Positions 1-64,000 of a stretch of DNA of 64,000 nt are shown here, one piece after another; position 1 is the stretch's first letter; each line of letters begins with the position of its first letter. The notes beneath the pieces were generated by a model. The model worked only from the letters and a program-made list of their open reading frames with translations. It did no database searches and was not told the origin of the DNA. Source of the stretch: Pseudanabaena sp. Chao 1811 (GTDB lineage Bacteria; Cyanobacteriota; Cyanobacteriia; Pseudanabaenales; Pseudanabaenaceae). The position numbers and the translations under genes were made by a program. The stretch lies in assembly GCF_027942295.1 (NCBI RefSeq), contig NZ_CP101416.1:1240001-1304000 (forward strand), written 5' to 3'.

Positions 1-1815
1 ATCTCGTTCAGATGGGCAGGGTAGTGAACTTGGAATAAATTGTGGTGAACAAGCAAAGTATCCTGCTGGAAAAGCATATTGATCTTCAATCTTCATTGCT
101 TGCGTATCAAGTCTTAGAAGTGTGGCAGGTTTATTGTCTTTTGGTAGATCCTCAAAACAAACAACTCTGCGCTTTCTGTCTTTGAATTCCTTATAAATTC
201 TTTCAGGAATTAATTCCCATGAAAAGCCCCAAGACATCCAGTAGATATTTTTGACGATAGTTTCTGATGATTTCCCTAGATCATCTCGACAAAGATCGTA
301 GTGAGTATATACTGTCGGTGCCCATGTGGAATTCCAGTCAAGGACATGCTGAGATTCTTCAATTTTGCTTGTCTGAGTGTTAATTACATAGCGACCAAAA
401 CATCCTAAATCAAGAGTTCCAACCATCATTCCTTCAAGTTCATTTGGTTGATTTCGCAAGTGTGGTTTTGATGGGATATTGGAATCATAACGAGTGATCC
501 ATTCGGTTACATCCCAACCAATGCTATGCCCAATGTGTAATGTAATTTTATCTTCGGAATCACTATAGTCCGCCGCAAAGTGAGAGATTTCTAGAGGGAT
601 TTTTACTTGTTGAACTTCTAGACGCTTTGGATCTTTTATTGTCCCACCATTTTCTTGCAACTGATCCCGTTTGATAATATAAAGATTGTTAAAGAGCGCG
701 GGTGGGATTGGCTGTAAGAAAACTGATTGAATCAATGAGCCTAACCATTTAAAATAGTTCTTATTAAATATTGGAAGTTTGAGAAAACCAAAGAGAAAAG
801 GGGCAAAAACCTGAGAAAACTCCATCTGAAATGAGATATCTGCCACGATGATGTGATTTTCTGTGATCGCAAGCTGGTGTAACGACTGCTGGACGATGAC
901 AGGGTTTCCATCGGGTAGATATAGTCGCCAACGTTCAAGTGTTTTTTGATTTGGGCAATACCGAAGGAGATCAGTATATCTCCCAAATAGTTGTTCTTTT
1001 TCTAGCTCTTTTGTGGCAATACACTTCGACAATTTGTCAAACAAAAGATTAACAGTTTTGCTACCCCAACCGTTATATCCTGTTGAATAGTTAGTTGTAT
1101 ATATTTCTTGGTCTTTTGATTTACTATCTAATTTTGACAGATCTACTGCTGGATGCGCTGAGTTGATATGTGCATCAAAGATAGTTTTACTTGAATTAAT
1201 AGGAAAAATACCTAACCAATCTTTAATTAAACCCATTGGTTCTATTAATTCTAGAGAATCAGGATCGATTTCATGGGGACGACCTCCGTCAATCGTGACC
1301 CAGAGGCGATCTCCTAGATGCAAAAAAGCTGTATTTAGTTGATTGCGAGCGCCCAGAGTCAAACTGGATCGCACTTGTCCGCCATTTCGAAAAGATTCCC
1401 AATAGCTAAACAAAGGATGCTTTTTAGCAAACCAACTTTTTGGTAATTGATCGCCTCCAGAGCAATAATGCTGAATCGCCAGATCGGCATAGTAGCAAGG
1501 AGTTTTCATAATGCGCGTTTTAAGTGTGGATTGCCCCTTCTCAAAACCCAATCGATAAACCATGCCATCGCCAGTATAAAGCTGTGTGCCGTATTCCTTT
1601 GGCTTCTTTGCGCTTTGAAACAGTGCGCCTACAAAGAAAGCATAACCATGTAGCCCCTCAAATCCTTCTGGGAATTTCTCATTCTGATAAGGAGAATTGT
1701 ATTTGATAGGCTTGTACAGATCGTCTGGATTGTGCTGACAACAATCTAATTGTATTTCTTGCTCAACTCGACTAGTTTTTGTAGCAGAGTTTGGTACGTG
1801 GGGAATGTTTGTCAT
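1..1815 (-). CDS. Carotenoid oxygenase (carotenoid cleavage dioxygenase) family protein, 3' end outside window
   Basis: The minus frame is open for 605 codons from ATG at 1815 to the window edge, so the C-terminus is missing. Family signatures of non-haem iron carotenoid/stilbene oxygenases are visible: GDGMVYRLGF at about residue 82, AHPAVD with H221, LHQLAITENH with H313, and LHIGHSIGWD with H427, which fit three of the four iron-binding histidines; the fourth would lie past the edge. Members cleave carotenoid or stilbene double bonds with O2; the substrate here cannot be told. The start has an AGGAG site inside the end of the upstream gene and only one base separates the two genes, so they are almost certainly co-transcribed. 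No signal peptide is seen. The family call is firm, the substrate unknown. Confidence 0.85.
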   Translation of the reverse strand, partial: MTNIPHVPNSATKTSRVEQEIQLDCCQHNPDDLYKPIKYNSPYQNEKFPEGFEGLHGYAFFVGALFQSAKKPKEYGTQLYTGDGMVYRLGFEKGQSTLKTRIMKTPCYYADLAIQHYCSGGDQLPKSWFAKKHPLFSYWESFRNGGQVRSSLTLGARNQLNTAFLHLGDRLWVTIDGGRPHEIDPDSLELIEPMGLIKDWLGIFPINSSKTIFDAHINSAHPAVDLSKLDSKSKDQEIYTTNYSTGYNGWGSKTVNLLFDKLSKCIATKELEKEQLFGRYTDLLRYCPNQKTLERWRLYLPDGNPVIVQQSLHQLAITENHIIVADISFQMEFSQVFAPFLFGFLKLPIFNKNYFKWLGSLIQSVFLQPIPPALFNNLYIIKRDQLQENGGTIKDPKRLEVQQVKIPLEISHFAADYSDSEDKITLHIGHSIGWDVTEWITRYDSNIPSKPHLRNQPNELEGMMVGTLDLGCFGRYVINTQTSKIEESQHVLDWNSTWAPTVYTHYDLCRDDLGKSSETIVKNIYWMSWGFSWELIPERIYKEFKDRKRRVVCFEDLPKDNKPATLLRLDTQAMKIEDQYAFPAGYFACSPQFIPSSLPCPSERD

Positions 1816-1816
1816 A

Positions 1817-4800
1817 TCACAAAGCTCCTAAACTGCTCAGCATAGTTTTTTGGGCGGAAGTTATTCCAGTGGATCCTGTCAGCTTCATGCCTTCATAAGG
1901 TCTGGGAACTCGTAATGTAAGATTACAGGTTTCTTGAGCAATATTCCATACTTTAACTGTTTCATCTTCGCTAGCACTTACGAGAAATTGGCTATTTGGA
2001 CTAAAACTAACTTGTAAAACCCAATTCTCGTGTCCATGTAGAGTTTTGTAACAACGCCAAGATTCTGTATTCCATAGCTTGATCGTGCGATCGCATCCAC
2101 AACTAGCCAACCATTTTCCATCAGGGCTAAATGCTAAAGAAAGAACCCATCCCGTGTGCCCAGATAACTGATGAATTTGCTTACCTGGTTCATCCCAAAT
2201 AATTATTAAGTTATCTAATCCACCAGTAGCAATATTGCAACTATGAGGATGAATAGCAACAGAAGTAAGTCGATTAGTATGTCCTGTTAATGTTTGTATG
2301 CACTTACCAAGTTTAATGTCCCAGATCTTTGCTGTTTTATCTTCACTAGCACTGATAAGCAATGATTGTTGTGGATGAAATGCGATCGCGCCGATTCTAT
2401 CTGTGTGATCTTGAAAAGTATGCACTAGTCCACCAGTTTCGGCATTCCAGATTTTAATAGTATGATCAAAGCTGCTACTAGCGATTATCTGTGCATCGTT
2501 ACTATATACCAAGGCATTTACGCGATCGCTATGTCCTTTCAAGAGATGTATACATTGTAATGTGTCAAGTTGCCAAATCCGAATTGTGCCATCCTGTCCT
2601 CCACTAGCTAGTAGAGCTTGTTTAGGATGGAAAGTAGTAGTCGTAACGCCGCGCTGTTCGTGAAAGAGTTTATGGAGGCACTTAGAAGTCTGAGTATTCC
2701 AAATCCGCACATACCCATCAATGTGTCCAGTAGCAATTGTGGTTCCGTCAGGTGAGAACATGGCGGCAAAAATAGGATTGGCATAGCCTAAAATTGTTCG
2801 GACACATTTTCCGCTATTGATGTCCCATAACTTTACTGTTTGATCTTCACTAGCACTAGCCACTGTCTGGCTATCAGGACTAATCGAGATCGACCAAATA
2901 CGATGTTGATGTTCCGCAATTGTACGAATACACTTTTCGTTGGCATAATCCCATATCTTGATTGTGCGATCCTCGCTACAACTAGCAACCAATTTGCCAT
3001 CGGGGCTAAAAATTGCGATCCATATCCAACCTTCATGTCCATTTAGTGTGGTAAGACATTCACCATCTTGTGAATGCCACAAACGGATGGTGCGGTCAAA
3101 ACTGCTACTTAACACTAAACTTCCATCAGGGCTAAATGTTGCAGGAATGACCCAACTTTCATGTCCTCTCAGAACGTGTAAGCATTCTCTCCTCTCCAAG
3201 TCCCAGATCCGAATTGTACAATCACTACTCCCACTAGCCAAAAGCTTTCCATCAGGATGAAAACAAGCACCCATTACCCAATGTTCATGTCCTTGTAATG
3301 TATATAACTGGCAACCATCTTCTAGTCTCCGAATTTGGATCTCTCGTTCGCTGGTAGTAACTAGAAACTGTCCATTTGGACTAAAACACATGGAACGCAA
3401 ATTATCTCCAAGTACATAGAGGCAAGTACCATTCTGCCAATCCCAAATCCTTACTGTTCCATCATCTGAGCCGCTTGCCAGTAAGCTTCCATCAGGACTA
3501 AATACCAACCCGCGCACCCAATTTATATGTCCACATAGTTTACCAATTTGTTGTCCATCGGTGATCCGCCAAAGATAAATTTCACAGTTTACATTTCCTG
3601 TAGCCAAGATAGAACCTTCAGGATGATAAACCACTGATAGAACCATGCCAAATGCTTGTGTGAAGACAACTTCTTCAAAATTTGCTGAGGTAAAATTAGT
3701 GTTTGGAAGATTTACGGATTGCAAATATGCTTGTCGAATGTGGAGATATGAAAAGTCATAACCATCCAAATTGAAGTTTAGATGACAAAGCAAGTTGATT
3801 AAATTTCCTGCTAAGTAACCTGATTGCGTAGGAGCTGCTTTACGTTGTTTGGCAAGTAAGGACTGAATTTGGGTTTCTATGGCAAATTTATCGCCTAATT
3901 CGAGTAGCAGTCGATCGCTAATCGCTTCAAGAATAGAGCGTACTTGGGCTTGACGGATATAGTCTTTGCTTTGGGCTTTGAGAAGTGCATAATGTTCCAG
4001 AAAATCTGGTTGTAAGCTAATTAACTCGCACACTACCTTCTGCACAAACTTATCAGTGATGAATTCCATCATTACTGGTTGCAATGACCAAAGCCCACTG
4101 TTTCCCTCAATCAGGCTTCTTCTTTTTAAGGATTGCACTGCTGTAAGCAATTGCTTTTTGATAAATTCAGAAACAATGTTGGATTCTAATTGCGCGATCG
4201 CAACTGGTTCGCGCTCGATCGCTAACCAGTAGATCACACATTGTTCGGGCACAGACAATCGGGAAAACTGTTTTTCTAATAGGTCTTGAATTCTTTCAAT
4301 CTGGAATCCACTTTTTGGGGCTAAAGCTAAAAAGCTAGAAATATCTCCATCAAACAGTTCTTGAGTCTCCGAAGCTAATATTTTTAGGGCAAACGGACTA
4401 CCACTACAATAGTGAAAAATCTCCTGCCACTCTGCATCACTACTGCTAAAACATTGGCTATTCGTCAAGATTGGCAAACCTTCAGATTGGCTTAGTCCAC
4501 TTAGAGGAAGCGATCGCACCCGCGTCCTTTCAACGATACCAGTAATCTCTTTAGGAGCCTCTCGACTAGTTATGACTAAGCAACTATGATGATCCACCTC
4601 ACTAAATCTTGAGAGCAAGTGTCCATAGATTTCGTAGCCATCTCGATATTGACCAGCACGAGTTCCACTCTGAAAAACTGATTCAAAATTATCTAAGATC
4701 AATAAGCATTTCGATTGGCGTACATACTCTAAAAGTTTGGCAACTTGCTGCTCTGGTATATCGGGTAATCTTGCTTCAACTTGATTAGAGAGAATACTTA

Positions 4801-5371
4801 CAATTTCGGTCAGTATTTCTGAAAGGGGAGGAGCATCACGTAGCGATCGCCAAATCACATAATCAAACCCTTGACCTATTTGATGTGTAGTTTGAAGAGC
4901 GATCAAACTCTTCCCCATACCACCCATACCCACTATCGCCACCAATCGACATTGCTCTGTGACAACCCACTGCTCTAAGGTCGCGATTTCCTCTGCTCTA
5001 CCGTAAAAATTATCGCGATCAGGTAAACCAAACCAAGTGTTGCGATCGGAAACTTTCTTATTATCATCGCTTGCAAAAAGTTCAGGGTGTAGTCGATAAA
5101 ATCTTTCTAGTGCAGCTTTAAAATTAGTTTTGCTAACTGGTTCACCTAAAGCATTCGATATAGATTTCCAAAGCTTTGGACCAATATCTTTTTTTAAATA
5201 ATCTGGGGAAATATATTTTTTAGGTCGAGCGCTATCTGCAATTTCTTCATAGGTTTGTCCTACTATTGCACCTTCAAGTACTCGTTTCTCCATATCATTC
5301 AGCCCTTTGCCCACTTTTGCAAAAAGGGCTACATCAGCAATATTGGTAATCAAATCAACATCTTTGTCCAT
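1817..5371 (-). CDS. STAND NTPase: HTH(vMAP-like)-NB-ARC-14x WD40
   Basis: This is a 1184-residue cytosolic STAND-class signalling ATPase. Residues about 1-95 match the helical N-terminal domain seen in cyanobacterial vWA-MoxR-associated proteins (MEKRVLEGAIVGQTYEEIA). The NB-ARC core has Walker A GMGGMGKS at 148-155, Walker B LLILDNFES near 223-231 and a GSPFALKIL motif. A short pentapeptide-like stretch near residue 550 leads into 14 WD40 repeats that fill the C-terminus. In the family the repeats sense a ligand and the NTPase oligomerises to drive an effector. No catalytic effector domain is seen here, so the N-terminal domain may recruit one or bind DNA. It precedes the carotenoid oxygenase by one base and is divergent from the gene at 5527. 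The fold is certain; a defence or regulatory role is inference. Confidence 0.9.
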   Translation of the reverse strand: MDKDVDLITNIADVALFAKVGKGLNDMEKRVLEGAIVGQTYEEIADSARPKKYISPDYLKKDIGPKLWKSISNALGEPVSKTNFKAALERFYRLHPELFASDDNKKVSDRNTWFGLPDRDNFYGRAEEIATLEQWVVTEQCRLVAIVGMGGMGKSLIALQTTHQIGQGFDYVIWRSLRDAPPLSEILTEIVSILSNQVEARLPDIPEQQVAKLLEYVRQSKCLLILDNFESVFQSGTRAGQYRDGYEIYGHLLSRFSEVDHHSCLVITSREAPKEITGIVERTRVRSLPLSGLSQSEGLPILTNSQCFSSSDAEWQEIFHYCSGSPFALKILASETQELFDGDISSFLALAPKSGFQIERIQDLLEKQFSRLSVPEQCVIYWLAIEREPVAIAQLESNIVSEFIKKQLLTAVQSLKRRSLIEGNSGLWSLQPVMMEFITDKFVQKVVCELISLQPDFLEHYALLKAQSKDYIRQAQVRSILEAISDRLLLELGDKFAIETQIQSLLAKQRKAAPTQSGYLAGNLINLLCHLNFNLDGYDFSYLHIRQAYLQSVNLPNTNFTSANFEEVVFTQAFGMVLSVVYHPEGSILATGNVNCEIYLWRITDGQQIGKLCGHINWVRGLVFSPDGSLLASGSDDGTVRIWDWQNGTCLYVLGDNLRSMCFSPNGQFLVTTSEREIQIRRLEDGCQLYTLQGHEHWVMGACFHPDGKLLASGSSDCTIRIWDLERRECLHVLRGHESWVIPATFSPDGSLVLSSSFDRTIRLWHSQDGECLTTLNGHEGWIWIAIFSPDGKLVASCSEDRTIKIWDYANEKCIRTIAEHQHRIWSISISPDSQTVASASEDQTVKLWDINSGKCVRTILGYANPIFAAMFSPDGTTIATGHIDGYVRIWNTQTSKCLHKLFHEQRGVTTTTFHPKQALLASGGQDGTIRIWQLDTLQCIHLLKGHSDRVNALVYSNDAQIIASSSFDHTIKIWNAETGGLVHTFQDHTDRIGAIAFHPQQSLLISASEDKTAKIWDIKLGKCIQTLTGHTNRLTSVAIHPHSCNIATGGLDNLIIIWDEPGKQIHQLSGHTGWVLSLAFSPDGKWLASCGCDRTIKLWNTESWRCYKTLHGHENWVLQVSFSPNSQFLVSASEDETVKVWNIAQETCNLTLRVPRPYEGMKLTGSTGITSAQKTMLSSLGAL

Positions 5372-5410
5372 AAAGCCTAGGGACTGATTAGGGATTAATT
5401 TGGTAAGTAT

Positions 5411-5464
5411 ACCTGAACTTTACTTACCTTTTTACCTTACTAACTACTGAACTTATCTCCATCG
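5411..5464. promoter_or_regulatory. 54-bp duplicated upstream element, copy 1
   Basis: This 54-bp segment matches 6493-6546 at 48 of 54 positions with no gaps. It lies 62 bp upstream of the exported protein gene at 5527 and in the divergent gap before the STAND gene at 5371. It holds two CTGAACTT words and several TTA/CTT words at about 11-bp spacing. That spacing recalls a cyanobacterial Pho box, but the match to the CTTAACCT consensus is partial. A shared operator is inference. Confidence 0.55.
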
Positions 5465-5526
5465 ACCTATTGAGTTAGCTATAGGAAACTAGCATTTGTC
5501 AACCAAGTTCAATTAAAGAGATTCCA

Positions 5527-6084
5527 ATGAGACTTCTATTTCAACGCAGTTTTTCTGTAATTATTGCATCTAGTTCTTTGCTTGTTGCCTCACCATCTTT
5601 AGCGACAAATACACAAAGTGATTTGGCTACTAACCTGATGACATCATCTCAACCATCACTTGATATTGGATCTGCTAATTTGAGCCTAAACCCTCAGCCA
5701 ATCCGCGTCAGTGTTGCCCCAAACTGGGTCTCTAAGTTGCCGTCGGTAAGAAATCGGATTATTGGAGAACTTGAAGGTTATCTCAAGAAACTGGCGCAGG
5801 GCAACCAAGGATCTGCCAAGATTGAAGCTCTGCGCATTGAGGGTAGAGATTTGTACGTAAAAGTACTAATTCATCACAAGCACAAACCTAAGCAGCAGTG
5901 GGGTGTCCCTCTAGGCATTCCTTACAGTCTTCAGACATGGATTGAAACGAGATACAATCCTTTAGACAACAGGTCAATTGGAGACAGGACTAAACTTTGT
6001 GTTCGAGGGCCTAGTGTGATCGGCAGCCCAAGCTTGTGCGTAACAGCAGGAGAGGTTCGACGAATTATTAGTTCTTTCTTGTGA
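5527..6084 (+). CDS. Exported protein of unknown family
   Basis: The 185-residue product starts with a clear Sec signal peptide (MRLLFQRSFSVIIASSSLLV, cleavage likely after about residue 26, SLAT). The mature part has a basic, amphipathic middle (SVRNRIIGELEGYLKKLAQG), then a predicted beta-rich C-terminal half with two cysteines in KLCVRG and SLCVTAGE that could form a disulphide. I do not recognise a family. AAAGAG lies before the ATG. It opens a run of small exported proteins on the plus strand and is preceded by the duplicated 54-bp element, so it is probably controlled together with the gene at 6636. Confidence 0.7.
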   Translation: MRLLFQRSFSVIIASSSLLVASPSLATNTQSDLATNLMTSSQPSLDIGSANLSLNPQPIRVSVAPNWVSKLPSVRNRIIGELEGYLKKLAQGNQGSAKIEALRIEGRDLYVKVLIHHKHKPKQQWGVPLGIPYSLQTWIETRYNPLDNRSIGDRTKLCVRGPSVIGSPSLCVTAGEVRRIISSFL

Positions 6085-6124
6085 GATGTCAATCTGCACA
6101 GTTATCTAGCTAAATCATGAACTA

Positions 6125-6220
6125 TAGCGGTTTTCAGATGAATATGGTCAAAGCAACTTATCTCCAACAGCTCTGTAGAGACAGTTTTATATGTAACCAG
6201 TCAAATGAAAAACCGCTATT
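6125..6220. repeat. Small MITE-like element with TAGCGGTTTT ends
   Basis: The segment begins TAGCGGTTTTCA and ends TGAAAAACCGCTA, giving imperfect inverted ends of about 12 bp around an 80-bp non-coding interior. The same end word (GAAAACCGCTA) recurs beside the hairpin at 46898-46933, which suggests a dispersed family. Confidence 0.45.
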
Positions 6221-6350
6221 TTCAACTTAAGGCGATTAGAATGTTTATCCATTCACGTTTCATCCCGTAGGTTAAGTAATACTCAATAACAAAATCCTCC
6301 AAGTACAGAGCAAAAAATCAAAGATAGAATGGTACAACCGTCTAAAATCT

Positions 6351-6390
6351 TGATCCAGTATTGACTAAATCTATAGTCAATACTGGATCA
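6351..6390. repeat. Perfect 17-bp inverted repeat (hairpin)
   Basis: Two perfectly complementary 17-base arms beginning TGATCCAGTATTGACTA are separated by the 6-base loop AATCTA. It is not followed by a T-run on either strand, so it is not an obvious terminator. It could be an operator or a cruciform-forming repeat. Confidence 0.6.
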
Positions 6391-6492
6391 CTAGAAAAAA
6401 ATTTCAAGTTTTCTATTCTTTGCTTAGCAAGTTTTTTCAAAACTATTTCTTTCCTTTTGTCTATGTATGAATGTTGCTGATTTTCATAGGTT

Positions 6493-6546
6493 ACCTGAAC
6501 TTAACTTACCTTTTGACTTCATTAACTACTGAACTTATCCCCATCG
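6493..6546. promoter_or_regulatory. 54-bp duplicated upstream element, copy 2
   Basis: This is the second copy of the element at 5411-5464 (six mismatches, same length). It ends 89 bp before the ATG at 6636. The blocks ACCTGAACTT and TAACTACTGAACTTATC are identical in both copies. Conservation at two promoters of otherwise unrelated exported-protein genes points to a shared regulator. Confidence 0.55.
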
Positions 6547-6635
6547 CTTATTTTGGATGGATTTGAGATATTGATGGCATGGATAGAGGCAAAAAACGTT
6601 CCATATCAAAACAAAAACACTATAAGGAGTCATCC

Positions 6636-7040
6636 ATGAATTTCGCTCTACTCAAAAGCTCGTTTGCAACAACACTACTTCTCTCAATCATCACATCTAC
6701 AGGCTCTGCCTACGCTTACAAACCTATTCCAGATTGGGAGACAAATCCGCGCAAACCCGCTAAACCTATCAGTTGTACTTGCAATGGCAATCCTGTTCCG
6801 CCAAAACTATGCCCCATGATTCACTGTCCTGATTTTAAGTCAAGTTCTCTACAGACGATTCTTCAAGTCGGAGGAGTTTCTAAAACTGATAGAGCCGAGA
6901 CTAATGATTTGATTGCTGGACGCTATCGTGAACGTGGACCAGGTGGTGGTATTGGACGACAGATTTCCGCAAACAATGCTGATGCAACTACTCTTGTCGC
7001 TGGGAAATACCCCACTTCTTGTACAGGTTTGATTCTGTAG
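6636..7040 (+). CDS. Small exported cysteine- and proline-rich protein, unknown family
   Basis: The 134-residue product is started at ATG 6636 because AAGGAG lies six bases upstream and a proper signal peptide follows (MNFALLKSSFATTLLLSIIT, cleavage after AYA). An in-frame ATG at 6579 would put charged residues before the signal. The mature protein has a Pro/Cys segment with four closely spaced cysteines (CTCNGNPVPPKLCPMIHC) and a Gly/Arg stretch RGPGGGIGRQ. No family is recognised; a disulphide-stabilised extracytoplasmic peptide is plausible. It is preceded by the duplicated 54-bp element and followed by a hairpin at 7050-7076. Confidence 0.65.
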   Translation: MNFALLKSSFATTLLLSIITSTGSAYAYKPIPDWETNPRKPAKPISCTCNGNPVPPKLCPMIHCPDFKSSSLQTILQVGGVSKTDRAETNDLIAGRYRERGPGGGIGRQISANNADATTLVAGKYPTSCTGLIL

Positions 7041-7049
7041 AAATATGAA

Positions 7050-7076
7050 GACATGCCGCATTTTCTGCGGCGTGTC
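7050..7076 (+). terminator. Hairpin downstream of small exported protein gene
   Basis: GACATGCCGC and GCGGCGTGTC pair over 10 bp with one G-U and a 7-base loop, ten bases after the stop at 7040. The tail is weak (TATATC). It argues against starting the next gene at ATG 7045, which lies in this hairpin region. Confidence 0.55.
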
Positions 7077-7131
7077 TATATCTAGGACAAATTCTAATCT
7101 TAATAATTTGAACATTACAAGGACGCAATCC

Positions 7132-7473
7132 ATGTACAGCTTTGCACAGAAAAAATTTGCACTTTTTCCATTTGTTGTTTTTGCCATTTTTCCCATTACA
7201 GGTTTAATCAGCATACAACCTTCAACTAAATCTCAATCTTTGGATCAGGCATTAAAACTTGCAATTACTAGAATTGGCAATGCAAAAATCTCTCTCAATG
7301 TTGAAACAAGAACAACCCCTAATCCTGCCAAATTATTTGCTGCTAGAGGTTTCACATTTCCATATGCATTTGAGACAATCATGTCGTCTCCACTCCTTAT
7401 TGAAAGGACAAAAGCTGATTCTGAGATTGATTGTCACGTTCCTATCAAAGCAGGTTTTTACACAAAATGTTAG
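7132..7473 (+). CDS. Small exported or membrane-anchored protein, unknown family
   Basis: The 113-residue product is started at ATG 7132, with AAGGA ten bases upstream and a hydrophobic signal or anchor (KKFALFPFVVFAIFPITGLI) right after the start. An upstream in-frame ATG at 7045 falls in a hairpin and would hide the signal, so it is rejected. The remainder (about 85 residues) is of mixed charge with two cysteines near the C-terminus (DCHVP and YTKC). I recognise no family. It continues the run of exported small proteins and precedes the lysozyme gene. Confidence 0.55.
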   Translation: MYSFAQKKFALFPFVVFAIFPITGLISIQPSTKSQSLDQALKLAITRIGNAKISLNVETRTTPNPAKLFAARGFTFPYAFETIMSSPLLIERTKADSEIDCHVPIKAGFYTKC

Positions 7474-7496
7474 CACTAAATAAATACTGGAACTAT

Positions 7497-7529
7497 AAAG
7501 TTCGTTCTCCTCCTTTTGAGACGAGCTTT
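7497..7529 (+). terminator. Putative terminator before lysozyme gene
   Basis: AAAGTTCGTTCTC and GAGACGAGCTTT pair with one bulge and one mismatch, followed by ATTTC. It sits 24 bases after the stop at 7473, consistent with a terminator before an independently started lysozyme gene. Confidence 0.45.
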
Positions 7530-7576
7530 ATTTCACGACCGACAAGATTAAACAATACAAATTAGGAGAATCTATC

Positions 7577-8338
7577 ATGAACCCAAGTATAGAATGTCTA
7601 GCATTGATCAAGAAGTGGGAAGGACTACATCGCTTACGCGCCGATGGATTGATTGAAGCTTACCGCGATCCTATTGGTATTTGGACAATTGGCTATGGTT
7701 CGATCGCTAACTTGGATGAAAGTAGACCTGTCCGCGAAGGCGATGTGATTACAGAATCAACTGCCCTACGCTGGCTGCAAGCTGAAGTGGAAGAAAAAGC
7801 AAAGCGTATTGATCAGCTTTGCAAAGTTACCCTCAAGCAATGTATGTTTGATGCCATTGTTTCCTTTGCTTACAATGTTGGTACAGAAGAAGGTGGATTT
7901 AAAACATCCACGCTACTTCGCAAACTAAATCGAGGAGATTATGAAGGAGCCGCTCAAGAATTCGATCGCTGGATCAATGCCAATGGAAGACCTTTTCAAG
8001 GATTGATCAATCGTCGCAACGATGAAGAAGCCCTATTTCGGCAAGATGGATTTCCTGCTACTATCGCAGGAGTTGCGCCAATAGAAAGTCTTGAGGCAGA
8101 AGAATCTCCTTATCAACCCGCACCATTGCCTTTCCCCATCTCGCGGACTTTGCGTGAAGGGGATATTGGAGATGACTGCTATACTCTCAATTGCGCCCTA
8201 GCAGGACTAGGTTTTCTCGCAATGGCAAGTCAGCCCAACAAATTCACCTCAGTCACTAAACTCATATTACGCAGAAGTCTAAAAAGGTTTCAGGGAGTGC
8301 CATTCCAAGTAAGATTGCTGCAAAGCCTTGATATATAA
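7577..8338 (+). CDS. GH24 (T4/lambdoid-type) lysozyme with damaged C-terminal peptidoglycan-binding domain
   Basis: The 253-residue protein would hydrolyse the MurNAc-GlcNAc bond of peptidoglycan. The GH24 motif set is intact: KKWEGL with catalytic E15, EAYRDPIGIWTIGYGS with D31 and T37, and the AIVSFAYNVG helix near residue 95. After about residue 190 comes the start of a PG_binding_1-like domain (LREGDIGDDCYTLNCALAGLGF), but the last 20 residues are unlike the family, so this domain looks cut short or frame-shifted. The insertion sequence begins only 48 bp past the stop, which may explain the damage. No signal peptide is seen. GH24 enzymes are phage-like, but no other phage genes are near. 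Confidence 0.85.
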   Translation: MNPSIECLALIKKWEGLHRLRADGLIEAYRDPIGIWTIGYGSIANLDESRPVREGDVITESTALRWLQAEVEEKAKRIDQLCKVTLKQCMFDAIVSFAYNVGTEEGGFKTSTLLRKLNRGDYEGAAQEFDRWINANGRPFQGLINRRNDEEALFRQDGFPATIAGVAPIESLEAEESPYQPAPLPFPISRTLREGDIGDDCYTLNCALAGLGFLAMASQPNKFTSVTKLILRRSLKRFQGVPFQVRLLQSLDI

Positions 8339-8386
8339 CTTGGATTTGAGAGCAAAATGATTGAGTTTAGAATTAAGTTTGAGAAC

Positions 8387-9715
8387 CGAGATTGTCAAGT
8401 AAAATGTGTAAAGTCTAGAAGCTAGACGTGGAGACGATCCTCGAAGAGGATGGCAAAGCGATTAAGAGCAGGTTTCCAATCACGAATCGGCATCGTCCAC
8501 TTCTTCGAGATATTCCGCATTGCTAAATAAACGAGCTTGAAAGCAGCATCATCAGAGGGAAAAATCTGTTGGGATTTAATCACCTTCCGCAAACTACTGT
8601 TCATCGACTCAATCGCATTGGTGGTATAAATCGCCCTGCGAATCTCGGTCGGGAAAGCAAAGAAGGGGATAATGTTTGCCCAATGACTGCGCCAAGACTT
8701 GGAGATTGATGGATATTGCTTGTCCCACTTTTCAGCAAAGAGTTCGAGATTAAACTCAGCCTCCGATTCCGTCGCCGCGCTATAAATAGCCTTGAGGTCA
8801 GCACAAACTTGCTTGCGTTGTTGCCAAGGTACAAAAGCGACCGAGTTTCTGACCATGTGGACAATGCATAACTGCACCTGAGTTTTAGGAAATACCGTCT
8901 CAATCGCATTAGGGAAACCAGTCAAGCCATCGACACAGGCAATCAAAATATCTTTGACCCCACGGTTGTGAATTTCGGTGAGTACTGACAACCAGAATTT
9001 CGCACCTTCATTCGGAGAAATCCACATACCCAGTAATTCCTTGTACCCGTCCATATTCACGCCCAAGGCAAAGTACAAGGATTTGTTAATCACTCTGCCA
9101 TTGTCTCGGACTTTGATGACTAGACAGTCCAGAAAGACGATTGGATAGACTGCTTCAAGGGGACGGTTTTGCCATTGCTTCACCTCGTCAATTACTGCAT
9201 CTGTAACATTGGAAATAAGTGTTGGTGATACTTCAACACCATACATTTCTTGCAACTGGGCTTGAATATCCCTGACACTCATACCTCGTGCGTAGAGAGC
9301 AATGATCTTTTCATCTAGTCTTGACAAGCGACTTTGTCCTTTCTTCACCATCTGCGGTTCAAACTCCCCTTGCCGATCTCGGGGGACTGCGATTTCGGCT
9401 ACGCCAAAGTCACCTTGCACTTTTTTCTGGCTATAACCGTTGCGACTGTTGGTTTGTCCTTCTGGTCTAGGTTCGTGCTTACCGTATCCCAGATGGGTTG
9501 ATAGTTCTGCTTCCAATGCTCTCTCCACCAACGCGGTTGTCAGTTGTTTCAGAATGCCTCCTTCTCCGAATAGGTCAGGTGGTGTTTTACATTCTTGCAG
9601 CAATTCGTCGAGCAATTCTTTGCGTATATTCATCAGTTTTAGTGTTGGTAATTGTGTGTCTAGATCATCTCTCTGTATATATCCCAGACTTTACACACTT
9701 CACTTTACACTCTCG
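8387..9715 (-). mobile_element. IS256-family insertion sequence
   Basis: The element is 1329 bp with 30-bp terminal inverted repeats at 8387-8416 and 9686-9715 matching at 26 of 30 positions (inner block GTGTAAAGTCT). It carries one transposase gene on the minus strand. The flanks do not show an 8-9 bp target duplication: the bases before 8387 and after 9715 differ. This suggests that one flank was rearranged after insertion. Confidence 0.85.
8422..9633 (-). CDS. IS256-family (Mutator-like) transposase
   Basis: The 403-residue enzyme is full length for the family. The catalytic DDE residues sit in recognisable contexts: [13 protein letters not shown] near residue 165, [17 protein letters not shown] near 230, and [14 protein letters not shown] near 340, along with the family C/H signature [11 protein letters not shown]. 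The reading frame has no lesion, so the element may be active. It cuts and joins the inverted repeats of the surrounding element. Confidence 0.92.
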
Positions 9716-10381
9716 ATTAATGGCAAAAATCAATGGGAATGGGTATTCCAGAATGAGCAAGTATGTTTTCATATCATCCGACCTTCTAGAGGTGGAGATG
9801 TCATCACCGAAGTAATGGCAGAGCATCAACCAGAGGTATGGGTATCAGATTTGTTTAGCGCCCAAAAGACCAATCCAGCGACAGCATGGCAAGTTTGTCT
9901 TGCCCATCAACTCAGAGATTGTCAGTATGGAATTGATGCAGGAGACCATATTTTCTCTGGCAGGATGAAAAAACTGCTGCTACGAGCTTTGGTGCTGCGA
10001 AGGCGATGGTCGGATTTAGCTGACTCTACCCGTTACCAATACCGATGTCGATTGTTTCGAGATCTCGACAGTATTCTCTCTCTGTTACCCACTCAAGAAG
10101 ATGGACTGAGATTACAGAAACGTTATCTGGAGTTACGAGAAAACTTATTTCTGTTTTTGGATGACCCCACGATCCCACCGACTAATAACTCTAGCGAACA
10201 GGCTTTGCGTTGGAGTCTCATTTTTAGAAAAGTTACGAATGGGTTTCGCTCTGATTGGGGACGTGACTTATTTGCGGCTGTTCGCTCGATTGTCAATACT
10301 GGAAAAAGACAAGGCTTCTCTGCTTTTGAGTCGATTCTTATCGCTTTGAATCCTCTCAAATCATTGCTTGCTTTAGGTTGA
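9716..10381 (+). pseudogene. IS66-family transposase, C-terminal fragment
   Basis: From the first base after the IS256 right end, an open frame reads INGKNQWEWVFQ and continues for 221 residues with IS66 TnpC features: HIIRPSRG, PEVWVSDLFSAQ (second catalytic Asp), WQVCLAHQLRD and NNSSEQALR (catalytic Glu). The N-terminal half with the first Asp is absent and is not found left of the IS256 copy, where the lysozyme gene lies. An open frame extends back into the IS256 element, but that part is an out-of-frame reading. This is a dead remnant bounded by the IS256 insertion. Confidence 0.88.
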
Positions 10382-10510
10382 GCAATTACTTAAAATCTAG
10401 AAACTAAAACAGCAGAAGTATCATTTATGATTGGTTTTGCTGTTTTTTCTTTAAGTAAATCTATTCTTTAATGAATTCGTAATCCGTCCGAAACTCGTGT
10501 TAGATAAATG

Positions 10511-11278
10511 CTATAAAATCTGTGACAAGAATTTCTTTGTGCGTTCTTCTTTAGGATTTTGGAAAAACTCTTCAGGGGTTGCCTCCTCGACGATTACACC
10601 ACCATCCATAAATACAATGCGATCCGCGACTTCACGGGCAAAGCCGACCTCGTGCGTCACTACCACCATCGTCATTCCCGAATCTGCTAGCGATCGCATC
10701 ACATCTAAAACTTCGCGCACCATTTCAGGATCGAGGGCAGATGTCGGTTCATCGAAGAGCATGATTTTGGGTTGCATTGCCAAGGCTCTGGCGATCGCCA
10801 CCCGTTGTTGCTGTCCACCCGATAGCTGTAAGGGATACTTATGGGCTTGCTGAGCAATACCAACTCTCTCTAATAACTGGGTGGCAACTTCAGACGCTTT
10901 GGTCTTTGACCATTTACGAACCCATGATGGTGCGAGGGTAATATTCTGGAAAACCGTGAGATGAGGGAAGAGATTAAATTGCTGAAATACCATCCCCACT
11001 TCACGGCGGATGGCATCGATATTGCGATGATTCTCTGGCGACAACTCAAATCCATCAATGAAGATCTTACCCTGTTGATATTCTTCCAAGGCATTAAAAG
11101 TTCTAGCGAAAGTGGATTTGCCTGAACCAGAAGGTCCCATGATGACAACAACTTCACCACGATTTACAGTCAGACTTACACCTTTGAGAACATGAAAGTT
11201 GCCATACCATTTATGAACATTTTGCGCGACAATCATCGGCTCAGACATGGCTGGATTTTGATCTAGTGTTTCTTGCAT
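10511..11278 (-). CDS. Polar amino-acid ABC transporter ATP-binding protein (GlnQ/BgtA type)
   Basis: The 255-residue ATPase powers uptake of polar amino acids with a periplasmic binding protein and permease. It has Walker [10 protein letters not shown], the Q-loop [13 protein letters not shown], signature LSGGQQQR and Walker [13 protein letters not shown] followed by the H-loop VVTHE, all intact and of family length. The GlnQ-type features GFELS and [16 protein letters not shown] are present. No permease or binding-protein gene is adjacent, so partners must be encoded elsewhere, as with BgtA of Synechocystis. Three in-frame starts are possible (Met1, Met11, Met15); the first is used. Confidence 0.9.
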
Positions 11279-11307
11279 GATGGTTGATTACCTTTGCTAA
11301 TTACAAG

Positions 11308-11342
11308 AAAGAGAATAGTTTACAAGGCAAACTATTCTCTTT
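11308..11342 (-). terminator. Terminator of beta-helix protein gene
   Basis: Perfect 14-bp stem (AAAGAGAATAGTTT paired with AAACTATTCTCTTT) with a 7-base loop, touching the stop codon of the minus-strand gene at 11342. A T-rich 3' arm on the minus strand suits intrinsic termination. Confidence 0.7.
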
Positions 11343-13210
11343 TATAGGTTATTTTGATGAACTACACGGGCATCGAGACCTATTTCCGATCGCATAATTG
11401 TTTTTAAGACTTCAGCGCGATCGCGATCGGGATATCCTTGCACCATGATGATATTTCCGAAACGGGAAGGAATAACTTTTGCAGATGGGACAACACTTCG
11501 CACTCGACTAAGAACTTCACTATCTGAGGATGGAATCACTACGAGATAGGGAGCAGTATCGATCGCTGGTGGGGGAACTAGTGCCGCAACTTTAGAATTA
11601 TAAGGAATAGGATTTGGTGGAATGTAGGTAGAAGTACTGTTGACGGTGGTTGGTGTAGTTGGATTTGGTGGAATGTAGACAGGGGTTGGAGTCGGATTGG
11701 TAGGAGATACTTGTGGTGGAGTGCTGGGAATAAATTTGGACTGAGGTAGCGTCACTGGCTGGGGTGGCACTACAGGAATGGGATCGCGATCAATCAAAAT
11801 ATCAGTGGGATTTTGAGAAACACTTGTTGATGTTGGCGTGGATGTTGTAGTAGATGGCTTTGGCGTAGCAGCTAGAGCTGATGTCTGAGGAGTTGGCGCA
11901 TTGGAGGATGTACTAGGTTGAGTCTCTACACTTTGCTGTGGCACATCTGGCAAAGGTTCGATTAGTACGCTATTGCTAGATGGTGGTAATACGGTTGGGG
12001 GCGTGGTAGGGCGATTAAAACTTGGTTGGGGCGATCGCGTGATTTCTACATTATCAACGGTGTTGGGATTATTACTAGGATTAGATATAGTAGTTGAGGT
12101 AGTGCTAGGGACTAGCGATCGCGATGGTGTAACTATTGGAACAGAACTACTCGCAATCTGAGGTGCAGGAGCCGTTGGGGATTCCCCACTAAAAGCAATC
12201 TCACCTGCAATTTTTTTAGGATCGAGTTCATTGCCGACGGCAACTTGGGTTACTCCCGAATTATTGTTGAGATCTTTGCCAAGATTATTACGGAAAGTAT
12301 TTTTACCTAAATTGGATGAAGTTCCTAAGTCAGGAGTGGGATAGCCTTTGCGATCTTTGAGAATGACAATGCCATTGCGCTGATTGTCGGAAATCAGATT
12401 ATTTCGCAAAGTAGGAGCCGAAAGATTAGAAATAACAATTCCATCAACATTATTGAGAATATTGTTATTGCTGACATTCACACTCGACTTCTGCCCGATC
12501 GCTAGTCCAAAGCCCGTACTCTCAAAAATATTATTCCGAATATCGCCCGTACTACTACCAACTGCCGAAAGTCCATTTGCCCCGTTTTTTCTAAAGACAT
12601 TGTCACTAATGTTGGCATTGGCAGTACCCGTCAGAAAGACACCTTCGCGATCGCTATTGGTAAAGGTATTATTGCTGATTACCACCCTCTTTCCCGTCTC
12701 AACCCAAACCGCAGTACCTCTAGTATTGGGATTGGTGAGGGTAAGTCCTTCAATACTGACATCATCATTCGCCAGAATTGCAATATTTTGGCTGGCAAAG
12801 GAATTACTAATAAATTTGCCGCCGCCATTAATAAAGGTATTCACCCCTCTAACCGTTGGCTCGCCTCGGAGGGTCACACCTGCGGGTAGTTTAATCGGAA
12901 AGGATTCTCCTGTCTCAGCACTGTAGGTTCCCTGCTGTAGCTGGATCACTGTCCCTGCTACAGGCTTAGTGGCAAGGGCGGCAGCGATCGATGGATAGGG
13001 ATTATTCGGTGAGCCATCCCCATTGGCATTAGGACGTGGGGCAACGTAGATTAATGTTGCTGTCTGCGGTAAGTTGCTATCCTGTTGGCTAAGTTTCCAA
13101 TTCTGATCCTGCACAAATAGTGGCAATGGACTTGCCGAGATCGGCGGAGAGATCGCCAAAATCATCATACTTGTGGCGATCGCACTGAAGAAACTAGGCT
13201 TGCACCGCAT
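11342..13210 (-). CDS. Exported DUF1565/right-handed beta-helix protein with Pro/Thr-rich stalk and SPOR-like end
   Basis: The 622-residue product is started at ATG 13210 because AAGAGG lies nine bases upstream; a TTG seven codons earlier is the alternative. A signal peptide (SAIATSMMILAISPPISA) is followed by the DUF1565 opening (IYVAPRPNANGDGSPNNPYPSI) and about 250 residues of parallel beta-helix with NNTF/NNIF asparagine ladders. A long Pro/Thr/Ser-rich linker (about 340-550) joins it to a C-terminal segment (YLVVIPSS...VMVQGYPDRDRAE-like) resembling a SPOR fold, which in other proteins binds peptidoglycan. The architecture suggests a cell-surface or periplasmic protein with a carbohydrate-facing helix. 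The specific ligand is unknown. Confidence 0.8.
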   Translation of the reverse strand: MRCKPSFFSAIATSMMILAISPPISASPLPLFVQDQNWKLSQQDSNLPQTATLIYVAPRPNANGDGSPNNPYPSIAAALATKPVAGTVIQLQQGTYSAETGESFPIKLPAGVTLRGEPTVRGVNTFINGGGKFISNSFASQNIAILANDDVSIEGLTLTNPNTRGTAVWVETGKRVVISNNTFTNSDREGVFLTGTANANISDNVFRKNGANGLSAVGSSTGDIRNNIFESTGFGLAIGQKSSVNVSNNNILNNVDGIVISNLSAPTLRNNLISDNQRNGIVILKDRKGYPTPDLGTSSNLGKNTFRNNLGKDLNNNSGVTQVAVGNELDPKKIAGEIAFSGESPTAPAPQIASSSVPIVTPSRSLVPSTTSTTISNPSNNPNTVDNVEITRSPQPSFNRPTTPPTVLPPSSNSVLIEPLPDVPQQSVETQPSTSSNAPTPQTSALAATPKPSTTTSTPTSTSVSQNPTDILIDRDPIPVVPPQPVTLPQSKFIPSTPPQVSPTNPTPTPVYIPPNPTTPTTVNSTSTYIPPNPIPYNSKVAALVPPPAIDTAPYLVVIPSSDSEVLSRVRSVVPSAKVIPSRFGNIIMVQGYPDRDRAEVLKTIMRSEIGLDARVVHQNNL

Positions 13211-13316
13211 ACAGGAGATCCTCTTAACCAACAGATAAAATCACAGAAACAAAGTGTGATCGTGCCAATCAAAATACACGAAAAATTAACCGTTTGCAAA
13301 ACATCAATCACAAAAT

Positions 13317-13345
13317 GAGGAGTTAGGGCATAGCTCTAACTCCTC
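13317..13345 (-). terminator. Terminator of lpxD
   Basis: GAGGAGTTAG and CTAACTCCTC form a 10-bp stem ten bases after the lpxD stop, followed on the minus strand by ATTTTG. Confidence 0.6.
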
Positions 13346-13354
13346 CTCACTTTG

Positions 13355-14416
13355 TTATTCCCCAAGCTTTGCCTCTAGTTCCGCAATTCTCTTTTCTAAT
13401 TTGCGAACCGTGTGCAGTAAATCAGGAAGTTGACGCTCAGAAATAACAATGCGTTTCCAGTCCTTTTCGGGAACGACAGGATACCCCATCATCGTCACAC
13501 CTGCGGATACATCACCAGCAATGCCCGACTTTGCCCCGATGATTGCACCATCACCGATATGAATATGATTAGCTGCACCCACCTGTCCTGCCATGACCAC
13601 ATGATGACCGAGGGTAACACCCCCTGCTAATCCTACCTGTGCAGCTAGAACAGAATGCGCTCCCACTTCTACCCCATGTCCAATCTGTACGAAGTTATCT
13701 AGCTTTACTCCTTTATGAATGATGGTTACACCCACGGCGGGACGGTCAACGGCACAGGAACAACCAAGTTCGACATTATCCTCGATGATCACATGACCGA
13801 TTTGCGGAACCTTGTACCAAGTGCCATTGGGCGAGATCTCGAAACCAAAGCCATCACCACCTAGCACAGTACTGGGATGGAATAGACAATTTGCACCGAT
13901 TTGCGTGCGATCGCCAATTACACAATTCGCATGAATAGTTGTATTTGCCCCAATTACAACATCGTTATAAATTGTGACATGGGGATAAATCGTGGCATTA
14001 TCACCAATTTTGACGCGATCGCTAATTACAACATAGGGAGCGATCGCCACATTGGTTCCTAGCTCCACCCCCTCACCCAAGATTGCTGTAGGATGGATAC
14101 CAACGGGAGGAGTAGGCGGTTGATAAAACTTTTCGAGAACCTTAGCAAAAAGAATACGGGGATAGGTGGTACGGATGCAGGGCAAAGGTGATGGCGTTTT
14201 TTGATCAAGAATCACAGCGCTAGCTTGAGTATCCTTGAGACGAGCAACAAATTTAGATGAGGACACAAAGGTAATTTCTCCAGCCTGTGCCTTATCGATT
14301 GCAGCTACACCTGTAATGATCGGATCAGTACCATCGGATTCAAATTTACATTCGGGCAGGGTGGCAGCAAACTCGGCTGCGAGTTCGGACAGTTTGAAAG
14401 AAATTATTTGGGTCAT
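13355..14416 (-). CDS. lpxD: UDP-3-O-(3-hydroxyacyl)glucosamine N-acyltransferase LpxD
   Basis: LpxD transfers a 3-hydroxyacyl chain from ACP to the 2-amino group of UDP-3-O-acylglucosamine, the third step of lipid A synthesis. The 353-residue length is typical. The N-terminal uridine-binding domain (about 1-100, with ITGVAAIDKAQAGEITFVS) precedes a left-handed beta-helix of hexapeptide repeats (about 105-320), in which NFVQIGHGVEVG supplies the catalytic His (H247 here). A coiled coil, VRKLEKRIAELEAKL, ends the protein. No other lpx gene is adjacent. The identification is strong. Confidence 0.95.
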   Translation of the reverse strand: MTQIISFKLSELAAEFAATLPECKFESDGTDPIITGVAAIDKAQAGEITFVSSSKFVARLKDTQASAVILDQKTPSPLPCIRTTYPRILFAKVLEKFYQPPTPPVGIHPTAILGEGVELGTNVAIAPYVVISDRVKIGDNATIYPHVTIYNDVVIGANTTIHANCVIGDRTQIGANCLFHPSTVLGGDGFGFEISPNGTWYKVPQIGHVIIEDNVELGCSCAVDRPAVGVTIIHKGVKLDNFVQIGHGVEVGAHSVLAAQVGLAGGVTLGHHVVMAGQVGAANHIHIGDGAIIGAKSGIAGDVSAGVTMMGYPVVPEKDWKRIVISERQLPDLLHTVRKLEKRIAELEAKLGE

Positions 14417-14517
14417 GGATCTGATGTCATATCAAGAATGCGCGATTACCATAATACTTAATTGTGCCAAAGCTAGGGGCTTAGTCAGTAACTAAACTTA
14501 TTAGCGATCGCCTCTCC

Positions 14518-14558
14518 AGATTGATGTGCCGATCGCATGATGGTCGGCACATCAATCT
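14518..14558. repeat. Perfect 15-bp hairpin between lpxD and kinase gene
   Basis: Arms beginning AGATTGATGTGCCGA pair perfectly around an 11-base loop. No T-run follows on either strand. It lies in the 300-base gene-free gap 14417-14716, which otherwise holds only the composite repeat at 14586-14729. Confidence 0.55.
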
Positions 14559-14585
14559 AGCTTTGGTTTACTACTGCTGAGCTAT

Positions 14586-14729
14586 TTAACGCGAGTTCGG
14601 AATAATTTGAAATGGGCTTTGAGAGAGGGTTTGCATAGTAAACTCTCTCTCAAAGCCCAAAAGCAAAAGCCTTGCTACGCAAAGCTTTTGCTTTTGGGCT
14701 TTTAAAATGTGCCAGCTTAACCTGAACTG
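14586..14729 (-). repeat. Composite MITE-like repeat, copy 1 (reverse orientation)
   Basis: It contains two stacked hairpins, GAGAGAGGGTTTGC-type and AAGCAAAAGCC-type, flanked by TTAACGCGAGTTCGG on the left and CCAGCTTAACCTGAACTG on the right. The same arrangement recurs at 39720-39829 and 61133-61262. The repeat supplies the last codons and the TAA stop of the histidine kinase gene. Confidence 0.7.
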
Positions 14730-16681
14730 ACGTTACTTAACAATTCAGGTAACGATTCCTTTTGCAGATATGGAAGTTCGATTGTAAAACAGCTACCAAC
14801 TCCTAGCGTACTGGTTAGCCCGATCTTGCCATTGTGTAGCTCGACAATCCTTTTAGCTAAAGCTAAGCCTAAACCAGTTCCTTCATATTGGCGATTTAAG
14901 CTGCCATCGATTTGAATAAAGGGTTGAAAAAGCTTTTTAATATTTTCTGGAGAAATGCCAATACCTGTATCAGTGATTGAAAATAGAATACAAGAATCAG
15001 ATTCCTGATTCCGAACTTCTAAGGTAATATTGCCACCCTCTGGAGTAAACTTGACCGCATTATTGAGTAAATTAATTAATACTTGAAGGATTCGCCGCTC
15101 ATCTATTAGCAATTCTGGAAGATCATCATCCAAAACACAACTGATCTGAATGCGCTTTTGAAGTGCTTGTTGACTCACAAATGTCAAACTAGTTTCACAG
15201 AGGAGACTAATTGATGTTGGTTTATAATCCAGCTTGATTTGCTCAGACTCTATTTTAGCTAGGTCTAAGATATCATTGATCAAATTTAATAAATGGTTGC
15301 TGCTAACCTCAATAGTCTGTAATACGCTCAGTTGTTTCTCATTTAATTCCCCAAAAATCTCTTCCTGCAATCCCTCGTTCAAACCCAAGATCGCATTTAG
15401 AGGAGTACGCAACTCATGGCTCATATTCGCCAGAAAACTATCTTTAAGACGATTTGACTCAATCAAATGGTTGTTAGTTAGTTTTAACTGCTCCAAAAGA
15501 CTATTTTGACGCTTGATCATGCTAAAAAATGCATTCGATAAATGATTGATTTCATCATCGGAGTGAATTGGCGTTTCTTCATCCGATAGAGTGGCATCAC
15601 AAACATCCAAAATCGGCTTTAATCGCCGATTGAGAGAACGTACAAATAGAAAAATCACGATCGACAAGATAGTTCCAGCAGAGAAGGTTGCGCTAAGGGA
15701 AATCAATAGAGCAGGTTTAATCACATCTCTATAGGAAACAGCTTTGAGCATAATCCAATCAGTGCTAGGCACTTTTTGATAAACCCAATAACTTTTAGTT
15801 AAATCTGATCGTAAATAACCTTGAGACTTTCCCTGCAATATTTCTTGGCGTATATCCTTCCAAACAGACTTTAAAGTAGGAATCGACTCAATATTTTCTA
15901 ATTTAGATGCTTTAGTAGAATCGGGAGTATAACTAAGGAAGGTTCCATCTTCTGTAACTAGGGCTGTGTAATCATTATTGCTTAAGTCACTGCGACTATT
16001 ACTACTGAGATCCCGAATATTAATGTCACCATTCATCACCGCAATCAAGTTGCCATTGCGATCGCGAATAGGTCCTGAGAAAGTCATTAATGGAATGGGA
16101 TAAACATCGTTAATGTATGGTTTTGACCAAAAGTAACGGTTAGCCTTTACTGCATCTTTGTAGTATTGCAGTTCAGGATATTTATCCACTTGCCAAAGTT
16201 CGACCAAACTATATTTAGGATCATTGGATAAGGTGACTCCACGGTTGGGTTGAGTTTCTTCGATATAAGAGCCAAACCACTGCCGATCTACTAAACCTTG
16301 AGGAAGCTGCATAATTCCAAAGCCTGTAATTAGCTTGGGACGAGCAGCCATAAATGCCACAACTAATTTTTCATAGGCTGTAGGAGATCGCTCTCCACTA
16401 TCTTGTAAGAACGTAGTTGTCACCACGAGACTCTTTAAAAAGCTTTCACTGGTGCGGATTTCGGCATCTAATTCCCTGACGGTAATATCTGTATCTATTT
16501 TGAGGTGGAGTAACTTGTCATTCTCAAAACTTTTGTACAGTACAACCCCCAAGCCCGCTAATCCAATACAAAAGGGGAGCATCACAGCTAAAAATAATCT
16601 AGCACCAATAGAAGATATGCCAAAACGCTCAAGAACAAATAGGCGATCGCTTGTACTTGCAGTTACTAGAGATCTCTGCAT
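14717..16681 (-). CDS. Sensor histidine kinase with extracellular Cache domain
   Basis: The 654-residue membrane kinase has TM1 at about 28-52 (LFLAVMLPFCIGLAGLGVVL), a dCache-like periplasmic region (about 53-325, with FGIMQLPQGLVDRQWFGSY), TM2 at about 330-352 and a HAMP-like linker. The HisKA domain is NMSHELRTPLNAIL with phosphoacceptor H422, and the HATPase domain has N box NLLNNAVKFTPEGG, DTGIGIS and GTGLGLAL. All catalytic motifs are intact. It would sense a small molecule outside the membrane and phosphorylate a response regulator that is not adjacent. The core is closely similar to that of the hybrid kinase at 51743-54934. Its 3' end lies in a dispersed repeat. Confidence 0.9.
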   Translation of the reverse strand: MQRSLVTASTSDRLFVLERFGISSIGARLFLAVMLPFCIGLAGLGVVLYKSFENDKLLHLKIDTDITVRELDAEIRTSESFLKSLVVTTTFLQDSGERSPTAYEKLVVAFMAARPKLITGFGIMQLPQGLVDRQWFGSYIEETQPNRGVTLSNDPKYSLVELWQVDKYPELQYYKDAVKANRYFWSKPYINDVYPIPLMTFSGPIRDRNGNLIAVMNGDINIRDLSSNSRSDLSNNDYTALVTEDGTFLSYTPDSTKASKLENIESIPTLKSVWKDIRQEILQGKSQGYLRSDLTKSYWVYQKVPSTDWIMLKAVSYRDVIKPALLISLSATFSAGTILSIVIFLFVRSLNRRLKPILDVCDATLSDEETPIHSDDEINHLSNAFFSMIKRQNSLLEQLKLTNNHLIESNRLKDSFLANMSHELRTPLNAILGLNEGLQEEIFGELNEKQLSVLQTIEVSSNHLLNLINDILDLAKIESEQIKLDYKPTSISLLCETSLTFVSQQALQKRIQISCVLDDDLPELLIDERRILQVLINLLNNAVKFTPEGGNITLEVRNQESDSCILFSITDTGIGISPENIKKLFQPFIQIDGSLNRQYEGTGLGLALAKRIVELHNGKIGLTSTLGVGSCFTIELPYLQKESLPELLSNVSSG

Positions 16682-16777
16682 AGGATTTATGCCTCATGAA
16701 GTATTTAGTAATTCAATACTCAAGAGCAACCATCCCTTGAGTAGCCAACATCCCCCCACAGGTTATTAGCTATAAAA

Positions 16778-16820
16778 ACAAAAGAGAGTTACCGCGCAAA
16801 GCACGGTAACTCTCTTTTGT
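16778..16820. terminator. Strong terminator-like hairpin in divergent gap
   Basis: A perfect 17-bp stem (ACAAAAGAGAGTTACCG) with loop CGCAAAGCA is followed by TTTTTTG on the plus strand and preceded by a run of A, so it could work both ways. No annotated gene runs into it. Confidence 0.5.
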
Positions 16821-16928
16821 TTTTTGTTTTAGTCTTAACATGACTGGAGATCACTATAAAAAATCAAAGAATTTATAACAAATCAATAATCAATAGTGTA
16901 AAAGAATATAGCCTTTTTAATCTACTAA

Positions 16929-16967
16929 AAAAACTGTGGTGCACGCGCAGCGTGCGCCACAGTTTTT
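16929..16967. repeat. Hairpin with AAAAACTGTGG arms
   Basis: AAAAACTGTGG and CCACAGTTTTT enclose a second stem GCACGC/GCGTGC. A near twin is at 60198-60237 behind the prohibitin gene, showing that the hairpin is a dispersed sequence. Confidence 0.55.
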
Positions 16968-17105
16968 GTCCCTGATAGCGATCCCCAATGATTTACTTCT
17001 GTGTCGAAAGCAGAAAAACAAATAGCGAAATGAAAACCATGCGATCGCGTTAGAGTAGAGGGGTGTGCTTTGTGTGCCATCTCCTCTAAATTTTTTACAG
17101 CGCTT

Positions 17106-19454
17106 ATGGATACGATTCGGCAGCCCCAATTAGATCCTCAGTCAAAGCCTCGGTCAAAGACTAGTGCCTTTGATAAATTGCGACAAGCCTCAGAATTTAC
17201 AGTCAAAGGGGTTGAGGACTCGATTCCGTTGCGGGTACTGGTGCAAGTTTTTGTATTTATCAGCATTGGTGCGATCGATGCAGTAGCAAGTACGAATAAC
17301 AGTATTTGGGCAATTCCCCTCAGTGCGATCGGCGCGGTATGGGCATGGTATGCCAGACGCAAACGCAATGTACTGGTCAAGTTATTCATTGCGATTACGA
17401 TGATTGCCATGCTGGTAATTTTTCTCAACGACCTTTTACGCATGGCTGAAGATACCAAACTATTGTTAGCGAGATTGCTGATTCAGCTACAGGTATTGCA
17501 TAGTTTTGACTTACCACGCCGCAAGGACTTGGGCTATTCGATTGTAATTGGCTTGATTTTGATGGCAGTTGCTGCCACCTTGAGCCAGACGATGATCTTT
17601 GCCCTATGGCTAATTGGCTTTTTGATCGTTGGACTACCGATTTTATTGCTTGATCACCGATCGCGTTTAGGCGTAAAAACTCAGAGTTTCCAGCCTGAAA
17701 AGATGGGAGTTTCCCCAAAACCTCTACTAGGATTACTGGCGATCGTTTTAGTCTTGGGATTAACTATATTTGCCTTTTTGCCTCGTTTACCAGGGTTTCA
17801 GCTACGCAACTTTCCTGTCAGTGTCAATCTTTCGATTCAGCGCGAAATTCCTCGTGGGGGCATTTTAAATAGGCAACAGCAAAATCAACAAAGACAATCT
17901 GGGAATAATGGTACTGGTGGTACTGGTGGTACTGGTGGTACTGGCGATAATAACGATCAGGATACGTTGCCACCGCTATTTGCTCCTGAAATAGATACGG
18001 CTTCGTCGGGGGCTAAGCAACTTAACAAAAAACGCAAACCTGAGTTAGTGATGCGGGTGCGATCGCAAGCAGAGTTATTTTGGCGCGTGATGGCATACGA
18101 CGAATTTACGGGTAAAGGCTGGCGCATTTCGCGTAACGATCCTAAGCAACTTCGCACCATCAAACGGAATCCCCTCAACTACGAGTTTTTCTTACCAATC
18201 CCCACCTATGCCTTTATTGGTTCGGAGAAAGCGGTAAAACCCGTTAATTATCAAGAGGTCGTTCAAACCTATACCATTACCTCTCAAAACTTTCCTAACC
18301 TTGTCCCTGCGGCGGCTGTCCCTAATCGGATCTTTTTCCCTAGCGAAGAGTTAGATGTTGACCTAGAAGGAATGATTCGCGGACCTGGTCCATTACCTGA
18401 AGATATGACCTATACCGTCATATCAAATGTGACCGAACGCAATCCTCAAATATTGCGGCAAATGCCCAATACTTACCCGCGAGCAATTCGTAACTATTAT
18501 TTACAAATCCCCTCCAATTTGTCACCACAAGTGCGCGACAAGGCGATGAACTTGTTAGTTAGTGCTAAGGATGACCAAGGTAAACCGATCACCGTCAATA
18601 ATCCCTACGATCTGGCAGTGCAACTCACACAGGGGATCAAGCAAAACTTTGTGGTAAAAAACCTCAACTTTGACGAATCTAAAGGTGATCTTGTATCCCA
18701 ATTTGTAGAACAGGGGGGAGGTGAAGAGAGTCATTTTGTTTCTACTCTAGCGGTGATGTTGCGATCGCTTGGTATTCCCACCCGTTATGTAGTTGGCTTT
18801 GCCTCAGGGAAATTCAATCCATTTACAGGACTATACGAGGTGCTAAATACAGATACGCAATCAGTGGTTGAAGTGTTTTTTCCCATCTATGGCTGGATTG
18901 CCTTTGATCCCGTCCCTGGTCGTCCCCTATTTCCACCATCGATTGAAAACAATCGCACCTTTGGCGTAATCCAAACCTTTTGGAGTTGGATTGCCAATCT
19001 CTTACCCAGTCCCGTCAATAATTTCTTTGCAAACTTATTTGACAGTATTGGTAAGTTTATCGGTGGTGTGATTAATTGGTTGATCGAAATGGGTTGGGTC
19101 GGATTAGCCTTTAGTTTAGCGATCGCCTTTGGTCTGAGTATCGGTGTCTGGGCATTATGGCAATTGATGATCTGGTGGTGGCGAGTGAGTCGTTTACAAA
19201 GGATGCCACTCCCACAGCGTACCTATCAACAAATGTTGCAATGGCTCGCCGAACAAGGTAATCCCAAAGCTCCCCAACAAACCCCTCAAGAATATGTAGC
19301 AAGTCTGCGCGATCGCGTCTCAGTACAACAGGCTTCCGCGATCGCTCAAATTACTCAGATTTATCAAGACTGGCGCTATGGCGATCGTCATAGTGATTAC
19401 AGTTTAGATACAGAGCTACAAATGCTACTGAAGCAACTAAAATCTAAGCTTTAA
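17106..19454 (+). CDS. TgpA-like membrane protein with transglutaminase-like domain lacking catalytic Cys/His
   Basis: The 782-residue protein is started at ATG 17106; a TTG at 17070 lies in a hairpin and is less likely. The N-terminal part is DUF3488-like with about six TM segments (to about residue 245). A Gly/Thr stretch (NGTGGTGGTGGTG) follows near 275, then a large extracytoplasmic domain and a transglutaminase-like core (SHFVSTLAVMLRSLGIPTRYVVGF, about 540-565), a last TM near 660-690 and a DUF4129-like C-terminal tail. In catalytic members the core reads C-x-H-F and D-A-H-A-W; here these positions are ESHF and DTQSV, so Cys and His are missing although the fold looks intact. It is probably a scaffold or binding protein, not an enzyme. 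Confidence 0.82.
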   Translation: MDTIRQPQLDPQSKPRSKTSAFDKLRQASEFTVKGVEDSIPLRVLVQVFVFISIGAIDAVASTNNSIWAIPLSAIGAVWAWYARRKRNVLVKLFIAITMIAMLVIFLNDLLRMAEDTKLLLARLLIQLQVLHSFDLPRRKDLGYSIVIGLILMAVAATLSQTMIFALWLIGFLIVGLPILLLDHRSRLGVKTQSFQPEKMGVSPKPLLGLLAIVLVLGLTIFAFLPRLPGFQLRNFPVSVNLSIQREIPRGGILNRQQQNQQRQSGNNGTGGTGGTGGTGDNNDQDTLPPLFAPEIDTASSGAKQLNKKRKPELVMRVRSQAELFWRVMAYDEFTGKGWRISRNDPKQLRTIKRNPLNYEFFLPIPTYAFIGSEKAVKPVNYQEVVQTYTITSQNFPNLVPAAAVPNRIFFPSEELDVDLEGMIRGPGPLPEDMTYTVISNVTERNPQILRQMPNTYPRAIRNYYLQIPSNLSPQVRDKAMNLLVSAKDDQGKPITVNNPYDLAVQLTQGIKQNFVVKNLNFDESKGDLVSQFVEQGGGEESHFVSTLAVMLRSLGIPTRYVVGFASGKFNPFTGLYEVLNTDTQSVVEVFFPIYGWIAFDPVPGRPLFPPSIENNRTFGVIQTFWSWIANLLPSPVNNFFANLFDSIGKFIGGVINWLIEMGWVGLAFSLAIAFGLSIGVWALWQLMIWWWRVSRLQRMPLPQRTYQQMLQWLAEQGNPKAPQQTPQEYVASLRDRVSVQQASAIAQITQIYQDWRYGDRHSDYSLDTELQMLLKQLKSKL

Positions 19455-19505
19455 AATTGTAACTATTCTTATACAGTCCTATTTAGAGTCTGCTAGAGCT
19501 AAACA

Positions 19506-19542
19506 TTTTTTGAAAAGCTTACTTTACAAGCTTTTCAAAAAA
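19506..19542. repeat. Hairpin after TgpA-like gene
   Basis: TTTTTTGAAAAGCTT and AAGCTTTTCAAAAAA form a perfect 15-bp stem with a 7-base loop 51 bases after the stop at 19454. It could terminate the upstream gene and has the AAGCTT apex shared with other hairpins here. Confidence 0.5.
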
Positions 19543-19674
19543 ATCTTTCCCCTTTATCGCAGCTCTTTGCGCTGTAAAGTTACGTGAAGATTTGTGATTT
19601 TATTACAAAGTCTTAGCTCATCCACCGCTTTTGGTAGACTAGATGGCGAATATATTAAATTTCCTATTTTAATC

Positions 19675-20160
19675 ATGAGTGTAGTTATTCAAGTTTTAGA
19701 AAGAGCCGACGAAGAACTTCGTTATCCCAGCATTGCTGAGTTGCAAAGTGTGAAGAACTTTCTCGCTACTGGCGCTCAAAGAGTGAGGATTGCCACAGTC
19801 TTGGCAGAAAGCGAAGATAAAATCGTCAAGAAAGCGACCACAGAACTATTTAGAATCCACCCCGACTACATCTCTCCTGGTGGTAATGCCTATGGTCAGA
19901 AACAACGCAACCAGTGCCTAAGAGACTTCACTTGGTACATTCGCCTCGTTACCTACGGGGTCTTGGCAGGTGACAAAGAGCCGATTGAGCAAATCGGGAT
20001 CATTGGCGCTCGTGAAATGTATAACTCTCTCGGTGTTCCTTTGGTTGGTATGGCTGATGCAGTTCGCGCTCTCAAAAATGCGTCTCTCGCATTGTTGAGC
20101 AAAGAAGATGCTGACACCGCTGAGCCTTATTTCGACTATATCATTCAGGCTTTATCCTAG
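19675..20160 (+). CDS. apcD: Allophycocyanin-B alpha chain ApcD (phycobilisome terminal emitter)
   Basis: ApcD replaces one ApcA subunit in the phycobilisome core and passes excitation energy to photosystem I and II. The start is ATG 19675, giving 161 residues, the exact family length; a GTG 27 codons upstream is rejected because homologues begin MSVV. The bilin attachment Cys is C81 in RNQCLRDF, and N71 in GGNAYGQ is the usual methylated or conserved asparagine region. [12 protein letters not shown] and the C-terminal [10 protein letters not shown] are ApcD-like, and the residues differ from ApcA at many positions. It stands alone, as apcD usually does, and ends in a perfect terminator. Confidence 0.93.
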
Positions 20161-20197
20161 AAATAAGAAAGGGGTGCGTTGCACCCCTTTCTTATTT
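20161..20197 (+). terminator. apcD terminator
   Basis: A perfect 17-bp stem (AAATAAGAAAGGGGTGC) with loop GTT starts at the base after the apcD stop, and the 3' arm is T-rich. A near copy of the stem core (AAGAAAGGGGTGC) ends the gene at 32678. Confidence 0.8.
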
Positions 20198-20311
20198 GAG
20201 AAATCATTAAGAGATAAGATTGCGAGTGATCGTTACAAAAATTGCAACAGTCAACATTCCTAATATTTGAGTGGCTATACTGATGCAAACTTTATTGTTG
20301 ATCAGAAAGCT

Positions 20312-21214
20312 ATGCAGTCATTGAAGTTGCCTTTCGCGATGCCGCGATCGCTTTCCAGATTTTTCGCAGTTAGCACCAGTCTTTTCAAAGATGCTCGCGA
20401 TTATCAAATTCTTTTTCTATCTGTATTTTTGATTTTAGGTGTGAGTACTCGCGATTGGTCACTGAAACCAATGGCGATCGCGCTGACCTTTGTGACCTGT
20501 TGGCTCACGCAAATAGCTATGGTTAGCCTATTTCCACCAGAAGCATCCAAACAGGAACGCTGGTTATCGCTTAAGAGTGCCACGATTACAGCTTTAGGAT
20601 TAAGTCTATTACTACGCTCTGATAGCTATGGCGCGATCGCCTGTGCGTCATTTTTGGCGATCGCTAGCAAATTTATTTTTCGTACCAATGGCAAGCATTG
20701 GTTTAATCCCGCAAATTTTGGGATTGTGGTTGTTTTGTTGCTGGATAGTTTTGTTTGGGACAATCACGCATGGGTTTCTAACGGACAATGGGGCGAAGAT
20801 AGTTTATACGCTTTGATATTTCTTGGTTTAGGTGGCATCGTTCTCAAAAAAGTTGGGCGTTGGGATACGAGCTTCATGTTTTTAGTTGCCTATTCCCTAT
20901 TAGAAGGATTACGCAATCTCTGGCTGGGCTGGACTTGGGATGTGCTAGCCCATCGTTTGACTAGTGGCTCTTTGTTGCTGTTTGCGCTGTTTATGATCAC
21001 CGATCCGCGTTCCATTCCCAATGCCAAGATTGCCAGATTAATTTGGGCAGTAGCGATCGCGGTTTTAGCTTTCATTTTCCGCAATGTGTTCTTTAATGCG
21101 GATGCGATGTTTTATGCGTTATTTCTGATCTCACCACTTACGGTTTTATGCGATCGCCTATGGAATGCGCCGAGATTTCAATGGTTGCCAAGACGCTTTA
21201 GCATTCAGACCTAA
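20312..21214 (+). CDS. RnfD/NqrB-like membrane protein
   Basis: The roughly 300-residue integral membrane protein has about nine hydrophobic segments and resembles RnfD/NqrB of the Rnf and Nqr electron-transport complexes (GKHWFNPANFGIVVVLLL, RLTSGSLLLFALFMITDPRSIP). The S/T-G-S/A motif that carries covalent FMN in RnfD fits TSGSL here, and the TDPRSIP motif is well kept. No other Rnf or Nqr gene is nearby, so it is a stand-alone paralogue of uncertain role. The start is ATG 20312; a TTG at 20267 would add 15 residues. It lies upstream of the DUF2330 gene on the same strand with a MITE-like element between. Confidence 0.75.
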   Translation: MQSLKLPFAMPRSLSRFFAVSTSLFKDARDYQILFLSVFLILGVSTRDWSLKPMAIALTFVTCWLTQIAMVSLFPPEASKQERWLSLKSATITALGLSLLLRSDSYGAIACASFLAIASKFIFRTNGKHWFNPANFGIVVVLLLDSFVWDNHAWVSNGQWGEDSLYALIFLGLGGIVLKKVGRWDTSFMFLVAYSLLEGLRNLWLGWTWDVLAHRLTSGSLLLFALFMITDPRSIPNAKIARLIWAVAIAVLAFIFRNVFFNADAMFYALFLISPLTVLCDRLWNAPRFQWLPRRFSIQT

Positions 21215-21231
21215 ATGAACATTCAAGGGAC

Positions 21232-21376
21232 TTAGAGCGTATTTGAGAAGCATCCTATTTAGTATAAATTTCTGTTTTTACCCCCCTTAATCCCCCCTTA
21301 CAAAGGGGGGAACTCAAATCCTCCCCCTTTGTAAGGGGGAGTTAGAGGGGGTAAAAACTTCTCAAACACGCTCTTA
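21232..21376. repeat. MITE-like element with 19-bp inverted ends
   Basis: Ends TTAGAGCGTATTTGAGAAG (21232-21250) and the complement of 21358-21376 match at 17 of 19 positions. The interior is two C/G-run hairpins (CCCCCCTTA...AAGGGGGG and CTCCCCCTT...AAGGGGGAG). It is non-coding and fits a non-autonomous transposable element. Confidence 0.65.
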
Positions 21377-21434
21377 ATCCCCTTGTTAGTAGATTTTAGA
21401 AACCCATTTAGTCTTTCTAGCAATTATCAACATT

Positions 21435-22820
21435 ATGAAACGCTTTTTGAATTGGATGCGTGTACTCATCAGTACCACCCTTGCCTGTTTAGTTGTCTTT
21501 GCCTATTCTCCTGCGGTATTTGCCTTTTGTGGATTTTATGTATCCCAAGCTGATGCCAGTCTCTTTAACAAGGCTTCGCAGGTGGTGATTGCCCGTGATG
21601 GCAAGCGCACGGTTTTGACGATGGCGAATGACTATCAAGGTGATGTGAAGGACTTCGCTCTCGTTGTGCCAGTGCCAGTATTACTGAAAGAAAAGCAAGT
21701 TCGTATTGGTGAACAGAAAATCATCGATCGCCTTGATTCCTTTAGCGCCCCTCGCCTAGTGGAATATTTTGACTCCGATCCCTGTGCAAGATATGAAGCC
21801 TATGACCGAATAGGCATAACAGGGGCAACAAGAGCGGCTGCGCCAATGACGGAAGCAAAAGCACGTCGTGATAATTATCAAGTTACGATTGAAGCAAAGT
21901 TTTCGGTCGGCGAATATGACATTCTCATTCTCAGTGCTAAGGAATCCGATGGTTTAGAAGCTTGGTTAATTGATAATGATTACAAAATCCCCCAAGGTGC
22001 AAAAGAATTACTTCAGCCCTATATTCGCCAAAACATGAAGTTCTTTGTGGCAAAGGTGAATATTGCCGAATTGAACAAAACAGGTTCGCAGGTTCTCCGT
22101 CCTCTGATGATGGCATACGAATCGCCGAAGTTCATGCTACCTATTCGTTTAGGGATGCTAAATGCCAATGGCGATCAAGATTTGTTGGTTTATATTCTCT
22201 CGCCCAAAGGTCAAGCTGAGGTCGCCAACTATCGCACGATTAAAGTCCCATCGGGTAATGATATTCCTGTCTATGTGAAGAATGAATTTGGCGAATTCTA
22301 TAAGTCCATGTTCAAGACTTCCTATAACAAAGAAGGACGCAAGGTCGCCTTCTTAGAATATGCATGGGATATGTCAAGTTGTGACCCCTGTTCGGCTGAG
22401 CCACTTTCGCAGGAAGAACTTCGCAAAGCAGGTGTATTTTGGCTGGATTCCCCAAATTCTAATCAGCCCTCAAGTCGGCGGATTCGTCCAATCTTTCCTC
22501 CAAATGATGGACGAGTTTTCATTACGCGCCTACATATCCGCTATAACCGTGATAAATTCCCTGAAGACTTGACTTTTAAGGAAACCTCTAATCAAGAATC
22601 TTTCCAAGGTCGCTATGTGTTGCGCCATCCATTTAAAGGTGAGACAAGCTGTGATGCAGGTCAAGAATATCAGAAATCATTACGTCCACGCTTTGAAAAA
22701 GAAGCCCAAACCCTCGCTAGTTTAACAGGTTGGAATATTGCCGATATTCGCCGCAAGATGAATCTCTCTAGTCTGCCTGATCCTGTAGAAACTCCTTTCT
22801 GGGAAAATATCTGGAAATAG
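21435..22820 (+). CDS. Exported DUF2330 domain protein
   Basis: The 461-residue protein has a signal peptide (LISTTLACLVVFAYSPAVFA) and the DUF2330 opening FCGFYVSQADASLFNKASQVV, followed by ALVVPVPVLLKEKQVRIGEQ and a Cys-bearing C-terminal half (DMSSCDPCSAEPLS; GETSCDAGQ). The family is secreted or periplasmic and has no defined activity. The paired cysteines, CGF near the mature N-terminus and CDPC, could bind metal or form disulphides. It follows the RnfD-like gene on the same strand, which may indicate a redox-related partnership, though this is inference. Confidence 0.85.
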   Translation: MKRFLNWMRVLISTTLACLVVFAYSPAVFAFCGFYVSQADASLFNKASQVVIARDGKRTVLTMANDYQGDVKDFALVVPVPVLLKEKQVRIGEQKIIDRLDSFSAPRLVEYFDSDPCARYEAYDRIGITGATRAAAPMTEAKARRDNYQVTIEAKFSVGEYDILILSAKESDGLEAWLIDNDYKIPQGAKELLQPYIRQNMKFFVAKVNIAELNKTGSQVLRPLMMAYESPKFMLPIRLGMLNANGDQDLLVYILSPKGQAEVANYRTIKVPSGNDIPVYVKNEFGEFYKSMFKTSYNKEGRKVAFLEYAWDMSSCDPCSAEPLSQEELRKAGVFWLDSPNSNQPSSRRIRPIFPPNDGRVFITRLHIRYNRDKFPEDLTFKETSNQESFQGRYVLRHPFKGETSCDAGQEYQKSLRPRFEKEAQTLASLTGWNIADIRRKMNLSSLPDPVETPFWENIWK

Positions 22821-22826
22821 GCTGCC

Positions 22827-22877
22827 GAAATCAAGCAATATAGGCGGCACTTTGTGCCGCCTATATTGCTTGATTTC
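22827..22877 (+). terminator. Perfect 24-bp hairpin after DUF2330 gene
   Basis: Two perfect 24-base arms (starting GAAATCAAGCAATATAGGCG) with loop TTT begin seven bases after the stop at 22820. The tail ATTGTCTTT is only mildly T-rich. The stem is far longer than termination needs. Confidence 0.6.
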
Positions 22878-22954
22878 ATTGTCTTTGCACCTTGCACAGC
22901 ACAGTACAAATGGCTATATCAAACTCACGTTGGTTCTAGATCTCATAGGGAGAT

Positions 22955-24331
22955 TTAGTCATCACGACGTTCAATTTTGGCGATCGTGCCAAATCCAGGA
23001 AATAGGCGGCTAGGTAAACCAACAAACACAACTCTCACAACTTGATTCGTTGTCGTTGTTGTTGTGTTAGTGGAGGTGTTGGTAGATGTGTTAGTAGATG
23101 TATTACTGGAAGTGTTGTTTGAGGTGTTAGTAGATGTATTGCTAGAAGTGTTGCTAGTAGAATTTCTAAGAGCAGTCAATAAAGCTTGGAATGAAACTTC
23201 GCTGAAGTAATAAGCATTCTTCTTCTGGAAATTGACGAAAACAAATTTGTCTACAACATTGAAATTACCCAAGGATATTAGATCGCTGGATTCTAATTCA
23301 GAACCTCTTGACTCTACATACTTCAGCAAACTTGAATTGTTGGCTAGTACAAGTAGGAATTTAGACTTGCCAGGGGCTAGTAGACTTGGACTCAAGCCGA
23401 TCAGCTTAAACAGTTGACGATTGTTTAGCAGAATCAGAATCGTTTCGCTACTAACTGGAGGCAAAGTGGTAGTGCTAGAAGAGGGAACAATCAGATTTCC
23501 ACTGGTGATATTACCTTTTAGGCTAACAGACCCATTGCTGTTGTTAGCGGCAGTTGTAACAGTCCCAATCACAGCAGCCTTAGCATTGGTGAAAGAGCTA
23601 ACTTTATTAGGGATTGAACCAGAAGCTAAAGCGGTTCCACGCACTTCATCATTAACGTTGAATACGTTAGTTCCATTCAGATTGTCAAGCGTAGCATATT
23701 CAAACTTAGTGAGCTGTGCCGTGCCGTAGGGAGTGAGAACGGTTGTTGGGTTATTGTTGACAACTGTGGTACTTGCAAAACGAGTTACGTCAAAGGTTCC
23801 ACCTGTAATGGGGACAATGACTGTATTAGCAGGTAAAGCGGATATGCTTGATGTTGGTACTTGAATCGAAGAACCTGTCTTGATTGACCCTGTCACTGTT
23901 GCAGGTGCACCTAATGCTGAGACCTGCGTGCCAGTGGGGGCAGCATTATTAACTTTATCAATACTGCCCTTGATTGTACTTTGGGCATTGGTAAAATTAG
24001 CAGTTCTACCATCGTCAAAGTTAACCGAGCCATTAGTAGAAGTACCTTGAATATCAAAGGCTCCATTGGCGGAAAGTGTTGTCGTCGTCGCTGTAGTTCC
24101 AGTTAGGCTCGTAATTTGAGCAGTCCCTACTGGGGTTAAAACAGTGATACCTGCACCAGTAGGATTAGTAACTGCCCCTGCACTAGTTACATTTACCGAA
24201 AAATTACCACCTGTAATTGGTACTGAGGTAGTTTGAGCCTGTGATGGAGATGCAGCAATCGCAGATGCACCTAGTAAACTAATCGCGATCGCCCCCAAGT
24301 TGAATGTATATCGCTTAATTCGAGTTAGCAT
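22955..24331 (-). CDS. Exported protein with duplicated beta-rich module and SNT repeat, unknown family
   Basis: The 458-residue product has a signal peptide (LGAIAISLLGASAIAASPSQA, cleavage AQA) and good AAGGAAAA ribosome binding before ATG 24331. Two related modules follow, each starting VPITGG-F-V and holding VLTPVGTAQ / VLTPYGTAQ (about residues 37-165 and 170-290). Next come a hydrophobic charged region (LLLVLANNSSLLKYVESRG, 325-390) and a Ser/Asn/Thr repeat tract of about 40 residues encoded by short tandem DNA repeats (23043-23160). The end is VVFVGLPSRLFPGFG. I know no family. The low-complexity tract resembles a surface-protein stalk. Confidence 0.6.
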   Translation of the reverse strand: MLTRIKRYTFNLGAIAISLLGASAIAASPSQAQTTSVPITGGNFSVNVTSAGAVTNPTGAGITVLTPVGTAQITSLTGTTATTTTLSANGAFDIQGTSTNGSVNFDDGRTANFTNAQSTIKGSIDKVNNAAPTGTQVSALGAPATVTGSIKTGSSIQVPTSSISALPANTVIVPITGGTFDVTRFASTTVVNNNPTTVLTPYGTAQLTKFEYATLDNLNGTNVFNVNDEVRGTALASGSIPNKVSSFTNAKAAVIGTVTTAANNSNGSVSLKGNITSGNLIVPSSSTTTLPPVSSETILILLNNRQLFKLIGLSPSLLAPGKSKFLLVLANNSSLLKYVESRGSELESSDLISLGNFNVVDKFVFVNFQKKNAYYFSEVSFQALLTALRNSTSNTSSNTSTNTSNNTSSNTSTNTSTNTSTNTTTTTTNQVVRVVFVGLPSRLFPGFGTIAKIERRDD

Positions 24332-24672
24332 TTTTCCTTTCCCTCTTTAATATTTATGGTTAATGTCTAAATAATCCTGAAAGTAAGACTCTGTTTGCCA
24401 AACAAGGCGAATCGAGACGTAATATCTCAAAAATAGTTCCCAAATGAGTCTTTAGCCATACTGGACGACTAAGCTATTTATATGGTTCCCAAAATTTTCA
24501 AAAAGTTTTCTTAATATTTCTAAAGATCCACAATCTGAAAAAATACCTATTAAGTTTTATCGTCAGTATCGTAAGAATTGCGTGACAATTCTTACCGTTT
24601 CGTGCCATTCATGCCATGAAAAGCATGACACAAATAGCTATCTCATGGAATTTTAAGGGGTAAATCCAAATC

Positions 24673-24717
24673 AAAAAACATGAAAAGTGTCGTTTAGCAA
24701 CACTCTTCATGTTTTTT
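24673..24717 (-). terminator. Porin gene terminator
   Basis: AAAAAACATGAAaAGTGT pairs with ACACTcTTCATGTTTTTT (one mismatch) twelve bases after the porin stop, and the minus strand ends in a T6 run. It is a classical intrinsic terminator. Confidence 0.8.
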
Positions 24718-24729
24718 AGGGTCAGAGTC

Positions 24730-26574
24730 TTAGAAAGTGAAGGTTGTACGAATCGCCCCAACAGTAATGGTGTCACTACCTGAGGTTTGAACAGGATTAA
24801 AGATAAACAGCAATCCGGGGGTAATGCTGATGTTGTCACTTATCCGCATTCTATAAAACAACTCTAAATGAGTTGTGCTAGCAGGTTGTCCACCAAAATC
24901 CCCTGGAGTGACACCAGTTAAGCCGATCGCACTGGGGATATTCAATGAAGGTACGCCACCAACAGTTAGGTTGCTACTGGTAATTTTTGGTGGTTGTCCC
25001 ACGTAAATACCAGCCAAGTTGCCCTCAGCAAACAGATCAGGGAAGTTCAGAAATGCCATCCAGTTAAATGTGGTGACTGAGCCACTAAGAACGGCATCTC
25101 TAGCATCGGAAGTGGTATAACCTGCCCAACCTCCGAGAGTCACTGCGCGGGAAATACGCCACGAGACAGTACCACCAAAAGCATTGGTGGAAAATCTACC
25201 GCCAATTGGTCCAATGAGATTATCGCCAACACCTGTGTTTAAGCTGGCATTAGTACTGTAGGAATTGAGATAATAGAGTGCAAGGTCAACGGTATCAGTG
25301 GGGGTAAGTGAAAGCTGTACACCTGCGGTAAAAGGACCACCTGTTAGACCATTGTTGGGGTCAGAGGCTAATGAAGCTGCATATACCCCCTGCAAGCTGA
25401 AGTTATCGCTGATTTGCCAGTCAAACCCAATCCCTGCTTGTCCAGGGAAGTTCAAGATCGGGTTGCGCTGAGCAAAGGCAGAGAGGGGGCCTTGTCCAGC
25501 ACTTTCATAGCGGTTAGGACCACGAAATACACTAGATGGGCTAACCCCTGCTGCACCGATAACTACCGCAAGGCGATCGCCTACTAAAAATCGATAGGAC
25601 AAATCACTCAATTGGAAGGTATTACCTGTATCAAGCTCATATCCCAGACGGGTGTAGGTATTAGTAAGAAAATTGTTGTTAGTAAAAGATGTAGAAGCAG
25701 TGGACGCATTACCTGCTTGGATGCCTGTCAACAAAATGCTGCGATTATCAAACTGCGTCACCAAGCTCAGTTGGAGGTTATAGCCAAAGGTGAGGTTAGT
25801 AGCATCGTCAGGGGTGTTTTTGGTGCCATCTCTGGGAGTTAGGCTGCCAGTATTAGGTAAACGGCTTTGCAATCCAAAAATCGCTTGACCATACAGTTTA
25901 GTAGTCGTTGAAAATTGCTGGGCTTCCAGTTTCGCAGTTTTTGCCTCTAGTCCATCAACACGCCCTCTAAGGGTGGCAAGTTCAGCAGCAAATTCTTCCT
26001 GTAGCTTTTGCAATGTAGCAAGATCTTCTTTGCTAACTTTATCGGCTAGCCCTGAAGAAATAATTTCATTGATTTTGTCTAAACAAGCATTTAAACCCGC
26101 AGCAAATTCATAGCGGGTGGTTGCTTGCTTACCACGAAAAGTACGGTCAGGGTAACCTGCAATACAACCATAGCGTTCGACGAGGGATTGCAAAGCTGTA
26201 AATGCCCAGTCTGTAGGCTTAACGTCACTCAGTTGCGAGACTGAGGTAACACCCTGAGCCGTTAGATTATCGCTAGGTTGAGCAGCGTTAATCGTTCCTG
26301 ATTCGGAAACAGCTTGGATAATTTGGGCGTTAGGACTGATAGGTGCGTTGTTTGATGTTGGCGTTTCGTTACTGATAGGCATGATCATCGGATCATTACC
26401 GATCGATCGCACTAACTCAGATTCATTAACAACTTTGTTGGTACTACTTTGAGCTTCTGCTTGAGCAGCACTAGAGCTTATAACGTTACCAACCAATGTT
26501 GTGGCGATCGCAGTTGCGGTTATGGCAGCCAGCTTAGTTGCTCTACCAGATTTCGACTTGGGAATTAATGTCAT
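24730..26574 (-). CDS. SLH-domain outer-membrane porin (OprB/SOM family)
   Basis: The 614-residue protein is a typical cyanobacterial major porin, which admits small solutes or iron. It has a signal peptide (about 1-38), an SLH domain that binds pyruvylated wall polymer (SDVKPTDWAFTALQSLVERY, RTFRGKQATTRYEFAAGLNA, about 115-170), a coiled coil (LQKLQEEFAAELATLRGRVD, about 185-220) and a C-terminal OprB beta-barrel ending in Phe (RTTFTF), as outer-membrane proteins do. GAGG lies about 12 bases before the ATG. It stands alone with its own terminator. Confidence 0.92.
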   Translation of the reverse strand: MTLIPKSKSGRATKLAAITATAIATTLVGNVISSSAAQAEAQSSTNKVVNESELVRSIGNDPMIMPISNETPTSNNAPISPNAQIIQAVSESGTINAAQPSDNLTAQGVTSVSQLSDVKPTDWAFTALQSLVERYGCIAGYPDRTFRGKQATTRYEFAAGLNACLDKINEIISSGLADKVSKEDLATLQKLQEEFAAELATLRGRVDGLEAKTAKLEAQQFSTTTKLYGQAIFGLQSRLPNTGSLTPRDGTKNTPDDATNLTFGYNLQLSLVTQFDNRSILLTGIQAGNASTASTSFTNNNFLTNTYTRLGYELDTGNTFQLSDLSYRFLVGDRLAVVIGAAGVSPSSVFRGPNRYESAGQGPLSAFAQRNPILNFPGQAGIGFDWQISDNFSLQGVYAASLASDPNNGLTGGPFTAGVQLSLTPTDTVDLALYYLNSYSTNASLNTGVGDNLIGPIGGRFSTNAFGGTVSWRISRAVTLGGWAGYTTSDARDAVLSGSVTTFNWMAFLNFPDLFAEGNLAGIYVGQPPKITSSNLTVGGVPSLNIPSAIGLTGVTPGDFGGQPASTTHLELFYRMRISDNISITPGLLFIFNPVQTSGSDTITVGAIRTTFTF

Positions 26575-26996
26575 AAATAAAAAATCCTCACGTGGCCACT
26601 TTATGAAAAGTTTTTAAAAACTTTCTTAGTTTGCATTCTATACATATTTATAAATATAGAAAACCTATAAATTATGTATAAATTTTTTGCGGTTTAACTG
26701 TTAAATCACTAGAAGACGCAATAAATTATCAGGAAGTTCCCTATATCTAAATAAAGTTTATAAACATGTAAGGATAGGCAGTGCGAAACACCGCCCATCC
26801 TTACCACAATAAATCCTTTACTTTTTAGGACTACCTATAAACAAAACCTGATTTCGATATAACCATTTGCATCGTGCTGTGCATGGCGCAAATGGCAGAA
26901 AATGGTAAGGAAGTGCTTGGCACTTCCTTACCATTTTCTGCATTCGTCTAACTGATGTTAAACAAAGTCTCTTAATACGCTCATACTCAAACCTAT
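26575..26996. other. Intergenic region with two hairpins
   Basis: The 422 bases between the divergent porin and helicase genes hold a long A/T-rich porin leader, an imperfect hairpin around 26770-26803 (GGATAGGCAGTGCG / CGCCCATCC) and a perfect hairpin at 26895-26941. No gene is supported. Confidence 0.5.
26895..26941. repeat. Perfect 22-bp hairpin upstream of helicase gene
   Basis: Arms starting GCAGAAAATGGTAAGGAAGT pair perfectly over 22 bp with loop TTG. It lies between divergent genes, so it ends no visible gene. The apex AAGTGCTTGGCACTT is of the shared type. Confidence 0.6.
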
Positions 26997-28481
26997 ATGC
27001 CTCGTATTCCTCAATTAACCTACGATCGCGGTACATTAATTCTCCATCCACCACCTAAGGGGAAGGCATGGATTGAATTTGCCACATGGGACGATCGCAT
27101 TGAGAAGTTTCGTATTCCCGCTAATCGTTACCGCGAGTTGATTTTGACTTTACGTTCGGAATCAATTGCGATCGAGGATAAATCACGGGCTTACAGCGAG
27201 ATTAACTTAATTGCTCATAGCAAAATGGAACCCTATCCCCATCAGAGTCAAGCTCTAGCAGCATGGCAACGAGTAGGGAAACAAGGAGTAGTCGTTTTGC
27301 CGACTGCCGCAGGTAAGACTTATCTAGCGCAACTTGCTATGCAAGTAACCAATCGCAGTACTTTGATCGTTGTGCCAACCCTTGATCTCATGCACCAATG
27401 GTATGCCCATTTACTGGCAGCTTTTCCTGATGTGGAGATTGGTTTGTTAGGAGGTGGATCGCGCGATCGCACGGCGATTTTGGTCGCTACCTACGATAGC
27501 GCTGCCATACAAGCTGAAGCCTTAGGAAATCGCTATGGTTTGATTGTGTTTGATGAATGCCACCATTTACCAACGGATTTTTTTCGCGTAATTGCCGAAT
27601 ATGCGATCGCTCCCTATCGACTAGGTTTAACCGCTACACCTGAACGCAGTGATGGTAAACATGCGGATTTAGAACTTCTCATTGGCGAAGAAGTTTATCG
27701 TAAGACGGCGGAAGAACTCTCAGGACAAGCCCTCGCCGAACATAAAATTGTGCAGATTAAAGTTTCTCTTTCCGCCCAAGAACGCGATCGCTACAATTCG
27801 CTAATTCAGAGTCGTAATCAATTTTTAAAAGAAGCAAAAATCTCCCTCGGTAGTTTGGAAGGATGGCAGAGATTTGTGCAGGCAAGTGCGCGATCGCAGG
27901 CAGGTCGCCGCGCCATGCTTGCCCATCGGGAATCGAAGGAATTATCTCTAGGGACTGAGGCAAAGCTACGAGTCCTTGCAGATTTACTCGCACAACACTT
28001 TACGGAACGGATCTTGATTTTTACTAATGACAACGCTACGGTCTATCGCATTTCTAAAGATTTATTAATTCCTGCCCTCACCCACCAAACACCTGTTAAA
28101 GAACGTCATGAAATTTTGACCTTCTTTCGCGAAGGTAAGTATAAAACCCTAGTTACTTCCCATGTTTTAAATGAAGGTGTTGATGTCCCCGATGCCCGTA
28201 TCGCCATCCTTCTATCGGGTACAGGTTCTGCCCGTGAATATATCCAGCGTTTAGGAAGGGTGTTAAGGCGTGGCACTGAAGCCAATAAACAAGCAATTCT
28301 CTATGAAGTTGTGACAGAGGATACCAGTGAAGAGCGTACTTCCGAACGTCGTCGTGGCATTGAGCGATCGCGTCCTGAGTCGCAACAAGATAAGGTCATT
28401 CAAATAGGAATTCACTATGGTAAAGACATTCCCAAAATTAAACCGATCGCGGCAGAACAACCCAATGATTACCAGCCCTAA
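26997..28481 (+). CDS. XPB-like DEAD/DEAH superfamily 2 helicase
   Basis: The 494-residue SF2 translocase is related to XPB/Rad25. Motif I is LPTAAGKT (about 100), motif Ia VVPTLDLMHQW, motif II DECHH (about 185), motif III LTATPERSDG, motif V HVLNEGVDVPDA and motif VI QRLGRVLRR. The first 75 residues match the damage-recognition-like domain of archaeal and bacterial XPB proteins. It probably unwinds or remodels DNA in repair. In many cyanobacteria and archaea such genes sit beside a DUF790/Bax1-type nuclease gene; none is next to it here. It starts at ATG 26997. Confidence 0.88.
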   Translation: MPRIPQLTYDRGTLILHPPPKGKAWIEFATWDDRIEKFRIPANRYRELILTLRSESIAIEDKSRAYSEINLIAHSKMEPYPHQSQALAAWQRVGKQGVVVLPTAAGKTYLAQLAMQVTNRSTLIVVPTLDLMHQWYAHLLAAFPDVEIGLLGGGSRDRTAILVATYDSAAIQAEALGNRYGLIVFDECHHLPTDFFRVIAEYAIAPYRLGLTATPERSDGKHADLELLIGEEVYRKTAEELSGQALAEHKIVQIKVSLSAQERDRYNSLIQSRNQFLKEAKISLGSLEGWQRFVQASARSQAGRRAMLAHRESKELSLGTEAKLRVLADLLAQHFTERILIFTNDNATVYRISKDLLIPALTHQTPVKERHEILTFFREGKYKTLVTSHVLNEGVDVPDARIAILLSGTGSAREYIQRLGRVLRRGTEANKQAILYEVVTEDTSEERTSERRRGIERSRPESQQDKVIQIGIHYGKDIPKIKPIAAEQPNDYQP

Positions 28482-28496
28482 AATTCATGTATAGCA

Positions 28497-28527
28497 AAGA
28501 AAGGCGGTACTTCGCGCCGCCTTTCTT
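28497..28527 (+). terminator. Helicase gene terminator
   Basis: AAGAAAGGCGG and CCGCCTTTCTT form an 11-bp stem around TACTTCGCG, sixteen bases after the helicase stop. Confidence 0.55.
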
Positions 28528-28714
28528 GAAATTTGGGTTTTAAAATTACATTGCTATAGCTGCAAATATGAACCCCGCAAGACTTAACCAGACTGGATTC
28601 TGATTCTTTGCATCCCCATACCTTAGGAAGATATACATTTTTTGACGTAAGAAGCCAGAAAAGATCGTTTAAAATAAGTTAGACAGCGATCAAGCGATCA
28701 TTTTAGTGGTAGCT

Positions 28715-29890
28715 ATGGAACTTGCAGCCTATATCTATGATGCTTGGGCTTACGAACAAGCTCAACAAGAATCTCCAGATGAAGATCTACTTACTTTGGA
28801 TGAAATTGACAATCCCCAATGTCAGGTAACTCCTCTTGTTTGGAATTCGATGGTGAAGCGGTGGCGCTCCTACTTACTATCAGCGATCGCTATTACGGGA
28901 ATGAATAGTTTAAGCCTTAGTTTTGGCCAGCCTATTGAAGCTAGTCAATACCTTGAGCCATCGGTCAATGCTCCGCCTTGGTGTGAAAATCTATATCTAT
29001 GTAATACCCGTTATGTCTTAGAAGTACAGACATTACTAGCTAACCGCGGTTTTGCTGTAGGTGAAATTGATGGGGTTTATGGTAGACAAACCAAGAGTGC
29101 GGTGATGGCATTTCAGAAATCCCAAGCAAATCTTGTTGTCGATGGTATTCCAGGGGAAAAAACCCTAGCATTACTGAAAAATCCTTCTCAAAATATTTTG
29201 CCAGTCCCGAATAAAAATCAACCTACAGTTCAAGACAACAACAGCAGCAATGGTATTAAACAAGTAATCATTGTTCGCCCTATTTCTCCGTCTAATGTTT
29301 CAAGCATAGACAGGTCTGAGATTGGCAATTTGCAGATCTTGCTCAAACAAAGGGGATTTTATCAAGGGGAAATTGATGGGCGACAGGGACAAACCACAGT
29401 TAACGCCATCTTGAAAGCCCAACAAGCCTATGGACTACTAGCAGATGGATTTGCGGGACCTTTAACAATTCGCGCTTTGCTGGCTGGCGGCACAAATGTT
29501 CCCCTTTCGCTAACGGCTTTTAATCAACCACCCACGACTCAGGATGTGTTGGCAATCCAACAACTACTCAAAGCCCGCGGTTTTTATGATGCTGAACTCA
29601 ATGGGCTGTACGACCTTCGTACTAAAGATAGCATTGTCAATGCCCAAAATGCATATGGACAGAAGGCTACAGGAGAGCTGAGTCCAGAATTAATTGCATC
29701 TCTTAAAGGACAAGCTATGGAACCAATCGCCGTTCAGAATGTCCCAACCATTCAAAATAATACCAACAGTCAAGATATCCGTCCTAGTCCTACGGTTCCT
29801 AGCAATATTCCGTCTAGTAGTAATACTCAAAAACCAACTTCTAGCCAAAACTTACCACCCCAATCTCCGCAAAATACCAATTCATCCTAA
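28715..29890 (+). CDS. Membrane-anchored protein with three peptidoglycan-binding domains
   Basis: The 391-residue protein is started at ATG 28715, which matches the MEL-AYI start of the next gene; a GTG three codons earlier is possible. A cytoplasmic tail of about 45 residues precedes a signal or anchor (SYLLSAIAITGMNSLSLSF). Three PG_binding_1 domains follow (about 105-160, 205-255 and 282-335) with motifs LLANRGFAVGEIDGVYG, LLKQRGFYQGEIDG and LLKARGFYDAELNG. The tail is Ser/Pro/Asn-rich. It would sit in the inner membrane and bind the wall; no catalytic domain is seen. It is the first gene of a three-gene unit. Confidence 0.85.
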   Translation: MELAAYIYDAWAYEQAQQESPDEDLLTLDEIDNPQCQVTPLVWNSMVKRWRSYLLSAIAITGMNSLSLSFGQPIEASQYLEPSVNAPPWCENLYLCNTRYVLEVQTLLANRGFAVGEIDGVYGRQTKSAVMAFQKSQANLVVDGIPGEKTLALLKNPSQNILPVPNKNQPTVQDNNSSNGIKQVIIVRPISPSNVSSIDRSEIGNLQILLKQRGFYQGEIDGRQGQTTVNAILKAQQAYGLLADGFAGPLTIRALLAGGTNVPLSLTAFNQPPTTQDVLAIQQLLKARGFYDAELNGLYDLRTKDSIVNAQNAYGQKATGELSPELIASLKGQAMEPIAVQNVPTIQNNTNSQDIRPSPTVPSNIPSSSNTQKPTSSQNLPPQSPQNTNSS

Positions 29891-29982
29891 ATTAGCAACT
29901 TTATTAGCAACTTTTCGGAATCTCAAATCATCTAACTCCCTCTCTATCATTTCACTCCAATCATCTCAATAAGGTCTAAATT

Positions 29983-31872
29983 ATGGAACTCCTAGCTTAT
30001 ATTCAAGAAGAATTTATCCGTGATGATCAAGCGATCGCTACAGACAGTAACACTCCTAACGTAAATATTGAGACAACTTTTCAAACTTGGCTAAAAAAAT
30101 TAACTACTAAATCAGCCAAACTCAGCTTGAATGTCATTCTTGCAAGTACGACGATCCTCATTGGTTTAGGCTCGACCCTCAATGCACTCGCAGAAGTTAC
30201 CCCATCATCGGACGTGAAGTATGTCCAGTCATTACTTGCCAAAAATGGCTTTGATCCTGGAGCGATCGATGGCGTAGCGGGAGCATCGACCAAAAATGCC
30301 ATTATTCGCGCTCAACAGTCATTGGGACTAACTGCCGATGGCGTTGCAGGTAGCCGCACGATCGCAGCTCTCGAAAGTGGTGCTCCCGTTGCTAGCACAT
30401 CTTCCAAAGCCGATGAAAGTACAACCACCACTGCCGTAACGCCTAGTGCCTCGGTGATGAATCTGCAAAAGTTGCTAGCAGATCGTGGTTTTTATAACGG
30501 TGCTGTTGATGGCATCATGGGCAATCAGACCCGTTCAGCGATCGTTGCTGCGCAAAAGGCTTACAATCTTACCCCCGATGGTGTTGCAGGTCCCCAAACT
30601 CTAGCAGCGCTCGAATCCGATAGCAAAGCTGTGGTCACACCCATAACTGCTACGACAAGTACGACCACAACCAAAAGCACTGAAGTCGCCAATCTCCAAG
30701 ATTTGCTCAGCAAACGTGGTTTTTATAATGGTGCTATTGATGGCATCATGGGCAATCAGACCCGTTCAGCCATCATTGCTGCTCAGAAAAACTATGGCTT
30801 AGCCGCCGATGGTATTGCAGGAGCGCAGACCATTGCAGCCTTGGAATCGGGGAGCAGCAAGGTCAACATTGCAGCTCAAAATAGTGATGCTACCAAAGCC
30901 CCAGTGGCAAAAAGTAGTGACAGTGGTGTTTTAGCAGTCCAGCAACTGCTAGCTAAACGTGGTTTTTATAATGGAGCGATCGATGGAGTCAAAGGTCCTC
31001 AGACTAAAGCTGCGATCATTGCTGCCCAAAATGCCTATGGATTGACTCCTGATGGTGTGGCAGGTGTCCAAACTGTAGCAGCACTGGAAAAAGATACCAA
31101 AACAACAACATCTGCAAGCACCAAACCCACCAATCAGACTACAACCACATCAACGAAGACAAACTCATCGGTAACGGATGAGAATGTGGCAAATTTACAG
31201 AACTTACTGACCGATCGCGGTTTTTATAACGGGCCAATTACAGGTTTTCTTGGTCCCCGCACCAAGGCTGCCATTGTCGCCGCCCAGAAAGCCTATGGTT
31301 TAACCACCGATGGGGTGGCAGGCAGTCAAACTATTGCTGCCCTAGAATCAGGTGCGCCACGTCAACAAATTGCCGTCACTAACAATACCCCCACGGTAAG
31401 GGTAGTGCCACAGCCACAGGTAACCACTACACCTCAAGCCCCTGCACAACCACAGTTACAGCCCAAGATTCAGGTACAGCCACAGGCTCCACAGATACAG
31501 CTACAAGCTCCACAAGTACAGCTACCACAGCAGGTACAGCCACAAGCTAAAGTCACGCCTCAAGTTACACCCCAACCCCAAGAAACTGCTAAACCTCAAG
31601 TCCAACCCACACCAGCAACGCCAATAGCAACAGCAACACCAGCACCAACCACACAAGCAAGTGCCAGTAACGCTCAGGTTTTGGAATTGCAAAAGTTATT
31701 ATCTAAGCGAGGATTTTATAATGGCAAGGCTGATGGTGTCTTAACAGCAGAAACGCGGAATGCGATCGTTAGAGCACAAAACTTTTACACGATTACTCCT
31801 GCCGATGGCGCACCAAGCAATAAACTGATTGATAGTCTTAGTAAAGATACATTTATTTCCGAAGGCAATTAA
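29983..31872 (+). CDS. Membrane-anchored protein with six peptidoglycan-binding domains
   Basis: This 629-residue paralogue of the preceding protein has the same start motif (MELLAYIQEEF), a cytoplasmic tail of about 45 residues and an anchor (LNVILASTTILIGLGSTLNA). Five PG_binding_1 domains of about 55 residues, joined by Thr/Ser linkers, fill residues 75-465, each with RGFYNGAIDG-type and QKAYGLTPDGVAG-type motifs. A Gln/Pro-rich stretch (about 465-560) separates the sixth domain. Domains 2 and 3 are nearly identical (GIMGNQTRSAI), which implies recent duplication. It has no hydrolase domain, so it is likely a structural wall-binding protein. It lies 92 bp after the first gene and 5 bp before the next. 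Confidence 0.88.
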   Translation: MELLAYIQEEFIRDDQAIATDSNTPNVNIETTFQTWLKKLTTKSAKLSLNVILASTTILIGLGSTLNALAEVTPSSDVKYVQSLLAKNGFDPGAIDGVAGASTKNAIIRAQQSLGLTADGVAGSRTIAALESGAPVASTSSKADESTTTTAVTPSASVMNLQKLLADRGFYNGAVDGIMGNQTRSAIVAAQKAYNLTPDGVAGPQTLAALESDSKAVVTPITATTSTTTTKSTEVANLQDLLSKRGFYNGAIDGIMGNQTRSAIIAAQKNYGLAADGIAGAQTIAALESGSSKVNIAAQNSDATKAPVAKSSDSGVLAVQQLLAKRGFYNGAIDGVKGPQTKAAIIAAQNAYGLTPDGVAGVQTVAALEKDTKTTTSASTKPTNQTTTTSTKTNSSVTDENVANLQNLLTDRGFYNGPITGFLGPRTKAAIVAAQKAYGLTTDGVAGSQTIAALESGAPRQQIAVTNNTPTVRVVPQPQVTTTPQAPAQPQLQPKIQVQPQAPQIQLQAPQVQLPQQVQPQAKVTPQVTPQPQETAKPQVQPTPATPIATATPAPTTQASASNAQVLELQKLLSKRGFYNGKADGVLTAETRNAIVRAQNFYTITPADGAPSNKLIDSLSKDTFISEGN

Positions 31873-31877
31873 GTCAG

Positions 31878-32678
31878 ATGCGGTTCCGTAATCTTGCGAT
31901 TAACTTGGGTGCGATCGCCATTTTTGCTGCGATCGCTCTCAGTTTGCAATTTCCTAAGTTAAATCAACGTTTGAGTGGACAGACCCTAGAAGAGACTCGT
32001 AAGGGAGTCATAGAAGAAGAAGCACGTCTGAAGGTAATTAGACAACTGCCTTCCCGTGGGTTTGGCTTTAATAATATGATTGCCAATTTTACTTTTTTGC
32101 AGTTTTTGCAATACTTTGGTGACGATATTTCCAGAAATAAATTTCAAACGGGATATAGTCTCAGTCCCCGCTATTTTGAAAATATCATCGAGCGCGACCC
32201 TCGATTCTTGAGTAGCTATCTATATATGTCAGCTAGCGTATCAATGTTTGCAGGAGCGCCGAGAGATGCCATCAATATTTATGAAAAAGGATTGCGATCG
32301 CTTAATCCCGATATCCAACCCACTGCCTATACTGCTTGGCGATATAAAGCTACTGATCATCTATTATTTCTCGGCGATGCCAAAGGTGCGAGAGAGTCCT
32401 ATCTCAAAGCGGCTGAATGGGCTGATCGTGTTAGTTCAACCGCAAAAACCTTTGAAGATCCTAAGCTAGCCGCCGATCTATCTCGTCAATCAGCAAAGTG
32501 GTTAGAAAAGGAGCGGGATCTTACCAAAGCACAGGTAGGAGCTTGGTCTCTAGTTTTGCAAAATGCTGTAGATAAGAAAACAGTCCAAATTATTGCTCAA
32601 GAGGTAGATAAGCTGGGCATGAAAATCGATATTCAAAATGACAGACTAGTTATTGTCCCAAAAAATTCTTCTAAATAA
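31878..32678 (+). CDS. Membrane-anchored TPR-like protein, conserved in cyanobacteria
   Basis: The 266-residue protein begins with a single TM segment (LAINLGAIAIFAAIALSLQF) and continues with helical TPR-like pairs (SSYLYMSASVSMFAGAPRDA, AYTAWRYKATDHLLFLGDAK, GARESYLKAAEWADR). The start lies only five bases after the stop of the PG-binding gene, so the two are translated from one transcript. A scaffolding role at the envelope is inference from this linkage and the TPR fold. It ends in a bidirectional terminator. Confidence 0.7.
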   Translation: MRFRNLAINLGAIAIFAAIALSLQFPKLNQRLSGQTLEETRKGVIEEEARLKVIRQLPSRGFGFNNMIANFTFLQFLQYFGDDISRNKFQTGYSLSPRYFENIIERDPRFLSSYLYMSASVSMFAGAPRDAINIYEKGLRSLNPDIQPTAYTAWRYKATDHLLFLGDAKGARESYLKAAEWADRVSSTAKTFEDPKLAADLSRQSAKWLEKERDLTKAQVGAWSLVLQNAVDKKTVQIIAQEVDKLGMKIDIQNDRLVIVPKNSSK

Positions 32679-32708
32679 GAAAGGGGTGCTTTGTACCCCT
32701 TTCTTATT
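32674..32708. terminator. Bidirectional terminator
   Basis: AATAAGAAAGGGGT and ACCCCTTTCTTATT pair over 14 bp with loop GCTTTGT. It overlaps both convergent stop codons (32678 and 32707) and serves genes on both strands. Confidence 0.75.
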
Positions 32709-33114
32709 AATTAGCTTGTAGCCATTTTTGGGCATTTAAGCGTTGAATCACACCAAATACGAGCAAATCGAGAGGAGCTTTACGCTCATCAATCAAAAAT
32801 GGTTCGATGGTGCTTGGCGATCGCCCTGCATCAGCACAGGAAAAAGCCTTCTGAGCATTGATATCTGACTTAGAAAAATAAACTGTAAATTGGCGTAAAC
32901 CCTGCGCCCATAAACCACGTACTTGAGAATTATTAAATTCTAGTTGCAGATCACTCACACCCTGCTTACCAAAGGCTTTAGTCAAAGCTGGTAGATAGTG
33001 CGTGTTAATAAATTCTTCAAAGGGTAAATCTTCGATCGCAGGTGGCTTTTCGGCTTTAGGTTTCGCCGCAGGTTTTGCCTGAGATTCTTCAGAAGTTGGT
33101 GCAGTTTCAGACAT
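32707..33114 (-). CDS. DUF2996 protein
   Basis: The 135-residue protein has an Ala/Pro/Lys-rich N-terminal tail (about 1-30) and a DUF2996 domain (LPFEEFINTHYLPALTKAFG, DLQLEFNNSQVRGLWAQGLRQFTVYF, APLDLLVFGVIQRLNAQKWL). The family is confined to cyanobacteria and chloroplasts; as I recall, the plant LPA3 factor for photosystem II assembly belongs to it, which would suggest a photosystem II biogenesis role. It lies 38 bases after ndhM in the same direction and probably shares its transcript. Confidence 0.75.
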   Translation of the reverse strand: MSETAPTSEESQAKPAAKPKAEKPPAIEDLPFEEFINTHYLPALTKAFGKQGVSDLQLEFNNSQVRGLWAQGLRQFTVYFSKSDINAQKAFSCADAGRSPSTIEPFLIDERKAPLDLLVFGVIQRLNAQKWLQAN

Positions 33115-33152
33115 AAATTTTTGAAATATTACTAAAGAATTACTAAAGAAAT

Positions 33153-33503
33153 TTATTGAGCTTCTGTATTGACGATCTGGGGTAAGCCCATGCTGTAGTT
33201 GAGCGAACGATGATTGAGATTGTAGGTAACTTCGCCCTGTTGCAACAGCGATCGCACAAAATGCTCTAAATCTGAACCAATGCGACGGAGATTGTAATCT
33301 GTGAGGTCAGCGCCTTTATATTCCGCCACCAGCTCATCAAACTTGCGATATACCTTTTGGATAGCGCCATCTGTCCAGTTCAGTTCATTGTCTGGATCAA
33401 CATCTAAAGTCAATGTGTTTTCACTATCGATGAGTTCATCGTTATCCTGATCCACAATGGCAGCATAAATCTGGATATGACGAGTTGTAGATTTGAGCGG
33501 CAT
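33153..33503 (-). CDS. ndhM: NAD(P)H-quinone oxidoreductase subunit M
   Basis: NdhM is a peripheral oxygenic-photosynthesis-specific subunit of the thylakoid NDH-1 complex, which carries cyclic electron flow and respiration from ferredoxin to plastoquinone. The 116-residue length and the motifs LKSTTRHIQIYAA, LTLDVDPDNELNW, YRKFDELV and DLTDYNLRRIGSDLEHF are those of the family. No signal peptide or TM is expected or seen. It precedes the DUF2996 gene. Confidence 0.95.
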   Translation of the reverse strand: MPLKSTTRHIQIYAAIVDQDNDELIDSENTLTLDVDPDNELNWTDGAIQKVYRKFDELVAEYKGADLTDYNLRRIGSDLEHFVRSLLQQGEVTYNLNHRSLNYSMGLPQIVNTEAQ

Positions 33504-33664
33504 AGAGGTTTGTGGGTTTAGCTAGGTTGGTAATTAAAATATCTAAGAACTAACTTTAGATTATTGCAAACTTTGAAGAGTTCCTAACCAAACAATTTCT
33601 CTATACATATATAAAGAAGTTACAACACCAAGCACAATACAGCGCTTTGCGCGTTCTCGAAACC

Positions 33665-33715
33665 CAGATAAATTTTGAAAAAGCTTGCTTCGCAAGCTTT
33701 TTCAAAATTTATCTG
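33665..33715. repeat. Perfect 24-bp hairpin between ndhM and sigma gene
   Basis: Arms starting CAGATAAATTTTGAAAAAGC pair perfectly over 24 bp, loop TTC, apex AAGCTTGCTTCGCAAGCTT. It lies between the sigma gene terminator and the ndhM promoter region. Confidence 0.65.
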
Positions 33716-33749
33716 TATTACACAAACCCTAAATAGGCTGTAACTTCAT

Positions 33750-33782
33750 AAAAAGAGGAGGTGCAAAGCACCTCCTCTTTTT
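33750..33782 (-). terminator. Sigma factor gene terminator
   Basis: A perfect 15-bp stem AAAAAGAGGAGGTGC/GCACCTCCTCTTTTT with loop AAA overlaps the stop codon. The minus strand carries T5 at the 3' side. Confidence 0.8.
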
Positions 33783-34791
33783 AACTAGCTAGATATTCCT
33801 GCATTCTAGCCTTACGCTTGCGAAGATAATCCATCGCTTGGCGTTCTAATTGTCTTACTTGCTCACGACTTAAATCCATGCGTTTACTGATGCTCGCTAG
33901 AGACATCTCCTGACCATCATCTAAGCCATAGCGTAAAACCATAACTTGACGCTGCTTTTCAGGTAATTCTTTAAGCAAGCTCTGAATATCAGTACGCAGA
34001 GATTCCCGCTCAACGTAAATATCAGGAGAACGTCCCGTATCTTCGAGGAGTTCCGCAAGTTCTGTATCCTGATTATCGCCAATGCGTAGATCAAGAGAAA
34101 TTGGTTGACGCGATAGCGATAAACATTCGCGTACCTGTTCAGTTTTGATATTTAGCTCATAGGCGATTTCGGCGACCGTAGCTACTCGACCGAGATCTTG
34201 CGATAACTGACGTTGAGCCTTTTTGATTTTATTGAGCTTTTCAGTAATGTGGACTGGCAAGCGGATCGTTCTGGCTTGCTGGGCGATCGCTCTGGTAATT
34301 GCCTGACGAATCCACCAATAGGCATAGGTCGAGAACTTAAATCCCTTAGTGGGGTCAAACTTATCTACGGCACGTTCTAATCCAAGAGTTCCTTCCTGTA
34401 CTAAGTCTAGAAGTTCTAGATTACGCTTTTGATATTTTTTAGCGACAGAAACAACCAAGCGAAGATTCGCTTCGATCATTTTGCGCTTAGCTCTTGTGCC
34501 AATACGAATATTACTATGCAGAACTGTTGGATCTAATCCTACAGCTTCAGCCCACTCTTGCTCAGTTGGTAAGCGATCGCTATTTTGGGCAAGTTTTTCC
34601 TGCGCCTCAAACAGCACCATCATCTGCTGTACTTGCTTGCCGTAGATAATTTCCTCTTCATTACTAAGGAGAGGAATTTTTCCGATTTCATGCAAATAAG
34701 TGCGAACCATGTCAGCAGACAGCCCAACCTGCTTGTTAGGTTGCCTATCCACTGGATGTGATGTGAGTTGGGTCAATGGTTCTTCAGACAT
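33781..34791 (-). CDS. Group 2 sigma-70 family RNA polymerase sigma factor
   Basis: The 336-residue sigma factor is of the non-essential group 2 type that redirects RNA polymerase under stress or changed light. Region 1.2 is MVRTYLHEIGKIPLLSNEEE, region 2 includes MIEANLRLVVSVAKKYQKR and STYAYWWIRQAITRAIA, region 3 LPVHITEKLNKI, and region 4 DLSREQVRQLERQAMDYLRK. The long region 1.1 of the primary sigma is missing. The start chosen is ATG 34791: the upstream in-frame ATG at 34803 is followed by GAGGAG, which then serves as ribosome binding site for MSEEPL. I cannot assign it to SigB, C, D or E with confidence. Confidence 0.92.
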   Translation of the reverse strand: MSEEPLTQLTSHPVDRQPNKQVGLSADMVRTYLHEIGKIPLLSNEEEIIYGKQVQQMMVLFEAQEKLAQNSDRLPTEQEWAEAVGLDPTVLHSNIRIGTRAKRKMIEANLRLVVSVAKKYQKRNLELLDLVQEGTLGLERAVDKFDPTKGFKFSTYAYWWIRQAITRAIAQQARTIRLPVHITEKLNKIKKAQRQLSQDLGRVATVAEIAYELNIKTEQVRECLSLSRQPISLDLRIGDNQDTELAELLEDTGRSPDIYVERESLRTDIQSLLKELPEKQRQVMVLRYGLDDGQEMSLASISKRMDLSREQVRQLERQAMDYLRKRKARMQEYLAS

Positions 34792-36297
34792 ATCGCTCCT
34801 CATGTTTTAAACTAAGCGTTTTCTAAGAGTGCTTCTCCAAGACCAGAAGGCGGAGACCCAAAAGACTTAATAAAACCTGACAACTTAACTCGCAGATCTA
34901 GAAGTTATGGAGCCTCACAGCTTATAATCATAATCTTTAAGTTTTGTAAAAATGAGATACTAATTTGTTATTAGTATTAAGGCTATTTTGTACAATACAG
35001 GATCAACCTTTTTATCTCTTGCGTCTGGAGTTACATATTATTACAAATCAACTAAAAAAGTCAAAGGGCGGCTATCACTATCTATCTAAGGATTCGATTG
35101 CATTTTCACTAGGTATTTACACTCATCACTTCTATCTTTTTTGAATAGCCCTAATGTCATTTATCTAAATACTGAGAAAGTAAATAGAAAGTCTTAATTC
35201 TAGAAACTTGTTACAAGATATAGATAACTTATAGAAAAGAGACGACCTACTAATTTAGATTTCATCAATATTCAATAACCTAGGTAATCAACAATCACAT
35301 CAAAATTGATATAGCGGTCAGGTATTCATGTTTTAGATATAAGGACTAGCTGAATCTTAAACTGGTGACAAAAATCTGTTAGGGCAGTATATACATAAGT
35401 CCTGAACAAACTATATGTAACTTTAGGAAGATGATTGTTAGCAATGAAGAGGAAACTTATCTTACTGACTGCCAGAAATAAAATGACTAAAGCTTGAATG
35501 CAGGGGTTCCCTATAATCTTGTTTTTAGCTTTATCTGGATACTTTGACTAGGATTAATTTTAGAAAATTAGAATCTACATTAATTATTCCCTGTAATCGC
35601 AGTTACGCATCTTTAATTTTGTTTAAGAAAGTTAAGCATACTGAATCTTCATCCCTGTAGATGATGAATGATAACCATTAGTCTTGGAGATAATTGTCAC
35701 AAATGCTTCATTTGGGATCTTGTAAAGTTTGATAATTTTGATCATCAAAGTAAAATAATAAAATGCGATCGCTCATTTGGGTGAAGTCAAATATTAAAAG
35801 GAATAGATCAAATCTAGTTTGTTCAAAGATTGCTCAATAAATTAGGTTTGCTAGAATTTGATTTGTGAAGCATTTTGTAATTCTCGAATAATTCTCGAAA
35901 TCACTGGGGCGATCACAAATCGGTTTAACTTAATCAACTATTTCTAAAAAACAGAACATACCCAAGCCCAGTCTTGACACAATTAGAAATACCAAGAAGA
36001 TGTTGTAACTCAACCTCATCTCTTCCTTACATGTAAATATTTGGTAAATATAAAGATTTTTACAATCAGGGAACTTGCTAACCTAATCTATAGACCTAAA
36101 AGATACATAAGCGTATACCAATCCAGAGAAGTACAGAGTTGTGTCCCCGCCTTCGGTACGGACACAACCTTCTATACATCGCTTGCTTGAAAAGCGCTAT
36201 AACTAACCACAGCCTAAGTAGAGTACTTAAGTAGAGTAAGTAAAATTGCTGTTGTCTTCTACTGAAATCTCTGGCAAATATAACTAAAAATATCAGG
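34792..36297. other. 1.5-kb gene-free, A/T-rich region upstream of sigma factor gene
   Basis: No frame of 60 or more codons exists here on either strand, and I see no tRNA or rRNA. It must hold the sigma promoter and leader on the left and that of the DUF928 gene on the right. A dispersed repeat occupies 36112-36182. The rest is A/T-rich with only weak palindromes (for example around 35729-35755). The length is unusual for this gene-dense window. Confidence 0.6.
36112..36182. repeat. Dispersed hairpin repeat (CGTATACCAATC family), copy 1
   Basis: It begins CGTATACCAATC and ends CATCGC, with a central GTGTCCCC...GGACAC hairpin. The copy at 50484-50560 shares both ends and the AGTACAG block, while its stem differs by compensating changes. 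Confidence 0.6.
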
Positions 36298-37188
36298 ATG
36301 ATTACACCAATGATGTTGACAAAGATGGCAACTCAGCACCCAAGGCGAAAGGCGATCGCTCTAAATGCAATTTGTCTTGGAGCAGTTTGTTTAACTTCTG
36401 TAGTAGGTTGTTTCGGCTTTGCACCTTCAGCTTTTGCTCAATACGGGTTGGGACTGCCAAAATCTGCAAGTGCAGGTGGGGCAACTAGAACTACGAATAT
36501 TCAGATTCTATCGGTTATCCTTCTTGTGCCAATGGATGGGGCAAAAACTCTAGCTAGTAGACCGACATTTCTTTGGTACATTAACTTGCCAGAAGAACCT
36601 AATAAGCCCACATCAAATAGGTTCTCAAATGTCAGTGACAAGAAAAACTCCATCAAGGTAACTTTCTTTTTGCGTGACGGGAATGAAACAAAATCGGTCA
36701 GAATCTTTGAAGCTGAAGGTAAAGCCGAGAAATCAGGGCTTTACAGATTTACATTGCCAGAAGTTGCACCTGAATTAGTTACAGGAAAAATACAACGTTG
36801 GCAGGTTCGTTGTGAAATGAACGGGATTCAAACTGACGTTTATGCCCCCATTCGACGGGATGTAGATCCTGCTGTTATAACAGCGATCGCTTCTAGCAAC
36901 AACGATTTAGAGAAAGCAAGAATCTACGCCAAAAATACTTACTGGTATGATGCGCTCAATGCTTACACAAGCTGGCTATCTCAAAATCCTAAGGACAATG
37001 TAGCTAGTACTGAGCGCAATGAGTTATTAAAGGTCGGTTTGAAAAACCATTTCGCCTTTATAGTCAAATCAGAAGATGACAATAACACAACTGAAGAATT
37101 CAACTCAGCCAAATTTGCCAACTTTTTGTCAAAACTAGATGAGAACAAAAATGTCATATCTATCGAGCTAAAACCCAAAAAAAAGTAA
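36298..37188 (+). CDS. Exported DUF928 protein
   Basis: The 296-residue protein has a signal peptide (about 1-47, ending PSAFA) and a DUF928 domain: ILLVPMDGAKTLASRPTFLW, a beta-sandwich-like middle (TFFLRDGNE, GLYRFTLPE) and a helical end (NDLEKARIYAKNTYWYDALN) with ISIELK at the tail. The family is cyanobacterial, extracytoplasmic and without known activity; members often accompany CHASE2 or filamentous haemagglutinin-type genes, but none is present here. Three possible starts (Met1, Met5, Met6) exist. Confidence 0.85.
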   Translation: MITPMMLTKMATQHPRRKAIALNAICLGAVCLTSVVGCFGFAPSAFAQYGLGLPKSASAGGATRTTNIQILSVILLVPMDGAKTLASRPTFLWYINLPEEPNKPTSNRFSNVSDKKNSIKVTFFLRDGNETKSVRIFEAEGKAEKSGLYRFTLPEVAPELVTGKIQRWQVRCEMNGIQTDVYAPIRRDVDPAVITAIASSNNDLEKARIYAKNTYWYDALNAYTSWLSQNPKDNVASTERNELLKVGLKNHFAFIVKSEDDNNTTEEFNSAKFANFLSKLDENKNVISIELKPKKK

Positions 37189-37203
37189 GAGGGGATGTTT
37201 ACT

Positions 37204-37244
37204 AGCAGTTTGTATTTTGGGCAGTCCCCAAAATACAAACTGCT
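37204..37244 (+). terminator. DUF928 gene terminator-like hairpin
   Basis: AGCAGTTTGTATTTTGGG and its perfect complement (18 bp) are separated by CAGTC, fifteen bases after the stop. The tail AAAAGTTTC is weak. Confidence 0.6.
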
Positions 37245-37334
37245 AAAAGTTTCATATCTACAGAGCGAGTCAAAATGATATGATGTGCCAAAAGTCTCGA
37301 TATTTAAGGTTGTTGAGATCGTTAAGGCAAAGCT

Positions 37335-37649
37335 ATGGCAGATAACTCAGGTAATTTTTGGGGAGGTTTTCTCTTCGGTGCTGCTATTGGCGGCGTAGTT
37401 GGCGCATTAGTGGCTATTAAGCTCACTGAGCCAGAAGATGAGAACATGGATCTCCAGTCCGAAGGCGATCTAATCCTTGATAAGCCTCAGACCTCTAATG
37501 AATTTGCGCGGCGTAATCTCGAAAAGAAAATTGCTCAGCTCAACGCAGCGATCGACTCAGTAAGCCAAGAATTAGCGATGACTGAAGGCAAAAATGGGCG
37601 GAAGCAAACCGTTGAATCATTGCGTGATTTGAATGTTGACGATAAATGA
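37335..37649 (+). CDS. YtxH-like small membrane protein
   Basis: The 104-residue protein has one glycine-rich N-terminal TM segment (GNFWGGFLFGAAIGGVVGAL) followed by a cytoplasmic acidic part and a helix likely to coil (RRNLEKKIAQLNAAIDSVSQ). This is the layout of YtxH/gas-vesicle-like stress-associated proteins. The function is unknown. It precedes the YggT gene on the same strand with a terminator between. Confidence 0.65.
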   Translation: MADNSGNFWGGFLFGAAIGGVVGALVAIKLTEPEDENMDLQSEGDLILDKPQTSNEFARRNLEKKIAQLNAAIDSVSQELAMTEGKNGRKQTVESLRDLNVDDK

Positions 37650-37667
37650 TGGTAAATAAGGTGTGAC

Positions 37668-37698
37668 AGGTTAAATTTACCTTAGGTAAATTTAACCT
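37668..37698 (+). terminator. Terminator of YtxH-like gene
   Basis: AGGTTAAATTTACC and GGTAAATTTAACCT pair over about 14 bp, followed by CTCTTTTTA on the plus strand. Confidence 0.75.
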
Positions 37699-37769
37699 CT
37701 CTTTTTACTGGATTCATTAGAATGATGGTAGCTATTTTCTTTAATTGTTCCCCAACCTAACCAACCTCT

Positions 37770-38048
37770 ATGGCATCTCTTATTATTGTTGATACAGTCG
37801 GTAAGTTTCTCCAAATCTATTCGATTCTCCTCATCATTCGTATTCTATTGACTTGGTTTCCGACCGTTGACTGGTATAAGCAACCTTTTGCCACCCTTAG
37901 CCAAGTTACAGATCCCTATTTGAATTTATTTCGGTCAATTATTCCTCCTTTAGGTGGCATGGACTTTTCACCAATCCTTGCATTTCTAGCACTTAACCTG
38001 ATGCAAAATGCTCTTGGTCTGATTGCCAGAAACGCAATGGGCTTTTAA
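37770..38048 (+). CDS. YggT family membrane protein (Ycf19 type)
   Basis: The 92-residue protein has two hydrophobic segments (FLQIYSILLIIRILLTWFP and FSPILAFLALNLMQNALGLI) around the family motif TDPYLNLFRSIIPPLGGMDFSPI. YggT/Ycf19 proteins are conserved in cyanobacteria and plastids and are linked to nucleoid, thylakoid or cytochrome-related assembly. It lies 51 bases before fabI and may be co-transcribed. Confidence 0.88.
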   Translation: MASLIIVDTVGKFLQIYSILLIIRILLTWFPTVDWYKQPFATLSQVTDPYLNLFRSIIPPLGGMDFSPILAFLALNLMQNALGLIARNAMGF

Positions 38049-38099
38049 GGTAAGCTTGAATTAAAGCTTATTTACGCTGGTTCACGTTAGGAAATATAC

Positions 38100-38885
38100 A
38101 TGACGGGTTTGTTAAATTTGAGCGGGAAAACTGCTCTTGTGACTGGGATTGCCAACAATCGGTCGATCGCTTGGGGCATTGCTCAGAAGTTACATCAGGC
38201 TGGTGCAAGTCTAGGGATAACTTATTTGCCAGACGATCGCGATCGCAACAAAAGTAAAGTTGCAGAGTTGACCGATCCTTTAACCCCAGACTTTTTATTG
38301 CCTTGCAACGTACAGGATGATGCACAGGTTGATTCTCTCTTTGCTTCGGTGGCAGAGAAATGGGAAAAGATCGATATTTTGGTGCATTGTCTCGCCTTTG
38401 CGAACAAAGAAGACTTGTCTGGCAATTTTACAGATATTTCCCGCGCAGGTTTTCAGCTAGCTATGGATGTGAGTGCGTACTCATTGATCCATCTATGTCG
38501 TGCTGCAAAGCCCCTCATGAAAGATGGTGGTAGTGTGATTACCCTCACCTACATTGGTGGCGCAAAGGTAGTACCTAATTACAACGTCATGGGCGCAGCT
38601 AAGGCGGCTTTAGAAATGAATGTTCGTTACTTAGCGTCCGATATGGGACCAGACAATATCCGCGTTAATGCCATTTCCGCAGGTCCAATCAGAACTCTAG
38701 CTTCGGCAGCGATCGGCGACTTCCACAAAATGTTGCACCATTACGAGGAAACTGCACCGTTGCGTCGCTTAGTGACACCTGAAGATGTTGGTAATGTGGC
38801 AACTTTCTTGGGTAGCGATCTCTCTAGTGCCGTAACTGGGCAAATTATTTATGTAGATTCTGGCTACGAAGTCATGGGTGCTTAG
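38100..38885 (+). CDS. fabI: Enoyl-[acyl-carrier-protein] reductase [NADH] FabI
   Basis: FabI performs the last reduction of each fatty acid elongation cycle, trans-2-enoyl-ACP to acyl-ACP with NADH. The 261-residue short-chain reductase has the FabI-type cofactor motif GIANNRSIAWG, HCLAFANK, and the active-site pair Y161 and K168 spaced by six residues (NYNVMGAAKAALE), followed by NAISAGPIRTLA. The triclosan-binding region is of the standard kind. This gene would normally be essential. Confidence 0.96.
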   Translation: MTGLLNLSGKTALVTGIANNRSIAWGIAQKLHQAGASLGITYLPDDRDRNKSKVAELTDPLTPDFLLPCNVQDDAQVDSLFASVAEKWEKIDILVHCLAFANKEDLSGNFTDISRAGFQLAMDVSAYSLIHLCRAAKPLMKDGGSVITLTYIGGAKVVPNYNVMGAAKAALEMNVRYLASDMGPDNIRVNAISAGPIRTLASAAIGDFHKMLHHYEETAPLRRLVTPEDVGNVATFLGSDLSSAVTGQIIYVDSGYEVMGA

Positions 38886-38927
38886 TTGTTGCAACTAGCC
38901 ATCCTCATATCTACCTTGGATTTGTAG

Positions 38928-38946
38928 TGCAGGCATCTTGCCTGCA
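38928..38946 (+). repeat. Short hairpin after fabI
   Basis: TGCAGGCA and TGCCTGCA pair around TCT, and a related word (CAGGCAAAAATGCCTG) follows at about 38963-38978. This is the common cyanobacterial TGCAGGCATCTTGCCTGCA-type repeat and may act as a terminator. Confidence 0.45.
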
Positions 38947-39018
38947 TCGCTTTTAAGAGTTTCAGGCAAAAATGCCTGTGTTTAGGTTTTTACAAGATTC
39001 AATCTTAAAAAAATTCCC

Positions 39019-39702
39019 ATGCAAACGGATATCTTCAAAGAGCTATTTCCACTATTTGATGCAGCTAGTGTCGAGACTTTGGAATGGCTCCTCGCTGAAG
39101 CAGTAGAACGAGATTATCCTGCGGGGCGGGCAGTGCTTATGGAGGATGCTTGGGGCAATGCTGTCTATTTCATTCTCTCTGGTTGGCTAAAAGTCAGATT
39201 TTTGAGAAGTCAGGATGCAACAACTCTAGCAGTATTAGCTCATGGCGACTTCTTTGGGGAAATGGCAATTCTTGATGAGTCTCCTCGCTCAACGGATGTG
39301 GTCGCTTTTACGCCAGTGCGTGTTTTGACTATTCCCGCCCAAAAGTTTATTCAGTTTTTGTTTAAAGATCCGCAACTGCATCATCGGATGTTGCAGTTAA
39401 TGGTGCGACGGTTACGCAAAACTAATCAGCGCATCCAGTTACGCCAGCAAGTACCTGCGGTGAGGATTGCCACGATTTTGACTGGTTTAGCCGATACCTA
39501 TGGAAGTAGGACTGATTTAGGGGTGGATATCTTCAATTTGCCTATCCAAGATATTGCCGATCTGTCAGAGGTAAATCCTGAAGATACTAATAAGGTTTTA
39601 GAAAAGATTAAAGACAAGGGTTGGATTGCGATCGATCCTAAGCGGCAAGTGATGACAATTACCAACGAAAAACAAATGGCTCAGCTAGCTACATTTCGCT
39701 AA
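39019..39702 (+). CDS. Crp/Fnr family transcriptional regulator
   Basis: The 227-residue regulator has an N-terminal cyclic-nucleotide-binding fold (about 15-125) with the phosphate-binding loop HGDFFGEMAILDESPRST, whose GE, R and S/T fit ligand contact in cAMP-binding members. A long dimer helix follows, then a winged HTH (about 150-215, IQDIADLSEVNPEDTNKVLE). It has no Fe-S cysteines as in Fnr. It resembles SyCRP1-type proteins, but I cannot tell whether cAMP is the ligand. It is transcribed alone downstream of fabI. Confidence 0.85.
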   Translation: MQTDIFKELFPLFDAASVETLEWLLAEAVERDYPAGRAVLMEDAWGNAVYFILSGWLKVRFLRSQDATTLAVLAHGDFFGEMAILDESPRSTDVVAFTPVRVLTIPAQKFIQFLFKDPQLHHRMLQLMVRRLRKTNQRIQLRQQVPAVRIATILTGLADTYGSRTDLGVDIFNLPIQDIADLSEVNPEDTNKVLEKIKDKGWIAIDPKRQVMTITNEKQMAQLATFR

Positions 39703-39719
39703 AAGCCCCTAAAAAAATC

Positions 39720-39829
39720 GTTTCGGTTTAAGCTGACAAATTTTAAAAGCCCAAGACTTTTACTCTTGGGTTTTGAGAGAGGGTTTGCTACGCAAACCCT
39801 CTCTCAAAATTAACCCGAGCTCGTGTTAA
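39720..39829 (+). repeat. Composite MITE-like repeat, copy 2
   Basis: It begins TTTCGGTTTAAGCTGACA and ends TTAACCCGAGCTCGTG, giving inverted GGTTAA/TTAACC ends. Inside are hairpins around AAGCCCAAGA and the perfect 18-bp TTTTGAGAGAGGGTTTGC stem (39771-39809). The whole matches copies at 14586-14729 and 61133-61262. Confidence 0.7.
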
Positions 39830-39831
39830 AA

Positions 39832-39863
39832 AGAACAAGGGGGGCTTTAGCCCCCCTTGTTCT
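39832..39863 (-). terminator. Terminator of MDR oxidoreductase gene
   Basis: AGAACAAGGGGGGCT and AGCCCCCCTTGTTCT form a perfect 15-bp stem with a two-base loop and overlap the stop codon of the minus-strand gene. Confidence 0.75.
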
Positions 39864-40863
39864 AAATTGCTAAAACTAGTTTGCCTGTCATTGAGCCTGT
39901 TTCTAATAATTGATGAGCCTTGGCAGCATCAGCTAGCTGAAATACTTCACTTACATGGATTTTGAGTTTACCTGAGTTAAATAACTTTGCGCCTTCGGCA
40001 AGAATATGAGCTTGTTTAATTTGCAGATCGCCACGCCCTAATAGCATCGGGGTGAGCATTAGCTCGAAACTAAAGCGGAGATTGCGAGTACGGGCAACTT
40101 TCCAGCTTATATCGGCAGGTGGTTCCAGAATGGTGATCAGATCGCCATAGACCTGCACCGCAGGAAAAGTTTGCTCGATTAATTTGCCACCGACAGTATC
40201 AAAGGCAATGCTGACACCTTCGCCATTTGTCCATGCGATCGCGGCTTCAACAAAATCAGTTTGTTTATAGGCGATCGCTAAATCTGCACCTATCCCTCTC
40301 ACAAACCTTGCTTTAGCTTCAGAGCCAATCGTGGTCGCGACCTTAGCTCCTTTGAGCTTAGCTAGTTGGATCGCAACATGCCCCACACCACCTGCTCCTG
40401 CATGGATCAGGACATGGGGACTTGTTGATGCGTCGAGTCTACCGCGATCATATAGAGCTTCCCATGCGGTGAGCAAAACTAGTGGGGCAGCCGCAGCTTC
40501 TTCAAAACTGAGGGATTTAGGCTTATGGGCGGCGAATTTTTCATCAATAGTAGTTAATTCTGTGTAATTCCCTTGGTGTGATCCTAAGCCACCATTACAG
40601 AAGTACACTTCATCACCAACTTTAAATTTAGTAACATCTGCACCGATCGCTTCGACAATTCCTGCCCCATCACAGCCAAGAATTGATGGCAAGCGATCGG
40701 GCTGAAATGTGCCACGACTACGCAGTTTGGTATCAATGGGGTTAATACCTGCGGCTTTGAGACGCACCAGAATCTCAGTAGACGATTGAATCGTGGGTTC
40801 ATTTACATCAGCAAGTTGCAACACATTGGGCGCACCTGCTGCGGTCATCAAAATGGCTTTCAT
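39862..40863 (-). CDS. MDR-family NADPH:quinone reductase / alcohol dehydrogenase-like protein
   Basis: The 333-residue medium-chain dehydrogenase has a GroES-like domain (about 1-120, LKAAGINPIDTKLRSRG, LGCDGAGIVEAIG) and a Rossmann domain with the NADPH loop HAGAGGVGHVAIQLAKLKG. It has no catalytic or structural zinc cysteines, so it fits the zeta-crystallin quinone or enone reductase branch. The substrate is unknown. It is a single gene with its own terminator. Confidence 0.85.
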   Translation of the reverse strand: MKAILMTAAGAPNVLQLADVNEPTIQSSTEILVRLKAAGINPIDTKLRSRGTFQPDRLPSILGCDGAGIVEAIGADVTKFKVGDEVYFCNGGLGSHQGNYTELTTIDEKFAAHKPKSLSFEEAAAAPLVLLTAWEALYDRGRLDASTSPHVLIHAGAGGVGHVAIQLAKLKGAKVATTIGSEAKARFVRGIGADLAIAYKQTDFVEAAIAWTNGEGVSIAFDTVGGKLIEQTFPAVQVYGDLITILEPPADISWKVARTRNLRFSFELMLTPMLLGRGDLQIKQAHILAEGAKLFNSGKLKIHVSEVFQLADAAKAHQLLETGSMTGKLVLAI

Positions 40864-40887
40864 TGCTATTTACGGGGTAATTTTATA

Positions 40888-40932
40888 GTTCTATTCAAAT
40901 AGTCTGCGCGAAGCGCAGACTATTTGATAGAA
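40888..40932. repeat. 22-bp hairpin (one mismatch) between minus-strand genes
   Basis: The arms starting GTTCTATTCAAATAGTCTGC pair with one mismatch around GAA (apex CTGCGCGAAGCGCAG). It lies after the gene at 40982 and before the start at 40863 and could end the former. Confidence 0.6.
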
Positions 40933-40981
40933 CTATCGTTAATTTTTAGAATGTATTGTCAGAAAGATGATTAAAAGGCGA

Positions 40982-41560
40982 TTAATTGTTAGGTTTAGCA
41001 CTAGGTGAAGGTGGTTGACGTATAGCATTAGTATTGTTATCCCCTGTGCGAGGGGCGCTCTGAACTGCGCGGGTTTGCCAATCTCCAAAGAAGCGATTCA
41101 TCGCAGTAAAACCTAGGACTGCCGCCCCACTCATAATTATTAACAAAACAATGATGGTTGTCCAAGTCTCGACCATTTCGGAGATGCCATAGCGAGTGCG
41201 ATAGGGATCGATCTTGCACTGATTGTCGCGATCGCGGGCAATGATGGGGCGACGAAACCGTAAGCGATGATCATCTAGCTTTTCTAATAAAATCCAGCCT
41301 GCCTGAGCTTCTTCAGCACAAACTCGATTCAATACTTTACGACTGCGGAAACCACCGCTACTAGTACGCAAGATTTTAAATTCCCAGCCCTTAGGCTGAT
41401 CGCTAGACGTATTGGACTCATAGCGAGTGAGGTTTTCTTCTTCCACTTCTTCCCGCCGCTTATTACCTTGTTTTGCTCGAAATATTCTGTCGATAATCAC
41501 AGCCTGAATCCCAACATCGAGAATTATAGTACTTATGATGATTGCGTTTACGGTCAGCAT
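40982..41560 (-). CDS. Membrane protein with DUF4177-like segment, unknown function
   Basis: The 192-residue protein has an N-terminal TM segment (MLTVNAIIISTIILDVGIQA), a soluble basic domain (about 55-105, WEFKILRTSSGGF and LNRVCAEEAQAGWILLEKLD) that resembles the small DUF4177 fold, a second TM (TWTTIIVLLIIMSGAAVLGF) and a Pro/Asn-rich C-terminal tail. Both ends of the domain are thus membrane-tethered. No function is known to me. Confidence 0.65.
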   Translation of the reverse strand: MLTVNAIIISTIILDVGIQAVIIDRIFRAKQGNKRREEVEEENLTRYESNTSSDQPKGWEFKILRTSSGGFRSRKVLNRVCAEEAQAGWILLEKLDDHRLRFRRPIIARDRDNQCKIDPYRTRYGISEMVETWTTIIVLLIIMSGAAVLGFTAMNRFFGDWQTRAVQSAPRTGDNNTNAIRQPPSPSAKPNN

Positions 41561-41909
41561 ATATGCTTGACGAGTACTTGAGATGTCATGATTTTTATAG
41601 CTTAGGACTAGATATTACGAAACAGCCAATCCTAACCAGATGTTAATACTTTAGTGGGGATAGTGCTGATCATACTAAACGAATAATTAAAAAATATTTT
41701 TAAAAAATGTCTTTAAAACGTATCTTTACAAATAAGATTCATAGCGTTATTTCAGCTTTATAGTCTGCAAAAGTATACATGCAGATGGAGGCTATTGCAC
41801 TCAAGATATTGTCTGAAATCTCTCAAGATATTGACTGTATATTGTCAGCTTTGAAAACTACTATATGATAAATAAATAAAGATCAGCCATAAGCTTTTGA
41901 TAAACACCT
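41561..41909. other. Intergenic region before ssb
   Basis: The 349 A/T-rich bases between the divergent membrane protein gene and ssb contain no gene. Promoters for both must lie here, but I see no clear box. Confidence 0.5.
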
Positions 41910-42374
41910 ATGAATTCTATTGTCTTGATGGCAGAAGTGCTAACCGATCCCGAATTGCGCCGTACTCCCGATAACCAAAGTTCGATCGCTTCATTTCTTG
42001 TCCAGTTTGCAGGCGGACGTGCCGAAGAAGCCCCTTATCGTATCAAGGTCGTGGGCTGGAATAATTTGGCGGATGAAATTATGGAGAAATATCATAAAGG
42101 AGATCAAGTGGTAGTAGAAGGTCGTCTCCGCCTTGATACTGTTGATCGCGGTACTTACAAAGAAAAACGTACTGAATTGGTTGCTCAACGAGTTCATAGC
42201 TTTGGATCTGGCAGCACAGCAAGTATAACTGCTACACCAACTGCTGCACCTACACGTAGTCCTAGAGCAAATCCATCTACTGCGCCCAGTAATGCTGCTG
42301 TACCGACATCAAGCTATGTACCTGTAGCATCTCCCGCAACCAATGCTCCTGACTATGACGATATTCCGTTTTAA
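41910..42374 (+). CDS. ssb: Single-stranded DNA-binding protein
   Basis: SSB coats single-stranded DNA in replication, repair and recombination. The 154-residue protein has the OB fold (about 1-105: MNSIVLMAEVLTDPELRRTP, GDQVVVEGRLRLDT), a disordered Thr/Ala/Pro-rich linker and the acidic partner-binding tip YDDIPF at the C-terminus. The N-terminal residues diverge from the E. coli type but match the cyanobacterial SSB group. Confidence 0.92.
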   Translation: MNSIVLMAEVLTDPELRRTPDNQSSIASFLVQFAGGRAEEAPYRIKVVGWNNLADEIMEKYHKGDQVVVEGRLRLDTVDRGTYKEKRTELVAQRVHSFGSGSTASITATPTAAPTRSPRANPSTAPSNAAVPTSSYVPVASPATNAPDYDDIPF

Positions 42375-42409
42375 ATAAAATAACTGGTGTTACGTGGAAG
42401 GTTGTAAAG

Positions 42410-42508
42410 CCCTCACCCCTAGCCCCTCTCCCGCAGGAGAGGGGAACAAGAAAATAATATGGGTTTTACTCCCCTTCTCCTGCGGGAGAAGGGGTTGGGG
42501 GATGAGGG
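42410..42508. repeat. CCCTCACCCC palindromic repeat, copy 1
   Basis: The segment opens CCCTCACCCCTAGCCCCTCT and closes with the near complement (AGGGGTTGGGGGATGAGGG), with internal CTCCCGCAGGAGAG and CTCCTGCGGGAG palindromes. A second copy lies inside menE at 45669-45746. Confidence 0.7.
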
Positions 42509-42526
42509 TTCCACTTAACGCTTCTC

Positions 42527-42564
42527 AAATAAATAGGGGGTGCAAAAGCGCCCCCTATTTATTT
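42527..42564. terminator. Bidirectional terminator (ssb side and 105-residue protein gene)
   Basis: AAATAAATAGGGGG and CCCCCTATTTATTT pair perfectly over 14 bp around TGCAAAAGCG. It overlaps the stop at 42559 of the minus gene and lies after ssb on the plus strand. Confidence 0.7.
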
Positions 42565-42876
42565 AAGAGGCGTTATCCTCTCTAAAGCTTGTTCCGCAGA
42601 TAAAAGCCTTGAAATGCGTACCTGTGCGATCGCAACCTTACTGCCATCATTACTCACAATGAGATCGCGATTATTCGATAAATCTTCGGGGATCGCCTCT
42701 ACCGCTTGGATTGACTCTTCAACTTTATAAAGAACCATTTCCTCTCTATCGTCAACCAAATAAACCCCGATGGGAATTATGATCGGTCTCCGTCGCCAAG
42801 CCATTTCGTTCCATAAGCCTGAAACATCCCATACTCTCCGTACCCGCCAACCTTGAGCCAGAAAAAAGTACTTCAT
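42559..42876 (-). CDS. Conserved hypothetical protein, 105 residues
   Basis: The start is set at ATG 42876 (MKYFFLAQGWRVRRVWD); a longer open frame reaching 43053 would run through the tRNA-Thr gene and is rejected. The protein is a small soluble alpha/beta candidate with RRRPIIIPIGVYLVDDREEM and IAQVRISRLLSAEQALERI. It is rich in Arg and Trp near the N-terminus. I recognise no family. It lies just downstream of the tRNA. Confidence 0.6.
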   Translation of the reverse strand: MKYFFLAQGWRVRRVWDVSGLWNEMAWRRRPIIIPIGVYLVDDREEMVLYKVEESIQAVEAIPEDLSNNRDLIVSNDGSKVAIAQVRISRLLSAEQALERITPLK

Positions 42877-42890
42877 AATTAAGCCAGCTA

Positions 42891-42922
42891 TAGAATAATT
42901 GGCGCTTTGCGCCATTATTCTA
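42891..42922. repeat. Hairpin between tRNA-Thr and downstream gene
   Basis: TAGAATAATTGGCGC and GCGCCATTATTCTA pair with one bulge around TTT, ten bases past the tRNA 3' end. It may terminate the tRNA transcript, though no T-run follows. Confidence 0.5.
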
Positions 42923-42932
42923 ATGTTATAAG

Positions 42933-43004
42933 AGCCGATGATGAGATTTGAACTCACGGCCTGCTGATTACGAATCAGCTGCACTACCCCTGTGCTACAT
43001 CGGC
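42933..43004 (-). tRNA. tRNA-Thr (anticodon CGU)
   Basis: The 72-base cloverleaf folds fully. The acceptor stem GCCGATG pairs with CATCGGC, the D arm is GCAC-AGGGGTA-GTGC, and the anticodon arm GCTGA-TTCGTAA-TCAGC gives anticodon CGT for ACG codons. The T arm is GTGAG-TTCAAAT-CTCAT. CCA is not encoded. The discriminator base on the minus strand is T. Confidence 0.95.
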
Positions 43005-43082
43005 AAGTCAAACACAAATTTTTTGCGAAAGCTATTATAACATCATCGCACATTTTATAAAATCTAGAAAAACTTACAGACT

Positions 43083-44771
43083 ATGGGATTTGTCTTAGGT
43101 AAATTGGGACTAGGCTTTCGTCGTGTTGTTACCATCGGTTCCTTAAGTATGGGCATCGCGATCGCCTGTACTAATATCTTGGCGAAACCAGCCCATAGTG
43201 CTGAACAAATCCGCTTTTGGTATTCCCCTGCTGGCGAATTTACCATTTACATCAGCGATTTAGAGCAATTTGCTAAGCAAGGAAAATTGAGTAAGCGCTT
43301 AGAGTTCTATCTCGGACGCTTATCCTCGGAACAACAAAATCAACTGCGCGAAACCTTAGCAACTCGTTACAACATCAGTCATGTCACGGCTGCTCAGTTT
43401 GCCTATTCGCCTATTGGTGAGATCTTGATGCGGCGACTGGGTAGGATTTTGCAGATCACTCCCCAACACAATGGATTTTCGTCGCTACGAGCAGCTCTGA
43501 TTCTCTCGGCTCAAAGTGATGAAGGGCTAACTATTCTCAATGTCTTACAAAGATATCCCGTACCGATTATTTATCTAGATCTGCCGCGAGGTTTGCAAGC
43601 TTATGCAGAAGTTTCACAATTGCTCTACAAAAAGGAACAGGCGATCGCTGCCATCGAAAAACAAGCGATCGCCGAATCAAGCCTTAATCCCACTGAAAAC
43701 AAGTCTCTAGATATTGCTAAACCCGATCTGCGCGTGATGGGCAATGTACAATGGACAAAGGAGAAATTTACCTATTTACAACGCGATCGCAATGTCAGGA
43801 TTTCGGCAGAGCTATATTTACCCAAGGACTTAACCAAACCTGCGCCATTAATTGTGATCTCCCACGGACTTGCCTCTAATCCTGATACTTTTCAATATCT
43901 ATCTCAACATCTCGCTTCCTATGGATTTGCTGTCGCCGCACTAGAGCATCCGAAAACAGGTAGTCGTGACTTTGCGGCTTTTCTTTCTGGATTGAGTAAG
44001 TCTCCACAGTCTGAAGAAGCAATTCAACAACCTCTTGATGTGAAATATTTATTGGATGAGCTAGAACAGAAGGCTAAAACCGACCCAATCTGGCGCGATC
44101 GCTTGAATTTTGAACAGGTTGGTTTAATTGGACATTCCCTTGGCGGTTATACAGTTTTAGCTTTAAGCGGCGCTCAACTAAACTTCAATCAAATCAATCA
44201 AGAATGCAGTACCCCTGAACCAAATATCGCTTCATTTAATGTTGCCAAAATTTTGCAATGTCGCTTTAGTTCCTTAGATACCAATAATACTAATCTTAGC
44301 GATCGCCGTATCAAAGCAGTTTTAGCCTTAAATCCTCTTGGTGGCAGTACTTTATTAGGTAAAGAGGGAGTGCAAAATATTAAGATTCCCGTTGCCATTT
44401 TTGCTAGTGGTGATGATATCTTCACCCCTGCGGTTCCTGAACAGTTTTTCCCCTTTGTATGGCTCACGAATCCCCATAAATATTTAGTAACTTTCCCTAA
44501 AGGAACACATTTCTCCTTTTTAGAAAGAAGCGATCGCGGGGTGCTGATTGTGCCAGAAAGTGTAGTAGGTGAGAAGCCAGAATTTACTCATCCCCATACC
44601 AAAGCCTTAAGTCTTGCCTTTTTTCAAACCTATCTCAATCAGCGTCCCGAATTTACTAGTTATTTAACTAATAACTATGTACAAGCGATCGCCTCGCCAA
44701 GATTTCCTGCTTCGTTAACTACCAATTTTTCGGAATCACAACTCTTGCAATCCCTAGATTTAAAACCATAG
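43083..44771 (+). CDS. Exported alpha/beta hydrolase with DUF1400 domain
   Basis: The 562-residue protein has a signal sequence (about 1-40), a DUF1400 domain (AEQIRFWYSPAGEFTIYISD through about 150) and an alpha/beta hydrolase domain from about 225. LIVISHGLASNP gives the oxyanion region and IGHSLGGYTVL the nucleophile S352. The acid and the histidine lie further on (SGDDIFTPAVPE; GTHFSFLERSD). Cyanobacterial members are annotated as dienelactone-hydrolase or PAF-acetylhydrolase-like esterases; the real substrate is unknown. It diverges from the tRNA. Confidence 0.85.
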   Translation: MGFVLGKLGLGFRRVVTIGSLSMGIAIACTNILAKPAHSAEQIRFWYSPAGEFTIYISDLEQFAKQGKLSKRLEFYLGRLSSEQQNQLRETLATRYNISHVTAAQFAYSPIGEILMRRLGRILQITPQHNGFSSLRAALILSAQSDEGLTILNVLQRYPVPIIYLDLPRGLQAYAEVSQLLYKKEQAIAAIEKQAIAESSLNPTENKSLDIAKPDLRVMGNVQWTKEKFTYLQRDRNVRISAELYLPKDLTKPAPLIVISHGLASNPDTFQYLSQHLASYGFAVAALEHPKTGSRDFAAFLSGLSKSPQSEEAIQQPLDVKYLLDELEQKAKTDPIWRDRLNFEQVGLIGHSLGGYTVLALSGAQLNFNQINQECSTPEPNIASFNVAKILQCRFSSLDTNNTNLSDRRIKAVLALNPLGGSTLLGKEGVQNIKIPVAIFASGDDIFTPAVPEQFFPFVWLTNPHKYLVTFPKGTHFSFLERSDRGVLIVPESVVGEKPEFTHPHTKALSLAFFQTYLNQRPEFTSYLTNNYVQAIASPRFPASLTTNFSESQLLQSLDLKP

Positions 44772-44809
44772 ATTTAAAAGAATGGCGATGCTTTGTACCA
44801 TCTCCAATT

Positions 44810-45178
44810 TTATTTCTGCAAACGCTTGAGTTCATCCTGTAAAGCTTGAACTTTGCTTTTTAGCTGATCTACATCATTCACTGTCTGATTAGAGCTACCA
44901 TCCTCTTCATCATCAATGGAAATCGTGCGGGGTTCTTCTTTGCCTGTAGGATTTGGAGAGCTTTCCCCAATTGGTTTTTGAGAATTTTTTACAAGGTCAT
45001 CTACAAATTTTCTAGCTTCCTCGGTGGTCATTTCACCTCTTTCCACTAATTCATCAGCCAGTTTACTAGCTTGAGTGCGAAGTTCATTGAGGGTCTCGCC
45101 TGCTTTTTCACCTGCAACCGTCGCCAAGCCTAGACCTAGATAAAATGCTTTTTGGACGATGCCACCAAATGGATTCAT
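44810..45178 (-). CDS. Phasin-like small coiled-coil protein
   Basis: The 122-residue protein is started at ATG 45178, eight bases after AGGAG; an upstream ATG at 45184 is too close to the site. The N-terminal half (GIVQKAFYLGLGLATVAGEK, ELRTQASKLADELVERGEMT, EEARKFVDDLVK) is the phasin/PhaI-like or stress-associated helix pattern common in cyanobacteria. A disordered acidic linker and a C-terminal coiled coil (DVDQLKSKVQALQDELKRLQ) follow. It could coat storage granules or membranes. The family call is by resemblance only. Confidence 0.6.
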   Translation of the reverse strand: MNPFGGIVQKAFYLGLGLATVAGEKAGETLNELRTQASKLADELVERGEMTTEEARKFVDDLVKNSQKPIGESSPNPTGKEEPRTISIDDEEDGSSNQTVNDVDQLKSKVQALQDELKRLQK

Positions 45179-45273
45179 TGCCATTACTCCTAATGTAATA
45201 AATTTAGTATGGGTAGTACAAAACACCACTCAACCTTGAATTCTTTACATTATATCGTGATCAATCTGAAATC

Positions 45274-46860
45274 ATGCAATTTCCCAATTGGCTATCGCAA
45301 AGAGCTGTTCAAAAAAAAGAAGCGATCGCACTTATCTCCAGATCTCCCAATCATCCAATAGCACATTGGACATATGCCCAATTGGAAACTGAAGTTAATC
45401 GTTGGGTAGAGCATTTACAATCCTTGGGGATAAAATCAGGCGATCGCGTTGGTTTGTTGCTAACTAATCAGCCCCAATACATCATGTTGGTTCATGCGTT
45501 GGTGAAATGTGAAGCCGTAGCTGTCTTTTTGAATATTCGTCTTACTGTTGATGAATTACATTGGCAATTAGAAGATAGTCAAACCAAATATCTTATTTGT
45601 GATGAATTTACTCAGTTCATAGCTCATGATTTGGGAAGTGATATAGAGAACTTAATAGTTGAGAATTGCCCTCACCCCCTAGCCCCCTCTCCCGATGGGA
45701 GAGGGGGGACAGGAAGATTTTCTCGCTCTGAGCGAAGGTTGGGGGTAGATGGCTTACTTAACTTAGAGGATATACAGGGGATTTTTTATACTTCGGGAAC
45801 AACTGGGAAGCCAAAGGCAGTTCCATTAACCTATAGTAATCATTTTTATAGTGCGATCGCTTCAACTTTAAATCTAGGCACTTATGAAGATGACAACTGG
45901 TTACTATGTATGCCTCTGTTTCATGTGGGGGGACTAGCGATCGCATGGCGAAGTGTGACTAATGGAACTACGATTACACTGTTACCGAAGTTTGATGAGC
46001 AGGAAGTACTAGAAGCGATCGCTAATGAAAAAGTGACGATCATTTCCCTTGTGCCGACCATGCTGACTCGCTTATTAAAACATCCCCACTGGCAAAATCT
46101 TCAAAATCTACGTGCAATTCTCTTGGGTGGCGCACCTGCTAGTAAGGAATTAATTGAGCAATGTCTGCAATTAAATTTACCGATAATGCCGACCTATGGC
46201 ATGACCGAGACGGCTTCTCAAGTTGCTACATTGTTATCTCATGAGGTCACTCTCAAACAAGGTTCTTCGGGTTTACCGCTATTTGGTAATCGATTTCGCA
46301 TAGTAAATTTAGATAATCCTCAACAAGAAGTTCCCATTGGTGAAGTTGGACAAATCCTTGTGCAAGGCGCAAGTGTGATGAATGGCTATCTCCACCAGAT
46401 AGAGAATAATGCGGTTAAGGATGGTTGGCTATATACAGGAGATCTCGGTTATTGCGATCGCGATGGCTATCTCTATGTGGTCAGTCGTCGCTCCGACTTG
46501 ATTATCAGTGGTGGTGAAAATATTTATCCTACGGAAATCGAATCGATTTTGTTAGAACATCCTGCAATTTTAGAGGTCTGTGTAGTGGGAATTAGCGATC
46601 GCGAATGGGGCGAGATCGTGTCAGCAGTAATGGTGACTAGAGCAGAGTTATCACTGGATGATGTGAGAAGCTTTTGTGAACAAAGATCGCTAGCTCGCTA
46701 TAAATTGCCAAAATCCATCCATATTTGGGAATCTCTACCCAAAACCGCTTCAGGTAAATTATTACGCCAAAAGATTCGCGAACATTTAGATTGTAGTGTT
46801 GGTAATTTCACCGAAGGTGAGAATCCCAACACTACAATAGATGCGGGTTTTCAAGAATGA
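45274..46860 (+). CDS. menE: o-Succinylbenzoate-CoA ligase MenE with two palindrome-encoded insertions
   Basis: MenE activates o-succinylbenzoate with ATP and CoA in phylloquinone/menaquinone synthesis. The 528-residue adenylate-forming enzyme has P-loop YTSGTTGKPKAVP, MPLFHVGGLAIAWRS, GMTETASQ, the YTGDLGYCDRDGY hinge region and the catalytic lysine in LPKTASGKLLR. About 26 residues between the N-terminal domain and the P-loop (PHPLAPSPDGRGGTGRFS) are encoded by a CCCTCACCCC repeat (45669-45746), and the C-terminal tail by a 49-bp palindrome (46790-46838). Both keep the frame. The product name rests on general similarity; an acyl-CoA synthetase of other specificity is possible. Confidence 0.75.
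   Translation: MQFPNWLSQRAVQKKEAIALISRSPNHPIAHWTYAQLETEVNRWVEHLQSLGIKSGDRVGLLLTNQPQYIMLVHALVKCEAVAVFLNIRLTVDELHWQLEDSQTKYLICDEFTQFIAHDLGSDIENLIVENCPHPLAPSPDGRGGTGRFSRSERRLGVDGLLNLEDIQGIFYTSGTTGKPKAVPLTYSNHFYSAIASTLNLGTYEDDNWLLCMPLFHVGGLAIAWRSVTNGTTITLLPKFDEQEVLEAIANEKVTIISLVPTMLTRLLKHPHWQNLQNLRAILLGGAPASKELIEQCLQLNLPIMPTYGMTETASQVATLLSHEVTLKQGSSGLPLFGNRFRIVNLDNPQQEVPIGEVGQILVQGASVMNGYLHQIENNAVKDGWLYTGDLGYCDRDGYLYVVSRRSDLIISGGENIYPTEIESILLEHPAILEVCVVGISDREWGEIVSAVMVTRAELSLDDVRSFCEQRSLARYKLPKSIHIWESLPKTASGKLLRQKIREHLDCSVGNFTEGENPNTTIDAGFQE
45669..45746. repeat. CCCTCACCCC palindromic repeat, copy 2, inside menE
   Basis: CCCTCACCCCCTAGCCCCCT and the closing AAGGTTGGGGGT match the copy at 42410-42508 at both ends. 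The internal palindromes are CTCTCCCGATGGGAGAG and TCGCTCTGAGCGA. The reading frame passes through without a stop. Confidence 0.75.
46790..46838. repeat. 49-bp palindrome at the 3' end of menE
   Basis: ATTGTAGTGTTGG and CCAACACTACAAT pair over 13 bp. Inside, TTTCACC and GGTGAGAA form a second stem around GAA. It codes for SVGNFTEGENPNTT, after the normal end of the enzyme. Confidence 0.65.
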
Positions 46861-46897
46861 CTGTTTATTAAAAAATCAATTCTAGTAAGAGTTTTGA

Positions 46898-46928
46898 GTT
46901 TTCATTTTGCCTACGGCAAAATGAAAAC
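46898..46928 (+). repeat. Perfect 14-bp hairpin between menE and DCC gene
   Basis: GTTTTCATTTTGCC and GGCAAAATGAAAAC pair around TAC, then CGCTATAAAT. It may terminate menE or be a relative of the TAGCGGTTTTC element at 6125-6220. Confidence 0.55.
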
Positions 46929-46993
46929 CGCTATAAATACCAAGACGATTGGTTACAATTAAGATAGCTGTATTATGGATAAAAATCATACTC

Positions 46994-47455
46994 ATGACAT
47001 TATGGAAAATTAAGCTGCTCTACGATGGCGCTTGTCCCCTCTGTGTGCGCGAAGTCAACTTCTTAAAACGTAAAGATGGCGATCGCGGTTTGATTAAATT
47101 TGTGGATATCGCCGCCGATGACTATGCCCCCAAAGACAATGCAGGTATCGACTTCGAGACCGCAATGGGGCGCATCCATGCCATATTACCGAATGGGGGA
47201 ATTATCCAAAATGTGGAAGTATTTCGCCAAACTTACGACATCCTCGGCATTGGTTGGATTTATGCAATTACCAAGTTGCCATTAGTCGGATGGCTAGCTG
47301 ATGCTCTCTATGGAATTTGGACGGACTATCGACTCTTGCTGACAGGTCGCGCTGATTTGAAAACCGTTGTCGCGGAACGTGAGCAACGCCTCAAAGCTTG
47401 TGAAGAACGCTGTGCGATCGCGAATGGGGCGATCGCGAATAGGGAAACATCATGA
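46994..47455 (+). CDS. DCC-family (DUF393) thiol-disulfide oxidoreductase-like protein
   Basis: The 153-residue protein is started at ATG 46994 (MTLWKIKLLYDGACPLC); a GTG 15 codons upstream gives a hydrophobic extension not usual in the family. The DCC motif CPLC (C14, C17) lies in a thioredoxin-like fold, with GRIHAILPNG and VEVFRQTYDILG further on. It is presumed to act on thiols. It overlaps the TspO-like gene by four bases (ATGA), so the two are translationally coupled. Confidence 0.85.
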   Translation: MTLWKIKLLYDGACPLCVREVNFLKRKDGDRGLIKFVDIAADDYAPKDNAGIDFETAMGRIHAILPNGGIIQNVEVFRQTYDILGIGWIYAITKLPLVGWLADALYGIWTDYRLLLTGRADLKTVVAEREQRLKACEERCAIANGAIANRETS

Positions 47456-47925
47456 TTATTGCTTGGTTGGCGATCGCGGTCATCTGCTTTGTAATTGGCT
47501 TTGCCCTCAACAAACTCTTTCCTGCGGACTATAAATGGTTTATGCGCTTGCGTCGTCCCCGATGGCTGACCTTTGAGGGGGCAATTCCCTTCATTTGGAT
47601 CTCAATTTTTATTTGTGGTATTACCTCTGCGGCTTTCCTCTGGGAAGCACAGCCAGCGACCGTTAACACATGGTTGCTTATGGTTAGTTATGGCATTGTC
47701 GAGATTGCGATTTTAGCCTATACCCCAGTAATGACCCGTTTACGAAATGTAAGGGTTGGCGCGATCGTGGGGGCGATCGGTTTTATATTGGGAGTGATTT
47801 TAACGGCTCAGGTTTGGCAAGTTTCCAGCCTGTCAGGATGGCTCCTTGTCCCATATTTGCTATGGAGTCCTGTGGGCACATATGTAACATGGGTCATGGC
47901 ACGACTTAATCCACCCGAAATATAG
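47452..47925 (+). CDS. TspO/MBR-like membrane protein
   Basis: The 157-residue protein has five hydrophobic segments and TspO-like features: PADYKWFMRLRRPRWLTFEG near the N-terminus and a C-terminal SGWLLVPYLLWSPVGTYVTW. TspO proteins bind porphyrins or haem breakdown products and tune stress responses. The characteristic tryptophan-rich loop is modified, so function may differ. It is coupled to the DCC protein by a 4-base overlap and ends at the terminator 47966-48000. Confidence 0.72.
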   Translation: MIIAWLAIAVICFVIGFALNKLFPADYKWFMRLRRPRWLTFEGAIPFIWISIFICGITSAAFLWEAQPATVNTWLLMVSYGIVEIAILAYTPVMTRLRNVRVGAIVGAIGFILGVILTAQVWQVSSLSGWLLVPYLLWSPVGTYVTWVMARLNPPEI

Positions 47926-47965
47926 ATGGCTATCCCCATATATTATTAGGACATCCAATCAATTT

Positions 47966-48000
47966 AATAGAGTTACGGGGCAAAGTCCCGTAACTCTATT
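47966..48000 (+). terminator. Terminator of the DCC-TspO unit
   Basis: AATAGAGTTACGGG and CCCGTAACTCTATT pair over 14 bp, loop GCAAAGT, followed by TTTTG. Confidence 0.75.
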
Positions 48001-48072
48001 TTGGGTTAACCGCATTCATCCAAACAAGTTTATTCATCGTATATACATCAACCAATAGGAACTAAGCCCAAC

Positions 48073-49086
48073 ATGACAGTTAAACATTTAAAGATTCTGC
48101 ATCAGCATAATGCAAACATAAATCAAACCTTTGAAAAAGATGGACATGATGTTGTTCAAGGATTAACTGGAAATCCAAAAACTCTTCCACCAAAATACTT
48201 CTATGACGATCGCGGATCGGAATTGTTTGAGCAAATTTGCGAACTTCCCGAATATTATCCAACCCGTACCGAAGCATGGATATTAAATAAATATGCTGAT
48301 GAAATCGCTGATATTACAGGTTCCTGTGAATTAGTGGAATTAGGTAGCGGTAGTTCTACTAAAACCCATTATTTACTGAGTGCTTATCAAAAAGCTGCAA
48401 ATTCCCTAAAGGAAGTCATCCCCGATGCCTTTAGTTATATTCCCATTGATGTCAGTGGTGGCATTCTCAAAACGACAGTCTTACATTTACAAGAAAAATA
48501 TCCCGATCTCACCCTTGAGGGATTAATCGGCACATACGATGAAGCTTTGCTTTATCTTGGTAAAAATCACTCGCGAGCACGAATGATTTTCTTTTTAGGT
48601 AGTTCCATTGGCAACTTTAACGAAGCAGAATCAAATGAGTTCTTAAATAAGGTTTCCCATGCTTTAACACAAGGTGATTATTTTCTATTAGGAATTGATT
48701 TACAAAAGCCCAAAGATATTCTCGAAGCCGCTTATAACGATAGTCAGGAAGTAACGGCTGCCTTTAATTTGAATATGCTTGCCCATTTGAATTGGCGCTT
48801 TCAAGGCAATTTTGATTTAAGTCTATTTAAGCATCAAGCCATTTATAACGAAATTGATCATCAAATTGAAATGTATCTGTACGCGCAAGTAGAACATCAA
48901 GCATCCCTAGATATTCTCGATCTCAAGGTGCAGTTTCAATCAGGTGAAAGCATTCTCACTGAGATTTCGCGTAAGTTTGACTTAGAGAAAGTGCAAGCTC
49001 AATTGCGATCGCAAGGTTTAGAAACCGTCAAAATCTGGACAGATCCCCAAAAATGGTTTGGCTTAGTGCTTTGTCAAGTTCTCTAA
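48073..49086 (+). CDS. egtD: L-histidine N-alpha-methyltransferase EgtD
   Basis: EgtD trimethylates the alpha-amino group of histidine with SAM to give hercynine, the first step of ergothioneine synthesis. The 337-residue protein has the family opening LPPKYFYDDRGSELFEQICE, the SAM motif LVELGSGSSTKT, the IPIDVSGG acidic motif and MIFFLGSSIGNF. Length is normal. It lies 60 bases before the sulfoxide synthase gene on the same strand, so the pair is an operon. A 5' hairpin at 47966 ends the previous unit. Confidence 0.92.
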   Translation: MTVKHLKILHQHNANINQTFEKDGHDVVQGLTGNPKTLPPKYFYDDRGSELFEQICELPEYYPTRTEAWILNKYADEIADITGSCELVELGSGSSTKTHYLLSAYQKAANSLKEVIPDAFSYIPIDVSGGILKTTVLHLQEKYPDLTLEGLIGTYDEALLYLGKNHSRARMIFFLGSSIGNFNEAESNEFLNKVSHALTQGDYFLLGIDLQKPKDILEAAYNDSQEVTAAFNLNMLAHLNWRFQGNFDLSLFKHQAIYNEIDHQIEMYLYAQVEHQASLDILDLKVQFQSGESILTEISRKFDLEKVQAQLRSQGLETVKIWTDPQKWFGLVLCQVL

Positions 49087-49091
49087 ATTAC

Positions 49092-49123
49092 TTTGAAAGT
49101 TCTGCTTCGCAGCACTTTCAAAA
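49092..49123 (+). repeat. Hairpin between egtD and sulfoxide synthase gene
   Basis: TTTTGAAAGT-like arms (TTTGAAAGTTCTGC / GCAGCACTTTCAAA, one mismatch) with apex TTC lie in the operon gap, followed by an A/T-rich tail. It may attenuate transcription between the genes. Confidence 0.5.
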
Positions 49124-49145
49124 AATATTTTAATTAGGAAAATCT

Positions 49146-50483
49146 ATGCAACCACCCAATCTCCACCATTGCGATCGCCAAGATATTCTTGCTTATTGCC
49201 AACGTGCTTGGCAAATTGAAGACCATTTGATGAAAAGTTTAATTAGTCCCGAAACTTTCTATCTTAATCCCGACCCTTTACGCAATTTATTGATCTTCTA
49301 TTTAGGACATTCGGCAGTCTTTTACATCAATAAGCTAGTCCAAGTTGGCTTAATTACCGAACGCATCAATCCTCATTTTGAAAGCCTCTTTGAAATAGGA
49401 GTCGATCCCGAAAAGCCCGATGAAATTGAGAGCATTTTCGATAATCTACGGCAAGCGGATGTGATAGAAGTATGGGCATATCGGCAGCAGGTCTATGACA
49501 GGATCAGTGAGTTGATCAATGATGTAGCGATCGCTTTGCCCATAAGCCAAGAGCATCCCCTTTGGGCGCTGATGATGGCGATCGAGCATCAGTATATTCA
49601 TATTGAAACTTCTTCCATGTTGATTCGCCAATTACCTGTGGATAAGTTGCAACGCCCTCAAGGTTGGAATTATGCACCTGCCAATGGCTATACCAAACCT
49701 AATGAAATGATCGAAATTGCGGGAGGATCGGTACGCTTTGGGAAGCCCCAAGACTCCAATCTCTATGGTTGGGATATTGAATATGGCGATCGCATTATCG
49801 ATGTGGCAACGTTTCAAGCGAGTAAACACCTAATTACTAACGCCGAATTTCTCGACTTTGTCAAAGATGGCAGCTACGAAAATCAAGACTATTGGCATGA
49901 GTCAGCGTGGGCTTGGAAAGTTCAGCATGATGTCAAACATCCTAAATTCTGGATTCCTGATGCTGATAGCTACAAATATCGCGCCATGTTTGATGAAATC
50001 GCGATGCCCTTTGATTTTCCTGTGGAGGTAAATCATCATGAAGCGATCGCCTATTGTCGCTGGAAAGGGAATAATACGCGCCTCATGACTGAAGCTGAAT
50101 ATCATCTCGCAACCTATGGTACTGGGCTAAGCTCATCACAGGTTGAGGATAATTCTGGCTTTAATCTCAACTTAAAGTTTGCTTCGCCTAGTCCCGTAGG
50201 CTATCTCGAATCAGCGAAAAGTTCATCAGGTCTCTACGATCTGCGCGGTAATGTTTGGGAATGGCTGAGCGATCATTTAACCCCTCTCAATGGCTATCAA
50301 CCCCATTACCTCTATGAAAATTATTCCGCACCATATTTTGATACGAAGCATAATATGATGGCTGGTGGCTCATGGATTACCAGTGGAACCGAAGCTTATC
50401 CCCATTATCGCAACTGGTTCCGTCCTAACTTTTTCCAACATGCAGGTTTTAGAATCGCCTTAAGCAATATCACTTCTATATAA
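49146..50483 (+). CDS. Non-haem iron sulfoxide synthase (EgtB/OvoA family)
   Basis: The 445-residue enzyme joins a cysteine thiol to a histidine imidazole with O2. A DinB-like domain bears the iron-binding triad H55 (FYLGHSAVFYINKL), H148 and H152 (HQYIHIE), and the C-terminal FGE-sulfatase (SUMF1) domain has LRGNVWEWLSDH and RNWFRPNFFQHAGFRIA. The partner EgtD makes hercynine, so ergothioneine is the natural prediction. Yet the N-terminal motifs PDPLRNLLIFYLGHSAVFYI and FDFPVEVNHHEA are closer, to my reading, to OvoA (5-histidylcysteine sulfoxide synthase). The lyase EgtE is not nearby. The ATG is preceded by AGGAA. Confidence 0.87.
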   Translation: MQPPNLHHCDRQDILAYCQRAWQIEDHLMKSLISPETFYLNPDPLRNLLIFYLGHSAVFYINKLVQVGLITERINPHFESLFEIGVDPEKPDEIESIFDNLRQADVIEVWAYRQQVYDRISELINDVAIALPISQEHPLWALMMAIEHQYIHIETSSMLIRQLPVDKLQRPQGWNYAPANGYTKPNEMIEIAGGSVRFGKPQDSNLYGWDIEYGDRIIDVATFQASKHLITNAEFLDFVKDGSYENQDYWHESAWAWKVQHDVKHPKFWIPDADSYKYRAMFDEIAMPFDFPVEVNHHEAIAYCRWKGNNTRLMTEAEYHLATYGTGLSSSQVEDNSGFNLNLKFASPSPVGYLESAKSSSGLYDLRGNVWEWLSDHLTPLNGYQPHYLYENYSAPYFDTKHNMMAGGSWITSGTEAYPHYRNWFRPNFFQHAGFRIALSNITSI

Positions 50484-50560
50484 CGTATACCAATCTAGTG
50501 CAGTACAGGGTTTTGTCCCCACTGAAGGTGGGGACAAAAAACATTTGCACCATACATCGC
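50484..50560. repeat. Dispersed hairpin repeat (CGTATACCAATC family), copy 2
   Basis: It starts at the base after the sulfoxide synthase stop with CGTATACCAATC and ends CATACATCGC, around a TTTTGTCCCC / GGGGACAAAA stem. Copy 1 is at 36112-36182. It lies between converging genes and may terminate transcripts. Confidence 0.6.
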
Positions 50561-50586
50561 ACGGAGCAAATAGAAAGAAACTGACG

Positions 50587-51756
50587 TTACGTCAATTGGA
50601 AAATATCACTAGTTATTGGTAATTCAACATTAATGGTAGTGCCTTGCCCATACGCACTGGCAATTGAGAAATTTCCTTTATAAATTTCAACAACTTTCTG
50701 AGCAATTTTCAATCCCAGACCAATTCCTTGCTGTTCATAAAGTTTACGTTCAAATTGGGTAAAAGCACCTATTTTACTAATTTGTTCTTCAGTCATTCCC
50801 CTACCTTGGTCAGAAATTGACAGATGGAATAGAGCGTTTTCTAATCTACTAGTTACTTTAACAGGAGTACCAGCTTGGGAAAATTTAAAGGCATTTTCGA
50901 TTAACTCATTGATCAAGCATAGAAAATCTTTCTCGTTCATAGAAATCTCTATATTTTCAAGATCTAAAACTAGATCATTTAAACGGCTATCAGCTTTAAT
51001 ATTGGAGGTTGTTTCAATCAACACATGGGTGGGCAAATCTAAGTAATATGTATTTCTGCTCTCATCAACTCTGGGATGAATTGCTAGAACTTCTAATTTT
51101 GCATATTGCATGAATTTTCTAGTTAAATTTTCTAATCTCTGTATTGATAATTTAGCCAAAGTTAACCATTCATAGATTTCCTCAGGCTTCATATTTTGAT
51201 AGTCTGCCATCATCATACTAATCGCACCAAATACACCATTTAAAGGTGTGTTAAGTTCCTGAGGAAGCGTAGAAGATAAATTTCCGCATAAATCATCCAT
51301 ATTATTTTGCAAGAGATGAATTGTATTTTCTTGCAACTTTGATAAAGCACTAATCTGATCGTACTGTTCCTTAATTCGCAGCATGGATTTAATTCTTGCC
51401 CCTAATTCCATCCGATCAACAGGCTTACTAATAAAGTCGTCAGCCCCTGATTCTAAACAAAGTGCAATATCTTTTTTAGCAGTAAGAGCAGTCACCATGA
51501 TAATAGGAACATGTTTCCATTCTGCCATTGCTTTGATTCTCTGACACACCTCGATACCATCCATTTTGGGCATCATCACATCGAGCAAAATTACATCGGG
51601 CTGATAATATTTCAGCTTGGCGATCGCCTCTTGCCCACTAGCTGCATAATGGAGAGTATATGACTGCTTAGATAGAAGCGTTTGAATTACATCAAAGTTA
51701 TAGGTTTCGTCATCAATGATTAAAATAGAAGGCATATTTGTTTTATTTATTGACAT
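50587..51756 (-). CDS. Response regulator fused to degenerate histidine kinase core
   Basis: The 389-residue protein has a receiver domain (about 10-125; DD near 15, phosphoacceptor D59 in VILLDVMMP, K111) followed by a dimerisation-like helix and HATPase domain with ENAFKFSQ, DQGRGM and GIGLGLKI. The HisKA motif reads LPQELNTPLNG: Q166 stands where the phosphorylated His should be. It can thus bind ATP but cannot autophosphorylate in the usual way. The start overlaps the end of the upstream kinase gene by 14 bases; Met8 at 51735 is an alternative. It is probably the partner of that kinase. Confidence 0.88.
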   Translation of the reverse strand: MSINKTNMPSILIIDDETYNFDVIQTLLSKQSYTLHYAASGQEAIAKLKYYQPDVILLDVMMPKMDGIEVCQRIKAMAEWKHVPIIMVTALTAKKDIALCLESGADDFISKPVDRMELGARIKSMLRIKEQYDQISALSKLQENTIHLLQNNMDDLCGNLSSTLPQELNTPLNGVFGAISMMMADYQNMKPEEIYEWLTLAKLSIQRLENLTRKFMQYAKLEVLAIHPRVDESRNTYYLDLPTHVLIETTSNIKADSRLNDLVLDLENIEISMNEKDFLCLINELIENAFKFSQAGTPVKVTSRLENALFHLSISDQGRGMTEEQISKIGAFTQFERKLYEQQGIGLGLKIAQKVVEIYKGNFSIASAYGQGTTINVELPITSDIFQLT

Positions 51757-54700
51757 CTTTATTAAATAGAAATCGCTGAATTGTTTTTTCTAATTGTCTT
51801 ATTTTAACTGGTTTTGCTAAATACTCATTAGCACCTGCGGCTAAACAGCGTTCGCGATCGCCTGCCATCGCTAATGCCGTTAGAGCAATAATAGGGGTGT
51901 CAACCAAATTGCGATCGCACCGAATTTGTTGAATAGCCTCCAGTCCGTTTACCCTAGGCATTTGAATATCCATTAAAATTAGGTCTGGATGGTAAGCCTT
52001 GGCATAATCAATAGCTTCTTGTCCATCTTTGGCTAATAGAAAACGATAACCTTTGGTTTCAAGACATTTAGAAAGCATACTAATATTAGCAATATTATCT
52101 TCAGCTAATAAGATCAAAGATTTCTGAATAATATTTGCATCAATAGAGTAATCTTCTCCATCATCATAATTACCCCTATCATCCCTTGTGGTGTCTATAG
52201 GAGAATGGGAGTAAGAATAACAAGGCAAATTAACTGTAAAGCAGCTACCGACATCAATCTCACTCGTGAGTTCTACCTTTCCACCATGCAGTTCCACAAT
52301 CCGTTTAACTAGTGCTAGTCCTAGTCCTGTCCCATTATATTCACGATTGAGAGCGCTATCGATTTGAATAAACGGCTGGAAGAGTTTATGGATATTTTTA
52401 GGTAAAATACCGATGCCCGTATCAATTACAGAAATCCTTAAATAGTTTCGCTCTTGATCATTCAATACTTTATAAAAAGAGGCTTCTAAGCTAATACTTC
52501 CTCCCTCTGGCGTAAACTTCACAGCATTATTGAGGAGATTAATTAATACCTGTCGAATGCGCCGTTCATCTACCAAAAGATTAGGTAAATTAAGCTGTAG
52601 TTTAACATCAAGTTGAATCCGTTTTCGCAGGGCTTGCTGTTTAACAAAGGCAAGACTAGACTGACAGAGACTCGCCACAGGAACTGATGTCATATCTAGT
52701 TCAATTTGTCCAGATTCAATTTTGGCAAGGTCAAGAATATCATCGATTAATTCCAGTAGATGCGAACCACTACTTTCTACAATCTTCAAAGCGCCAAGTT
52801 GCTGTTCGTTGACATCACCAAAAAATCCCTCTTTTAGCCCGTCGGTCATGCCCAAAATCGCATTGAGAGGAGTGCGGAGTTCATGACTCATATTTGCCAG
52901 AAATTCGTCCTTAAGCCCAGTAACACGCGCCAGTTCTTGATTTATTTGTTGTAGCTGTTTAGTACGTCTCTCTACTTTAGATTCTAACTCTTGATTAAGT
53001 TTGTGTAGATCCCTCTCTGCCTTTTTACGATCGCTAATATCACGGATCATAAATAAAACTTCATCATCACCGTATTTGATTACTCGAACCTCTTCATCTT
53101 GGATGCGATCGCGAACTTGGATTTGCTGTTCATAAATTTGCAACTCCCCTGTCTCTAGTGCTTTCTGCAAGTAATATAACTGCTGCTGGGCAATCTCTGG
53201 AGGGAGCATATCCTTGATTGCAAGCCCTGCTATATCAGTGTCGCGATCAAGAATTCCAAAATCTTGATATGGTGTCACATACCCACGATAACAACCATCA
53301 GCACCAACCCGAACCATAATGTCTGGAATAGTGGCTAAAATCGTGTGACTCTGCGCTTCACTTTGACGTAACCGCATTTCTGCTAATTCACATTCGTTGA
53401 GACGATCTTGTAATTTTTGATTAATCCTAACTTGATGTAAGGCGATCGCCAAATGTACTGACAAAGACTGTAGTAGCTCAATTTCTTCTATCTGCCACTC
53501 ACGCGCTTTCTCACTTTCGGTGACATTGAGAAATCCCCATAGTTCATCATTATATAGAATTGGCACTAAAATCTGGGCACAAATCTTAAATTTAGTGAGG
53601 ATATTTTGCCGATAGGCTGACATTGTACTTGCGTAAATATTTCCTACGGAATAACAAGAAAAATCTATATCACAATCTAGACATCCTATACGGATTTGCT
53701 CAGTATCAATTCCATCAACTATTTGCCCCAAAGTCGATATCTCTGAGTCTGTAGATTCCGCAACAATTATATTTGTGCCATCAACTTCCAGCTTAATTAT
53801 ATTGACGCGATCGCAGTTTAGCAGTTGGCGTACTCCTTCCACGGTCGTATCGAGAATCGTTTGCAGACTCAAAGAAGCGCGAATTTGAGTGGATAGTTCT
53901 GCCAGTAATTTTTCCCGCTTTACTTTTTCCTGTAATGCAAGGGTACGAGCTTCAACCTGTTGCTCTAGTTCCAGATTACGACTGGTTAGTAGCTGCATTT
54001 TCTCCGATTCTAGTTGTACTACTTTCTTTTCCAACACCTCCGCTTGTTTATGCAATTCCAAAGGATTAAGAACTTGCAGTAAACTAGTGCGCGTAACGAT
54101 CCCAATGAGTTCGCCCTGCTCAGTGGTTACGGCTAATCGATGGATTAGATACTGCTCCATTTTTTGCTGAACATTCCACAATGAATCCTCAGATTGCACC
54201 GTAAATATGGGCGTACTCATGACTTCATGAGCTAGATAGGTTTCTAAATTCAAACCTAATCCCTGAAATTGCACAATATCGCGTTCAGTCAAAATCCCTA
54301 CGGGAATACGACTCATTTCCACCAATCTCGCAATAACTACGCAGCTCACATGATGTTCAAACATTAGCTGCGTAATCTTTAGGATTGAACTATCGGGAGT
54401 CGCCCATATCACCTCTTTAGTCATTACATCTGATACTGTCCGCGATCGCAGAATATCCTCAGGACTAGTAGTTTGCCTGAGGCTTTCATGGGTCACTAGT
54501 CCCACTAAAAGATTCTGTTCATCTAAAATCGGTATATGACGAATGTGATACTTTTGGAGAAGATTGATCACAAAAAACAAATCAGGAAAAGCCGATTCAT
54601 AAAGAGTGACCACTGGGTATGTCATTACATCCCGCACTAATAAATCTCCCAAAGAATGCTTTTGGGCAGTCAATCTCACTATATCCCGTTCAGTGAGAAT

Positions 54701-54934
54701 ACCAACGACTTTCTGCTCTCTCAAGACTAATACACAACTAGATCGCGCCTCTAGCTCCATGACTTCAAATTGACTAGACTCAGTTCTTGTGGTTTCACAG
54801 ATAGATCGCATAGCACTCATCATACTAATGGCATCAAACACCTTCGTATCGAGTGAAACTGTTAATGGATCTCGAATAATCGCCGACTTCAATGAGTTGA
54901 ATTCTGGTTGAGTAAAAGATTTGCTAGTAAGCAT
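51743..54934 (-). CDS. Hybrid histidine kinase: four CBS domains, GAF, PAS, HisKA, HATPase, receiver
   Basis: The 1063-residue cytosolic hybrid kinase contains four CBS motifs in two Bateman pairs (about 15-290: VVGILTERDIV, LVGLVTHESL, PVGILTERDIV, LIGIVTRTSL), a coiled coil, a GAF domain (about 345-500), a PAS domain (about 525-645), HisKA NMSHELRTPLNAI with H684, HATPase (NNAVKFTPEGG, GTGLGLAL) and a receiver with D989 (LILMDIQMP). CBS pairs usually sense adenine nucleotides, so it may link energy status to a phosphorelay. The GAF domain lacks the usual Cys-His bilin site. It is followed by an overlapping receiver-kinase gene. Confidence 0.92.
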   Translation of the reverse strand: MLTSKSFTQPEFNSLKSAIIRDPLTVSLDTKVFDAISMMSAMRSICETTRTESSQFEVMELEARSSCVLVLREQKVVGILTERDIVRLTAQKHSLGDLLVRDVMTYPVVTLYESAFPDLFFVINLLQKYHIRHIPILDEQNLLVGLVTHESLRQTTSPEDILRSRTVSDVMTKEVIWATPDSSILKITQLMFEHHVSCVVIARLVEMSRIPVGILTERDIVQFQGLGLNLETYLAHEVMSTPIFTVQSEDSLWNVQQKMEQYLIHRLAVTTEQGELIGIVTRTSLLQVLNPLELHKQAEVLEKKVVQLESEKMQLLTSRNLELEQQVEARTLALQEKVKREKLLAELSTQIRASLSLQTILDTTVEGVRQLLNCDRVNIIKLEVDGTNIIVAESTDSEISTLGQIVDGIDTEQIRIGCLDCDIDFSCYSVGNIYASTMSAYRQNILTKFKICAQILVPILYNDELWGFLNVTESEKAREWQIEEIELLQSLSVHLAIALHQVRINQKLQDRLNECELAEMRLRQSEAQSHTILATIPDIMVRVGADGCYRGYVTPYQDFGILDRDTDIAGLAIKDMLPPEIAQQQLYYLQKALETGELQIYEQQIQVRDRIQDEEVRVIKYGDDEVLFMIRDISDRKKAERDLHKLNQELESKVERRTKQLQQINQELARVTGLKDEFLANMSHELRTPLNAILGMTDGLKEGFFGDVNEQQLGALKIVESSGSHLLELIDDILDLAKIESGQIELDMTSVPVASLCQSSLAFVKQQALRKRIQLDVKLQLNLPNLLVDERRIRQVLINLLNNAVKFTPEGGSISLEASFYKVLNDQERNYLRISVIDTGIGILPKNIHKLFQPFIQIDSALNREYNGTGLGLALVKRIVELHGGKVELTSEIDVGSCFTVNLPCYSYSHSPIDTTRDDRGNYDDGEDYSIDANIIQKSLILLAEDNIANISMLSKCLETKGYRFLLAKDGQEAIDYAKAYHPDLILMDIQMPRVNGLEAIQQIRCDRNLVDTPIIALTALAMAGDRERCLAAGANEYLAKPVKIRQLEKTIQRFLFNKDVNK

Positions 54935-55193
54935 TGTCTTTGTAATGAAAGCCTTAAAATTAAGAGTTTAGTCAAGATTTTTGATGTTTAACGCCGAAAA
55001 TCTACTTGCTATGTTCAAATATTTACTAATAGTCCAAAAATCGAGATAAATAACAATAATTATCCCCCTAACATATTAGTAAATCTAAGTTTTGACGAAT
55101 ATTTTCTTAATTTCATGTACATTATTTACTACACTTACTATTAGAATACTCAGTTTATAAAACAATTATTAAATTCTATAGGGATTTTTAATA

Positions 55194-55691
55194 ATGTATC
55201 CACAACGCATTGAACCATTGGCAGGACAAGAATCTGTATGGGACTATCCGCGTCCTGCAATTTTAGAAAATACAGATAAACATATTCGTGTTGTTTGTAA
55301 TGGCATTGTCTTAGCAGAGACTCAACGAGCAAAACGAGTTCTCGAAACCAGCCATCCCCCTTGCTATTACATTCCTATTGAAGATATTAAAATGGAATAT
55401 CTGATCGAAACTTCGCGTCGCACTCGCTGTGAATGGAAGGGTGTGAGCCAATATTATGATGTAGCGATCGCTGATAAATGTATCCAAAATAATGCGGCAT
55501 GGCGATATTCTATCCCTACTCCCAATTTTATAGAGATTCAAGACTCCCTTAGTTTCTACGGTAGTCTGATGGATGCCTGCTATGTCAATGACGAACTAAT
55601 CACTCCACAGGCAGGTGACTTTTATGGTGGCTGGATTACCTCAGACATTGTGGGACCTTTTAAGGGCGAAGTCGGCACTTGGGGCTGGTAA
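55194..55691 (+). CDS. DUF427 domain protein
   Basis: The 165-residue soluble protein has the DUF427 fold: WDYPRPAILENTDKHIRVVC, VLETSHPPCYYIPIEDIKME, TRCEWKGVSQYYDVAI, AAWRYSIPTP and VGPFKGEVGTWGW. The function of the family is unknown; its beta-tent fold may bind a nucleobase-like or other small ligand. It is convergent with the MerR-type gene and the two coding regions overlap by 70 bases at their 3' ends. Confidence 0.9.
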   Translation: MYPQRIEPLAGQESVWDYPRPAILENTDKHIRVVCNGIVLAETQRAKRVLETSHPPCYYIPIEDIKMEYLIETSRRTRCEWKGVSQYYDVAIADKCIQNNAAWRYSIPTPNFIEIQDSLSFYGSLMDACYVNDELITPQAGDFYGGWITSDIVGPFKGEVGTWGW

Positions 55692-56683
55692 TTGCCCTCA
55701 GTATTAGTAAAATCTGCTCCTGCTAAAATTGCCTCGCAAAAATTCACTCCCCGCAAATTTGCCCCAGCAAAGTTCACACCTCCCAAATTTGCCGCCGTAA
55801 AATTTGCATCTTCCAAATCCGCACCACTGAGATCTGCCCCCATCAATAAAGCATCCGTGAAATTTGACTTTTGCAAACAAGCCTCACTCATCATTGCCCC
55901 CACCAAATTTGCCCCCACAAACCGAGTCTCGATCGCTGATAACTCACATAAATCCGCCAGCATCAATTTGGCATTAGTAAAGTCCGCACCGCTCAAATTT
56001 GCCCCATTGAGTTTCGCACTCACCAAATTGATCAGCCGAAAGTTCCGCTTGCCAACGGAATACATATAGAGAACCTCCTGACTGCGATTGCTAAATAGAT
56101 TGCCGAGTCGAGGCATCTCATCTTGATTTTGTTCTAAAGCGATCGCATCGGTAGCTTCACTCATGAGATTGAGCAAAGGATTTTGAGTGAGTTCCGTCGT
56201 AGTGACATCGCAATCAGGTAACGCTTCGGCAATGCGATCGAGTCTTTGGGAAACCGCTTGACGTTGAGATACTAATTCCTGAATTTGCTGATCCAACTTG
56301 CCTAGATATTGCTTCACCATCTGCTGAAAAGTCGCATAGGGAATAGTTTGCGATGCTTGTAAGTCCAGTAATTGTTTGATTTCCTCAAGGGATAGCCCAA
56401 AGGCTTTAGCACTTTGGATAAATAACAATCGCTCTAACGCATCAGCCGCATAAAGCCGATAACCCTGTGGCGATCGCAATGGTTTGAGCAACAACCCCAA
56501 ACGTTCGTAATAGCGAATCGTCGCTGTAGGAATTTCGACTAAACGGCTTAGCTCCCCGATTAACCAACCACGAACATTACTAACTTGATCGCCTTCACTG
56601 GGTTCCATAATTTTACGGAATGCATTTTCTAGTCCAAATTGTAACGCCGAAATCAACATAGATTGAGCTAAGTAGCTCAGCAT
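55622..56683 (-). CDS. MerR-type regulator fused to pentapeptide repeats
   Basis: The 353-residue protein has a MerR winged HTH (about 38-110: GELSRLVEIPTATIRYYERL, then SPQGYRLYAADALERLLFI), a dimerisation coiled coil (to about 155), a linker, and about 110 residues of pentapeptide repeats of the A(N/D)LXX type (LNGANLSGADFTNAKLMLAD, GANLRGVNFCEAILAGADFT). In MerR proteins the C-terminal part senses the signal, so the right-handed beta-helix is likely to be the sensor or interaction surface. No metal-binding cysteines of the MerR or SoxR type are seen. The start is uncertain: Met1 56683 or Met26 56608. Confidence 0.85.
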   Translation of the reverse strand: MLSYLAQSMLISALQFGLENAFRKIMEPSEGDQVSNVRGWLIGELSRLVEIPTATIRYYERLGLLLKPLRSPQGYRLYAADALERLLFIQSAKAFGLSLEEIKQLLDLQASQTIPYATFQQMVKQYLGKLDQQIQELVSQRQAVSQRLDRIAEALPDCDVTTTELTQNPLLNLMSEATDAIALEQNQDEMPRLGNLFSNRSQEVLYMYSVGKRNFRLINLVSAKLNGANLSGADFTNAKLMLADLCELSAIETRFVGANLVGAMMSEACLQKSNFTDALLMGADLSGADLEDANFTAANLGGVNFAGANLRGVNFCEAILAGADFTNTEGNYQPQVPTSPLKGPTMSEVIQPP

Positions 56684-56709
56684 AGTTACAGCGCTTTACG
56701 CTCAAACCC

Positions 56710-56768
56710 AAACCAAGATATTTTTTGAAAGACTGGCGAAGCCAGTCTTTCAAAAAATATCTTGGTTT
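56710..56768. repeat. Perfect 28-bp hairpin upstream of MerR-type gene
   Basis: Arms starting AAACCAAGATATTTTTTGAA pair without mismatch over 28 bp, loop GAA, apex GACTGGCGAAGCCAGTC. It is the longest perfect stem I found in the window. It lies in the 370-base gap 56684-57053 between divergent genes, which holds no gene, so it ends no visible transcript. Confidence 0.65.
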
Positions 56769-57053
56769 GTTTAATCGAAAATTTCTACATAAACCTACTG
56801 TTCCTCCCGCTAAGCGGAAGGCATAGCAGAAAAGCCATTGCAAAAAGAGTTGGAAACTTACTTTTTGCAATATGTTAATTGATAAGTTTTTTTTATAGGA
56901 CTTTTGGGTTTGCCCATCTTGACCTTGAAGCTAGCTGCAAGTCCTAACCTATGAGTCATGGGATAACTAATCGCCTAAAAGCTAAGTCCTCCCAAGGGAA
57001 TAGGAAGTCAAGAATAAATTAACAGTTGGTTGTAAGTTAAAGGTAATAAGGTC

Positions 57054-60000
57054 ATGGCAGCACAAGGGACATTCACAGTAGGGGCAACGGGCAAACTCAG
57101 CTTTGATTTTTTATTTGATGGGGGCAAGTTTCAAGGGGAACTCGCGGTATTTAGTCTAAAGGGAATGGAAAGCCTAGAGGTTGGCTCAGCCGCATTTATC
57201 CAAGAAGCTACCCGTCGTGCCCTGACTAACTCTACGCAAGGCAGAATATTAGTTTCTGATGGTTCTGAGGGTGCAAAGTTTAGCGCGCAATTAGATTGGG
57301 AAGATAACTTTAATAGTGGTACATACAAAGGCATCAAAAACTTCTCCATGCAGGCAGGCGATCAAGTTGCTTTCATGTTAATTCCTAATGGAACTGTTAA
57401 CCAAACTTTTGGTAGTTTAACTAATGGTTTAGAACTAGTTAGCGATCGCGTACCTCTATTTTCCATTAGCGCTGCTAATCCTGATAGCAGTACACAATTT
57501 ACGCAAGTCGAGGGAATCGAAGGCAGAGGCAATGTCTTTGCGATGGAAGATGTCCGCCTCAAGAATGGTTCCGACTATGACTATAACGATCTAGTCTTTC
57601 AATTAACAGGGGCTGAAGGTAATGAAATTCCCGCAGTCGATGATGTGAGTGCAGTTACCAAAGATTGGATCGATACAGCGATCGGTAAACAAATCGCGGA
57701 TTATGCTAGCCGTTCGACCTTTAATTCTGGAGTATTTCGCGTTGATGATTCTGGTCAAGTAGGTGTGGACTATCTCTATGATGGTGGCTGGTATCAAGGG
57801 GAAATGGCAATCTTTAGCCTCAAAGGAATGGAAGGTTTGCAGGTTGATTCCTATGAATTTGTCCAAGAAGCGACTCGCCGTGCTCTGAGTAACTCTACTC
57901 AAGGTCACATTGTCATTCAAGATCGGAATGAAGGCGCAAAATATACCGCTAAATTTGCATGGGAAGATGGCTTTAATGCAAGCGATTATAAAGGTGTCAA
58001 AACCTACTCAATGAATGCAGGTGAAGACTTTGCGGTAATGTTGATTCAAAATAGCACAGTGCAAGAACTTGCTAATGATGTTACCAAAATGTGGTCTGGC
58101 AATCGATTGCCCATCTTCTCAATTCCCCAAGCGAATATCGGCGCACCCAGCAGCATTCGTCAAATCGTTGATGTCACTGGTAGGGGTGACACCTTTGGCA
58201 TGGAGGATGTGCGTACCGACTGGGGAACCATGTCCGACAAGGATTACAACGACATGGTTTTTCGCTTTACAGGTGCAACGGGGGTTGCCCCTCTGATGGA
58301 TAGCAATGTTAATCGCGATCGCGACTGGCGTAGTTCTTCCGTTGGACAAGAATTGGTACAGTATGCGACTCGTCCTAAATATAGCGGTGGCATATTCGAT
58401 ACAGGCGAATCGGGCAAAGTTCGTATTGACTTTCTCCATGATGGTGGTTGGTATCAGAGTGAATTAGCCATTTTTAGTCTCGATGGGATGGAAAATCTCA
58501 AAGCTGGATCAGCAGAATTTATCCAAGAGGCATCCCGCCGCGCTCTTAGCGAATCCAACCTCGGTCATGTCGTCACTAAAGATCGCACTGATGCGGCAAA
58601 ATTTTCGGATCAAGTGGCATGGGAAGCGGACTTTAACTCTGGTGCATACAAAGGCGCTCAAACCTTTGACATGGCTCCCCGTGGACACTTTGCCTTCATG
58701 CTAGTACAGAACAATACCGTAGCAGCGATCGCCAATGATATCAGCATCATTAATCAAACTGGTAACTTGCCGATGTTCTCGATTCCAGAAGCAAATCCCT
58801 TTGGAACAACCGTTGGACAAATGGTCAATGTCGATGGCAAAAACACCTATGCCTTTGAAGATAATCGTTTAGACTTACCAAATATTTCCGATCGCGACTA
58901 TAACGACATCGTAATTCAAGTCAAGGGCGCAACCAGTGACGTACCTTTAATGGATAATTTGGTCAATCCTGAACGCGACTGGCGTACCTCTGATAGTGGC
59001 AAAGAATTACTTGCCTATGCCAACCGTGCCGAATATGACAAAGGTGTAATTACTGCTGGTGCGACTGGTCAAATCGAAGTAGAATTTCTCTACGATGGTG
59101 GCTATTACAAGGGTGATGTCGGTATTTTCAGCCTTGATGGCATGGATGCCTATGCTGCTGGCTCATCTGCTTTTATTGCTGAGGCGGCTCGCCGTGTAGC
59201 AAGTAACTCTACTCAAGGTTATGTTTTACTAAGCGATACTACCGATACGGCTAAATTCACTAGTGGTTTAGATTGGGAATCCAATTTTAACTCTGGTACA
59301 TTCAAAGGTACAAAGATACTCAATCTCGCGCCCAATAGTTCCTATGGGGTCATCCAAGTTCCTAATGGCACAATTAGCGAAGTAATTGCTAACCCCGCAA
59401 TTGATGGCACAAAGAGACCTTTGTTCTCCATGCTCGATAACAATCCTAGCCGTAGCTTTCAAATGGGCAAAACCGATTTGGGTAATGGTTCGTTTGTAGT
59501 TTCGATTGAAGATCAACGTCTTGATGGTGTGAGCGATCGCGACTACAACGATATTATCTTCCGCATTAAAGGGGATGCTTCTGTAAGTGCAGATACTCTC
59601 GATCGCGTGATGGCAGCTAACAAAGATTGGCGATCAACTGACATGGGACAAAACCTGCTCAAATATGCGAGCAATCCCTCTGCGACCACCAGTTCTCAAT
59701 TTCTCTTTGGATTTAGCTGGAGCGATACCCTACAAGGAACCGAGGCTAATGAATATATTTCTGGCGGTGCTGGCAACGATATCCTCATCGGTGGCAAGGG
59801 AAATGACATCCTTGTTGGTGGTGCGGGCAATGATATCTTCCAATTTAACAATGTCAATGAGGCTGGTGATACAGTCATCGATTTCGGTGCTGGTGATGTC
59901 ATTAATCTCAAGGGTGTACTGAGTTCCATCAGCTACCAAGGCTCTAATGCGATCGCTGATGGATTTGTCCGATTCCAGCAACTTGGTACAAACACGGTTG

Positions 60001-60104
60001 TCCAAGTCTCTCCCGACGGGTTAGGCAATACCAATAATCTAGTGAACTTATTGACTGTTAATAACACCAATATCACTGCTGTCACTAATAGCCTCATTTT
60101 TTAA
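57054..60104 (+). CDS. Secreted four-fold DUF4114 protein with RTX calcium-binding tail
   Basis: The 1016-residue acidic protein has four DUF4114 copies of about 218 residues (starting near 5, 227, 444 and 663), each with a (F/Y)L(F/Y/H)DGG motif, EA(T/S/A)RRA and a closing (D/S)YDYNDLVFQ-type motif. Copies are linked by RDWR-S-G-ELL-YA segments. An RTX block GGAGNDILIGGKGNDILVGG (about 905-925) and a C-terminal secretion region follow. There is no N-terminal signal peptide, which fits type I secretion; calcium would fold the RTX part outside the cell. DUF4114 domains are common in cyanobacterial exoproteins. No transporter gene is nearby. Confidence 0.9.
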   Translation: MAAQGTFTVGATGKLSFDFLFDGGKFQGELAVFSLKGMESLEVGSAAFIQEATRRALTNSTQGRILVSDGSEGAKFSAQLDWEDNFNSGTYKGIKNFSMQAGDQVAFMLIPNGTVNQTFGSLTNGLELVSDRVPLFSISAANPDSSTQFTQVEGIEGRGNVFAMEDVRLKNGSDYDYNDLVFQLTGAEGNEIPAVDDVSAVTKDWIDTAIGKQIADYASRSTFNSGVFRVDDSGQVGVDYLYDGGWYQGEMAIFSLKGMEGLQVDSYEFVQEATRRALSNSTQGHIVIQDRNEGAKYTAKFAWEDGFNASDYKGVKTYSMNAGEDFAVMLIQNSTVQELANDVTKMWSGNRLPIFSIPQANIGAPSSIRQIVDVTGRGDTFGMEDVRTDWGTMSDKDYNDMVFRFTGATGVAPLMDSNVNRDRDWRSSSVGQELVQYATRPKYSGGIFDTGESGKVRIDFLHDGGWYQSELAIFSLDGMENLKAGSAEFIQEASRRALSESNLGHVVTKDRTDAAKFSDQVAWEADFNSGAYKGAQTFDMAPRGHFAFMLVQNNTVAAIANDISIINQTGNLPMFSIPEANPFGTTVGQMVNVDGKNTYAFEDNRLDLPNISDRDYNDIVIQVKGATSDVPLMDNLVNPERDWRTSDSGKELLAYANRAEYDKGVITAGATGQIEVEFLYDGGYYKGDVGIFSLDGMDAYAAGSSAFIAEAARRVASNSTQGYVLLSDTTDTAKFTSGLDWESNFNSGTFKGTKILNLAPNSSYGVIQVPNGTISEVIANPAIDGTKRPLFSMLDNNPSRSFQMGKTDLGNGSFVVSIEDQRLDGVSDRDYNDIIFRIKGDASVSADTLDRVMAANKDWRSTDMGQNLLKYASNPSATTSSQFLFGFSWSDTLQGTEANEYISGGAGNDILIGGKGNDILVGGAGNDIFQFNNVNEAGDTVIDFGAGDVINLKGVLSSISYQGSNAIADGFVRFQQLGTNTVVQVSPDGLGNTNNLVNLLTVNNTNITAVTNSLIF

Positions 60105-60117
60105 ATAATGAATCAAG

Positions 60118-60148
60118 AAGATAGGCGGTGCAAAGTACCGCCTATCTT
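60118..60148 (+). terminator. Terminator of the DUF4114 gene
   Basis: AAGATAGGCGGT and ACCGCCTATCTT pair over 12 bp with loop GCAAAGT, thirteen bases after the stop, followed by CACTTTT. Confidence 0.7.
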
Positions 60149-60197
60149 CACTTTTAGATTAATTGATCACGCTTTAAGCTAGCGATTTCTGTAGAGT

Positions 60198-60237
60198 AAA
60201 AACTGTGGCGCACGTTGTACGTGTACCACAGTTTTTT
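60198..60237 (-). terminator. Terminator of prohibitin-like gene
   Basis: AAAACTGTGG and CCACAGTTTT enclose CACGT/ACGTG three bases past the minus-strand stop at 60241. The same arms are found at 16929-16967. Confidence 0.7.
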
Positions 60238-60240
60238 AAC

Positions 60241-61050
60241 TTACTTCTGCGACTTTGTAATATCGATATTTAGAAAGGGAACTGCGCCATTTCCACCTAA
60301 TACTTGTGGAAATTTACCATCCCATTTTTCGATCGCCTGTTTTTGTAATAGCTCAGAAGTTAAGGTTTCTCGTAAGAGACGTTGAGCCTCCGCTTGTCCC
60401 TTAGCACGGTTAATAGTTGCCTCTGCCTCTTGCTCAGCTTCTCTGGCAATGTATACAGCCCTTTGAGCACGTTGTTCAGCAATTTGTTTTTCTTCTACTG
60501 CCTTAGAGAATTCTGTAGAGAAGTTTAGATCGACAACACTGGTATCTAAAACAATGATGCCGTACTTGCTCAATCGCTGGCTGAGAGCCTCATCAAAATC
60601 TAACTTCAGTTCATCACGCTTAGTAATTGCTTCTTCTACTGTACGTCTGGCGGCAGCAACTTTAAAAGATTCTTGAGTTTGTGGAGCAATGATTTTGGAA
60701 ACAATATTTTGCAAAGTGCCTTGAGTACGACGGATTGTAACTACTTCGATAGGATCAAGGCGAAAGTTAATCGCAAAACTTGCTGTCAGCTGCTGCAAAT
60801 CCTTGGTAGAACTTTGGGCAGGCACTTCAAACTTCTGGACAGTTAAGTCATAGACATCAACCTGAGAAATTACGGGCGGTTTAAAATGTACACCTTCTAG
60901 TAATACGCCATCCTTGGCTTTTCCTAAAATGCTCAATACCCCTGCCTCTCCGGGGTTGATGATTACGAAGGAGTTAAAACTGATGACCGCGAGAATTCCT
61001 AATATGGCAACTAGGATTAAGGATTGCCAGCTTGTTTCTTGGTCTTGCAT
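60241..61050 (-). CDS. Prohibitin/SPFH-domain membrane protein
   Basis: The 269-residue protein has one N-terminal TM segment (SLILVAILGILAVISFNSFV), a SPFH/Band 7 domain (about 30-190: PGEAGVLSILGKAKDGVLLE, TASFAINFRLDP) and a long helix rich in Ala/Glu/Gln/Arg (EEKQIAEQRAQRAVYIAREA). It fits prohibitin-family scaffolds that form ring oligomers and guide membrane quality control. AGGAAA lies before ATG 61050. It is transcribed alone, ending in its own terminator. Confidence 0.9.
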   Translation of the reverse strand: MQDQETSWQSLILVAILGILAVISFNSFVIINPGEAGVLSILGKAKDGVLLEGVHFKPPVISQVDVYDLTVQKFEVPAQSSTKDLQQLTASFAINFRLDPIEVVTIRRTQGTLQNIVSKIIAPQTQESFKVAAARRTVEEAITKRDELKLDFDEALSQRLSKYGIIVLDTSVVDLNFSTEFSKAVEEKQIAEQRAQRAVYIAREAEQEAEATINRAKGQAEAQRLLRETLTSELLQKQAIEKWDGKFPQVLGGNGAVPFLNIDITKSQK

Positions 61051-61132
61051 TACTTTTTCCTAATGTTTATGGCACTCAATCATATTAGAGCGGTGGGGTC
61101 TTGCACTGACTCTCCATATATTTTCTTAACCT

Positions 61133-61262
61133 CAGTTCGGGTTAAGCTGGCAAATTTTAAAAGCCCAAAAGAAAAAACTTTGCTACGCAAAGCTTTTTCT
61201 TTTGGGCTTTGAGAGAGGGTTTGCTACGCAAACCCTCTCTCAAAGCCCATTTCAAAATTATA
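61133..61262 (+). repeat. Composite MITE-like repeat, copy 3
   Basis: It starts CAGTTCGGGTTAAGCTGGCA and contains two strong hairpins, one with AAGCCCAAAAGAAAAA arms, one with GGGCTTTGAGAGAGGGTTTG arms and apex TTTGCTACGCAAA. It ends near TTTCAAAATTATA. It is the best-kept copy; the others are 14586-14729 (reversed) and 39720-39829. It lies 10 bp after the stop of the WD40 gene. Confidence 0.7.
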
Positions 61263-61272
61263 GGGCAAGCCA

Positions 61273-64000
61273 TCATTGCTTACAGAGTTGTTTCTGTTCT
61301 GGGGTTAGGGTTGGTGTATATTCGAGATAATTTTCTAGCAGATTGCAACCCCTCTGAACTAGCTCATTAAACGTCAAGGTCTCCGCATTCCACAATTTTA
61401 GAGTATTGTCGCGACTCGCTGAAATCAGGTATTCCCCATTAGGACTGTAGCTCACTGCATTGACCTCGGCGGTATGACCTACCAAATTTTTGAGGATTTC
61501 ACCACTCTCAAGATCGACAATTTTGATTGTTTTATCAGCATTGGCTGTGGCGATCGCACGACCATTAGGACTAAAGTTAATGCCATAGATCCAAGAATCC
61601 ACATTCACCGTAATTACTTTTTCTAATATTCCTGTTTGAGCATTCCATAATTTGACCTTGCCATCTTTGCCTGCCGAAGCAATTTGTTTTCCATCGGGGG
61701 TATAGGCAACCGCCAAACCACCATTGAGATGGGCTTCCATCGTGTTGGTATTTTGTCCAGTCTTCACATTCCAAATTCTTACGGTTTGATCATTACTGGT
61801 CGAGGCTAAGGACTGACTATCAGGACTAAAGGCGATCGCCCAAACTTCTTTTTTATGACCATCTAGGACATGCAATAACTTGGGCTTGTCCGTGTTATCC
61901 CATTGCCACAGCTTAATTTTATTATCGATACCCAGAGTCACTAAGGTCTTTTGATCAGGGCTAAAGGCGGCATAGACCAGCCCCGATCCATGAATATTGA
62001 GCGTATGCAGGAGTTTCCCTGATGTTCTATCCCAAATCTTGACGGTTTTGTCAGTACTGGCGGAAACCAATTTCTTACCATCAGCGCTAAAGCTTACCCC
62101 ATAGACTGTATCCTCATGCCCTTTGAGTTCTTGACGGAAAGAACCATCGGCATTCCAAAGACGCACACTTTTATCGACACCACCTGAGGCAAATATTTTT
62201 CCATCAGGGCTAAAATTCACTGACCAAATATTATCGGTATGTCCATAAATGGTATCGAGCAATGTTGCTTTGAGATCCCAGAGTCGCACGGTACGATCCT
62301 TGCTAGCTGATAGAAGATAGCGACCACTGGGGCTAAAATTAACGTCAAAAATAGCATTGGTATGTCCGCCTAATTTCATTTCGATCGCCCCTTCGAGATT
62401 GAGGATTTGAATCGAATTGTCTTGAGCGCCAAGGGCAATCCTTTGACCATCAGCACTAAACTTGACACTCAAAATATCCGTTGCGTTCGTTTTGAAGGTG
62501 TGGGTCAATTGCAGTTGATAGCTGACAGACTTCGGTGGAGCTGGTTCACTACCTGTTCTGTTTTCAATCTCAGTCAATCCATCAGGTAGCTCCTCAGAAA
62601 TATTTGATAGATCCACAGGATTAATAATCGGCTTTTCGACGATTTTCCATATCTTGACGGTTTCATCACTGCCAGAGGTGGCTAATTGCTTGCCACTTGG
62701 ATGGAAACTCACACTATGAATTTTTTTGTCATGGGCGATCGCACTCGTCAGTAATTGTCCTTGCAAGTTCCAGAGTGAAATGGTGCGACCCTTAGCAGTC
62801 ACAATCAAATTACCATCGGGGCTAAAACTAGCATCTTGAATTGCATCCGCACCGCGACTTTTAATCGGATTGTTCTCCATATTTGTAGGTCTGATCGTGA
62901 CTATTTCCATGCCGCGATCACGATCCCAAAGTTTTGCCGTGCCATCTTTACTTGCCGTGAGCAACATTTTGCCTTGAGGATGGAAATGGACTCTAAAGAT
63001 ATCGTCCTGATGGGCATAGAACTTAGCAACTAGCTTACCTGTCTCAACATCCCAAATGCGAACACTTTTGCCCTGTCCCACCGACGCAATCTGGCGATCA
63101 TCGGGACTAAAACTCAAGCCCCGAATTTCGATCGCATTAAACCCAATGAGGCGCGAAATCGGCTTACCATTACTTTGAAAGAGATAAACGCTACCGTCAT
63201 AGCTCCCGAAAGCCATAATATTGCCATTATGACTAAATTTAGCTGCATAGAATGGAGCATCCATTTTTTGAGGATTAAATCGATAGCGCTCACGCATACT
63301 ATAGACAATCATTTGGAGTGCTTCCAAATTTAATTTGGTAATTCTACTTCGATCTGCTCCCTCACTAGTATTGTTCAGTTTCTTCGCCGACTTCACAACC
63401 GTTGCTAATGCTTCCAATTGATTATTTAGCAAAAAGCTGGACTTTGCCGAAGAGATCAAGGCTTCAATTTCACCAAATTCAGCGAGTTGACGTTGGCGAT
63501 TGGCTTGAAATGCTAAGCCTGCCATAATAAAGAGTCCCAATGCTGTACCCACTAACGCAAACTTAGTGAGACGGTTGAAGTTGGTTTGACTCCGTTGGGC
63601 AGAAGAACGTACCTTGATTAACTCTGCTTGCAAACCTGCTTCTTGATTCGCCCGAATAAATGCCACTAGATAATCATGGATCAATTGATAACGATTGCTA
63701 TCAACATCCGATAATTGAAAGACTAAACCTGAGCCAATGAGAATCTCTAAAACTAAGTCTAGATCGGCTGTATTGCCAGAATAAGGTAAAATCCCTGTGC
63801 GTAATTCGTTATAAGTCCGTAATGGGCGCTTACCCTGTTCGTCGGTCAATAGAACTAGCACCTGTTGGGCAATAAAAGCAGCTTTGCCACAGGCTTGGAT
63901 CACCTCTTCTACAGATTGCTCAACGAGGCGCTGTTTGCCACCCGCAAGACGGTAGGCAGCCAGCGTATTAATATTACGGTCTTGGAGTTGAGAACCGACT
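61273..64000 (-). CDS. STAND-type protein with TM segment and 14 WD40 repeats, 5' end outside window
   Basis: The minus frame is open from the window edge to the stop at 61273 (909 codons). A GTG at 63903 is internal: the sequence before it (AAYRLAGGKQRLVEQSVEEV) continues the same protein. The visible N-terminal part is the helical end of an nSTAND1-like module (YNELRTGILPY, DSNRYQLIHDYLVAFIRANQ). A TM segment follows (LTKFALVGTALGLFIMAGLA) and then 14 WD40 repeats (SPDGRQIAS-type; VRLWDLKATL, VKIWDRTSGK). The NTPase domain itself should lie upstream beyond the edge. It is the second WD40-STAND protein in the window. Confidence 0.9.
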   Translation of the reverse strand, partial: VGSQLQDRNINTLAAYRLAGGKQRLVEQSVEEVIQACGKAAFIAQQVLVLLTDEQGKRPLRTYNELRTGILPYSGNTADLDLVLEILIGSGLVFQLSDVDSNRYQLIHDYLVAFIRANQEAGLQAELIKVRSSAQRSQTNFNRLTKFALVGTALGLFIMAGLAFQANRQRQLAEFGEIEALISSAKSSFLLNNQLEALATVVKSAKKLNNTSEGADRSRITKLNLEALQMIVYSMRERYRFNPQKMDAPFYAAKFSHNGNIMAFGSYDGSVYLFQSNGKPISRLIGFNAIEIRGLSFSPDDRQIASVGQGKSVRIWDVETGKLVAKFYAHQDDIFRVHFHPQGKMLLTASKDGTAKLWDRDRGMEIVTIRPTNMENNPIKSRGADAIQDASFSPDGNLIVTAKGRTISLWNLQGQLLTSAIAHDKKIHSVSFHPSGKQLATSGSDETVKIWKIVEKPIINPVDLSNISEELPDGLTEIENRTGSEPAPPKSVSYQLQLTHTFKTNATDILSVKFSADGQRIALGAQDNSIQILNLEGAIEMKLGGHTNAIFDVNFSPSGRYLLSASKDRTVRLWDLKATLLDTIYGHTDNIWSVNFSPDGKIFASGGVDKSVRLWNADGSFRQELKGHEDTVYGVSFSADGKKLVSASTDKTVKIWDRTSGKLLHTLNIHGSGLVYAAFSPDQKTLVTLGIDNKIKLWQWDNTDKPKLLHVLDGHKKEVWAIAFSPDSQSLASTSNDQTVRIWNVKTGQNTNTMEAHLNGGLAVAYTPDGKQIASAGKDGKVKLWNAQTGILEKVITVNVDSWIYGINFSPNGRAIATANADKTIKIVDLESGEILKNLVGHTAEVNAVSYSPNGEYLISASRDNTLKLWNAETLTFNELVQRGCNLLENYLEYTPTLTPEQKQLCKQ

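Follow-up and report, generated by a model that had tools for sequence, protein, structure and literature searches.

The menE gene of Pseudanabaena sp. Chao 1811 is read through a palindromic DNA repeat of the BoxC type. We favor the following reading, at a probability of roughly 0.7: an old BoxC pair entered menE in an ancestor within the genus and has stayed in its frame from then on, and it fits a wider explanation that includes a DUF559 nuclease as the partner of BoxC. The evidence comes from a 64,000-nucleotide stretch of the genome (the 64-kb window, positions 1,240,001-1,304,000), from the rest of the genome, a single contig of 4.73 Mb, and from related genomes.

menE and Its In-Frame Insert

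The menE product is an o-succinylbenzoate-CoA ligase. Its best solved relative is 5X8F, a 2-succinylbenzoate-CoA ligase, and it is closest to B. subtilis MenE. Among menE relatives with a named source, the best match comes from a Pseudanabaena. The gene is single copy in the genome (E ≤ 1e-60), its product scores above the family cut-off (Table 1), and its frame and catalytic motifs are intact, as the initial annotation had stated. Thus, a pseudogene is not indicated. An AlphaFold model of MenE from three sequences reached a pLDDT of 37.6, too low to inform on the insert.

Table 1. Features of the menE region, the ssb region and the DUF559-bearing genes. Positions are those of the window; for the last two rows they are those of the genome.
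Feature	Position	Strand	Evidence or remark
menE, o-succinylbenzoate-CoA ligase, 528 aa, intact	45274..46860	+	TIGR01923 431.9 bits vs. cut-off 330
In-frame BoxC pair in menE, 86 nt, residues 132-160	45668..45753	+	
Intact BoxC/TM unit of menE	45668..45708	+	R1 62.3 bits; triplex motif read directly
menE spacer and decayed second BoxC unit	45709..45753	-	Intact in G012
YTSGTTGKPK ATP-binding motif of menE, intact	45787..45816	+	11 codons past the insert
Single-copy palindrome, loop GAA, coding for the MenE C-terminal tail	46790..46838	+	
ACTGGTGTTACGTGGAA, terminal inverted repeat of MITE-like shell round intergenic BoxC pair	42383..42399	+	Absent from menE copy
Intact BoxC inverted pair 3' of ssb	42409..42509		Units 42409-42444 (+) and 42469-42509 (-)
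MmeI-type restriction-modification gene	~3,636-3,639 kb		In-frame DUF559 ~3637085-3637391 (L168 9247-9552)
Type ISP restriction-modification gene	~4,708-4,710 kb		In-frame DUF559 4709303-4709609 (L181 2667-2972)

A repeat at 45669-45746, said to add about 26 residues between the N-terminal part of MenE and the ATP-binding loop, had been described from the letters alone. Its presence and place hold: there is a repeat, here recognized as BoxC-type, and it lies before the YTSGTTGKPK motif. Its extent and effect on length need correction. The whole insert is an 86-nt pair coding for 29 residues, and the linker, 67 aa here vs. 53-57 aa in near relatives without the repeat, is only 10-14 aa longer. 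The linker is hypervariable, from 39 to 90 aa across the family. Relatives hold other sequence at the insert site, in two cases a different palindrome, rather than lacking exactly the segments seen here.

The intact unit of menE is recognized in the 64-kb window with an E of 9.5e-15, and its only full matches there are the two units of the inverted pair 3' of ssb, a location that the initial annotation had also picked out. The pattern CCCTCACCCCNNNNCCCC, with 3 mismatches allowed, has 8 matches in the window vs. 1.2 in shuffles. The reverse complement of the unit reads directly as CCCCCCTCTCCC-ATC-GGGAGAGGGGG-CTA-GGGGGTGAGGGC, that is, as a three-block intrastrand triplex motif. As single-strand DNA, the insert is predicted to fold at -23.7 kcal/mol (z -3.8). 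The second unit of the insert is recognizable as a weak match of 11 bits in G022, and in G012 the pair is intact on both sides (GCCCTCACCCCCCAGCCCCCTCTCCCAGAGGGAGAGGGGG...CCCCTCTCCCTCTGGGAGAGGGGTTAGGGGTGAGGGC). The intact pair of G012 shows that the insert itself is an inverted pair, the second unit of which has decayed. The reading frame, as read from the sequence, would be translated across the BoxC.

The initial annotation had added a 49-bp palindrome coding for the C-terminal tail of MenE. It does so, with 23-nt arms that are 87% complementary and a fold z of -7.4; it is not a repeat, as a genome search found no second copy. Thirty-odd matches of 16 of 17 nt, which might have made it an IS end, all came from one multi-copy IS-like sequence and were put down to chance. 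In G022, a sister species, the palindrome lies just after the stop codon, outside the ORF, with the loop TTC rather than the GAA of G000, the present genome. A 1-nt difference from G022 brings it into frame in G000 and G032.

Identity of the Repeat

BoxC, an element on record for E. coli from the 1990s onward, is widespread in cyanobacteria. Judged by its sequence, the menE repeat is this known element, also called PIT or TM, for intrastrand triplex motif. Its reverse complement has the order CCCCTCTCCC-loop-GGGAGAGGGG-linker-GGGGTGAGGG, a pyrimidine-purine-purine three-block motif that is a putative former of intrastrand triplexes, and the triplex rule holds exactly over at least 9 contiguous triads in 78 of 117 full-length units of the genome. 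A covariance model places at least 122 units in at least 70 clusters, both lower bounds, as the best 150 candidates were scored. The element is dispersed and multi-copy, and exact '+-' pairs make up 41 of the 70 clusters detected. In the class, BoxC is present in 23 of 38 sampled genomes at E 1e-9; a phylum-wide threshold of E 1e-12 was too strict to inform. No Rfam family matches the repeat at the gathering threshold.

The units of the genome match the TM_ECO/BoxC sequences given in PMC4666352. The elements described there have the same three blocks, CCCTCTCCC-loop-GGGAGAGGG-linker-GGGTGAGGG, are dispersed, often in inverted pairs, and are abundant in cyanobacteria. Pairs in that account lose their inner part, leaving a hairpin, as the menE pair has done in G018. 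There are two differences. The passages compared treat intergenic BoxC, whereas a third of the clusters detected here are in frame in long genes; and they name no mobilizing enzyme, whereas an association with DUF559 appears here.

BoxC inside Other Genes

A census of 56 genome stretches, made with a custom dicodon coding score on both sides of each cluster rather than with a standard gene caller, places 23 of the 70 detected clusters in frame within long ORFs. Eight of nine proteins pass the curated NCBIfam cut-off: menE, mnmE, coaBC, mutL, polA, ligA, cobG and cobB. Further hosts, named by reading, are mfd, cobN (with two inserts), an oxoprolinase, an NFACT-type protein, a UvrD-type helicase, and WD40 and CHAT proteins. 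Across these genes BoxC lies in both orientations and in several reading frames. By inspection, no out-of-frame BoxC insert was seen among the orthologs of five gene families, and phase variation by BoxC was rejected on that count.

In three other BoxC-rich cyanobacteria that were sampled, only 1 of the 43 copies with top scores lies in frame within a long gene. Therefore, the presence of BoxC is not enough to account for the in-gene load, which seems particular to the Pseudanabaena lineage.

Among the close known parallels are the palindromic elements of Rickettsia (RPEs), to which the initial annotation had likened the menE inserts. RPEs are short palindromes carried in frame in likely functional genes, several of them for DNA repair (PMC3733652). 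The likeness stands for the mode of insertion, given the 23 in-gene clusters of BoxC in many functional genes. It does not extend to the elements: the one here is BoxC and the tail palindrome is single-copy, BoxC lacks the CGTC tag that RPE-4 and RPE-6 have (PMC3733652), and the host here is a free-living cyanobacterium. The RPEs were compared by description only. In-gene REPs of the GTAG/CGTC families are known in many bacteria, many of them in genes for DNA synthesis or repair, such as those for DNA polymerase I, ligase and the uvr genes; over half are dimers or groups, and they encode 20-30 aa (PMC3733652). BoxC differs from them in having no tag and no adjoining RAYT here.

Inheritance and Decay of the In-Gene Copies

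The BoxC-bearing menE genes form one clade of the menE tree (support 0.98), and they share DNA as well as residues; a homologue with the same residues on unrelated DNA was not found among them. The states of the insert in the clade are as follows. The pair is intact in G012, is accompanied by a tandem duplication in G026, and is reduced to a single hairpin by an inner deletion in G018. It is half decayed in G000, G032 and G022, and fully decayed in G013, G014, G011 and G030. The frame is kept in every one of these members, decayed copies included. The history of the menE insert is thus one of in-frame events only, namely inner deletion, tandem duplication and decay, as the compared sequences show, and on the same comparison the insert is not recent. 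The relatives compared include no clean before/after pair for the insertion, because the linker varies in every one of them. Much of the genus also has BoxC at a single site in polA, in mnmE and in mfd, where copies have decayed or changed in length without loss of frame.

The menE of G024 (L082) is far more divergent than the polA and mfd of the same genome, against its species neighbors. This suggests replacement of that menE by horizontal transfer, a reading of the gene sequences.

Several of the in-gene copies stay palindromic, and fourfold degenerate sites inside recognizable in-gene units differ much less than sites outside them. Only copies still matching the pattern were counted, which biases the test to conservation and overstates it; with this bias, the differences observed vs. 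expected are 13 vs. 61 in menE, 83 vs. 356 in polA and 113 vs. 330 in mnmE, with a modest effect in mfd (86 vs. 128) and a weak one in ligA (6 vs. 8.6). In the menE unit, 3 of 39 sites differ between G000 and G012, and fourfold sites differ at about half. The conservation may stem from conversion that refreshes the units, from repeated insertion at one place or from constraint on the hairpin.

Other Palindromes at the Same Linkers

In some relatives, the linkers that carry BoxC in G000 hold unrelated palindromes. Orthologs of five genes contain 15 non-BoxC palindromes, and 13 of the 15 are at the BoxC linker site. LigA supplies 11 of the 13; because these are mostly one inherited palindrome, the independent events are fewer than 13. 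Counted as events, there are four at the BoxC site vs. two elsewhere (binomial p 3e-4).

The ligA palindrome, ATCAGGCAGATTTTGC-NNN-GCAAAATCTGCCTGAT, has compensatory changes in 4 pairs, a covariation score that was reached by 0 of 500 shuffles, and its loop triplet is found in both orientations, TTC and GAA. In the ligA of G017, the part of BoxC past the loop has given way to gene sequence from upstream, in exact reverse complement (ACCATCCATTTCCCCAGT.../...ACTGGGGAAATGGATGGT). We read this as one hairpin arm rewritten from the other, as would be expected of template switching in a snapped-back strand.

Two side observations concern further palindromes. The menE linker of G009 (L086) contains a palindrome with 26-nt perfect arms. 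In translation, its left arm aligns with the usual protein sequence (HLLHE) and its right arm does not. The window, for its part, holds seventeen long perfect or near-perfect hairpins with arms of 15-29 nt, mostly outside genes (among them 14652-14702, 22827-22877, 33665-33715 and 56709-56769), and a shuffled sequence holds none. In many of them the loop has 3 nt and is flanked by GC (GCTACGC, GCTTCGC, GCGAAGC).

Two Populations of BoxC

Many intergenic BoxC pairs are enclosed in a MITE-like shell of about 150 bp with the 17-nt end ACTGRTGTTACGTGGAA. The genome holds 38 such ends with at most 1 mismatch, the one at 42383-42399 of the window and 37 others. With up to 4 mismatches allowed, an end lies within 70 nt of 23 of the 47 clusters outside genes and of 0 of the 23 in-gene clusters (Fisher p 1.8e-5). 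The in-gene copies are thus bare. They are also mostly single units, the others being pairs (p 2e-4). At least some BoxC copies may have been spread by another transposase, given a shell with terminal repeats of its own. At least some other BoxC lie in a second shell, which has GCGTTAATATACTTGACGCACC, at genome positions 2491887, 2945423, 3813471 and 3864667.

A Nuclease Associated with BoxC

We know of no enzyme that spreads BoxC. A candidate is suggested by two restriction-modification genes of the genome, each with an in-frame DUF559 domain (Table 1). BoxC units bracket both domains, at distances of 8/53 nt and 97/27 nt. In Pfam terms, the MmeI-type host protein is split into MmeI_hel (171-248), DUF559 (299-398) and MmeI_Mtase (584-867), and the Type ISP protein has DUF559 at 291-395 and a two-part Type_ISP_C match. 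A like layout is found in a Pseudanabaena galeata plasmid, in an Eco57I/MmeI-like methyltransferase of 1621 aa, and in another cyanobacterial family (G139), in what by reading is a DUF1156-type methyltransferase. In E. coli, ycjD is a DUF559 gene with BoxC 167 nt away.

The association is seen in a wider sample. A triplex motif lies within 250 nt of DUF559 at 12 of 24 loci vs. 2.6% of control windows (p 2e-13), the controls being random stretches of the same loci rather than matched genes. The 24 loci are ycjD and 23 from a plasmid collection, which includes some misfiled chromosomes; they come from cyanobacteria, Proteobacteria and Deinococcus. The DUF559 loci as a whole were drawn from that collection and from a cyanobacterial query. 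When three cyanobacterial chromosomal loci are added, a repeat common to both flanks of DUF559 is found at 17 of 27 loci vs. 13 of 1252 control windows; the other 10 have no such repeat. Half of the sampled loci are without the strict triplex motif, and several of these, in Deinococcus, Picosynechococcus, Qipengyuania and Novosphingobium, have other C/G-rich repeats consisting of a head plus a hairpin. In the three records tested, the flank repeat recurs within the record: a Photobacterium replicon has it at 39 or more places, a Pseudanabaena plasmid at 10 and a Deinococcus plasmid at 3.

Among solved structures, the profile of DUF559 matches the endonuclease-like 3HRL with an E of 5e-36; it also matches 3R3P, a mobile-intron protein that we take to be I-Bth0305I, with an E of 5e-5. 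The conserved residues of DUF559 are D, E-x-D-G and H. DUF559 is thus in the fold family of the I-Bth0305I/Vsr-type endonucleases (3R3P, 1CW0), with conserved acidic and histidine residues. Its setting differs from theirs: here it lies in frame in methyltransferase genes, between BoxC, and no intron or intein was seen. In a separate observation, DUF559 sits at different points of the hpa and paa catabolic operons in different Deinococcus species (plasmids L340, L343, L349 and L353); such placement without broken genes is as expected of a mobile gene.

No paper reporting a DUF559-BoxC link was found in the literature searched, where the only two papers to mention both DUF559 and palindromes deal with unrelated matters. 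With moderate confidence, and from the neighborhood, we propose that a DUF559 nuclease of the Vsr/I-Bth0305I lineage spreads or carries BoxC-type repeats. On this evidence, DUF559 is the foremost candidate for a partner of BoxC, in the role that RAYT plays for REP. A more specific reading, to which we give an even chance, is that BoxC triplex repeats are the ends, or the non-autonomous form, of a DUF559-based mobile unit able to insert into genes in frame, above all into those for DNA methyltransferases; the menE copy would be one of the translated relics that it leaves.

Proposed History and Alternatives

The proposal for menE is that an inverted BoxC pair entered a tolerant linker in an ancestor within the genus and has been in frame ever since. 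Insertion of BoxC pairs into genes would occur at many points, and the copies to survive would be only those in frame at a flexible linker. Their hairpin DNA would be reshaped and refreshed during replication or repair, with one arm, or a BoxC copy elsewhere, serving as template for the other arm. Such copying would keep the palindromes well matched although neutral sites are close to saturation. The menE copy would be a nuclease-less member, or relic, of the DUF559-BoxC family.

The alternative that deserves most weight, although we think it the less likely course, dispenses with a dedicated enzyme: in-gene BoxC would be carried by passive duplication, recombination and gene conversion, and DUF559 and BoxC would both accumulate in unstable regions. 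TM motifs are tied to genome instability in PMC4666352, tandem duplication and inner deletion are seen in the in-gene copies, and DUF559 here lies in restriction-modification genes, which are variable regions. Against this, repeats lie tens of nt from DUF559, on one flank or on both, in ordinary operons as well (hpa and paa in Deinococcus, pnt in Sphingomonas, fabI-ycjD-sapF in E. coli), and 97-99% of control windows at the same loci lack such repeats. Much less credible is MITE insertion of the in-gene copies by ACTGRTGTTACGTGGAA ends and a matching transposase, by which intergenic copies may move; the ends are frequent round the intergenic clusters, but all 23 in-gene clusters lack them and are mostly single units, so that this route is disfavored for the copies in genes.

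Mobilization by RAYT, a Y1 transposase, as in the GTAG families, would make the repeat a REP or REPIN, and we rate it slightly lower still. BoxC does form dispersed inverted pairs of short hairpins, some in genes, and the genome has three Y1_Tnp genes. However, the GTAG/CGTC tag is missing, as BoxC starts with GCCCTCACCCC and ends with GGGGAG or similar, and no BoxC lies within 1.5 kb of any of the three Y1_Tnp loci, on which ground RAYT was rejected as the mobilizer. The resemblance is one of design: in REPtrons too, a small nuclease-type gene is flanked by dispersed palindromic repeats, the enzyme there being an HUH Y1 transposase and DUF559 belonging to the Vsr/I-Bth0305I fold family. Lowest of all, at next to no probability, stands the idea that the segments are ordinary variable linkers, with low-complexity Pro/Gly/Ser coding that resembles the repeat by chance. 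The hypervariable insert site would suit it, but the DNA-level match to dispersed copies outside genes refutes it; the same DNA is also read in differing frames and orientations across genes, and synonymous positions are conserved with the repeat.

Implications

With DUF559 as partner, the question of what spreads BoxC would have an answer open to direct test. The DUF559-based mobile unit, if it is real, would join RAYT-REP as a second pairing of nuclease and palindrome, built on an unrelated enzyme. Across the genus, the in-gene copies present palindromic DNA that was turned into coding sequence, kept in frame, rewritten from its own arms and replaced by other palindromes at the same linker. 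In-gene BoxC may thus be regarded as a natural experiment in the making of protein linkers.
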